A stretch of DNA of 33,676 nt from Halobellus salinus (GTDB taxonomy: Archaea; Halobacteriota; Halobacteria; Halobacteriales; Haloferacaceae): positions 1-33,676 of the forward strand of contig NZ_BMOC01000021.1 in NCBI RefSeq assembly GCF_014646875.1. The letters are read 5' to 3'. The stretch's first letter is position 1; each line of letters begins with the position of its first letter. Positions 1 to 33,676 of this stretch are shown here, one piece after another. The position numbers and the translations under genes were made by a program. The notes under the pieces were generated by a model. That model did no database searches. It was not told the DNA's origin and saw only the letters and a program-made list of their open reading frames with translations.

Positions 1-273
1 AGAGGGACGACCAAGGAGTGCGCGTCTTGCGGCGTTTCGACGGATAAGCCGTTGTGGGTCCGTGAACATTCCTGTCCTGCCTGCGGGTTTGAGGCGGACA
101 GGGACGCGAACGCGGCGTGGAACATTCTTTCTCGCGGTCTCGAAGATGTAGGAGTGGGACACTCCGAATCAATGCCTGTGGAGACTGCGCTCCCTGTGGA
201 TACGCCTGTATCTGCAAAGCGCGTCGTGGAAGCAGGAAGCCCTACCGTCAAGGAGCGAACGGCGCAGCCGTGA
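1..273 (+). CDS. tnpB: IS200/IS605-family TnpB, C-terminal fragment
   Basis: This is the C-terminal 90 residues of an RNA-guided TnpB endonuclease (IS1341/OrfB type), open at the left edge of the window. A zinc ribbon is visible as CASC followed by CPAC, about 20 residues apart. It is followed by DRDANAAWN, which matches the third RuvC catalytic motif; its first Asp is the expected active-site residue. The tail after the RuvC motif (about 45 residues) is low in recognisable structure, as is usual in TnpB. In this family TnpB uses an RNA from the element's right end to cut DNA and help keep the element in place. Whether the full gene is intact, and whether tnpA is present, cannot be seen from here. 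Confidence 0.9.
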   Translation, partial: RGTTKECASCGVSTDKPLWVREHSCPACGFEADRDANAAWNILSRGLEDVGVGHSESMPVETALPVDTPVSAKRVVEAGSPTVKERTAQP

Positions 274-297
274 GCGAGTAGGGTAGGGTAGTTCACC
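239..297 (+). ncRNA. Putative omega-RNA scaffold / IS right end of the tnpB element
   Basis: The sequence overlapping the tnpB stop can fold into nested stems. The outer stem is CCCTACC (241-247) with GGTAGGG (283-289). The inner stem is CGGC (261-264) with GCCG (268-271). It is followed by TAGTTCAC (290-297). In IS200/IS605 elements the omega-RNA scaffold lies at this place, overlapping the 3' end of tnpB, and the guide is read from the flanking DNA. By that logic the guide here would start near 298, in the gap downstream of ppsA. The element boundary at about 297 is inferred, not proven. Confidence 0.5.
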
Positions 298-387
298 CGT
301 TCCCTTCTCGGGTGGCGACCTCGGGCGGCCGACCCGGTGGGTCGCTGGTGGTCGTCCGGGGACCAGCCGACGCCGTCTGTCGGCCGA

Positions 388-2697
388 TTACCGTACCGAA
401 TCCAGGATGAGCCGCTGTTCGACCCGCTTGACCTCGTGTTGGACGTCGCGGACGGCGTCGATGTTGGCAGACACCGACGAGACCCCCTTCTCCACCAGGA
501 ACTGCACCATCCGCGGCTTCGAGGCGGCCTGCCCGCAGATGCTGGTCTTCACGTCGTGCTCGCGGCACGTCTCGATGGTGTCACCGATGAGCTTCAGGAC
601 CGCGGGGTGAAGCTCGTCGAACCGGTCGGCCACCCGCTCGTTGTTCCGGTCAACCGCGAGGGTGTACTGCGTGAGGTCGTTGGTGCCGAAGGAGACGAAG
701 TCGATCCCCTCCTTCGCCATCGACTCAACCTCCAGTGCCGAGGCGGGTGTCTCCACCATCACGCCCCACTCGCGCGTCTCGGGATCGACACCGGCCTCCC
801 GGAGGAGGTCGCGGGCGCGGGCGACGTCGTCGGCGTCGTTGACCAGTGGGAACATCACCTCGACGTTGTCGTACCCCATCGCGAAGATCCGCCGGAACGC
901 CTCGAGTTCGTGGGCGAACAGGTCAGGGGTGTCGAGCGACCGCCGGATCCCCCGGTAGCCGAGCATCGGGTTGTGCTCCCGCGGCTCGTCGTCGCCGCCC
1001 TCCAACTGCCGGAACTCGTCGGTCGGGGCGTCGAGGGTCCGGACGCGGACGGACCGGGGGTAGAACTCCTCGGCGGCGGTCCGGATGCCGTCGACGAGTT
1101 CGTCGACGTACGCCCGTTCGCCGTTTTCGGCGATATATCGGGTCGGAGTCTGCCCCAGCGACAAGACCATGTGCTCGATCCGGAGGAGGCCGACGCCGTC
1201 GGCACCGGTCGCGGCGGCGCGTTCGGCGGCCTCCGGGATCGAGACGTTCACCTTCACCTCTGTTGCGGTCATTGGCTTCACCGGTGTCTTCGGGCGGGCC
1301 GCCTCGATGGGTTCGGGCTGCTCTTTCTCCACTTCGGTGCCCTCGCGGACGCTGCCCTTGTCGCCGTCGATGGTGACCGGCTGGCCGTCCTCGAGTTCGC
1401 GGGTCGCGGACCCGGTCCCGACCACCGCGGGCACGCCCAACTCCCGGGAGATGATCGCGGCGTGGGAGGTCATCCCCCCCTCGTCGGTGACGATCCCCGC
1501 TGCACGCTTCATGGCCGGCACCATGTCGGGCATCGTCATCTCGGTCACGATGATGTCGCCGTCGCCGACCTGGTCCAAGTGATCGAGCTTCGTGACGATC
1601 CGTGCCTGTCCGGAGGCGACCCCCGGGCTGGAACCCAGCCCGCGGAAGAGGACGTCCCCGGAGTTCGATGGCCCCGCGCCGGCGTCGTCCGCCGGGTCGA
1701 CCGGTGGTGCTGTCCCCGCGTCGTCGGCGTCGATGTCGACGTCGATCTCCTCGTCGGCGATCGTCGTGATCGGCCGGGACTGGAGCATGTAGATGTCGCC
1801 GTCGTACACCGCCCACTCGACGTCTTGTGGGGCGTCGTAATGATCTTCGACCCGTCGGCCGAGTTCGGCGAGTTCCGCGATCTCGTCGTCAGCGAGCACC
1901 CGTTTGCTACGTTTCTCGTCAGGGACTGCCTGCTCGACGGTCTCGCCGGTCTCGTCGTCTTTGCGCATCATCACCTTCTTGTCGGCGACGGTGATGGTCT
2001 CGGCCTCGCCGGACTCCTTGTCGACGACGTAGTTGTCGGGGGAGACAGTGCCGGAGACGACCGCCTCGCCCAGCCCCCACGCCGCCTCGACGATAATCCG
2101 GGGCTCGCCGGTCGAGGGATGCGAGGTGAACAGCACGCCGGACTTCTCGGCGGGGACCATCTCCTGGACGACGACCGCGATGTCGACCTCGGCGTGGGGG
2201 AACCCTTGGCGGTTCCGGTAGTAAATCGCGCGCTGGGAGAACAGCGACGCCCAACACTCCTTGACGCGCTCGATCAGGGCCTCGGCCTGGACGTTCAGGA
2301 AGGTCTCCTGTTGGCCCGCGAAGGAGGCGTCGGGGAGGTCCTCGGCGGTCGCCGACGACCGGACCGCGACAAACCGCTCGCCGTCGCCGAGACTCCGGTA
2401 GGCTGCGAGGATCCCCTCGCGAACGTCGTCGGGGATCGGTGTGTCCATAATGAGTTCGTGCGCGCGACCGTGGGCCTCCCGGAGCGCGTCGGTGTCTTCG
2501 TGGTCAACGTCGACGGCTGCAAACAGTTCCTCGTCGATATCCGCGTTCTCGATGAACTCCCGGTACGTGCCGGCGGTCACCACGAACCCCGAGGGGACGG
2601 GCAGCCCGGCCGCGGTGAGTTCGCCCAACGACGCCGCCTTGCCGCCGACGCCATCGACATCGGTCGACCGAACGTCCTCCAGCCAAGCTACAGCCAT
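388..2697 (-). CDS. ppsA: Phosphoenolpyruvate synthase (pyruvate, water dikinase)
   Basis: This cytosolic enzyme makes phosphoenolpyruvate from pyruvate, ATP and water for gluconeogenesis. The 769-residue protein has the expected order. An N-terminal ATP-grasp domain (GGKAASLGEL near the start, SSATAEDLPDASFAGQQ) comes first. A central swivelling domain follows, with the phospho-histidine motif GGMTSHAAIISREL. The C-terminal PEP-binding TIM barrel carries GTNDLTQYTLAVDR and a late CGQ active-site cysteine motif. An in-frame extension to 2838 exists, but the start at MAVAWLEDV fits the family and lies about 30 nt downstream of a TATA-like box, so a leaderless transcript is likely. It is divergent from the J-domain gene. 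Confidence 0.96.
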   Translation of the reverse strand: MAVAWLEDVRSTDVDGVGGKAASLGELTAAGLPVPSGFVVTAGTYREFIENADIDEELFAAVDVDHEDTDALREAHGRAHELIMDTPIPDDVREGILAAYRSLGDGERFVAVRSSATAEDLPDASFAGQQETFLNVQAEALIERVKECWASLFSQRAIYYRNRQGFPHAEVDIAVVVQEMVPAEKSGVLFTSHPSTGEPRIIVEAAWGLGEAVVSGTVSPDNYVVDKESGEAETITVADKKVMMRKDDETGETVEQAVPDEKRSKRVLADDEIAELAELGRRVEDHYDAPQDVEWAVYDGDIYMLQSRPITTIADEEIDVDIDADDAGTAPPVDPADDAGAGPSNSGDVLFRGLGSSPGVASGQARIVTKLDHLDQVGDGDIIVTEMTMPDMVPAMKRAAGIVTDEGGMTSHAAIISRELGVPAVVGTGSATRELEDGQPVTIDGDKGSVREGTEVEKEQPEPIEAARPKTPVKPMTATEVKVNVSIPEAAERAAATGADGVGLLRIEHMVLSLGQTPTRYIAENGERAYVDELVDGIRTAAEEFYPRSVRVRTLDAPTDEFRQLEGGDDEPREHNPMLGYRGIRRSLDTPDLFAHELEAFRRIFAMGYDNVEVMFPLVNDADDVARARDLLREAGVDPETREWGVMVETPASALEVESMAKEGIDFVSFGTNDLTQYTLAVDRNNERVADRFDELHPAVLKLIGDTIETCREHDVKTSICGQAASKPRMVQFLVEKGVSSVSANIDAVRDVQHEVKRVEQRLILDSVR

Positions 2698-2722
2698 TAA
2701 CGAGTACAATTCTGCGGATCGG

Positions 2723-2730
2723 ATTAAAAT
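2723..2730 (-). promoter_or_regulatory. TATA-like box of ppsA
   Basis: Read on the minus strand the bases are ATTTTAAT, centred about 30 nt upstream of the ppsA ATG at 2697. This is the spacing expected for an archaeal TATA box serving a leaderless or nearly leaderless transcript. It supports the shorter ppsA start. Confidence 0.55.
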
Positions 2731-2832
2731 ACTTTCCGGAGCACGAAACCTGAATAAAACGTACTCGAAACCGAGTATCCCGGCCGGCGCCACGGCGAGA
2801 AATTCATTAGTGGCCCGCTCGTTTCCGGTACC

Positions 2833-3432
2833 GTGCACCAGGAGTGGCTGTCGGTGCTGCCGCCGTGGCTCGTGTTGGGGCTCGTCGGCGGCGGCCTCGC
2901 CTCCGTTGTCGTCGCCGGGGCGTTCGTACTCGGGGGGCGGCTATTCCCCGACCAGCCGACTCCGTCGGGCGGCCGAGTCAACGGGTCGACTCGTCGCCGC
3001 GTGGAGATCCGGTCGTACCTCAGGGACATCTCCGAGCCGTTCGCCGAGGACCGCGAGGTCCACGGCCGGACGGTCGAGTTCTACCTCCCGGCCCGCGACG
3101 TGGCGCTCACGTTCGACGCGAGGGCGTACTTCGAGCTTGAGCGCGCCGGAATCTACACCGTTCTCTGTGAGTACGAGATGCCCGGCCGCGCGCTGGGCCG
3201 ACGCCTGCCCTTCGACGTGCCGGAGGTCGGGACCGACGCGGAGTTTGACCGGACCGATCCTGTCGCGGCGGCGTTCGACCGCCTGGACCTCTCCCGCGAC
3301 GCGTCAACCGAGGAGGTCCGGCACGCCTACCGCGACCGCGTGAAGCGGGTCCACCCCGACAACGGGGGGTCACAAGCGGAGTTCAAGCGCCTCCAGGAGG
3401 CGTACGCCACCGCGCGGGAACACGCCGATTGA
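2833..3432 (+). CDS. Membrane-anchored J-domain (DnaJ-like) protein
   Basis: The 199-residue protein starts at GTG. It has one N-terminal hydrophobic segment (about residues 12-34), a middle domain of unknown type (about 55-130) and a C-terminal J domain (about 145-197) with the diagnostic HPD motif at 174-176. J domains stimulate the ATPase of Hsp70 (DnaK). The membrane anchor suggests recruitment of DnaK to the membrane, which is inference. Zinc fingers and the Gly/Phe region of true DnaJ are absent. The gene is divergent from ppsA, with about 135 bp between starts, and an AT-rich stretch at about 2802-2809 could be its TATA box. A hairpin with a T-run lies downstream. Confidence 0.85.
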   Translation: MHQEWLSVLPPWLVLGLVGGGLASVVVAGAFVLGGRLFPDQPTPSGGRVNGSTRRRVEIRSYLRDISEPFAEDREVHGRTVEFYLPARDVALTFDARAYFELERAGIYTVLCEYEMPGRALGRRLPFDVPEVGTDAEFDRTDPVAAAFDRLDLSRDASTEEVRHAYRDRVKRVHPDNGGSQAEFKRLQEAYATAREHAD

Positions 3433-3480
3433 TGCCTTGGCCGGGTCGTCCGCCCACAGTCGGCCGGTCTACTGGTTTTG

Positions 3481-3504
3481 CGTCCCGCACGGGCGGACGT
3501 TTTT
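3481..3504 (+). terminator. Possible hairpin plus T-tract terminator after the J-domain gene
   Basis: CGTCC (3481-3485) can pair with GGACG (3495-3499), and a run of five T follows at 3500-3504. It lies about 50 bases after the J-domain stop codon, between two convergent genes. Archaeal termination relies mainly on T-tracts, so the T-run is the more telling part. Confidence 0.4.
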
Positions 3505-3625
3505 CCCGGAAGCCGGGGCCAGACACCCCGTGATCTGACGAGTTGCCACGGCGCGTTCGCGGGTGTGCGACACGCCGCGTCGTGGACGTGCCGTGCGTGT
3601 CGCCTGTTCGAGCACGCTATCGGGG

Positions 3626-4516
3626 TCAGGCGGTGTCGTCGCCCGAGCCGTCGGTGCCGCTCGACCGACTGCCGTCGCCCGGGGTGCCGTGCTCCCCGTC
3701 CCTGTCGTCCGTCCCGACCTCCAGCCCCCCAGCAGCGCCGGCCTCGGTGACCTCGTACAACACGTTGCCGTCGCGGAGTGCGTCGGTCACGCGACCCACC
3801 GCGTCGGCGGTGACGACGACCACGGCGTCGACGCCCCGCGCTGCGGCTTCCGCGGCCACGTCACCGGCAGCGAAGGTCGTCTCGGGGTCGATTCCGGCGT
3901 CGCGAAGCGACAGGACTGCCTCCACGCCGGCGGCGACGACCACCGACGCGTCCGCACAGACGGTCCGGACCCCCTCGGCCGGGACAGCCCGACTCCCACC
4001 CGCCCGCGCCGACGGCACCTGCACCACAGTGACCCGCCCGGGATCGATCTCGATGACGCCCTCGAACCCGGTCACACTCACGCCGTCGCCGGTCTGGGCG
4101 CTGGTTGTCGCCACACCGGTCGCGGGGCCGGTGTCGGTGGGTGCGGCGTGCAACAGGCCGTCGCGGAGCGACAGCGTCACCGTGTCGCCGGCCTCGATGT
4201 CCGCGGTCGCGATCGCGGCGTCCTCTTGGACGCTCTCGAGGACATCCTCGGTGACGTGTTCGGCGACGCGCCGGAGCCCCTTCGCCTCCTGAAACAGCCA
4301 GTCGACCCCCTCTTTTGTCACTCGGTACCGCGAACGGGCTTCCTTGTCGACGTAGCCGTCGGCGACGAGGTCGCGGATGTACTCGCTGACCGCCTGGCTC
4401 GTCACCCCCACGGCGTCGGCGATCTCGCCTTGGCTCACCGCCGGCTGGCGGTCGGCGATCTCGACGAGGATCCGAAACCGCGTCGCGGTCCGCTTGTCCT
4501 CGAGGGCACCGGTCAT
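3626..4516 (-). CDS. Winged helix-turn-helix (MarR/ArsR-like) transcriptional regulator
   Basis: This is a 296-residue predicted DNA-binding protein. The N-terminal winged helix (about residues 10-75) contains a typical recognition segment, GEIADAVGVTSQAVSEYIRDL. After a linker, a C-terminal region (about 100-270) of beta-rich then alternating character has repeated hydrophobic strands such as VVVVTADAVGRVT and looks like a ligand-sensing domain. I recall this layout as a haloarchaeal family (DUF7839), without certainty about the number. The last 25 residues are a Ser/Gly/Asp tail. It is divergent from the metallophosphoesterase, and the shared promoter carries a perfect 15-bp tandem repeat that could be its operator. 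Confidence 0.8.
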   Translation of the reverse strand: MTGALEDKRTATRFRILVEIADRQPAVSQGEIADAVGVTSQAVSEYIRDLVADGYVDKEARSRYRVTKEGVDWLFQEAKGLRRVAEHVTEDVLESVQEDAAIATADIEAGDTVTLSLRDGLLHAAPTDTGPATGVATTSAQTGDGVSVTGFEGVIEIDPGRVTVVQVPSARAGGSRAVPAEGVRTVCADASVVVAAGVEAVLSLRDAGIDPETTFAAGDVAAEAAARGVDAVVVVTADAVGRVTDALRDGNVLYEVTEAGAAGGLEVGTDDRDGEHGTPGDGSRSSGTDGSGDDTA

Positions 4517-4537
4517 GTCTCTTCATCTCGGGAGCGA

Positions 4538-4548
4538 TAGCAAAAAAC
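4538..4548 (-). promoter_or_regulatory. TATA-like box of the winged-helix regulator
   Basis: Minus-strand bases reading GTTTTTTGCTA lie about 22-32 nt upstream of the regulator ATG at 4516. The spacing fits a leaderless archaeal promoter. Confidence 0.45.
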
Positions 4549-4550
4549 CC

Positions 4551-4580
4551 CTCCGTCAGACGAGGCTCCGTCAGACGAGG
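4551..4580. repeat. Perfect 15-bp tandem repeat in a divergent promoter
   Basis: CTCCGTCAGACGAGG occurs twice head to tail (4551-4565 and 4566-4580). It lies between the divergent starts at 4516 and 4608, just upstream of the regulator's TATA-like box and over the expected -28 to -57 region of the phosphoesterase gene. This position suits a regulator-binding site. Confidence 0.85.
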
Positions 4581-4607
4581 CGCCAGGGTCTTGCTACGTG
4601 GGGTGTA

Positions 4608-5312
4608 ATGCCGGTCGTGGACGGGATCACCTTCCTCCAGCGCGGGGTGTTCGTCTCCGATACGGCCACGCTCGTGATCGCCGACCTCCACGTCGGTCGC
4701 GACGAGGCGTCGAGCGTCACGCTCCCGCTGGGCGAGCGCGCCGATCTGGTGGACCGGCTCGGCGGCCTCCTCGCCGAGACGGAGCCTGAAACCGTTGTGT
4801 TCGCCGGAGACGTGCTCCACCGGTTCGACGGCGTTACCCAGCAGGCGCGTGGAACTGTCGGTGCGCTCGTCGATACCTGCCGCGACGCCGACGCCCGGAC
4901 CGTGTTCGTCCGCGGGAACCACGATACGGTGCTCGGGGAACTCCGTGACGACGTCGAACCGGCGTACGTCGTCGCTGACGCCCCCCGAACCGTCGTCTGC
5001 CACGGTCACGAGATCCCCGAGACCCGCGCCGATCGGTACGTTGTCGGTCACGACCACCCCGCGATCACCGTCGAGGGGCAGCGTCACCCCTGCTTCTTGG
5101 AGCTCTCCGACGCGTACCGCGGCGCCGACGTGCTGATGCTCCCGGCGTTTTCCCGGCTCGCCCCGGGCGTGACGGTCAACGACGCCCGCGACGGTGATTT
5201 CCAGTCGCCGCTGGTCGACGGCCTGGCGGACGCTCGGCCGGTCGTCTACGACGGCGAGGACGGCGCAACGCTCCGGTTCCCGCCGCTGTCGAAGTTCAGG
5301 CGGCTCCTGTAG
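4608..5312 (+). CDS. Metallophosphoesterase (calcineurin-like, archaeal MJ0037-type)
   Basis: This 234-residue protein has all five metal-binding blocks of the calcineurin-like phosphoesterase superfamily in order: DLHVG, GDVLH, GNHD, CHGHE and GHDHP. Two divalent metals are expected in the active site. Its compact size and the motif spacing resemble archaeal proteins related to the SbcD/Mre11 and ligase-associated phosphoesterases. The true substrate (nucleic acid or small molecule) cannot be told from sequence. An in-frame extension upstream overlaps the divergent regulator, so the ATG at 4608 is preferred. It converges on the FAD oxidoreductase gene, with a short hairpin between the two stops. 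Confidence 0.88.
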   Translation: MPVVDGITFLQRGVFVSDTATLVIADLHVGRDEASSVTLPLGERADLVDRLGGLLAETEPETVVFAGDVLHRFDGVTQQARGTVGALVDTCRDADARTVFVRGNHDTVLGELRDDVEPAYVVADAPRTVVCHGHEIPETRADRYVVGHDHPAITVEGQRHPCFLELSDAYRGADVLMLPAFSRLAPGVTVNDARDGDFQSPLVDGLADARPVVYDGEDGATLRFPPLSKFRRLL

Positions 5313-5316
5313 GGTC

Positions 5317-5330
5317 TGGCGCCGTCGCCA
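5317..5330. terminator. Short hairpin between convergent genes
   Basis: TGGCG (5317-5321) and CGCCA (5326-5330) form a perfect stem with a four-base loop in the 19-bp gap between two convergent stop codons. It could act on both strands, although no T-tract follows. Confidence 0.35.
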
Positions 5331-5331
5331 G

Positions 5332-6606
5332 TCACAGGTCCTCGAGCACGGCGTCCGCCGCCTCCCGGCCGCTCCGCATCGCGCCCTGGATTGCCGACCA
5401 CGCGGTGTGGTCACCCGCAAGGTACGTCCGGCCGCCTGGCGCGCGAGGACCCGGGAGGTCATCGTGAACGCCGGGCGGCTGGTCGAACTGCGCGAACTCG
5501 ATTCGGTGGGTGTCGAGGAGTTCCAGCGCGGAGAAGTCCCGGTCCGGATACCACGTCGAGAGCGTCAGCCGCGTCTCCTCGGCGAGCGCGTCGGCGTTAC
5601 GCTTCTGCGCATTAGCCCCGAGGAACGTCGCGTTGAGCAGAGCCTCGCCGGCGGGTGCGTACTCCGGGGCGACCTCCGAGATCGGAACGACGGTGTTTGG
5701 CGACGGGTCGTGGGCGTTGAGCAGGAGTTTCCGGCGCGTCCTCGGAGCTACATTCTCGGGCAGCCGGTAGTACTGCGTCACGCACCCGCGAGCGTCGGTC
5801 GGGATCGTGTCGACTTCGGTGAGCCGCTTCGCCTCCTTCGGGTCGGTCGCGATCACGACCGCGTCGGCGTCGACGCGTCCCGACGGGGTTTCGACCGCGA
5901 CGCCGTCGCCGTGGTCCGCAATCGACTCGACGGAGTCGCCGCAGCGGATCGACGCCCCGGCGGCCCGCGCCCGCTCGGCGAGTTGCTCGGGGATCGCTCC
6001 GATCCCGGCCGCGGGGACCGCGATCCGTCCCTCCGAGAGCGACTTGAACGTGTACTCGAAAACGCGCTTCGAGGTCGACAGCGACCGATCGAGGGTGATC
6101 CCACCGTAGAACGGCGCGACGAAGTTCTCGACGTACCCGTCGGAGAACCCCCACCGCCGGAGGTACGACCGGATGGACCGGTCGTGGCTCCCGAAGATCT
6201 CCGCTTCGTCTCGGGTCCCGACGTGCTGGCGGAGCAGCAGCGTCCGCGCTTTGTCGGTCAACGTCACCTCGTCGTTCCGGAGGGACGCGATGAGGCTTCG
6301 GGGATCCCGAAGCGGATCCGAGAGCACCGACCGCGACCCCGGTCGGGCGATGACCCCACCGGGCGAGAAATATCGGAGGTCGAGCGCCGCTACGTCCAGC
6401 TCCCGCTGAACCGTGGGGTACGCGGTGAAAAGCACCTGGAAGCCGCGGTCGAGCGTGAACCCGTCGACGGTCTCCGTCCGCACGCGCCCCCCGACCTCCG
6501 GTCGCTCCTCGTACGCCCTCACGTCCGCCCCCGCGTCGGCGAGCCGCCGCGCGGCGACAAGCCCAGCCAGTCCCGCGCCGACGACAACCACGGATCGGTC
6601 TGTCAT
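5332..6606 (-). CDS. FAD-dependent amine oxidase / protoporphyrinogen-oxidase-like oxidoreductase
   Basis: This is a 424-residue flavoprotein. The N-terminal Rossmann fold is clear: VVVVGAGLAGLVAARRL followed about 25 residues later by EERPEVGGRVRTE, the FAD/GG motif of the amine-oxidase and phytoene-desaturase superfamily. Near the C-terminus YLAGDHTAWSAIQGAMRSGR is the second FAD-contacting motif. It probably oxidises a hydrophobic or amine substrate such as a carotenoid, porphyrin or polyamine. No neighbour points to one pathway. The start was set at MTDRSVVVV because the eight upstream in-frame residues precede the fold without support. Confidence 0.88.
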   Translation of the reverse strand: MTDRSVVVVGAGLAGLVAARRLADAGADVRAYEERPEVGGRVRTETVDGFTLDRGFQVLFTAYPTVQRELDVAALDLRYFSPGGVIARPGSRSVLSDPLRDPRSLIASLRNDEVTLTDKARTLLLRQHVGTRDEAEIFGSHDRSIRSYLRRWGFSDGYVENFVAPFYGGITLDRSLSTSKRVFEYTFKSLSEGRIAVPAAGIGAIPEQLAERARAAGASIRCGDSVESIADHGDGVAVETPSGRVDADAVVIATDPKEAKRLTEVDTIPTDARGCVTQYYRLPENVAPRTRRKLLLNAHDPSPNTVVPISEVAPEYAPAGEALLNATFLGANAQKRNADALAEETRLTLSTWYPDRDFSALELLDTHRIEFAQFDQPPGVHDDLPGPRAPGGRTYLAGDHTAWSAIQGAMRSGREAADAVLEDL

Positions 6607-6692
6607 ACCCGTGCTTCGACAGACACCCACAAAGGCACTGCGTCGCCGCCGCGAGTGGGTAGCGATATGCCCGTCCGGCCGTTACCTCTCGT

Positions 6693-7859
6693 ATGGCAAC
6701 CACGGAGGCGTTCCGCGGACTGGGGTGCACCGCGACCGGCGAGCGCTACGACGCGACCGCCACGGGCAAAAGCGACGCCGGGGCGCGGCTGGAAGCCGAC
6801 TACGACTACGACGCCGTCGACTGGGCCGGCGACCTCGGAACCGGCCGGTCGATGTGGCGGTACGGCGATCTGCTCGCGTTCGAGGAGCCGGTCACCGCCG
6901 GCGAGGGCGGCACCCCGCTGGTCAACGCGGCACCGCTTGCGGCCGAGGCGGGTGTCGGGACGCTCTCGATCAAAGACGAGAGTCGGAACCCGACTGGAAC
7001 AGCCCTCGATCGCGGGCTCTCGGTCGCGGTGACTGCTGCTCGCGAGGCGGACGCCGACCTGGTCGCGCTCGCAACACCGGGGAACGCTGGCCAGTCGGCC
7101 GCCTCCTACGCCGGGATGGTGGGACTCCGGTCGTACGCGTTCGTCCCCTCCCGTGCGCCCTTCTCGAACAAGGCGATGGTGAACGTCCACGGGGGAGAGA
7201 TGCGCGTCGCCGGCGGTCGGTACCCCGACGCGGAGGCCGCGCTTCACGAAGATCTGAAATCGGAGTGGTACACCCTCCAGGAGTTCGACAATCCCCACCG
7301 CCACGACGGACTCAAGACCATCGCCTTCGAGATCGCAGAGTCGCTCTCGTGGACCACCCCGGACGCGGTCGTCGTGCCCGCCGGAACGGGCGAGGTCGTC
7401 GCGAGCGTTGTAAAGGGGTTCCGCGAGCTCCGAAACGTCGGCGTCGTTGACGCGCTGCCGCCGGTGTACGCCGCCCAGCCGTCGGGGTGTGCACCGCTCG
7501 TGGCCGCACACAAGCGCGACGCCGACGCGCCGGAGTCCTGGGAGTCGCCGGACACCATCGTCGGGGAGTTGGAAATACCCGAACCCCGTGGTGGGGGCGC
7601 CGCGCTCGCGGCGGTCACGGAGACCGACGGCGGGTTCGTCGCGGTCGACGACGACGACGCCCTCGAGAGCGCGGTCGTCGCCGCCCAGCAGGTTGGACTC
7701 GAGGTTGGCGCGGCCGGCGGCGTCGCGCTCGCGGCGGTGGAAGCACTCGCTACCGAGGGTGTGCTCGGCGCCGACGATCACGCAGTCGCAGTCAACACCG
7801 AGTCCGGTAGCAAAACCGCAGACGTCCTCCGAAGTCACCTGATGGGGAAGGGGATCTGA
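6693..7859 (+). CDS. Threonine-synthase-like fold-type II PLP protein lacking the Schiff-base lysine
   Basis: The 388-residue protein is built like archaeal threonine synthases: ELEIP-type C-terminal region, substrate-entry segment GEGGTPLV (71-78), IKDESRNPTG (93-102), the asparagine loop TPGNAGQSAASYA (128-140) and a PLP-phosphate-like region around PAGTGEVVASV. In the family the next residues after NPTG read S/T-F-K-D-R-G, where Lys forms the internal aldimine. Here they read TALDRG, so the Lys position (105, codon CTC at 7005-7007) is Leu and the preceding Phe is Ala. The reading frame and all surrounding motifs are intact, so this is not a decayed gene. It may be a PLP-binding or regulatory paralogue rather than a working threonine synthase. 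Confidence 0.82.
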   Translation: MATTEAFRGLGCTATGERYDATATGKSDAGARLEADYDYDAVDWAGDLGTGRSMWRYGDLLAFEEPVTAGEGGTPLVNAAPLAAEAGVGTLSIKDESRNPTGTALDRGLSVAVTAAREADADLVALATPGNAGQSAASYAGMVGLRSYAFVPSRAPFSNKAMVNVHGGEMRVAGGRYPDAEAALHEDLKSEWYTLQEFDNPHRHDGLKTIAFEIAESLSWTTPDAVVVPAGTGEVVASVVKGFRELRNVGVVDALPPVYAAQPSGCAPLVAAHKRDADAPESWESPDTIVGELEIPEPRGGGAALAAVTETDGGFVAVDDDDALESAVVAAQQVGLEVGAAGGVALAAVEALATEGVLGADDHAVAVNTESGSKTADVLRSHLMGKGI

Positions 7860-7888
7860 TCCCGGTCGACACCGCCTATTTGAACCGG

Positions 7889-7915
7889 TAGACTATTAGT
7901 TTAGACTGTTCTAAA
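7889..7915 (+). promoter_or_regulatory. Candidate metalloregulator operator upstream of the DtxR/MntR gene
   Basis: TTTAGA (7900-7905) and TCTAAA (7910-7915) form a perfect inverted repeat with a four-base spacer, ending eight bases before the regulator's ATG. TAGACT occurs twice (7889-7894 and 7902-7907). The AT-rich core TATTAG at 7894-7899 sits about 27 nt upstream of the ATG, as a TATA box would. A dimeric regulator bound here would cover the transcription start, so autoregulation is plausible. Confidence 0.5.
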
Positions 7916-7922
7916 TCGGGGT

Positions 7923-8627
7923 ATGTTGAGCGACGTGATGGAAGACTACCTGAAGGCGATCTACCGGATCCAGGCCCGTTCGGGCCCGCCGGTCTCTACA
8001 TCTGCCATCGCAGACGCCATCGACAAGACGCCGGCGTCGGTGACGAGTATGCTCGGGACGCTCGAAGACCGGGGGGTCGTCGTCCATCAAAAGTACAAGG
8101 GGGTCGAACTCACGACCGACGGCGAGCGGGTCGCGCTCGAGGTGGTGCGCCACCACCGACTACTCGAGGCGTACCTCGCCGAACACCTCGACTACTCCTG
8201 GAGCGAGGTCCACGACGAGGCCGACGCCTTGGAACACCACATCAGCGAGGAGTTCGAGCGGCGCGTCGCGGCCGCACTCGACGACCCGGCGGTCGACCCC
8301 CACGGCGACCCCATCCCCTCGGCTGACCTCGCCCCGCTCGACGGCGACGACACCACCCCGCTTTCGGCCTGCGAGGTCGATGATCGGGTACTCGTCACCC
8401 GCGTCAACGACCGCGACCGCGAGGATTTGGAGTACCTCGAAGCAGCCGGGGTCACGCCGGGAACGGCACTAAAAATCGTCGGCGTTGCCCCGTTCGGGAT
8501 GGTAACGGTCCGGGTCGACGGCGACACCGAACAGAGCCTCCCCGAGTCGGTCGCGGAGTCGATCCGGGTGTGTGACGCCGTCGACGCGGCCGTGGCCGAC
8601 GAACGCGGGGAGGTGACCGACGCGTGA
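7923..8627 (+). CDS. sirR: DtxR/MntR-family metal-dependent transcriptional regulator (SirR-like)
   Basis: The 234-residue protein has the three-part layout of this family. An N-terminal winged helix (about residues 5-62, MEDYLKAIYRIQ and SAIADAIDKTPASVTSMLGTLEDRG) is followed by a metal-binding dimerisation domain (about 65-130) rich in His, Glu and Asp (RHHRLLEAYLAEHLDYSWSEVHDEADALEHHIS split over two helices). The C-terminal part is an FeoA/SH3-like domain (about 155-222). Such proteins repress metal transport genes when loaded with Mn(II) or Fe(II). The downstream membrane transporter overlaps the stop codon by four bases, and a palindrome lies at the promoter. Mn(II) sensing is inferred from that partner. 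Confidence 0.92.
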   Translation: MLSDVMEDYLKAIYRIQARSGPPVSTSAIADAIDKTPASVTSMLGTLEDRGVVVHQKYKGVELTTDGERVALEVVRHHRLLEAYLAEHLDYSWSEVHDEADALEHHISEEFERRVAAALDDPAVDPHGDPIPSADLAPLDGDDTTPLSACEVDDRVLVTRVNDRDREDLEYLEAAGVTPGTALKIVGVAPFGMVTVRVDGDTEQSLPESVAESIRVCDAVDAAVADERGEVTDA

Positions 8628-9331
8628 CCACCTATGCCGAGATCCTGGTCGTCGCGTTCGTGACCCAGTTGGCCGTGTTGCCCGGCGAGAAGGTCCAACT
8701 CATCATCTCCGGGCTGTCAACCCGGTACGACCCGAAGGTGGTCGTCGCGGCCGCGGGGTCGGCGTTCGCGGGGTGGACGGCCGTCGAAATCGCGTTCGGA
8801 CGGGCGCTGCAGTCGGCGTTACCGCCGCTCGCACTCGATACAATCACTGCCGCGCTGTTTTTGCTCTTTGCCGTGCTCCTCTACCGGTCGGCGCCCGACG
8901 GCCCCAGCCTGGCCGACGAGGCGGCGGCCGAGACCGACGGCGGGTTCGCACAGCTCGCCGACGTCGACCTGCCCGCGCCGATCGAGAAGTACGCCGGTTC
9001 GTTCGGCGGGTTCCTCCCGATCTTCGCGCTCGTTGTCACCGGTGAGTTCGGCGATAAGACCCAACTTGTCACGATCGGGCTCGCGGTGCAGTACGGCGCG
9101 ACCTCCGCGATCTGGGTCGGCGAAATGCTCGCGATCATCCCGGTCAGCCTCGCGAACGCGTATCTGTTCCACACGTTCGCCCACCGGGTGAATATGCGGA
9201 AGGCCCACTTCGCGTCGGCGGTGCTTTTCGCCTTCTTCGGCGCCGACACCGTGCTCTCGATCACGACCGGGTTCTCGATCTGGGAGACGGTCATCAGCAC
9301 GGTCAGCACGGCCGTGGTCGGGCTGGCGTAG
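8624..9331 (+). CDS. TMEM165/GDT1 (UPF0016) family cation transporter
   Basis: This 235-residue integral membrane protein starts with GTG inside the stop of the metalloregulator (GTGA overlap), which indicates translational coupling. Six or so hydrophobic segments form two halves separated by an acidic cytosolic loop (about 90-120). The second half has the family signature EFGDKT (141-146). The first-half copy is degenerate, reading LPGEKVQ (19-25) in place of E-x-G-D-K-T. Family members carry Mn2+, Ca2+ or H+ across membranes, and bacterial MneA exports manganese. Together with the upstream regulator, a role in Mn(II) efflux is the best guess. Confidence 0.87.
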   Translation: MTTYAEILVVAFVTQLAVLPGEKVQLIISGLSTRYDPKVVVAAAGSAFAGWTAVEIAFGRALQSALPPLALDTITAALFLLFAVLLYRSAPDGPSLADEAAAETDGGFAQLADVDLPAPIEKYAGSFGGFLPIFALVVTGEFGDKTQLVTIGLAVQYGATSAIWVGEMLAIIPVSLANAYLFHTFAHRVNMRKAHFASAVLFAFFGADTVLSITTGFSIWETVISTVSTAVVGLA

Positions 9332-9397
9332 CCGACTCATCCCGACTGTCCGACCGGCTTCGGTCGTTTTTTGTCGATCCGGTCCCGCCTTCCGCCG

Positions 9398-10150
9398 ATG
9401 GCAGCGACCCTCGTGACCTTCGCCGCCGGCGTCGTCTTCGGCATCGCGCTGGCGGCGCCGCCGGGGCCGATGAACGCCATCATCGCCGAGGAGAGCGTGC
9501 TCCGGGGGTGGGTTTCGGGGTTCAAAGCCGGCCTCGGCGCGATGAGCGCCGACGCCGTCTTCTTCGTACTCGCGGCACTCGGCGTGGTCGCGTTCGTCGA
9601 GCGGTTCCCGCTGATCCGCGCGGCGATGGTCGGCGTCGGCGGCGTCCTGATGCTGTACTTCGCGTACGACGCCGCCAGCGACGTGCAGTCGTCGTTCCGA
9701 GGCGCTGTCGGCGCTGACGAGGACACCCCGGGGAGAGCGGAGGGCGGCGCCGACACCGACGCGGGGACGGAGGCAGTCACGGATGTCGTCGCCGGCACCG
9801 GCTTCCGGAAGGCGTTCGTGTTGGCGCTCACGAACCCGTATCAGATCCTGTTCTGGCTCACGATCGGCGTCGGCCTGCTCCGCTCGGGCACGCTCGACGT
9901 GCTCGCGGAGACCCCCTACATCGGCGGGTCGCTCGCGGGCGTGCTCGTCGTCGAGACCGGAACGATGGCCCTCGTTGCGGGCTTTTTCAGCGGTATCGTG
10001 GTGTGGATCACCGGGTTCCCGGCGGCGCTGGTCGGCGCCGAGCGCCGGATCGACGCGTTCGCACCCGTCGTCGCCGGGCTCAGCGCGGTCGTGCTCGCGG
10101 GGTTCGGCGTCCTCTTTCTAACGCGGAGCGCGGGCGTGTTGCTGGGGTGA
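9398..10150 (+). CDS. LysE/RhtB-family exporter
   Basis: This is a 250-residue membrane protein with about six hydrophobic segments. The N-terminal GIALAAPPGPMNAIIAEES matches the LysE/RhtB signature (small and proline-rich turn after helix 1), and the second half contains ALTNPYQILFWLTIGVGL, another conserved feature (NP-x-x-x-x-F-W). An acidic Gly/Asp/Thr loop of about 30 residues separates the halves. Members export amino acids or related small molecules; the substrate here is unknown. The ATG at 9398 was chosen over an upstream TTG because a T-rich box lies about 28 nt before it. It could be co-transcribed with the GDT1 gene 66 bp upstream or have its own promoter. Confidence 0.87.
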   Translation: MAATLVTFAAGVVFGIALAAPPGPMNAIIAEESVLRGWVSGFKAGLGAMSADAVFFVLAALGVVAFVERFPLIRAAMVGVGGVLMLYFAYDAASDVQSSFRGAVGADEDTPGRAEGGADTDAGTEAVTDVVAGTGFRKAFVLALTNPYQILFWLTIGVGLLRSGTLDVLAETPYIGGSLAGVLVVETGTMALVAGFFSGIVVWITGFPAALVGAERRIDAFAPVVAGLSAVVLAGFGVLFLTRSAGVLLG

Positions 10151-10201
10151 CCGAACGCTCGGGACAGTAAGCCGTATGATCCCGCCCGCCGAATCGCGGG
10201 T

Positions 10202-11248
10202 ATGTTCGAGAAGACGACGTGGATCAAGCTTCCGCGGAACGTCCTCGTCGGTCACGGTGTCTTGAGCCACCTCTCGGCGGCGGTCGAGGACCTCTCCCTC
10301 TCGGGGTCCCCGTTTCTGGTGACCAGCCCGACCCCGAACGACCTGGTCGGCGACCGAGTCAGAGAGGAGTTCCCCGACGCCGAGACGGTCGTGATCGAGA
10401 CCGCAGGGTTCAACGCGGTCGAGCGGGTCGTCGACGCCGCCACAGCAGCAGACTCGGGCTACTTGATCGCGCTCGGCGGCGGGAAGCCCATCGACACCGC
10501 GAAGATGGCGTCCGACCGGCTGGGGTGTGGGTTCGTCTCCGTTCCGACCGCCGCCAGCCACGACGGCATCGTCTCGGGGCGGTCGTCGATCCCCGAGGGC
10601 GACACCCGTCATTCGGTCGCGGCCGACCCGCCGCTCGCGGTCGTCGCCGACACCGAGATCCTCGCGGAGGCGCCGTGGGAGCTCACCACCGCGGGGTGTG
10701 CCGACATCATCTCGAACTACACCGCGGTGAAAGACTGGCAGCTCGCCCACCGGCTGAAGAACGTGGAGTACAGCGAGTACGCCGGCGCGCTCTCGCAGAT
10801 GACCGCCGAGATGCTCGTGGAGTCCTCGTCGGCCATCAAGCCCGGGTTCGAGGAGTCGGCGTGGCTGGTGGCGAAGGCGCTGGTCTCCTCGGGGGTCGCG
10901 ATGTCGATCGCGGGCTCCTCCCGGCCCGCCTCCGGCGCGGAGCACCTGATTTCCCACCGACTCGACCGGCTCGTTCCTGGAAAAGCACTCCACGGCCACC
11001 AAGTCGGTGTTGCTGCGATCGTGACCGAATACCTCCACTCCGGCGAGCGCGGCGAGTGGGCGGACATCCGCGAGGCGCTCGAGGACCTCGACGCTCCCAC
11101 CACCGCCAACGAACTCGGGATCGACGGTGACACACTCCTCGAGGCGGTCACGACCGCCCATTCCATCCGCGACCGGCACACGATCCTCGGCAACGGCGTC
11201 AGCGAGGACGCCGCGGTCGAGGCCGCGACGTTCACCGGCGTGATGTAG
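10202..11248 (+). CDS. egsA: sn-Glycerol-1-phosphate dehydrogenase
   Basis: This enzyme reduces dihydroxyacetone phosphate to sn-glycerol-1-phosphate with NAD(P)H and so makes the stereospecific backbone of archaeal ether lipids. The 348-residue protein has the nucleotide-binding motif GGGKPIDTAK (92-101) and the substrate region SVPTAASHDGIVS (113-125). The probable Zn ligands are Asp168 (GCADIIS), His248 (GAEHLISH) and His264 (LHGHQVG). Length and motif order match the archaeal family fully. It marks the organism as archaeal. It stands as a single gene with separate promoters on both sides. Confidence 0.97.
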   Translation: MFEKTTWIKLPRNVLVGHGVLSHLSAAVEDLSLSGSPFLVTSPTPNDLVGDRVREEFPDAETVVIETAGFNAVERVVDAATAADSGYLIALGGGKPIDTAKMASDRLGCGFVSVPTAASHDGIVSGRSSIPEGDTRHSVAADPPLAVVADTEILAEAPWELTTAGCADIISNYTAVKDWQLAHRLKNVEYSEYAGALSQMTAEMLVESSSAIKPGFEESAWLVAKALVSSGVAMSIAGSSRPASGAEHLISHRLDRLVPGKALHGHQVGVAAIVTEYLHSGERGEWADIREALEDLDAPTTANELGIDGDTLLEAVTTAHSIRDRHTILGNGVSEDAAVEAATFTGVM

Positions 11249-11332
11249 CGGGGTCAACCGGGACCGACAGGCGGGCGGCGACCGGCCGCCGCCGATCAGA
11301 AGATCAAATACGTCGCAGCCCCGACTCCCGGT

Positions 11333-11953
11333 ATGGCAACCGCGAGCGCCGACAGCCCAGTCAAGCGTCACCCGCTTGCGGCCGCTGTGATCCTCTCGAT
11401 TGTCGGCTACGCGGCCGTGATCGGGACGTTCCTCGGTGTTGTCCCCGCCCGGGTGTTTCCGGACCTCTCGCTTACCACGGTGAACCGACTCGCCGACGCG
11501 ATCGCGGTTGTGAACGCGATCAACGTCGTCGTGATCGCCTCGGGGTGGCGGTGGATCCGACGCGACGAGGTTCGGAAACACGCCGCCGCCATGATCACGT
11601 CGTTCGTGCTCATCCTGGTGTTTCTGGTGTTATACCTCCTGAAGATCGGCGGCGGCGGGACCAAGGAGTTCGTGGGTCCGGCGCTCGCGTACTACCCGTA
11701 TCTGGCGATGCTCGCGATCCACATCGTGCTCTCGATTGTCTCCGTTCCGGTGGTGGTGTTCGCGTTGGTGCTCGGGCTCACTCACTCGCCGGACGAACTC
11801 CGGACCGCGACCCCCCACCGGCGGGTCGGCCGGGTTGCGGCGAGCGCGTGGCTGCTCTCGCTGACGCTCGGCGTTGTCGCCTACCTCCTGTTGAATCATC
11901 TCTTCGGGTGGGAGTACGTCGAGTCGGCTGCGGCGGCGCTGCTCGTCGTCTGA
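11333..11953 (+). CDS. DUF420 family membrane protein
   Basis: The 206-residue protein has five or six membrane segments (about residues 17-37, 55-72, 86-103, 121-148, 168-188). Conserved-looking polar positions include RKHAAAMITSF, LAIHIVLS and HRRVGRV, and the three His residues near membrane borders could bind a haem or metal. DUF420 proteins often neighbour haem-copper oxidase genes and are thought to assist terminal oxidase assembly. No oxidase gene is present here, so that role is only suggested. An AT-rich box (TCAAATA, about 11303-11309) lies some 27 nt upstream of the ATG. Confidence 0.82.
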   Translation: MATASADSPVKRHPLAAAVILSIVGYAAVIGTFLGVVPARVFPDLSLTTVNRLADAIAVVNAINVVVIASGWRWIRRDEVRKHAAAMITSFVLILVFLVLYLLKIGGGGTKEFVGPALAYYPYLAMLAIHIVLSIVSVPVVVFALVLGLTHSPDELRTATPHRRVGRVAASAWLLSLTLGVVAYLLLNHLFGWEYVESAAAALLVV

Positions 11954-11997
11954 GGCCGGTAGGTGGTGGCGGGGCACCGGCCGGTGAATGTCGAGGA

Positions 11998-12004
11998 TTT
12001 TTAT
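11998..12004 (+). promoter_or_regulatory. TATA-like box of the glycosyltransferase gene
   Basis: TTTTTAT lies about 26 nt upstream of the ATG at 12027. The spacing fits a leaderless transcript and decides this start over the in-frame ATG at 11988, which lies upstream of the box. Confidence 0.5.
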
Positions 12005-12026
12005 CGACGCGAGGAAATTCTCGGGT

Positions 12027-13085
12027 ATGCGCGTCGCGCTCGTCTCGCTGTACCCCGATCAACGCCGCTCTGACGGGGCAACGGCGCGGGCGCGGCGGGT
12101 GGCCGAAGGGCTCGCGGGCCGCGGCCACGACGTCTCGTTTCTGTGTGCGAAGTGGTGGGAGGGACCGCTGGGCTCGTTCTCACAGAACGGGGTCGAGTAC
12201 CACGCCGTCACCGAAGAAGCGTCGGCGCGGGCGTTCGCGTCGAAACTCCCGTTCGCACTCCGGCGGGTCGGTCCCGACGTGATCCACGCCACAAACAGCC
12301 CGCCGTCGCAGGTCGCCGCCGCCCGAACCGCCGCGCGGGTGCTCCGGGTCCCCGTCGTCGTTGACTGGTGGACCGTCCGCGAGCACGACACCGATCGGAT
12401 GGTCCAGCGGGCGGCGCAGACCGCCGACCGCGTGATCGCACCCTCTGAGTTGGTGAAAACCGGTGTCCGCGAGCGCGGCGCACGCGCGGACGACGTGACT
12501 GTCGTGCCCGGCTCCGTCGATATCGACCTGGTTCGGTCCGTCGACGTCGACAACCGTGCGGATCTGGTGTACGCCCGCCGGCTCGACGAACGCGCGAACG
12601 TCGAGACGTTCCTGCTCGCCCTCGCGGAGCTTCGGGACCGCGAGTGGCGCGCGGTCGTTGTCGGCGACGGCCCCGAGCGGGAGGTCGCAATGGAGACCGC
12701 TGCGGAACTCCGGATCGACGACCGCGTGTCGTTTCTGGGGTCGCTCTCGCCCGATGAGTTCGTACCCATCCTGAAGGGCGCACACGTGTTCGCTCAGACC
12801 GCGACCCTGGAACCGTTCGCGCGGGAGCTACTCTGGGCGCTGGCGTGCGGGTGCGTCGGGGTTGTGGAGTACCAGGCGGCCTCAAGCGCCCACGAACTCG
12901 TGGAGAACTGCGACCGGGGCGCACGCGTGACGAGCCCACAGGAACTCGCCCACGAGGTCCGCGCTGCGGCCCGCCACGACCGGGCGTCGATCAACAAGGC
13001 GTTCGCCGGCTACGATCACAGTCACGTGCTCGACACGTACGAACGGGTGTACGAGGACGAGCGCGGCGGCTACGGGTTCTTCTAA
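12027..13085 (+). CDS. GT4-like glycosyltransferase
   Basis: The 352-residue protein has a GT-B fold. The N-terminal Rossmann half begins MRVALVSLYPDQRR and includes DVIHATNSPPS. The C-terminal half contains VVPGSVDIDL, VVVGDGPER and the donor-sugar region LEPFARELLWALACGCV (261-277). In typical GT4 enzymes this region reads E-x7-E with Glu before A-M-A-C-G. Here the first Glu (262) is present but the second aligned position is Trp270. The rest of the family fold is intact. It probably transfers a sugar from a nucleotide- or lipid-linked donor for cell-surface glycans. The acceptor is unknown and no glycan genes lie nearby. Confidence 0.85.
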   Translation: MRVALVSLYPDQRRSDGATARARRVAEGLAGRGHDVSFLCAKWWEGPLGSFSQNGVEYHAVTEEASARAFASKLPFALRRVGPDVIHATNSPPSQVAAARTAARVLRVPVVVDWWTVREHDTDRMVQRAAQTADRVIAPSELVKTGVRERGARADDVTVVPGSVDIDLVRSVDVDNRADLVYARRLDERANVETFLLALAELRDREWRAVVVGDGPEREVAMETAAELRIDDRVSFLGSLSPDEFVPILKGAHVFAQTATLEPFARELLWALACGCVGVVEYQAASSAHELVENCDRGARVTSPQELAHEVRAAARHDRASINKAFAGYDHSHVLDTYERVYEDERGGYGFF

Positions 13086-13120
13086 GCGGGCATCGGGGTG
13101 GTGACCGGCGGCTCGGGCGA

Positions 13121-13663
13121 CTACTCCTCGAATTCGTAGTCGCCGCCGTATTTCAAGAAGAAGAACGCGAGCCCGAGGGTTGCGACCATGGCGAACGTGG
13201 CTGCGACGCCGAGCGTCTTCGCGGAGTCGGGGACCTCCGGTAGGTTCGCGGGCGCCTCGGTCGCGATCTCCTCGACGACCTCGATGGTGGCGACCATCCC
13301 GGCCGTCTGGTGGGGCGCGCAGTAGTACTCGTAGGTCCCGAGCGTCTCGAAGGTGTGTTCGTAGGTGAACCCGGTGTTTTCGATCGTCTCGTGCCCCTCC
13401 CAGCCGGCGCCCTCGGGCTGGCTGTCGACGACGATGTTGTGGTTGTCCGAGTCCCACGTGAACGTCACCGTCGTCCCGGGCAGGATCTGCAGGGAGTCGT
13501 CGGTGCCGGGTTCGAACACGAGGTCGCCGCCGGGGCCGACGATCACCTCCTCGCTACCGCCCTCCTGTGCTGTGGCAGTCCCGGCCGCGCCCGCGGTTAC
13601 GGCGGTTCCGGCGGCCGTCGTGAGGAAGGCGCGACGCGACAGCTTCGCGTTGCCGTTGGTCAT
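13121..13663 (-). CDS. Halocyanin-type blue copper protein, C-terminally membrane-anchored
   Basis: This is a 180-residue exported type I copper protein, expected on the outer face of the membrane as an electron carrier. A Tat signal (SRRAFLTT, residues 9-16) precedes the plastocyanin-like domain (about 38-131). The four copper ligands are visible: His75 (DNHNI), Cys115, His118 and Met123 (YYCAPHQTAGM). A hydrophobic segment at about 152-171 anchors the C-terminus, followed by a short acidic tail. Unlike most halocyanins there is no lipobox. It shares about 78 of 94 domain residues with the halocyanin of the cytochrome b operon 12 kb away. Here it stands alone. Confidence 0.92.
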   Translation of the reverse strand: MTNGNAKLSRRAFLTTAAGTAVTAGAAGTATAQEGGSEEVIVGPGGDLVFEPGTDDSLQILPGTTVTFTWDSDNHNIVVDSQPEGAGWEGHETIENTGFTYEHTFETLGTYEYYCAPHQTAGMVATIEVVEEIATEAPANLPEVPDSAKTLGVAATFAMVATLGLAFFFLKYGGDYEFEE

Positions 13664-13690
13664 ACTCGAGGGTTGGGAACCCGCTGTAGT

Positions 13691-13699
13691 GAATACTTT
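13691..13699 (-). promoter_or_regulatory. TATA-like box of the stand-alone halocyanin gene
   Basis: Minus-strand AAAGTATTC lies about 28-36 nt upstream of the halocyanin ATG at 13663, a typical archaeal promoter position. Confidence 0.45.
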
Positions 13700-13780
13700 G
13701 GTTTGTCACGTGCGGGGCCGTGCCGGCCGGAGGCCGGTGGTTTCGGAACCCTTTTGCGCATCCTCCCGCACCACCCGGCT

Positions 13781-14038
13781 ATGACAGACGTCGAGGCTGA
13801 ACTCCGCCAGCAGTTCACGGAGTCGTTCAGCGACGCCGAGTTCCCGGTCACAAGCCAGATGGATCTCGTCCCCACGCTCCCGGACGGCCCGCGGACAAAG
13901 TTCACCGCCGGCGACCGGACGCTGAGCGCAATGGAACTGGCTGCGAAGATCGGCGGCCACCAGGACTTCCCCTACGACGACGTCGAATCGCTCGTTGACG
14001 ACGTCGTGGAGGGGCTCAAAACCGAGGGCGTGATCTGA
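13781..14038 (+). CDS. MTH865 family protein
   Basis: The 85-residue soluble protein matches the small archaeal MTH865 family (a compact helical fold known from Methanothermobacter; function unknown). Conserved features are the N-terminal helix ELRQQFTESF, a central TKFTAGDRTLSAMELAAKIG and the C-terminal DFPYDDVESLVDDVVEGL. A much longer in-frame frame reaches upstream, but the ATG at 13781 fits the family start and lies about 28 nt after a T-rich box at 13751-13757. A GIY-YIG-like gene begins 13 bases after the stop, so the two may be co-transcribed. Confidence 0.87.
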   Translation: MTDVEAELRQQFTESFSDAEFPVTSQMDLVPTLPDGPRTKFTAGDRTLSAMELAAKIGGHQDFPYDDVESLVDDVVEGLKTEGVI

Positions 14039-14051
14039 CGCCGGCAGTCCA

Positions 14052-14846
14052 GTGCGCGGGACCAAACGAACCCTGTGGGAGGCGTGGATCGACCGCAACG
14101 TCGACACCACCGACCCCACGCCACTGTTTGCGACCGAACCCGCCGGTGACCCTGGCTCCGACGACGGATCCGGACGCCGCGTCGAACTCACAGCGTACGG
14201 CAAACGGCGACGCCGTCCGGTGCTCAAGCGGAGCGACGCGATGGACGAACGACTCCGTGACGCGGTCGACACCGTTGTCGCGGATCACGAGGCGCGCGGC
14301 GGCGAGTACGACGGACTCGTCTATCTGCTGTACGGGCTGGAAGGGTCGCGAGTGATCCCGTACTACATCGGCAAGACGGGGACCTATCGACGGGCGGACG
14401 CGGGGCTGAGCGCCAACCTCGACGGTGTCTCCTCGACCGGCGGGAAGTTCGCACGGTGGGGGTACGGTGACGCGTACCACCTGGGGGACCTGAGTGCGGC
14501 CGTCCTCGCCGAGTGTGACAACGTCGACACCACCAACCACGCCGACCCGAAAGCGAAGTACGAGCGGTGGGCGAGCCGTCTCTTCGAGCCCGGTACCCGT
14601 CGGCTCCGGCGCCCGGTGTACGTCTGGATCCGAGCGTGGGACCGCAGCGAGGGGCCGTACCCTGACACCTACCCGTTCCTCGCTGAACTGGAGTACCAAC
14701 TCGTCGGGATCGCGTACGAACTGTTTCCGGAGACACTCCTGAACACCGAGGGCGTCCCGAACAACCCGGAAGCGTACGCCCGGATGCGCGGGTGGATCGA
14801 CGACGGCCGGACCTCTCTTGACGACTTCGAGGGTTCGGTTGAGTAG
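14052..14846 (+). CDS. GIY-YIG-like nuclease domain protein
   Basis: This is a 264-residue protein that starts at GTG 13 bases after the MTH865-family gene. Residues 88-114 read as a GIY-YIG core: GLVYLLYGL then, ten residues on, YYIGKTGTYRR, with the Y-I-G-K-T signature and a following Arg. Further on, AELEYQLVGIAYELFPETLLN matches the catalytic Glu and the L-L-N pattern that closes the fold (split over about residues 210-230). A long segment of about 80 residues is inserted between these parts, and an N-terminal extension of about 65 residues is unique. Nuclease activity is inferred from the motifs; target and role are unknown. I do not recognise a named orthologue. Confidence 0.65.
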   Translation: MRGTKRTLWEAWIDRNVDTTDPTPLFATEPAGDPGSDDGSGRRVELTAYGKRRRRPVLKRSDAMDERLRDAVDTVVADHEARGGEYDGLVYLLYGLEGSRVIPYYIGKTGTYRRADAGLSANLDGVSSTGGKFARWGYGDAYHLGDLSAAVLAECDNVDTTNHADPKAKYERWASRLFEPGTRRLRRPVYVWIRAWDRSEGPYPDTYPFLAELEYQLVGIAYELFPETLLNTEGVPNNPEAYARMRGWIDDGRTSLDDFEGSVE

Positions 14847-14888
14847 CCCCACCCGAACGCTTTCAGTTCCGGCCGCCGTCGTGTGAGT

Positions 14889-16691
14889 ATGTCGCACGAC
14901 ATCGAGCGATACCTCAACGTCCGGCGCGCTCGCGGCGCGTCGTTCGGCCCGAACGGCGACCGGGTCGGGTTCCTACTTGACACCACCGGGGTGCCGCAGG
15001 TCTGGAGCCTGGCCGGCCCGGGCGCGTGGCCCGACCAGCACACGGTCTTCGAGGAGCGGGTGACGTTCGTGTCGTGGTCCCCGGAGCGACACGAGTTCGT
15101 CTTCGGGATGGACGAAGGCGGCAACGAGCGGGCGCAACTCCACCGGTACGACCTCGCGTCCGGCGAGGTCACCAACCTCACCGCGACCCCCGAAGCGAAA
15201 CACCGGTGGGGCGGGTGGAGCCACGACGGCGACCGGTTCGCGTTCACCTCCAACCGCCGCGATGCGTCGGTGTTCGACGTGTACGTCCAGGGGCGCGACG
15301 ATGTCGGCGACGGCGCCGAACCGGTCTACGAGGGTGACGGGTGGCTGACTGTCGGGGGGTTCTCGCCCGACGATTCGTCGCTTCTCGTCTCCGAGGCGTA
15401 CTCCAACGTCGACCAAGACGTCTACGTCCTCGACGTCGATACCGGGGAGTTGACCCGCCTCACACCCCACGAGGGAACCGTCCGGTTCCGGAGCGCCGAG
15501 TGGGGTCCCGACGGAGAGTCGGTCTACCTGGTCTCCGACCGCGAGAGCAACACGCTCGATCTGTGGCGCGTCACCGTCGCCGACGGGACGTTCTCGCTGG
15601 TGGCGTCGGATCCCGAGTGGGGGATCGACGGCGTCGCGGTCGACGACGAGTCGGGTCGGGTCGTCTACACCACGAACGTCGACGGCTACACCGAACTCGC
15701 GGTCGGTGACCTCGACGGCGACACGATCGACCCGCTGCCGACGCCCGACCTCCCCCGCGGCATCGCGGGTGGCGTCGCGTTCGACCCGGACGGCGACCGG
15801 TTCGCAGTGACGGTCACGCGCCGGGGCAGTCCCGCGAACGTCTACGTCGTCAACGCCACCACCGGTGCTGCGGAACGGTGGACCCGCGCTTCGACTGTAG
15901 GGATCCCGTCGGAGAGTTTCATCCAGCCCGAGCTCATCCACTACCCGACGTTCGACGGCCGGGACATCCCGGCGTTCTTCTCGGTCCCGGACGACGACAC
16001 CGGCCACGGGGAGACGCCAGTGATCGTCGACATCCACGGCGGCCCCGAGTCCCAGCGCCGGCCCTCATTCGCCGCCGTCACCCAGTATTTCCTCGCGAAC
16101 GGCTACGCCGTCTTCGAGCCCAACGTTCGCGGTTCTGCAGGATACGGGACGGCGTACAGCCGCCTCGACGACGTCGAAAACCGGATGGATGCGGTTGCGG
16201 ACGTTGAGGCTGGCGTGGCGTGGCTGCGAGAGCATCCGGCGGTCGATTCCGACCGGATCGTCGCAATGGGCGGGTCCTACGGCGGGTTCGTGGTCCTCGC
16301 CGCGATGACGGAGTACCCCGACGTGTGGGCCGCCGGGATCGACATCGTTGGCATCGCCAACTTCGTCACGTTTCTCGAAAACACCGGGGAGTGGCGGCGG
16401 GACCTTCGGGAGGCGGAGTACGGCTCACTAGCCGAGGACCGCGAGTTGCTGGAGTCGATCTCCCCGCTCAATACGATCGAGGAGGTCCGCGCGCCGCTGT
16501 TCGTGCTCCACGGCGCGAACGACCCACGAGTCCCGGTCTCGGAGGCCCACCGGCTTGTCGAGGCGGCGAGAGACCACGTTCCGGTTCGCGAACTGATCTT
16601 CGAGGACGAGGGCCACGGCCTCTCGAAGCTGGAGAATCGGGTCGAAGCATACAGCGCAGTCGTGGCGTTTCTGGACGAACACGTGAGGTGA
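14889..16691 (+). CDS. S9 family serine peptidase (acylaminoacyl / prolyl oligopeptidase type)
   Basis: The 600-residue protein has an N-terminal beta-propeller (about residues 10-340) with repeated W-S/D-G-D-R-F/V-A/Y-F blades such as WSHDGDRFAFTSNRRD. It has a C-terminal alpha/beta-hydrolase domain with the full triad: Ser463 in GGSYGGF, Asp545 in HGANDPRVP and His576 in DEGHGL. The oxyanion region is DIHGGPESQRRPSF. Such enzymes cleave short peptides or release N-acylated amino acids in the cytoplasm. No signal peptide is visible. The ATG at 14889 is preferred over a GTG two codons upstream. Confidence 0.93.
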   Translation: MSHDIERYLNVRRARGASFGPNGDRVGFLLDTTGVPQVWSLAGPGAWPDQHTVFEERVTFVSWSPERHEFVFGMDEGGNERAQLHRYDLASGEVTNLTATPEAKHRWGGWSHDGDRFAFTSNRRDASVFDVYVQGRDDVGDGAEPVYEGDGWLTVGGFSPDDSSLLVSEAYSNVDQDVYVLDVDTGELTRLTPHEGTVRFRSAEWGPDGESVYLVSDRESNTLDLWRVTVADGTFSLVASDPEWGIDGVAVDDESGRVVYTTNVDGYTELAVGDLDGDTIDPLPTPDLPRGIAGGVAFDPDGDRFAVTVTRRGSPANVYVVNATTGAAERWTRASTVGIPSESFIQPELIHYPTFDGRDIPAFFSVPDDDTGHGETPVIVDIHGGPESQRRPSFAAVTQYFLANGYAVFEPNVRGSAGYGTAYSRLDDVENRMDAVADVEAGVAWLREHPAVDSDRIVAMGGSYGGFVVLAAMTEYPDVWAAGIDIVGIANFVTFLENTGEWRRDLREAEYGSLAEDRELLESISPLNTIEEVRAPLFVLHGANDPRVPVSEAHRLVEAARDHVPVRELIFEDEGHGLSKLENRVEAYSAVVAFLDEHVR

Positions 16692-16714
16692 CGGGAACGT
16701 TCGGTTCGCCGAAG

Positions 16715-16722
16715 CTTTTAGA
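16715..16722 (+). promoter_or_regulatory. TATA-like box of the GAF/PAS gene
   Basis: CTTTTAGA lies about 28 nt upstream of GTG 16747. It supports the GTG as the start rather than the in-frame TTG at 16723, which falls within or next to the box. Confidence 0.45.
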
Positions 16723-16746
16723 TTGGAGACTGACGTTATCGGAAGC

Positions 16747-18042
16747 GTGACAGACGACCCTGTTGGGGGGCGCGTCCTCGTCGTCTCGCCGTCGGAGCCC
16801 GGAGACCGGTCCGACGACGGGTCGTTCGTACGCGGCGGCGACGCGCCGGGGACCGACGCTGGCGGGGCAGGATCAGCCGACGGCGGAGGCTCCCCCGATC
16901 GAGGCAGCGACCCCGACACCGTCGCGGCCGGTATCGCCGACCGCCTCCCCGTTGAGGTGGTGCTCAGAGACGAGCGGACCGCCGGGGAGTATCTCGAGGA
17001 ACTCGGGCCGACAATCGACTGCGTGGTGGTGCTGGGGAGCAACACCGGGCCGCTGGGGTGTCTGCCGGACGACGTGTCGATTCCGGCGGTCGTCTGCGAG
17101 CGTCCGGTCGCGGGGGCGGGCGGAGCGGAGGGTGCGACCGGCATTCCTGTCGCGGCGGTCGCAGCGCGGGTCCGGGCCGTCGTCCGTGAGACCCGGTGGC
17201 GAAGTGACCTCCAGGACCAGAACACGCGGCTGACAGCGCTGAGCCGCTACGCCGGCGACATCACTGGGTGTGAAACTGTCGATGCCGTGCTCGACCGGAC
17301 GGTGGCGGCCGTGACCGACGCGCTGGCGTTCGACCACTGCGTGGTCCTCTTTCCTGACGGCGACCGTCTCGTTCCGCGCGCGTCGGCGCTTCCCGACCCC
17401 GAGTTGAGACACATCGGCGTCACCGAAGGGGTCGCCGGACGCACGCTCTCGACCGGTGAGGCCGAGATCGTAGCGGACGTGCAGTCGGACCCGGACGCCG
17501 TCATCAACCACGACGACCTCCACGCGCTGTTGAGCGTGCCGATCGGCTCCCGGGGCGTTCTCCAGATCGCCTCGCGCGCCCGCAACGCCTTCGACGAGCG
17601 CGACGAGGAGTTCACGGAGATCCTCGCGGGCTACACCCGGGAGGCGCTCGCCCGCCTCGAGCGTGAGGTGACGCTTCGAGCCGAGCGCGACCGCCTCCAC
17701 GCGTTATACGCGGCGATTCCGGTGCCCGTCGTCTGTGTCGAGCGTCACGAAAAAGAGACCACCGTCGTGGAGGCCAACAGCGCTTACGAGGAAGTGTTCC
17801 CCGGGAATCCGACGGGCCAATCGCTGTCGACTGCGGTCCCGACTGAGGCGGAGCGCGGTCGGTACGAGGCAGCACTGAACGGCGAAGGTGAGTCTCAGGG
17901 ATCCGTCATCAGACGGGTCGGAAGCCGAGAGGAACCCGTCGCGCTCGCCGTCATTCCGGTCACTCCGCCGGATGGGTCTCACTACGCCTTCGGGGTCTAC
18001 CGGACAGAGCCAGTCGACGGCGGCGCCGGCGAGACCGGGTGA
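16747..18042 (+). CDS. GAF and PAS domain sensor protein without an output domain
   Basis: The 431-residue protein starts at GTG. The first 145 residues resemble a receiver-like alpha/beta fold (RVLVVSPSEPGD at the start, DCVVVLGSN in the middle), interrupted by a Gly/Asp-rich insert of about 45 residues (20-58). A coiled stretch (150-168) leads to a GAF domain (about 172-303; ALAFDHCVVLFPDG, LLSVPIGSRGVLQIASR). After a helix (300-320) a PAS-like domain follows (about 320-425; IPVPVVCVE, VVEANSAYEEVFPG). No histidine kinase or DNA-binding domain follows, so it probably acts through a partner. It is a typical haloarchaeal signalling layout, with the signal unknown. Confidence 0.78.
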   Translation: MTDDPVGGRVLVVSPSEPGDRSDDGSFVRGGDAPGTDAGGAGSADGGGSPDRGSDPDTVAAGIADRLPVEVVLRDERTAGEYLEELGPTIDCVVVLGSNTGPLGCLPDDVSIPAVVCERPVAGAGGAEGATGIPVAAVAARVRAVVRETRWRSDLQDQNTRLTALSRYAGDITGCETVDAVLDRTVAAVTDALAFDHCVVLFPDGDRLVPRASALPDPELRHIGVTEGVAGRTLSTGEAEIVADVQSDPDAVINHDDLHALLSVPIGSRGVLQIASRARNAFDERDEEFTEILAGYTREALARLEREVTLRAERDRLHALYAAIPVPVVCVERHEKETTVVEANSAYEEVFPGNPTGQSLSTAVPTEAERGRYEAALNGEGESQGSVIRRVGSREEPVALAVIPVTPPDGSHYAFGVYRTEPVDGGAGETG

Positions 18043-18158
18043 GTGCTCCCGCCGAAGCGGTCCGAACGGCACCTCAGGACCGGATCGCGGCCCCGGAGAC
18101 CAGGCCCGTCTGATCACTCGCCGGTAGAACCAAACCGGCGGCTGTTGAACAGGCCGGT

Positions 18159-18599
18159 ATGAGCGCCGATTCGGGAGGGGAACGCGCCCGACCGGTCCGT
18201 TGTCTCATCGCCAAAGTGGGACTCGACGGCCACGACCGGGGTGCACACGTCATCGCCCGAGCGTTCCGGGACGCCGGGTTCGAGGTGGTCTACTCCGGAC
18301 TCCACCGCGCGCCCGAGGAGATCGTCCAGGCGGCGGTCCAAGAGGACGTCGACGTGCTCGGTCTCTCCATTCTCTCGGGCGCCCACAACACCCTGGTTCC
18401 GAAGGTCATCGAGGGACTCGAGGAGTACGGTGCCCGCTCGGACACGCTGTTGATCGTCGGCGGGATTATCCCCGAAGCGGACCGCGACGGCCTCCGCGAC
18501 ATGGGTGTCGCAGCCGTCTTCGGCCCCGGGACGCCGATGCAGGAGACCATCGACTTCGTCCGCGAGAACGTCCGACCCAGGCCCGACGACCCGGTGTAA
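18159..18599 (+). CDS. mcmA2: Methylmalonyl-CoA mutase, B12-binding subunit
   Basis: This 146-residue protein is the separate cobalamin-binding subunit of methylmalonyl-CoA mutase, which interconverts (R)-methylmalonyl-CoA and succinyl-CoA. The B12 signature D-x-H-x-x-G is at 23-28 (LDGHDRG), where His25 is the lower cobalt ligand. Downstream LSILSGAHN and LLIVGGIIPEAD are the other two corrin-contacting motifs. The catalytic TIM-barrel subunit is not encoded in this window and must lie elsewhere. The chaperone GTPase gene meaB follows after five bases. Confidence 0.94.
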   Translation: MSADSGGERARPVRCLIAKVGLDGHDRGAHVIARAFRDAGFEVVYSGLHRAPEEIVQAAVQEDVDVLGLSILSGAHNTLVPKVIEGLEEYGARSDTLLIVGGIIPEADRDGLRDMGVAAVFGPGTPMQETIDFVRENVRPRPDDPV

Positions 18600-18604
18600 C
18601 CCTG

Positions 18605-19822
18605 ATGACCCGGCCAGACCCACTCGACGATTCCGCGGGCGACCGAAACCGGCGGCTGGTGGCGTCGCTGCTCGACGGTGACCACCGCGCGCTAGCGCGG
18701 GTCATCTCGCGGATCGAGGACCGCGCACCCGGCCACCGTGATCTCGTCTCCCGGCTGTACCCCCGCACTGGCGACGCCGAAGTGGTCGGGATCACCGGAA
18801 GCCCCGGGGCGGGGAAGTCGACGCTGGTGGACAAACTCGCGGCCGCCTACCGTGACCGCGGGGACACGGTCGGTGTTGTCGCGGTCGACCCGGCGTCGCC
18901 GTACTCCGGTGGATCGGTGCTCGGCGACCGGATCCGTATGGCCGCCACTGTCGGCGACATGGACGTGTTCGTCCGGTCGATGAGCGCTCGCGGCCGGCTG
19001 GGAGGACTCTCAACGGCGACCACTGACGCGGTCAACGCCCTCGACGCCTTCGGCAAGGACGTCGTCCTCGTCGAGACCGTCGGCGCCGGCCAAAACGAGG
19101 TCGACATCGTCCGGACCGCCGACACCGTGGCGGTGGTGGCCCAACCCGGCAGCGGCGACGACGTCCAGATGTTGAAGGCCGGAATCCTGGAGATCGGCGA
19201 CGTGTTCGTGGTCAACAAGGCGGATATGAACGGCGTCGACCGGCTGATCGCCGACCTCGAAGAGATGCTCCACCGGGGCGGATCCGGCGGGGCCCCGGTC
19301 AGTGCTGGCGGCCACCACGGGGCGTCGGTCGGCGCGAACACCCCCGAAACCGGCCCCGGCGGCGGAGACTCCGCGGGTCGCGAGTCGGGCTCAGACCCGG
19401 GTACGGGCGGCGACATCCCGTCGTGGGATCCCCGCGTCGTCACGACGGTCGCGACCGGTGGCGACGGGATCGGCGATCTGGTCGACGCCTTCGACGCCCA
19501 CGCGAGCTACCTACAGGAGTCGGGCGCGGGGAGAGAGCGTGCGCGTTCGCGCTACGCCGCGGAGATCCGGCGGCTGATCCGCGAGGACGCGAACGCACTG
19601 CTCGACGCCGAGATCCGGCGGCGGGGCGGGGTCGACGCGCTCGCAGAGCGGGTGCTCGCGGGCGACACCGACCCCTACACGGTCGCGTCGGAGGTCGTCG
19701 AGCCGATTGCCGATATTGTCAACGACGGGCGGCTCCCGCGCGAGGCCACCGACGACGCCGGCGACACTGCGGACGACTCCAACAACGCTGCGGACGAGCG
19801 GGGGCCGGACGGCGACGCGTGA
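18605..19822 (+). CDS. meaB: MeaB-type G-protein chaperone of methylmalonyl-CoA mutase
   Basis: This GTPase protects and reloads methylmalonyl-CoA mutase with cobalamin. The 405-residue protein has the Walker A motif GSPGAGKST (65-73), DPASPYSGGSVLGDRIRM (95-112), the DVVLVETVGAGQNEVD switch region (152-167) and NKAD for guanine recognition (204-207). The C-terminal helical dimerisation arm is present. Compared with bacterial MeaB (about 330 residues) two parts are extra: a Gly/Ser/His-rich insert at about 225-271, directly after the NKAD segment, and a disordered acidic tail of about 30 residues. It forms an operon with mcmA2. Confidence 0.94.
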   Translation: MTRPDPLDDSAGDRNRRLVASLLDGDHRALARVISRIEDRAPGHRDLVSRLYPRTGDAEVVGITGSPGAGKSTLVDKLAAAYRDRGDTVGVVAVDPASPYSGGSVLGDRIRMAATVGDMDVFVRSMSARGRLGGLSTATTDAVNALDAFGKDVVLVETVGAGQNEVDIVRTADTVAVVAQPGSGDDVQMLKAGILEIGDVFVVNKADMNGVDRLIADLEEMLHRGGSGGAPVSAGGHHGASVGANTPETGPGGGDSAGRESGSDPGTGGDIPSWDPRVVTTVATGGDGIGDLVDAFDAHASYLQESGAGRERARSRYAAEIRRLIREDANALLDAEIRRRGGVDALAERVLAGDTDPYTVASEVVEPIADIVNDGRLPREATDDAGDTADDSNNAADERGPDGDA

Positions 19823-19913
19823 CGGCGGCAACCCCCTCCGGCGACCGATGCGGTCGTGGTGTGGGCCGGCAAACGCCAGCACCCTGAAGTCGCTCCCGGC
19901 CATCAGTGCGCGT

Positions 19914-20837
19914 ATGAATCGCAAATCTCTCGTCGGCGGACTCGCGGCCGGCGTCGGCGCCGTTGCGCTCGCGAACGTCACGCTCCGAGAGCGCGCGTCG
20001 GCGCTCGCCCCCGCGCTTGACGGCTCACAACGGACGTTCGAGTGGCGCGATATCGATGTCCAGTACGCCGAGGCGGGCGACCCCGACGACCCGGATCTCG
20101 TCCTCCTCTCTGGAATCAACGCCGCGGGGTCGAGCGGCGAATACCGGGAGGTGTTCGGCGACCTCGCGGCCGACCACCACGTCATCGCCCCCGACCTCCC
20201 GGGGTTCGGCACCTCCGAGCGCCCGCCGCTCCGGTACTCCGCGTCGCTGTACACCGAGTTCGTCCGCGACTTCCTCGCGGCGTTCGACAGCCCCGCGGTT
20301 GTGGCGTCGTCGCTCACGAGCGCGTACGTACTCGACGTCGCGGGTGACCTCGACCTCCGGTCGCTCGTGTTGATCTGCCCCACCGAACGCGGCGGTCCCG
20401 ACCGGAACCTCCTGTTGCGGGAACTCCTCCGGTCGCCCGTCGTCGGCGAGGGGGTGTTCAACCTCCTCGCCTCGAAGCCGTCGATCCGGTATTTCAACGC
20501 CGACCACGGCTACTATGACACCGACCGCGTGACAGAGGAGTGGATCGACTACGAGTGGCAGACCGCCCACCAGCCAAACGCGCGGTACGCTCCCGCGTCG
20601 TTTATCAGCGGCTTCCTCAACGCCGACATCGACCTCAAGGCCGAACTCAGCGGCGTCGACGCTCCCGTGACGCTGCTGTGGGGTCGGGAGGCCGATATCA
20701 CGCCGCTGCGCCGCGGGCGCGACCTCGCAGAGGCGGCCGACTGCCGGTTGGTGGTGGTCGACGACGCCAAACTCCTGCCACACGTGGAGTTCCCCGAGCG
20801 AGTCCTGGAGGTGCTGGCCGACGCGCTCGAGCGGTGA
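19914..20837 (+). CDS. Alpha/beta hydrolase
   Basis: The 307-residue protein has an N-terminal hydrophobic segment (about residues 5-22) that may be a signal or anchor, then an alpha/beta-hydrolase fold: LVLLSGINAAGSS (oxyanion region), HVIAPDLPGFGTSERP and a nucleophile elbow at 129-136. The elbow reads VVASSLTSA, so Ser133 takes the nucleophile place in A-S-S-L-T rather than the usual G-x-S-x-G. Asp in GREADITPL and His in LPHVEFPE complete a plausible triad. The substrate is unknown. The start at ATG 19914 was chosen because longer in-frame versions overlap meaB. Confidence 0.85.
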   Translation: MNRKSLVGGLAAGVGAVALANVTLRERASALAPALDGSQRTFEWRDIDVQYAEAGDPDDPDLVLLSGINAAGSSGEYREVFGDLAADHHVIAPDLPGFGTSERPPLRYSASLYTEFVRDFLAAFDSPAVVASSLTSAYVLDVAGDLDLRSLVLICPTERGGPDRNLLLRELLRSPVVGEGVFNLLASKPSIRYFNADHGYYDTDRVTEEWIDYEWQTAHQPNARYAPASFISGFLNADIDLKAELSGVDAPVTLLWGREADITPLRRGRDLAEAADCRLVVVDDAKLLPHVEFPERVLEVLADALER

Positions 20838-20960
20838 CGTCCGGGCGGTGGGGATCCCGTGGCACCGTGGGCGTCGCCCCCACAGCGCTCCGAGGGGCGT
20901 CCTGCCGACACCGCGGAGACGAACCCCCGGATCTTTTGCCCCGACCGCCGTAGCGCTCGT

Positions 20961-21002
20961 ATGGCTTGGATCGATCCGGGGTACGCGGAGGCCGAGCGGT
21001 GA
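20961..21002 (+). CDS. Thirteen-codon mini-ORF overlapping the NAD-kinase-like start
   Basis: ATG at 20961 opens a short frame encoding MAWIDPGYAEAER, whose TGA overlaps the GTG start of the next gene (GTGA, 20999-21002). A T-rich box (GATCTTTT, about 20929-20936) lies 25-32 nt upstream, so this ATG could be the first codon of a leaderless transcript. It may be a leader peptide that couples translation. It could instead be the N-terminus of the downstream protein separated by a one-base shift. No function is known. Confidence 0.4.
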   Translation: MAWIDPGYAEAER

Positions 21003-21724
21003 GTTCGGTCCCGGTTGCGGTCGTGACCGAGGGTGACGCGCTTGAGCCCGCGCTCGCGGGGACTGACGCCCGGGTTGTCGACCCCGACGCCGTGACCTCC
21101 GACACCGTCGCCGATGCCGGAGTCGCGTTCGCGGTCGGCGAGTCGTCGTTGCTCGCGGTCGCGCGGCTCTGCCCTGAGACCCCCATCGCACCCGTTGCGG
21201 CCGGTGTGGGTCGGTACGAGGTGCCCGAGAGTGCGGTCGGCGCTGTCGCCAACGCCGCGGTGCGCGACGACCTCCGGACGGTCGGTCACCCGCTTCTCGA
21301 CGTCGCGGTCGGAGGCGACCCCGCAGGGACCGCGGTCACCGATGTAACACTTCTGACGGCTGCACCCGCCCGTATCTCGGAGTTTGGGATCAGGTCCACC
21401 GACGGGTGGGATGAGACTGTCCGCGCCGACGGGGTGGTTGTCGCCACGCCCCTCGGCAGCACCGGCTACGCCCGCGACGCCGGCGGTCCCGTGCTCGCAC
21501 CCGGGACCGGGCTCGTCGCTGTGCCGGTCTCGGCGTACGCAATGCACGTCCGCCCGTGGGTGCTCCGTCCGCCGGTGTCGCTGTCGGTGGAACGCGACGA
21601 AGCCGAAGTGACGGTGCGCCTCGACGACGAGGTAACCCGGTCGGTACCCCCGGAGGCCGCGGTCGACATCGAGGCTGGTTCGACGCTGTCGCTCGTCGAT
21701 CCACAGCAGTTCTCGACTCGGTGA
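20999..21724 (+). CDS. NAD-kinase-like protein with degenerate GGDGT motif
   Basis: The 241-residue protein is recognisable as an ATP-NAD kinase relative from its C-terminal half. ADGVVVATPLGSTGYARDAGGPV matches the NAD-binding signature of the family, and the following AVPVSAYAMHVRPWVLRP matches the all-beta domain. In the N-terminal half the expected phosphate-transfer motif G-G-D-G-T is replaced by VGESSLLAVAR. This motif binds ATP and Mg in true NAD kinases, so activity is doubtful. The GTG start is inferred from the overlap with the mini-ORF; there is no ATG at the N-terminus. A longer in-frame version to 20966 lacks support. Confidence 0.72.
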   Translation: MSSVPVAVVTEGDALEPALAGTDARVVDPDAVTSDTVADAGVAFAVGESSLLAVARLCPETPIAPVAAGVGRYEVPESAVGAVANAAVRDDLRTVGHPLLDVAVGGDPAGTAVTDVTLLTAAPARISEFGIRSTDGWDETVRADGVVVATPLGSTGYARDAGGPVLAPGTGLVAVPVSAYAMHVRPWVLRPPVSLSVERDEAEVTVRLDDEVTRSVPPEAAVDIEAGSTLSLVDPQQFSTR

Positions 21725-21727
21725 ACC

Positions 21728-21750
21728 GCCTCGGGGTCAAGCCCCGTGGC
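21728..21750 (+). terminator. Strong hairpin between convergent genes
   Basis: The arms CCTCGGGG (21729-21736) and CCCCGTGG (21742-21749) form an eight-position stem with one mismatch and a five-base loop. It starts four bases after the NAD-kinase-like stop. A moderately T-rich stretch follows. It could terminate that gene or belong to an old IS right end. Confidence 0.4.
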
Positions 21751-21818
21751 ATCCGTCTTGTTCTCTGTGAATTGCCGCAAGGGAAACTCGACCGACCCGC
21801 CACAGCCCACGAAACGGT

Positions 21819-22268
21819 CTATATGACCGCGTTCCAGAGCGGCTCGATCACGAAGAACAGACTCTGGTAGCTCGCGTACAGCAGCGCGAACACCGACGCT
21901 CCGATGGCTGCGATCGGTCGCTGGAGGTCCTTGCTCTTCGAGCGAGCCTCCACGCGCCGGGACTCGTACTCGAAGAAATCCGAGACGAACACCGTGAGTG
22001 CGAGCACCGACATCACCATCCCGCCGTGGGGTTCGACGATCAGGAAAGCCAGCGACGAGAACACCAGTCCGAGGGTGGTCACGGTGTGGGGGAGCCACCG
22101 GGTGAGCGCCTCGTCGTCGTCACTGCCTCGGGCTTGTGACTCGTGTCGGCTGTGCTGGAGGATCCGCGTGACCATGTTTGCGACCGCGAACGCGAGGATG
22201 CCGAAAGGGAGAATCGGGGCGACGCCCTCAAGCGCACCGATCGGGACGAGGAACTGTAACGGATACAT
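21819..22268 (-). CDS. Small membrane protein of the cytochrome b cluster (DUF7313-like)
   Basis: The 149-residue protein has about four hydrophobic segments (residues 5-20, 21-37, 62-100 as two, and 122-140) with a polar loop HSRHESQARGSDDDEA between them. I recall this protein as part of a conserved haloarchaeal set next to cytochrome b genes (DUF7313), with the number from memory. Function is unknown; assembly or stabilisation of the respiratory complex is only a guess from position. The start MYPLQF was chosen because the six upstream residues (MCASSG) are unlike the rest. It is last of three minus-strand genes. Confidence 0.72.
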   Translation of the reverse strand: MYPLQFLVPIGALEGVAPILPFGILAFAVANMVTRILQHSRHESQARGSDDDEALTRWLPHTVTTLGLVFSSLAFLIVEPHGGMVMSVLALTVFVSDFFEYESRRVEARSKSKDLQRPIAAIGASVFALLYASYQSLFFVIEPLWNAVI

Positions 22269-22327
22269 ACCTGAGGATGCGCACACGACTCATTAGAGCT
22301 TTTCCAATCGCATCCGCCGGTGGAGCG

Positions 22328-22603
22328 TTACCCGACGCGTTCGTTGAGGGCCTCACCGGCGCGTCGCACAGCCGGGACAAGCACCCAAAACGTGAGCGCA
22401 CCCAGAATCGCGAACCAAAAGAACACGTCCATCAGCAGCACGCCGAGGGAGTCGAACATCGTTGCCGAGTCCGCGAGTTCGACGGGGGCCACCAACTGCT
22501 GTTCGCTCTCGAAACTCGGCGTGCGGTACCACCCTGCCAGTACCATCCACGCGAGCCCGGCACCGGTGAATATGCTCAGTCCCTTGATGAACTCGTCAGC
22601 CAT
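22328..22603 (-). CDS. Small membrane protein of the cytochrome b cluster (DUF7314-like)
   Basis: This is a 91-residue protein with two hydrophobic segments (about 9-26 and 51-76) connected by an exposed loop (WYRTPSFESEQQLVAP). It overlaps the stop codon of the upstream gene by eight bases, which suggests coupled translation. The start at MADEFIKGLS follows from that overlap. I recall the family as DUF7314, with unknown function. Confidence 0.7.
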   Translation of the reverse strand: MADEFIKGLSIFTGAGLAWMVLAGWYRTPSFESEQQLVAPVELADSATMFDSLGVLLMDVFFWFAILGALTFWVLVPAVRRAGEALNERVG

Positions 22604-23000
22604 TGTTGTCCGAATCTTCGTTGGAGTCCTCTTGAGACTTTCCCATCCCTTCGGCGCGGAACCGCGTTCCGACGACGTACACCCCAGCACCGAATCCGAT
22701 GATCCCGAGTCCGCCCACGGCGAAGGCCGTGCTCAGGAGCCCATCGCCGACGCCGACGCCGACGAGGGCCAACACTCCGGTGACGATGCTCCCGAGGAAG
22801 CTCACGTTGAGGGTGGCGGCGTCGAGAAGCATGAACCCGAACACAACACACACCACCGCAATGAGCGTCGAAAAGACGGTCACGGTCTTGTAAAGCCGCA
22901 TCGGGACGACGATGTCGCGGTCTCGCGCCTCATCGGTGCCGGTCGGCGGTTCCCCGTCGGCGTCGTCGGCCGCCACGCCCGTGGCGTCTCCGTCGGTCAT
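22596..23000 (-). CDS. Small membrane protein of the cytochrome b cluster (DUF7315-like)
   Basis: The 134-residue protein has an acidic N-terminus (about residues 1-30), two or three hydrophobic segments (about 39-63 and 66-110) and a charged C-terminal tail. It opens the three-gene minus-strand unit. A TATA-like box lies 22-29 nt upstream of its ATG, so this unit has its own promoter apart from the cytochrome b operon. I recall the family as DUF7315. No catalytic motif is visible. Confidence 0.7.
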   Translation of the reverse strand: MTDGDATGVAADDADGEPPTGTDEARDRDIVVPMRLYKTVTVFSTLIAVVCVVFGFMLLDAATLNVSFLGSIVTGVLALVGVGVGDGLLSTAFAVGGLGIIGFGAGVYVVGTRFRAEGMGKSQEDSNEDSDNNG

Positions 23001-23341
23001 CGTCTCCGCTACGCGGGGCATCAAAATGGGCCTTTCCGTACGTCCGCGTCGCCGGGGGCGAGAATCAGCAGCGTATCGTCGAAGAGCGCCACGCTCGGAT
23101 CGGATTCACACAGTACGGGGAATGTATCCACCGCGAGTGACCGGGGGGAGCGGGCGGGCCAAGAGCCGACTAACGGGTGGCTCGCAGGCTGTTGATGCAG
23201 TTCTTAGCAGCGATCCGGAGGCGAACGCACAACGAAGTGCGCGATCCCGTTCTGACAGCCGATTCACCGGCTCCGATACGAACCAAACCGGGATACGAAC
23301 AGTCTTCGACACCCGGCTAGCGGTGATCGGCGCGTATGCCG
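23001..23341. other. 341-bp intergenic interval without a convincing gene
   Basis: The first 30 bp hold the promoter of the DUF7315-like gene (minus-strand CATTTTGA at 23022-23029). The rest, between that promoter and the stop of the cytochrome b C-terminal gene, has no supported CDS. It contains a perfect hairpin CGCAC/GTGCG (23226-23230 with 23237-23241), a nine-base direct repeat GATACGAAC (23275-23283 and 23292-23300) and a minus-strand stretch that could be the remnant of a protein tail ending IAAKNCINSLRATR and a stop near 23180. An IS remnant or a small RNA are both possible. Confidence 0.5.
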
Positions 23342-24118
23342 CTACTTCGGCGGCCGGAGCCGGTAGTACCGCCGGTTGAGGTCGTACATATACCCCTCGC
23401 GCATCGTCTTCAGCACCGCCCACGTGACGAACCCGCCGACGATCGGGACGAGGAACGTGAGATCGAACAGCAGGTGGAGGTTCATCGGGATCAGGTTCTT
23501 CGCGGAGTAGACGCTGATCGTGAACGCGAACAGCACGCCGCCGACCCCGACGGCCGCCCAGAACGGCTGCTCAACCGGGCGCCGCGCGCTCCCCTTGTTG
23601 AGGAAGGGAACAATGGCGACGAACCCGACCACCACGAGATTCGCAAGCACGCCGTAGGTCCGGTCGGCCATCAGCTTCTGGCCGCCCAGAATCGACAGCT
23701 CGGGGTTCAGCGGACCCAGCTTCAGGAGGCCAAAGGACCAGTAGAGATACCAGTCCGGCAGGATGATTGCGGGCGTGCTCGACGGGTTCGCTGGGTCGCC
23801 GATGTGCGGCGGCAGCGTCGCCGACAGGAAAATCAACATGCCGACGAAGAAACTCGCGACCGCGAGGTTCCGGATGACCTCGTGGGGCCACGTCGGGAAC
23901 GCGAGCACGTCGCGTTCGACGTAATCGGACTCCTGTCGAAGGTCTTGGTCTTCCCGGCGGGCGCGCTCGAAATACTCGTAGGTGAGCTGAGAGAGCCCCT
24001 GCGTGCGCGTTTTTCGCTCTCGCCACGTCGGGGTCTCGTCGTCCGGCGCGACGATGCCGCTCCCGTCGGCCCTGGCTTTCTCGGCGTCGGTCTCTCGGTT
24101 GGGTGTGTCGTCGGTCAT
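23342..24118 (-). CDS. petD: Cytochrome b C-terminal subunit (subunit IV/PetD-like)
   Basis: This 258-residue protein corresponds to the C-terminal half of cytochrome b. A hydrophilic N-terminal extension (residues 1-80) precedes four hydrophobic segments (about 85-103, 155-171, 188-204, 217-234). The quinol-oxidation site motif is PDWY at 121-124, in the context PPHIGDPANPSSTPAIILPDWY, where bc1 and b6f usually have PEWY. It pairs with the N-terminal subunit gene two bases upstream. Together they form the membrane core of a quinol-oxidising bc-type complex. The start at ATG 24118 follows from this tight spacing. Confidence 0.92.
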   Translation of the reverse strand: MTDDTPNRETDAEKARADGSGIVAPDDETPTWRERKTRTQGLSQLTYEYFERARREDQDLRQESDYVERDVLAFPTWPHEVIRNLAVASFFVGMLIFLSATLPPHIGDPANPSSTPAIILPDWYLYWSFGLLKLGPLNPELSILGGQKLMADRTYGVLANLVVVGFVAIVPFLNKGSARRPVEQPFWAAVGVGGVLFAFTISVYSAKNLIPMNLHLLFDLTFLVPIVGGFVTWAVLKTMREGYMYDLNRRYYRLRPPK

Positions 24119-24120
24119 TG

Positions 24121-24927
24121 TTAATGGGGTTCCGCGATGCCCTGCACCCAGACGATGCCGATGTGGATGGCGATCAGCGTCGTCACCACGAACGGCAACA
24201 GGAACACGTGCAGGATATACATCCGTTGGAGCGTCGCCTGGCTCAGCGAGAAGCCACCGAACAGGAGTTGGGCGACCCACTCGCCTGCCAGCGGGATCGA
24301 CAGTGACATCTCGACGCCGATCTGGCCGGCCCAGAACGCAAGCTGGTCCCACGGAAGCAGATAGCCGGTGTATCCGAACACCATTGTCAGACTGATCAAC
24401 ACGATGCCGATCAGCCAGTTGAGCTCCCGCGGCTCCTTGTACGCCCCGGTGAAGTACACGCGGAGCATGTGAAGGAACACCGCAGCGACCATCACCTGCG
24501 CCGCCCACCGGTGGATCGACCGGAGCATAAACCCGAACTGGAGGTCACGCATGATGAACCCGATGCTCTCGTAGGCGACGGTGCCTGCGGCTTCCGTTCC
24601 GGCGGCCGCCGACGGGCTGTAGTAGAAGCCCAGCAGTGCGCCGGAGATGGCGGCGACGACGTACGCCAGGGTCGAGAACAACCCCAGTGTGTACAGCGGA
24701 TACCAGTACCAGAACTTGTTGTCGAGGTTGTACTGCTCGGTGTGGCTCTTCGGCATCTGGAGGTTGACCTTGTAGTAGAGGTTCTCCATCAATTCGAGGT
24801 AGTCGACGATGCGGAGCCGCTTGTCGAGCCAGATGAGTGTGGTCAGGAAGGCCGTCTCCACGGGGGAGAGGTCCTTCGTTTTCATCCAGCCGTTGTGGTC
24901 GTACTCGTCTTTTTTTTCCAGGCTCAT
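24121..24927 (-). CDS. petB: Cytochrome b N-terminal subunit (b6-like)
   Basis: This is a 268-residue membrane protein carrying two b haems. The four axial His residues are visible: 139 (RSIHRW), 153 (FLHMLR), 240 (YILHVF) and 255 (IAIHIG). The first pair has 13 residues between them and the second has 14, a spacing typical of cytochrome b6 rather than mitochondrial cytochrome b. The Gly-rich turn GYTGYLLPWDQ (185-195) is conserved. A hydrophilic N-terminus of about 75 residues precedes the first membrane helix. I see no Cys at the position that holds the covalent haem of b6f. It is third in the operon after the halocyanin and the DUF7318-like gene. Confidence 0.95.
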   Translation of the reverse strand: MSLEKKDEYDHNGWMKTKDLSPVETAFLTTLIWLDKRLRIVDYLELMENLYYKVNLQMPKSHTEQYNLDNKFWYWYPLYTLGLFSTLAYVVAAISGALLGFYYSPSAAAGTEAAGTVAYESIGFIMRDLQFGFMLRSIHRWAAQVMVAAVFLHMLRVYFTGAYKEPRELNWLIGIVLISLTMVFGYTGYLLPWDQLAFWAGQIGVEMSLSIPLAGEWVAQLLFGGFSLSQATLQRMYILHVFLLPFVVTTLIAIHIGIVWVQGIAEPH

Positions 24928-24929
24928 TG

Positions 24930-25316
24930 TTATCGCTTGTAGTACGGGTAGATCGCCCGTTTGACGTGGTCCCACGCGCCGTCGGCAAACGGGGTGCCGT
25001 CGACGTCGTCCTCACGGATGTAGAGGTCTTCCCACTTCCGACGCCGCTTTTTGACGATCACGACGTCCGGGAGGAACTCCTTTCTGTACATCGCCAGAAT
25101 GAACGCCAGGTCTATGAAAATGACGGCTAACACCGAACCGAGGTACATGTTCCCGGTCTCGGTCAGCCCCCACCCGGAGACGAGGCCGTAGGTGAACAGA
25201 AAGACGAACAGGACCTCGATGATGGTGAGCAACACGATCGCGATCGCCGCGGCGGTGCTCTCTCGTGCCGGTTCATACCGGTGGATGTCGCCGTATGTGC
25301 TTCCACTAGATGACAT
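24930..25316 (-). CDS. Small two-helix membrane protein of the cytochrome b operon (DUF7318-like)
   Basis: This 128-residue protein has two hydrophobic segments (about residues 22-46 and 56-76) and a basic then acidic cytosolic tail (VKKRRRKWEDLYIREDD). Its ATG overlaps the last base of the halocyanin stop codon (TAATG), and cytochrome b starts two bases after its own stop. This tight coupling points to a stoichiometric subunit or assembly factor of the complex. I recall it as DUF7318; no cofactor motif is visible. Confidence 0.75.
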   Translation of the reverse strand: MSSSGSTYGDIHRYEPARESTAAAIAIVLLTIIEVLFVFLFTYGLVSGWGLTETGNMYLGSVLAVIFIDLAFILAMYRKEFLPDVVIVKKRRRKWEDLYIREDDVDGTPFADGAWDHVKRAIYPYYKR

Positions 25317-25996
25317 TACGAGTTCCTCCCGGTGCCCGTGTGTGCGGACTCACCGTATTTCAGGACGTAGAACGTGAAGATGATCGTCACGATGATTCCG
25401 AGGATCGTGGCGGCGCCGACCCAGTGGGCGTGAATCGGGACGCCGAAGGAGTGAAGTTCCTTCTCGCCACCGCCGCCCCCGCCACCACCGCCGGCGTCGG
25501 GGTTCTCCACGACCTCAATGGTGCCGACCATCCCCGCAGACTGGTGGGGTGAACAGTAGTATTCGTAGGTGCCCAGCGTTCCAAAGGTGTGTTCGTACGT
25601 GAAACCGGTGTTCTCGATCGTCTCGTGACCCTCCCAACCGGCGCTCTCGGGCTGGCTGTCGACCACGATGTTGTGGTTGTCGGACTCCCACACGAACTCG
25701 ACGGTCGTGCCGGGCGCGATCCGCAGCGGTTCGTCGGTGCCGGGCGAAAACACCAGCGACCCGCCCGGACCGACGGTCACCGTTTCGATCGGGCCGCCAC
25801 CGGCGCTCACAGCGGTGCCGGTACCGGTGCCGGTGCTCGCGCCGGTGCTGTTCCCGGCCGCCGTCCCGGTCGCGGTCGCGGTCCCGGTCGCGGTGCCCTC
25901 GGACGTCTCTTGGGCGGCGCCGGTGCCGGCGGCCGCGGAAGCCGTCGCGGCGGCAGCAGGCACGCTTGCTGCGCGCAGGAAGTCCCGCCTATTCAT
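25316..25996 (-). CDS. Halocyanin-type blue copper protein leading the cytochrome b operon
   Basis: This 226-residue exported protein has a Tat signal NRRDFLRAA (2-10), a Thr/Gly/Ala-rich linker (30-66) likely to be disordered and possibly glycosylated, and a plastocyanin-like domain (about 70-163) with copper ligands His108, Cys148, His151 and Met156. A run of nine Gly (169-177) leads to a C-terminal membrane helix (about 192-212). It is the first gene of a tightly spaced operon with cytochrome b. Position and anchor suggest it accepts electrons directly from the complex. The start at 25996 is supported by a TATA box and the Tat motif; an upstream in-frame extension is rejected. Confidence 0.93.
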   Translation of the reverse strand: MNRRDFLRAASVPAAAATASAAAGTGAAQETSEGTATGTATATGTAAGNSTGASTGTGTGTAVSAGGGPIETVTVGPGGSLVFSPGTDEPLRIAPGTTVEFVWESDNHNIVVDSQPESAGWEGHETIENTGFTYEHTFGTLGTYEYYCSPHQSAGMVGTIEVVENPDAGGGGGGGGGEKELHSFGVPIHAHWVGAATILGIIVTIIFTFYVLKYGESAHTGTGRNS

Positions 25997-26019
25997 ATTC
26001 CGGTCTCGGGATGGAGCGC

Positions 26020-26027
26020 GTTTAAAC
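26020..26027 (-). promoter_or_regulatory. TATA box of the halocyanin-cytochrome b operon
   Basis: GTTTAAAC, a perfect palindrome, lies 24-31 nt upstream of the halocyanin ATG at 25996. It is the best promoter match in the cluster and should drive halocyanin, the DUF7318-like gene and both cytochrome b genes. Confidence 0.6.
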
Positions 26028-26089
26028 CCACCGACTTCACCACTCGCTGGGCGTTCGTATAGCGAGACCACCCCGCCGCTGTGCCGGTG

Positions 26090-27154
26090 TCAGTCGGTGT
26101 CCGAGCGGCGCTCGGGGTCGCCACCGTGGTTGGCGTTGTCCGAGTCGGGCCCGTCGGCAATAGAGCCGGTCTCGGCGGTAGTGGCGTCGGTGCCGTCGTC
26201 ACGGGCGAACTCACCGTCGCTGTCGTCGCTTCCACTGCCGGCGTCGATGGCTCCCCTCGCTTCTTCGGGGAGCACATCGCCCCACTCCTCGCCGGCGTTT
26301 TCGAGGGCACGGAGGCGGTTCCGGAACTCCTCGACGCGGAACCGATCGGAGAGTCTGGCGTTTGCGACCACCAGAAACAGGAAAAATCCGATCGCCAGAA
26401 ACCCGATGGACGCGATCGGCGCCACGACAGTCGACAGCGACGGGAGCGCGAGCCACGCGACCGCCAGCCCGATGCCGACGACCACCTGCGCCCCCGCGAC
26501 GATCTGGAGCATAAGATTCCCGAACTCCCCGCTGCCCTCGACCACCTCGCGGGGCTCCGGCAGCGACCTCTCGGCAGGCTGGTCCATCAGCTCGTAGCTG
26601 TCCATCGAGCAGAGCGCGACGGTCGGTTTCACGTCGCGCAGGACGGTCCCCTCGCCTTCGATGCTGCCGTCGGCGTAGATGACCGCGTAGCCCTCGTCGG
26701 AGTAGGCAATCACGCGGTCCTCGCCGTCGGAAACGCGCTCGACGATCGCGAAGATCTCGCGGATCGCGACCCGCGCTTCGAGCTCCTGTTCGACCCGGTC
26801 GAGGAGTTCCTCGCCCACGATCCACGTCTCGGGGTCGAACGCGGCTTCCCACTCTTCGAGGCTCATGTCGGCCATATCCGCCGGGCCGAAGCTCTCGAAG
26901 TCGTAGGTCTCCTCGACCTGTTCCCGGAGCGCTTCGAGGTCGTCCTCGCCGCCACCCCCCTCGTCCGCGGCGACCGACGCCACCTCCGTGGAGCCGTCGG
27001 CGTCCGTCGGGGCCACGTCCCGTTCTCCCGCACCGCCTTCGGCCGCGGTTGTCCCACCCGTACTCGCCGACGCCTCGGCGTCGCCGACCTCGTTGGCGCC
27101 GGGCGGATTCGAGCGGCGGTCCGCCGCGGACGGTCTCTCCGGGGACTCCGTCAT
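26090..27154 (-). CDS. Membrane protein with cytosolic domain, cytochrome b cluster (DUF7319-like)
   Basis: The 354-residue protein has a disordered acidic N-terminus (1-70), a soluble domain (about 71-205) with strands such as RVIAYSDEGYAVIYADGS, two adjacent membrane helices (about 215-237 and 243-265), a basic amphipathic stretch (RLSDRFRVEEFRNRLRAL) and a disordered Asp-rich tail. It lies just upstream of the halocyanin operon on the same strand, with 93 bp between. I recall it as DUF7319. Function is unknown. The start at MTESPERP avoids eight unsupported upstream residues. Confidence 0.7.
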   Translation of the reverse strand: MTESPERPSAADRRSNPPGANEVGDAEASASTGGTTAAEGGAGERDVAPTDADGSTEVASVAADEGGGGEDDLEALREQVEETYDFESFGPADMADMSLEEWEAAFDPETWIVGEELLDRVEQELEARVAIREIFAIVERVSDGEDRVIAYSDEGYAVIYADGSIEGEGTVLRDVKPTVALCSMDSYELMDQPAERSLPEPREVVEGSGEFGNLMLQIVAGAQVVVGIGLAVAWLALPSLSTVVAPIASIGFLAIGFFLFLVVANARLSDRFRVEEFRNRLRALENAGEEWGDVLPEEARGAIDAGSGSDDSDGEFARDDGTDATTAETGSIADGPDSDNANHGGDPERRSDTD

Positions 27155-27283
27155 CCCGTGGCTCTTGGACCGGCACACTCCTTAGGGTAACGGTTCACCG
27201 AACCGCGCCGAGGCGGTGGGGCTGCGGTGCTCCCGCAGCCGTGAGCCGGTCAGTTTACACCGCGGGACCCCGTAGCGTGTCCG

Positions 27284-27766
27284 ATGGTATCCGATTCGGC
27301 CATCGCGGCCGGCGCCGCGCTGATGATCACCGCGAGCCTCCCGTTTTACCTCTACGGCGCGTGGATCATGATCGACGCCGAGGTGGTGACCTGGGACGTG
27401 CTGATCTACCACCTGAAGTTCATCGTTCCGGGGCTCGTGCTCAACACGATTCCTGTCGTCACGTGGATGATCCCACGACTGCTCGATCAACTCCAGGGCG
27501 TGCTCGTATTCCACGCCGTCTTGGGGCTGCAGGCGTACGCGTTGTTGGCGTTCGCGCTCACTGGGATCGTCCGCATCCTCCAGGTGAAACGAGAAGCCGA
27601 CCTCTACGACGACCCCACGCAGGATATCGACCTCGACGACCTCCACCCGAACATGGGGGCGTGGCGCGGTCGGCTCCGCGTCGGCGTCTTCGGTTACGTG
27701 ATCTTCTGGTTTCTCGCGTGGATCCTCGGACTCTACCAGTTCGTGAGTCGGTACGTGATCGGGTAG
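27284..27766 (+). CDS. Four-helix membrane protein next to the cytochrome b cluster (DUF7321-like)
   Basis: This 160-residue protein has about four hydrophobic segments (residues 6-28, 42-63, 72-98, 132-154). His residues in IYHLKF and VFHAVLG lie near membrane segments and could bind a haem, though this is speculative. It is divergent from the DUF7319-like gene, with a TATA-like AGTTTACA about 27 nt upstream of the ATG. I recall it as DUF7321, a regular companion of this cluster. Confidence 0.7.
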   Translation: MVSDSAIAAGAALMITASLPFYLYGAWIMIDAEVVTWDVLIYHLKFIVPGLVLNTIPVVTWMIPRLLDQLQGVLVFHAVLGLQAYALLAFALTGIVRILQVKREADLYDDPTQDIDLDDLHPNMGAWRGRLRVGVFGYVIFWFLAWILGLYQFVSRYVIG

Positions 27767-27791
27767 CCTCCCGGACCACCGCGCCCGGAGC

Positions 27792-28478
27792 TCAGTTCCA
27801 GGGCTCGCCCGACGCCCGGTCGACGTTGCTGTCGCGCTTCGACGACGGACAGATGTCCTCAAGCACGCACGCATCACAGTCAGGATTGCGGGCCGTACAC
27901 ACCGCTCGGCCGTGGCTGATGAACAGGTGCGTCGACTGCTGCCAGTCGTCTTCGGGGAACAACTCCATCAGCTCCGGTTCGATCGCCTCGGGGCGCTCCT
28001 CGTCCGTGAGTCCCAGCCGTCTGGAGATCCGTTGGACGTGCGTGTCGACCACGACCCCCTCAACCACGTCGTGGCCGTGTTGGAGCACCACGTTCGCGGT
28101 TTTCCGACCCACGCCCTTCAGGTCGGTCAGCGCCGACATCGTGTCGGGGACGTCGCCGTCGTGTTCTTTGACCAGGGTCTGCCCGATCGACTTCAGGTAG
28201 CCCGCCTTGTTGTTGTGGAACGTGATCCCGTAGATGTCGTCGGCGAGTTCGGATTCGTCGGCCGCGGCGTAGTCGGCGGCGGTCCCATACTTGTCGAACA
28301 ACTCTTTCGTCACCTCGTTGACGCGCTCGTCGGTACACTGCGCCGACAGCACCACGGCGACCAGGAGTTCGAGCCGGTCGGAGAACCGCAGCGAGATGGT
28401 CGTGTCGGGATACTCGTCGTACAGCCGGTCGAGAACCTCCTCCGCCTGCTTTTCGCGGGTCGGAAGCGACGTGCCCAT
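27792..28478 (-). CDS. nth: Endonuclease III (DNA glycosylase/AP lyase)
   Basis: This base-excision repair enzyme removes oxidised pyrimidines and cleaves the abasic site. The 228-residue protein has the helix-hairpin-helix LKGVGRKTANVV (120-131) with the catalytic Lys126, the catalytic Asp145 (VVDTHVQR), and the iron-sulfur cluster cysteines in C-x6-C-x2-C-x5-C spacing at the C-terminus (CTARNPDCDACVLEDIC). Everything expected of an active Nth is present. The start is at ATG 28478; a long in-frame extension upstream is not protein-like. It lies near rad50/mre11 on the same strand, but with another gene between. Confidence 0.96.
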   Translation of the reverse strand: MGTSLPTREKQAEEVLDRLYDEYPDTTISLRFSDRLELLVAVVLSAQCTDERVNEVTKELFDKYGTAADYAAADESELADDIYGITFHNNKAGYLKSIGQTLVKEHDGDVPDTMSALTDLKGVGRKTANVVLQHGHDVVEGVVVDTHVQRISRRLGLTDEERPEAIEPELMELFPEDDWQQSTHLFISHGRAVCTARNPDCDACVLEDICPSSKRDSNVDRASGEPWN

Positions 28479-28627
28479 ACCCGACCGTGGACCCAATCGG
28501 TGTTGAGACCACCGGTCGATCGGAGCGCGGCCGTCCGGCGAGCGCGAGGCGTCGTCCGGATGCCGGGAATACACAAGTGGGCGGTAGACGTACTTGCAAC
28601 TCGGTACACGGATCCCTGCGCGTTCTC

Positions 28628-28858
28628 TCAGGGCTCCAGTCCGTACGCCTCCGGGTCGTACTCGCCGAGGACAGCAACCGACAGCACCAGCAGTCCGCAC
28701 ACGACAACCGAAGCATAAAACATATCCAAGCGCAGCGGGCCGATGGTGCGGAACCTGACGCCCGGACCGGAGAGCGCGAGCGTCATCGCCAACCCACAGA
28801 CCCCGAGCGTCGGGAGCCGGTAGTGGTGGAGCTTCGTTGCGACCCGAAGCAGGTTCAT
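28628..28858 (-). CDS. Small two-helix membrane protein, unknown function
   Basis: The 76-residue protein has two hydrophobic segments (about residues 15-32 and 45-66) and ends with an acidic stretch (GEYDPEAYGLEP). I do not recognise the family. The start at MNLLRVATKL was chosen because a TATA-like box (minus-strand GAAATCTT, about 28889-28897) lies about 30-40 nt upstream; the in-frame ATG at 28888 would fall next to the box. It sits between nth and rad50 on the same strand with gaps of over 100 bp, so it is likely its own transcript. Confidence 0.6.
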   Translation of the reverse strand: MNLLRVATKLHHYRLPTLGVCGLAMTLALSGPGVRFRTIGPLRLDMFYASVVVCGLLVLSVAVLGEYDPEAYGLEP

Positions 28859-28970
28859 CCTGTGGCCCGTGATCACTGCCGGAGACACAAGATTTCAACG
28901 CCCGGTGCGTGCGCACCGACTACCGGCCGTCTTTGTGTCCTCGTCGTGCCGCTGCCGGGAGGCTGCCGTC

Positions 28971-31670
28971 TCAGTCGTCGGCCCCGAGTTCCGCCGCGAT
29001 GAGGGCGGCGTCGTCGTGGCGCCGGACCGACGACCGGTTGGTGGTGGGGTCCTTCTCGACGGTCACCAGGTCGTCAGCGGCCGCGACGAGTTCGTCGTCG
29101 TGGCTCACGATCAGGATCTGGGCCACCCCGAGGGTCCGCATCTCCTCAACGAGGTCGACCAGCCGGGAGACGTGCCCCGAGTCCAGAAACACCGTGGGCT
29201 CGTCCAATATTAGCGGCGGCATCGGCGCCGCCCCCTCGATCCCTTCCGCGAGCAGCCGGTAGATGGCACACCGCAACGAGAGGTTGAACAGCGCGCGCTC
29301 CCCGCCCGATAGCTGTCCCGGTTCGAGCGCGGTGCCGTCCTTCTGGAAGACTGTCAGCCCGTACTCGTCATCCAGCCGGATGCGGGCGTAAGCGTCGTTG
29401 CCGTACACCAACTCGAAGGTCTCGTTGAGCATCCGTTCGAGCGTTTCGACGTTCCGCTTTCGGAGCTCCGCGCGGAGGTCGGTGTAGGTTGTTTCGAGCG
29501 TGGCGACCTCGGCGTGGAGCGACTCAAGGTCTGCAACGCGGTCGGCGACTTCCGCTCTCTCCTCCCGGAGGTCCTCGAGGTTGGAGAGCTCGCCGTTCAC
29601 ACCACCGATCTGGGTTTGAATCTCGTCTCGCCGCCCCCGGAGGTCCGCCAGCTTTTCTGCGACGCGTTCGAGGTATGACTCGGCTTCGGATCGGTTCGCT
29701 TCGGCCGTCTCGATCCGGGACTCGTCGATCGCGTCAGCGAGCTCTCTTCGGCGCTCACGCTTCTCAGCCAGGAACGCGCGCCGTTCGTCGTTGCGTTCTG
29801 CGATTTCGGTCCGTCGCTCCCGGAGTCGGTCGATGCGCGATTCGGCCGCCTCAACCTCCGCGTGGAGGTCCGCAACCCGGTCGAGCCGATCGGCCGCCGT
29901 CGCCACCGATTCCAGGTCCGCCTCCAGCGACGCCACCTGTTCGGCCGCCCCGGCGGCGGCCTCGGACTGCGTCTCGGCGGCCGCCCGCTTTTCGTCGGCC
30001 TCAGACGCGTACTCGGCGGCGTCCTCACGGATGGACGCTGCTTTCGTTCGGTGGTCGTTGGCTGCCTCTTCGGCGTCTGCGACCCGGTCTTCGATCAGCG
30101 ACCGCTTTTCCCGTCGCTCTTCGATCTCCGACGCGGCGTCCGCGAGCGACTCGGCGGTCGCCAGTCGATCAGTCAGTTCCTCCCGGCGCTTGTCTGCGTC
30201 CTGTGTCTCCGCTTTGAGGTCCGCCACGCGCTCCGCGTGGTCGTCGATCGCAGCGACGTGTGGCGATCCCTCGACGGGCTGGCCGCACTCCGGACATTTC
30301 CCCTCGGCGCGGAGCGCTTCGGCCTCTTCGAGGCGGTTGCGAGCCGACTCCAGCTCCGTCCGCGCTTCCGTTGCCGACTGCTTTGCGTCGTCGAGGTCGG
30401 CCTGGATCGACTCGCGGTACGTGGCCGCCTCGCCCGGGTCCACCGGTGCGTCGTCGAACCGCTCGCGGAGGGATTCGATCTCGTTATCGATTTGCTTCAG
30501 CTCGTCGCCGTACTCGGCGGCCCGGTCGTCGGCGTCGACGGCGGACGCTTCGGCCTCGTCAGCCCGGTGTCTGGCCTCCTCGGCGCGGGAGTCGAGCTCG
30601 TCGGCCCGCTCTTCGAGGTTCGCCGCCTGATTCGACAGCATCGTGCGGCGCTTCCGGGCGTCCTGGAGGTCCTCGCGGATCGACGCCTCGTCGGCGTCGA
30701 GCGCGTCTCGCCGAGCCTCGATCGCATCGGCGGCGAGGTCGGCGGCGCCGGCCGCGTCGAGGTCGGACTCATCGAGCACGACCGTCACCTGCGACCGGAG
30801 TTCGTCGACCTGGTCTCCCGTTTCCACAAGCTCGGTTTTGAGCTCCTCGCGGGTCGATTCGTCGTCTTTGATAGTCGCTTCCAACTCCTCGATGTCGTCG
30901 TCGAGGTCGTCGATCTCCGCCGTCCGCTCCTCGTAGGTCGACAGCACCGCCTCGGCGTCGGCGAGTGTCTCCTCGGCGCGGTCGCGGTTCTCCTCGAACC
31001 GCTCGATGTCGTCGTCGACCGCGGCGAGTTCCGTCTCCAGTTCGTTCAACCGCTCGTGGAGTCCCGCCTCCTCCTTGGCCTCGATCCGGGACTCCCGGTC
31101 CGAGAGGAGTTCGCGCTTCCGGTTCAGGACGTCTTCGACGCCCAGCCGCGCCTGCCCGGCGCGGTCGCGGTACTCCTCCAACTTCCCCAACTGGAGCAGG
31201 TCGTCGATGATGTCCTGGCGCTGTGTGGGGGTGGCGTTTATCAGTTTGTTCACCTCGCCCTGGCGGACGTACGCGCAGTTGACGAACGCCTCGGCGTCCA
31301 TCCGGAGCCGGTCGGTCACGAACGCCCGAACGTCACGCGCGCCGTCGACCGCAACGTCGGGGCCGTCGAGGGTGCACGTCGTGGTCGAGATTCGATCACC
31401 CGACCGCCGGAGGTCGCGGGTGATCTCGTAGGCGTCGCCGTCGTGGACGAACCCGAGCGTTACCTCGGCCTCGTCGGCGCCGGTGGTCACGACCTCCTCG
31501 AGGGTATCATCGAGCGCCCGCGCGCCATAGAGCGCGAAAAAGCAGGCCTCGAGCAGCGACGACTTGCCGCTACCGTTCAGACCGTGGATGACTGTCACGC
31601 CGTCCCGGAGGTCCAACTCGGCGTCGGCGTAGGGTTTGAAATTTCGAAGCCGTAGCCGCTCAAACCGCAT
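28971..31670 (-). CDS. rad50: Rad50 double-strand-break repair ATPase
   Basis: This is an 899-residue SMC-like ATPase that works with Mre11 in DNA end processing. Walker A is GLNGSGKSS (30-38). Two long Glu/Arg-rich coiled-coil arms flank the zinc hook CPEC (Cys459 and Cys462), close to the centre as required for an antiparallel coil. The C-terminal half carries the ABC signature [14 protein letters not shown] and Walker [12 protein letters not shown]. The ATG directly abuts the mre11 stop codon, so the two are translated from one message. Length and parts are normal for archaea. Confidence 0.97.
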
Positions 31671-32963
31671 TCAGAGGTCCTCCAGCGTGACTTGCGTGTC
31701 GGTTTCGGTGTCCGGTTCCGTCGGGGCGGCGCGGTCGTCCTCATCGTCGGCGGCCGGTCCGTCCGTCTCGGACCCGCCAGCGTCGGCGCTCCCGCCCGTC
31801 CCGCCTGAATTCGGCCTGTCCCCACCCGATTCGGCGGGGGTGTCCCCGCCTGCTGCGGTCCGGAACGCCGACCTGTCGCCGTCGAGTTGCTCCGCGACGC
31901 GGGATTCGACCGCCGCTCGAACGTTGGAATCGGGGGCCTCGCCCCCGCGGATGGTCCCGTCGACGTCGAGTGCGGCCGCCGAGAGTCCCAGGTCACGGAT
32001 CCGTTCTTCGACCGCGTCGTCGGGATCGGCGAAGGAGACGTCGAGATCGGCGTCGACCTCGCGGTCCCGGCGGTCGGTGACGCGCGCCACCAGAGCGCCC
32101 CGCTCGGTCAGCGACTCCTCGATCGCGGCGGGCGCCACCGACTCCCCGTCGCCGGTGATCTCAACCACCGCGACCGCGTCGGTCACGTCACGCTGCCGGA
32201 GCTGTTCGTGGACCCGCTCGGCGCCCTCGCCCGCCGATAGCGACACCGACGCGAAGACGAACCGGCGGGTGTCGAGGGTCCGCCGCCGGATGTCGACCCC
32301 GTCGTCGACCGTCACGAGGTTGTAGCCGCGAGCGGTCTCCTCGGCGGCGCTGGCGCGCTCGGTCGACCCGCAGTAGGTCACCCACGTTCCGTCGACCGTC
32401 TCGGTGCCGGGCTCGTGGTTGTCACCGAGCAGGACGGCGTCGAAGTCGACGGCCGATTCCGCGAGGACGGTCTCGGTCTCCCAGTCGGCGTGCGCGAACG
32501 GGGTGAACAGCCCGTGGGCGACCAGGACGGCGTGGTCGGCGTCGTGTGGGGCGAAGTCGTACTCCAGCTCCGATCGGCGGGACTTCGGGACGTGGTCGAG
32601 GCCGTAGAACGCCGTCTCCCCGACGGTTCGGGGCTCGGAGCCGAGCCGCTCGGCGAGCCCCAGGTCCGCGAAGAGGTCGAGCCACTGGCCGCTCCGGGTC
32701 GACTCGTGGTTGCCGACGACCGCGAGAAACGGGATCGCCGCCCCTCGAAGCCGCCGGAGGAGGCGGATCGTCTCCATGAGGTCCGAGAGCTCCGGCCGGC
32801 GGTCGTGGAAGAGGTCGCCCGCGTGGACCACGGCGTCGACGTCGTCGTCGACCGCGTCGTCGATCACCTGCTCGAAGGCGTCCCGGAAGTCCGCTCGGCG
32901 GATCTGTGAGTGGTACTGGGCGTACCCGAGGTGGGTGTCGCCGGTGTGGATCACCCGTGTCAT
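31671..32963 (-). CDS. mre11: Mre11 nuclease
   Basis: The 430-residue manganese-dependent nuclease partners Rad50. The phosphoesterase blocks are GDTHLG (8-13; Asp9, His11), AGDLFH (48-53; Asp50), GNHES (84-88; Asn85, His86), VAHGLF and LLGDNHEP. The last block has Asp-Asn-His where most Mre11 proteins have Gly-His-x-His, so one metal-ligand His is Asp. A capping domain follows to about residue 340. The last 70 residues are disordered and acidic, rich in Gly, Ser and Asp, before a final VTLEDL motif that probably binds Rad50. It has its own TATA box inside the end of the upstream gene. Confidence 0.96.
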   Translation of the reverse strand: MTRVIHTGDTHLGYAQYHSQIRRADFRDAFEQVIDDAVDDDVDAVVHAGDLFHDRRPELSDLMETIRLLRRLRGAAIPFLAVVGNHESTRSGQWLDLFADLGLAERLGSEPRTVGETAFYGLDHVPKSRRSELEYDFAPHDADHAVLVAHGLFTPFAHADWETETVLAESAVDFDAVLLGDNHEPGTETVDGTWVTYCGSTERASAAEETARGYNLVTVDDGVDIRRRTLDTRRFVFASVSLSAGEGAERVHEQLRQRDVTDAVAVVEITGDGESVAPAAIEESLTERGALVARVTDRRDREVDADLDVSFADPDDAVEERIRDLGLSAAALDVDGTIRGGEAPDSNVRAAVESRVAEQLDGDRSAFRTAAGGDTPAESGGDRPNSGGTGGSADAGGSETDGPAADDEDDRAAPTEPDTETDTQVTLEDL

Positions 32964-32987
32964 CTGTTCGGACGTTACGCGGTGGCT

Positions 32988-32994
32988 CCTAAAA
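32988..32994 (-). promoter_or_regulatory. TATA-like box of mre11-rad50
   Basis: Minus-strand TTTTAGG lies 25-31 nt upstream of the mre11 ATG and overlaps the stop codon of the upstream gene. mre11-rad50 can therefore be transcribed without the upstream gene. Confidence 0.5.
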
Positions 32995-33465
32995 CCGTTC
33001 CGCGACCGGAGTGGAAGTGGTCGCGTCGTGGTCGGCCGGGGGTGTCGTCGGCCGGGGCGTCGTCGACTCGCCCCCACGTAACGCTGCGTCGAGGCGCCGC
33101 AGCGACTTCCGGGCGGCCCGGCCGCGGGCTGTTGTGTCGTCTTCGTCGCGGCGGACCGCCGTCGCGACCGCCCGGTCAAGGTCGGGGAGCCGGCCGGCCG
33201 ACAGGAACGACGCGGCTTCGCGGGCGGAGTCGGCTGCGCGTTCGGCGTCGCGGACGACGGACTCCGGATCCGGGGAGACGGTCTCGTCGGGCGCCGGAGC
33301 GTTCGACGGTTGCGACGACGCGGATCCGTGCGCGAGCGCCCGGAGCGACCGGCGGACCTCATCGGGGCGCGGCGCGTCCACCTCGGGCGATCGGTCGGTC
33401 ACCTCGGGCGATCGGTCGGTCACCTCGGGCGATCGGTCGGTCACCTCGGGCGATCGGTCGGTCAC
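32989..33465 (-). CDS. Uncharacterised Ser/Asp/Arg-rich protein upstream of mre11
   Basis: This is a 158-residue protein if it starts at the GTG at 33465. Its first 28 residues are four copies of VTDRSPE. Then come a short conserved-looking start of a domain (DEVRRSLRALAHG), an Ala/Glu helix region (ESVVRDAERAADSAREAASFL) with GRLPDLDRAVATAVRRDED, and RAARKSLRRLDAALRG, followed by a Thr/Pro tail. It looks like a small helical protein with disordered ends. I do not recognise it, though a protein of this kind ahead of mre11 hints at a repair link. A TATA-like TTCAAAC (33487-33497) lies about 25 nt upstream of this GTG. Four other in-phase GTG codons are possible starts. Confidence 0.6.
   Translation of the reverse strand: MTDRSPEVTDRSPEVTDRSPEVTDRSPEVDAPRPDEVRRSLRALAHGSASSQPSNAPAPDETVSPDPESVVRDAERAADSAREAASFLSAGRLPDLDRAVATAVRRDEDDTTARGRAARKSLRRLDAALRGGESTTPRPTTPPADHDATTSTPVAERF
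33380..33463. repeat. Four perfect 21-bp tandem repeats at the start of the mre11-upstream gene
   Basis: Four identical, directly adjacent 21-bp units (33380-33400, 33401-33421, 33422-33442, 33443-33463) lie in frame at the N-terminus of the minus-strand gene and encode VTDRSPE each. Because 21 is a multiple of three, copy-number change keeps the frame. Each copy contributes a GTG codon. Confidence 0.97.
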
Positions 33466-33576
33466 GTCGTATGTGGTGCCGGGATCGGGTTTGAACGTTC
33501 GGCCGGCGGATTCGGTAGTGTTCAGGTAAGCTGGTGACCCTGTGACCACCCCGAAAACCCCCGGTCGCTCGCCGTC

Positions 33577-33595
33577 GCCGGCACTTTGCGCCGGC
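33577..33595. terminator. Hairpin downstream of the right-edge gene
   Basis: GCCGGC occurs at 33577-33582 and 33590-33595. The two copies pair with a seven-base loop. It lies about 20 bp after the stop of the minus-strand gene cut by the right edge, and minus-strand TTTT follows some 20 bases later. A terminator is plausible. Confidence 0.3.
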
Positions 33596-33615
33596 TGCCG
33601 GAGGGACCGTAGTAC

Positions 33616-33676
33616 CTAGCGTAACTTTTGAAGATAGTCACCGAGATGATCATCGATCCAAGAGGCCGCGAAACTA
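33616..33676 (-). CDS. C-terminal end of an unidentified gene (clipped by window)
   Basis: Nineteen codons run in from the right edge to a TAG at 33616-33618. They encode SFAASWIDDHLGDY followed by LQKLR, which looks like a real protein C-terminus. The stretch is less GC-rich than its surroundings, which could mean a mobile element or transferred gene. The family cannot be named from so few residues. A plus-strand ATG at 33646 opens a competing short frame. Confidence 0.4.
   Translation of the reverse strand, partial: SFAASWIDDHLGDYLQKLR

Follow-up and report, generated by a model that had tools for sequence, protein, structure and literature searches.

Can a protein built like threonine synthase, in which the Schiff-base lysine has been replaced by leucine, still be a PLP enzyme, and what is it if it is not? 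The question is raised by an open reading frame at positions 6693..7859 of the forward strand (ATG start, 388 aa) in a stretch of 33,676 nucleotides from Halobellus salinus (NZ_BMOC01000021.1), referred to here as the window. The frame encodes a Lys-less threonine-synthase-like protein of the PALP, fold-type II group, which we interpret as a probable pseudoenzyme.

Sequence and predicted fold of the protein

The sequence at 6981-7019 (SRNPTGTALDRGL; codons agt cgg aac ccg act gga aca gcc ctc gat cgc ggg ctc) is translated as S R N P T G T A L D R G L, and the protein thus has NPTGTALDRG instead of the expected NPTGTFKDRG. Ala104-Leu105 replace Phe-Lys at the Schiff-base Lys site (7002..7007, forward strand). 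The codons GCC CTC reported for these positions in the initial annotation agree exactly with the reading frame and with the alignment to PDB 2d1f and 2zsj, in which Leu105 lies exactly under the Lys of NPTGSFKDRG.

The fold-type II PALP domain is present, as Pfam PALP (PF00291) matched residues 68-369 with 201.6 bits, and the AlphaFold model of the 388-aa protein (pLDDT 92.8, pTM 0.93) has a confident threonine synthase (ThrC) fold. The top structural matches of the model are threonine synthases, namely 2c2b (Z 49.2), 6cgq (Z 47.0) and 1v7c (Z 46.6), and its architecture is ThrC-like, with Z of 40-49 against ThrC structures. Two features of ThrC are absent: the Schiff-base Lys of NPTG(S/T)FKDRG, with Leu105 in its place, and the Gly-rich PLP phosphate-binding loop, which here contains PAGTGEV with Glu234. 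The protein also falls short of the cut-offs of both threonine synthase models, with 124.4 bits against 167.1 for TIGR00260 and 257.2 bits against 303 for NF006050. Elsewhere in the family, a Lys-less Natrinema protein (L101:5001-6188) reaches 333 bits against the NF006050 cut-off of 303 and would be given the name threonine synthase by automatic annotation.

The former cofactor site

In fold-type II enzymes, a Gly-rich loop holds the PLP phosphate. When compared with orthologues, the former loop of the studied protein (residues 229-238; 7377..7406, forward strand) reads P-A-G-T-G-E-V-V-A-S, while that of Lys-containing orthologues is P-T-G-G-G-V-G-L-V-G and that of canonical ThrC is VGNAGN. 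Glu234 within it (7392..7394, forward strand) is invariant in the 33 rows of the Haloferacaceae Lys-less clade; the same position is Val in Lys-containing orthologues (GGGVG) and Gly in canonical ThrC. Glu370 (7800..7802, forward strand), which by homology would lie at the pyridine end of the old PLP site, is Glu or Asp in 32 of the 33 clade rows and Gly in Lys-containing orthologues. The clade has Thr or Ser at position 232 in every row and newly conserved glycines at 300, 301 and 343, and its site 105 varies (L, Y, F, I, H, T). Of the N-terminal CxxC...CxxC metal-knuckle region of Lys-containing orthologues (6726..6788, forward strand), only Cys12 is left here, and these cysteines are mostly lost across the clade. 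The view of the initial annotation that all fold-type II motifs are intact therefore had to be given up, as the phosphate loop is altered and three of the four N-terminal cysteines are gone.

The Lys is absent from 93 of the 127 non-redundant family members sampled. The GGGxG loop is intact in 30 of the 34 rows with Lys and in none of the 93 without it. Lys and loop changed jointly in five phylogenetically independent pairs and oppositely in none; the sign test, with only five informative pairs, gives p 0.0625, the minimum attainable for five. No alignment column gains a Lys in the Lys-less proteins. The initial annotation had allowed that the protein might bind PLP or use another Lys; since the phosphate loop is lost in all Lys-less members sampled and no Lys has been gained, both are unlikely. 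Its further suggestion of a sensor, scaffold or inhibitor may still apply. Among the positions conserved in Lys-containing rows, those with the greatest relaxation in Lys-less rows include the PLP site (104-105, 129, 228-236 and 299-301). R154, F157, K160, H166, R203, Q262, C266, T288, D377 and R380-S381 are kept in the Lys-less rows.

In Natrialbaceae, no residue is fixed at loop position 232, so the lineages have gone separate ways. In Lys-less proteins of Haloarculaceae type (L246-L259 and relatives), the same position is His in 13 of 16 rows, a remodelling particular to that lineage and unlike the Glu234 of Haloferacaceae. The four rows with Lys and a broken loop sit inside Lys-less groups and seem to have regained Lys by chance. 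Five proteins (L169 and L081, both from Natrinema, and L215, L236 and L261) have Lys within Lys-less groups together with a broken loop, and in these Ser or Val precedes the Lys (e.g., TSK); this looks like a chance return of Lys.

Distribution in haloarchaea and presence of canonical threonine synthase

The gene was found in 375 of 392 haloarchaeal genomes, in 340 of the 345 of good quality and in 89 of 95 genera. Every intact orthologue of the genus Halobellus lacks the Lys, which rules out a sequence error or a private mutation. A non-Lys residue is conserved in a clade of homologues, a point that the initial annotation had proposed to check. The residue at the Lys site is Leu in most Haloferacaceae, and Ala, Thr, Arg, Val, Asp and others occur elsewhere; the replacements in Natrialbaceae are A, T, R, M and V.

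The orthologue of Halobellus rufus (L061:4971-6169) looks broken, being split into two ORFs, and that of Haloquadratum walsbyi J07HQW2 (L070/L020) has in-frame stops. Either the gene is dispensable at least in Haloquadratum walsbyi J07HQW2, or the breaks in L061 and L070/L020 are draft errors.

Two family copies, one of them with Lys and an intact loop, are present in some Haloferacaceae (g2, g5 and g7) and in genome G217. The second Lys-containing copies form their own group in the tree together with L262, and none was found in the Halobellus salinus genome studied; they may stem from an old paralogue or from gene transfer. Second copies of this kind, with an intact phosphate loop (L275-L287), occur in several Haloferacaceae genera (genomes G020, G037, G049, G060, G083, G119, G125, G134 and G146).

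The Halobellus salinus genome also encodes, on contig C9, a separate canonical threonine synthase with NPTGSFKDRG. Of the 392 haloarchaeal genomes, 383 have canonical ThrC, among them all 345 of good quality. The second, canonical thrC that the initial annotation asked about thus exists, both here and in all high-quality haloarchaeal genomes; with the Lys and the phosphate loop absent and a separate canonical gene at hand, its statement that the protein is not an ordinary threonine synthase is supported. Canonical ThrC being nearly universal, threonine synthesis should not need the studied gene. For the same reason, the idea that the Lys-containing copies stand in for a missing canonical ThrC was rejected. 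In H. volcanii, the growth of an insertion mutant of thrC3 (HVO_2969), possibly a member of the studied family, was restored by glycine, serine and threonine (PMC4300041).

Recurrent loss of the lysine

The phylogenetic analysis was performed on 113 rows, with the Lys and loop columns left out. The tree requires at least 11 changes between Lys and non-Lys, nine of which are forced by well-supported branches; an earlier sequence set gave eight changes, seven of them forced in the same way. A single clade of Lys-less rows was rejected (delta lnL 608, p-AU 1.4e-91). Sister pairs at the same locus fall on both sides of the change. L189 (Lys) and L194 (Thr) are 81% identical and share the order of their upstream genes, L297 (Lys) and L298 (Ala) are 80% identical with five conserved flanking genes, and the flanks of L295 (Lys) and L294 (Arg) are also conserved. 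A further pair, L187/L296 (Lys/Arg), is 73% identical with unmatched flanks. The sequence comparisons thus show that the Lys was lost many separate times in haloarchaea, a repeated independent loss that goes beyond what had been foreseen from the single gene.

Selection on the gene and its neighbourhood

By a simple Nei-Gojobori estimate, the pairwise dN/dS of the studied gene was 0.13-0.18 in comparisons with six sequences of Halobellus type and at most 0.26 with Halogeometricum, values similar to the 0.08-0.26 of canonical ThrC. In the Haloferacaceae Lys-less clade, conservation is 95% or higher at about 100 positions. The protein lacks essential catalytic residues of its enzyme relatives, and its gene is retained intact under purifying selection, with L061 and L070 as exceptions. 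Post-loss rate ratios were 1.61 against about 0.9-1.8 for the neighbouring genes and 1.20 against 0.9-1.2; with these neighbours as a control, the increase is modest, and rate acceleration as a proof of lost function was dropped. The low dN/dS and the invariant Glu234 speak against decay and in favour of a protein that has been kept and remodelled.

Among the neighbouring genes, a divergent FAD-dependent amine oxidoreductase-like gene (PF01593; 5332..6630, reverse strand), located 62 bp away, is the best conserved. It is present in 49 of the 89 sampled loci, directly upstream and divergent in 32, and accompanies both Lys-containing and Lys-less family members. Downstream lies a gene for a metal-dependent regulator of the MntR/DtxR family (7923..8627, forward strand), which is directly downstream in 17 sampled loci. 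Both neighbours are leads, with the FAD protein as a candidate partner only.

Alternative explanations

An alternative to repeated losses, in which a single Lys-less paralogue of ancient origin went unrecognised and was lost differentially, seems hardly credible. Two copies do exist in some genomes (the Haloferacaceae g2, g5 and g7, and G217), but the second ones are a separate Lys-containing group with L262, one origin is rejected by the AU test, and same-locus sister pairs that differ in Lys cannot come from one old Lys-less paralogue. It is also very improbable that the protein is an active PLP enzyme which works through another Lys or holds PLP or PMP non-covalently. K94, K160, K208 and K374 remain, and there is a precedent in the fold-type I enzyme ColD, which uses His instead of Lys. 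Against this stand the absence of any gained Lys and the loop broken in 93 of 93 Lys-less members, with Glu in the Haloferacaceae clade where canonical ThrC has Gly.

Slow decay, in which the active site of a redundant PLP enzyme erodes in many lineages and the gene is kept by chance or weak selection, is unlikely. It would fit the repeated losses, the many unlike replacements in Natrialbaceae, the broken copies in two Haloferacaceae strains, the modest rate increase and the reappearance of Lys inside Lys-less groups (e.g., Natrinema, TSK), as drift would allow. However, the ORF is intact in nearly all genomes and present in 89 of 95 genera, dN/dS is well below 1, and one of the roughly 100 highly conserved positions of the old Lys-less clade differs from the Lys-containing state. 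A re-purposed pocket, which would make the Haloferacaceae Lys-less protein a new ligand binder or a PLP-independent enzyme, is possible but doubtful. It would use the acid-lined old cleft (Glu234, Glu/Asp370) and the invariant Cys266, and as regards PLP it agrees with the pseudoenzyme reading. Glu234 and Thr/Ser232, both present in every row of the clade, the new glycines, the acidic residue at 370 and the retention of Cys266, K160, H166 and R203 speak for it. On the other hand, position 105 varies within the clade, Cys266 and most of the kept residues also occur in Lys-containing orthologues and so need not be new, and Glu234 is not common to the other Lys-less lineages. A broader form of the same idea, that PLP was abandoned repeatedly across the class and that the cleft of one family was rebuilt around invariant acids into a ligand-sensing or regulatory site, is likewise conceivable without being favoured.

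A probable retained pseudoenzyme

The reading we prefer, and consider quite probable from the sequence evidence, is that the Lys-less protein is a retained non-PLP pseudoenzyme; the Halobellus salinus protein itself has almost certainly ceased to be a B6 enzyme. Its ancestor would have been a PRK08197-type ('threonine synthase') PLP enzyme, inherited by haloarchaea beside canonical ThrC. Both the Schiff-base Lys and the phosphate loop with its glycines then disappeared independently in many lineages, which kept the rest of the fold. The retention of the gene after repeated loss suggests that a second role, independent of PLP, was present in or acquired by the ancestral enzyme, and each loss may have dropped a catalytic activity that canonical ThrC had rendered dispensable. 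As Lys-containing species also keep the gene, the second function probably predates the losses. With Leu at the Lys site and the invariant loop Glu, the cleft of the Haloferacaceae clade should reject PLP, and it may bind something else or nothing. The protein would most likely serve another enzyme as a dimeric subunit with a regulatory or scaffolding role, with contacts possibly made via the family-specific residues R154, F157, N159, K160, M162, N164, R176, C266, T288, E294 and R380-S381, which are conserved in both Lys-containing and Lys-less members.

Pseudoenzymes are a kind of protein already known, and to our knowledge most are paralogues that arose only once. Here, Lys and loop have been lost repeatedly from a single core gene at one locus, and closely related sister species differ in whether the step has been taken, so that the transition from enzyme to pseudoenzyme can be studied in natural replicates. 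The recurrent loss would also imply that the Lys-containing parent has a second, hidden function. Moreover, many haloarchaeal 'threonine synthase' annotations name a protein that almost certainly cannot catalyse this reaction, with consequences for metabolic models. In the open-access literature searched, we found no papers on this family or on recurrent loss of the PLP Lys and phosphate loop.

Comparison with known systems

The studied protein resembles canonical ThrC (TIGR00260; PDB 1v7c, 2d1f, 6nmx and 2c2b) in fold, length, the NPTG/DRG frame and the substrate-side residues R203 and K208-T209, at about 21-30% identity, but it differs in having neither the Schiff-base Lys nor the phosphate loop and in scoring below the NCBIfam cut-off. 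The Lys-containing proteins of the NCBIfam 'threonine synthase' PRK08197/NF006050 are its orthologues, found at the same locus in sister species and with the same family-specific motifs; they reach 374-382 bits (cut-off 303), whereas the studied protein reaches 257 and that of Haloferax 294.

Cysteine desulfurases are fold-type I enzymes. Rv3778c of M. tuberculosis, a cysteine-desulfurase relative without the Lys that was judged likely noncatalytic, is also a PLP-family protein lacking this residue, but belongs to an unrelated family (PMC12910592). A closer parallel in function is TSB-like of core eudicots, a pseudoenzyme derived from tryptophan synthase beta which is reported to activate its partner, tryptophan synthase alpha (TSA), allosterically (PMC12727527). 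As here, a fold-type II PLP-family member has lost its reaction and the protein has been kept. Unlike the haloarchaeal protein, TSB-like is a duplicated plant paralogue with a known partner, and its reported changes affect a glutamate and an aspartate (E190 and D386), with none described at the PLP Lys or phosphate loop (PMC12727527). It is because of this analogy, which is functional only, that a regulatory or scaffolding subunit appears the likeliest specific role of the haloarchaeal protein, although we propose it tentatively and at somewhat less than even confidence.
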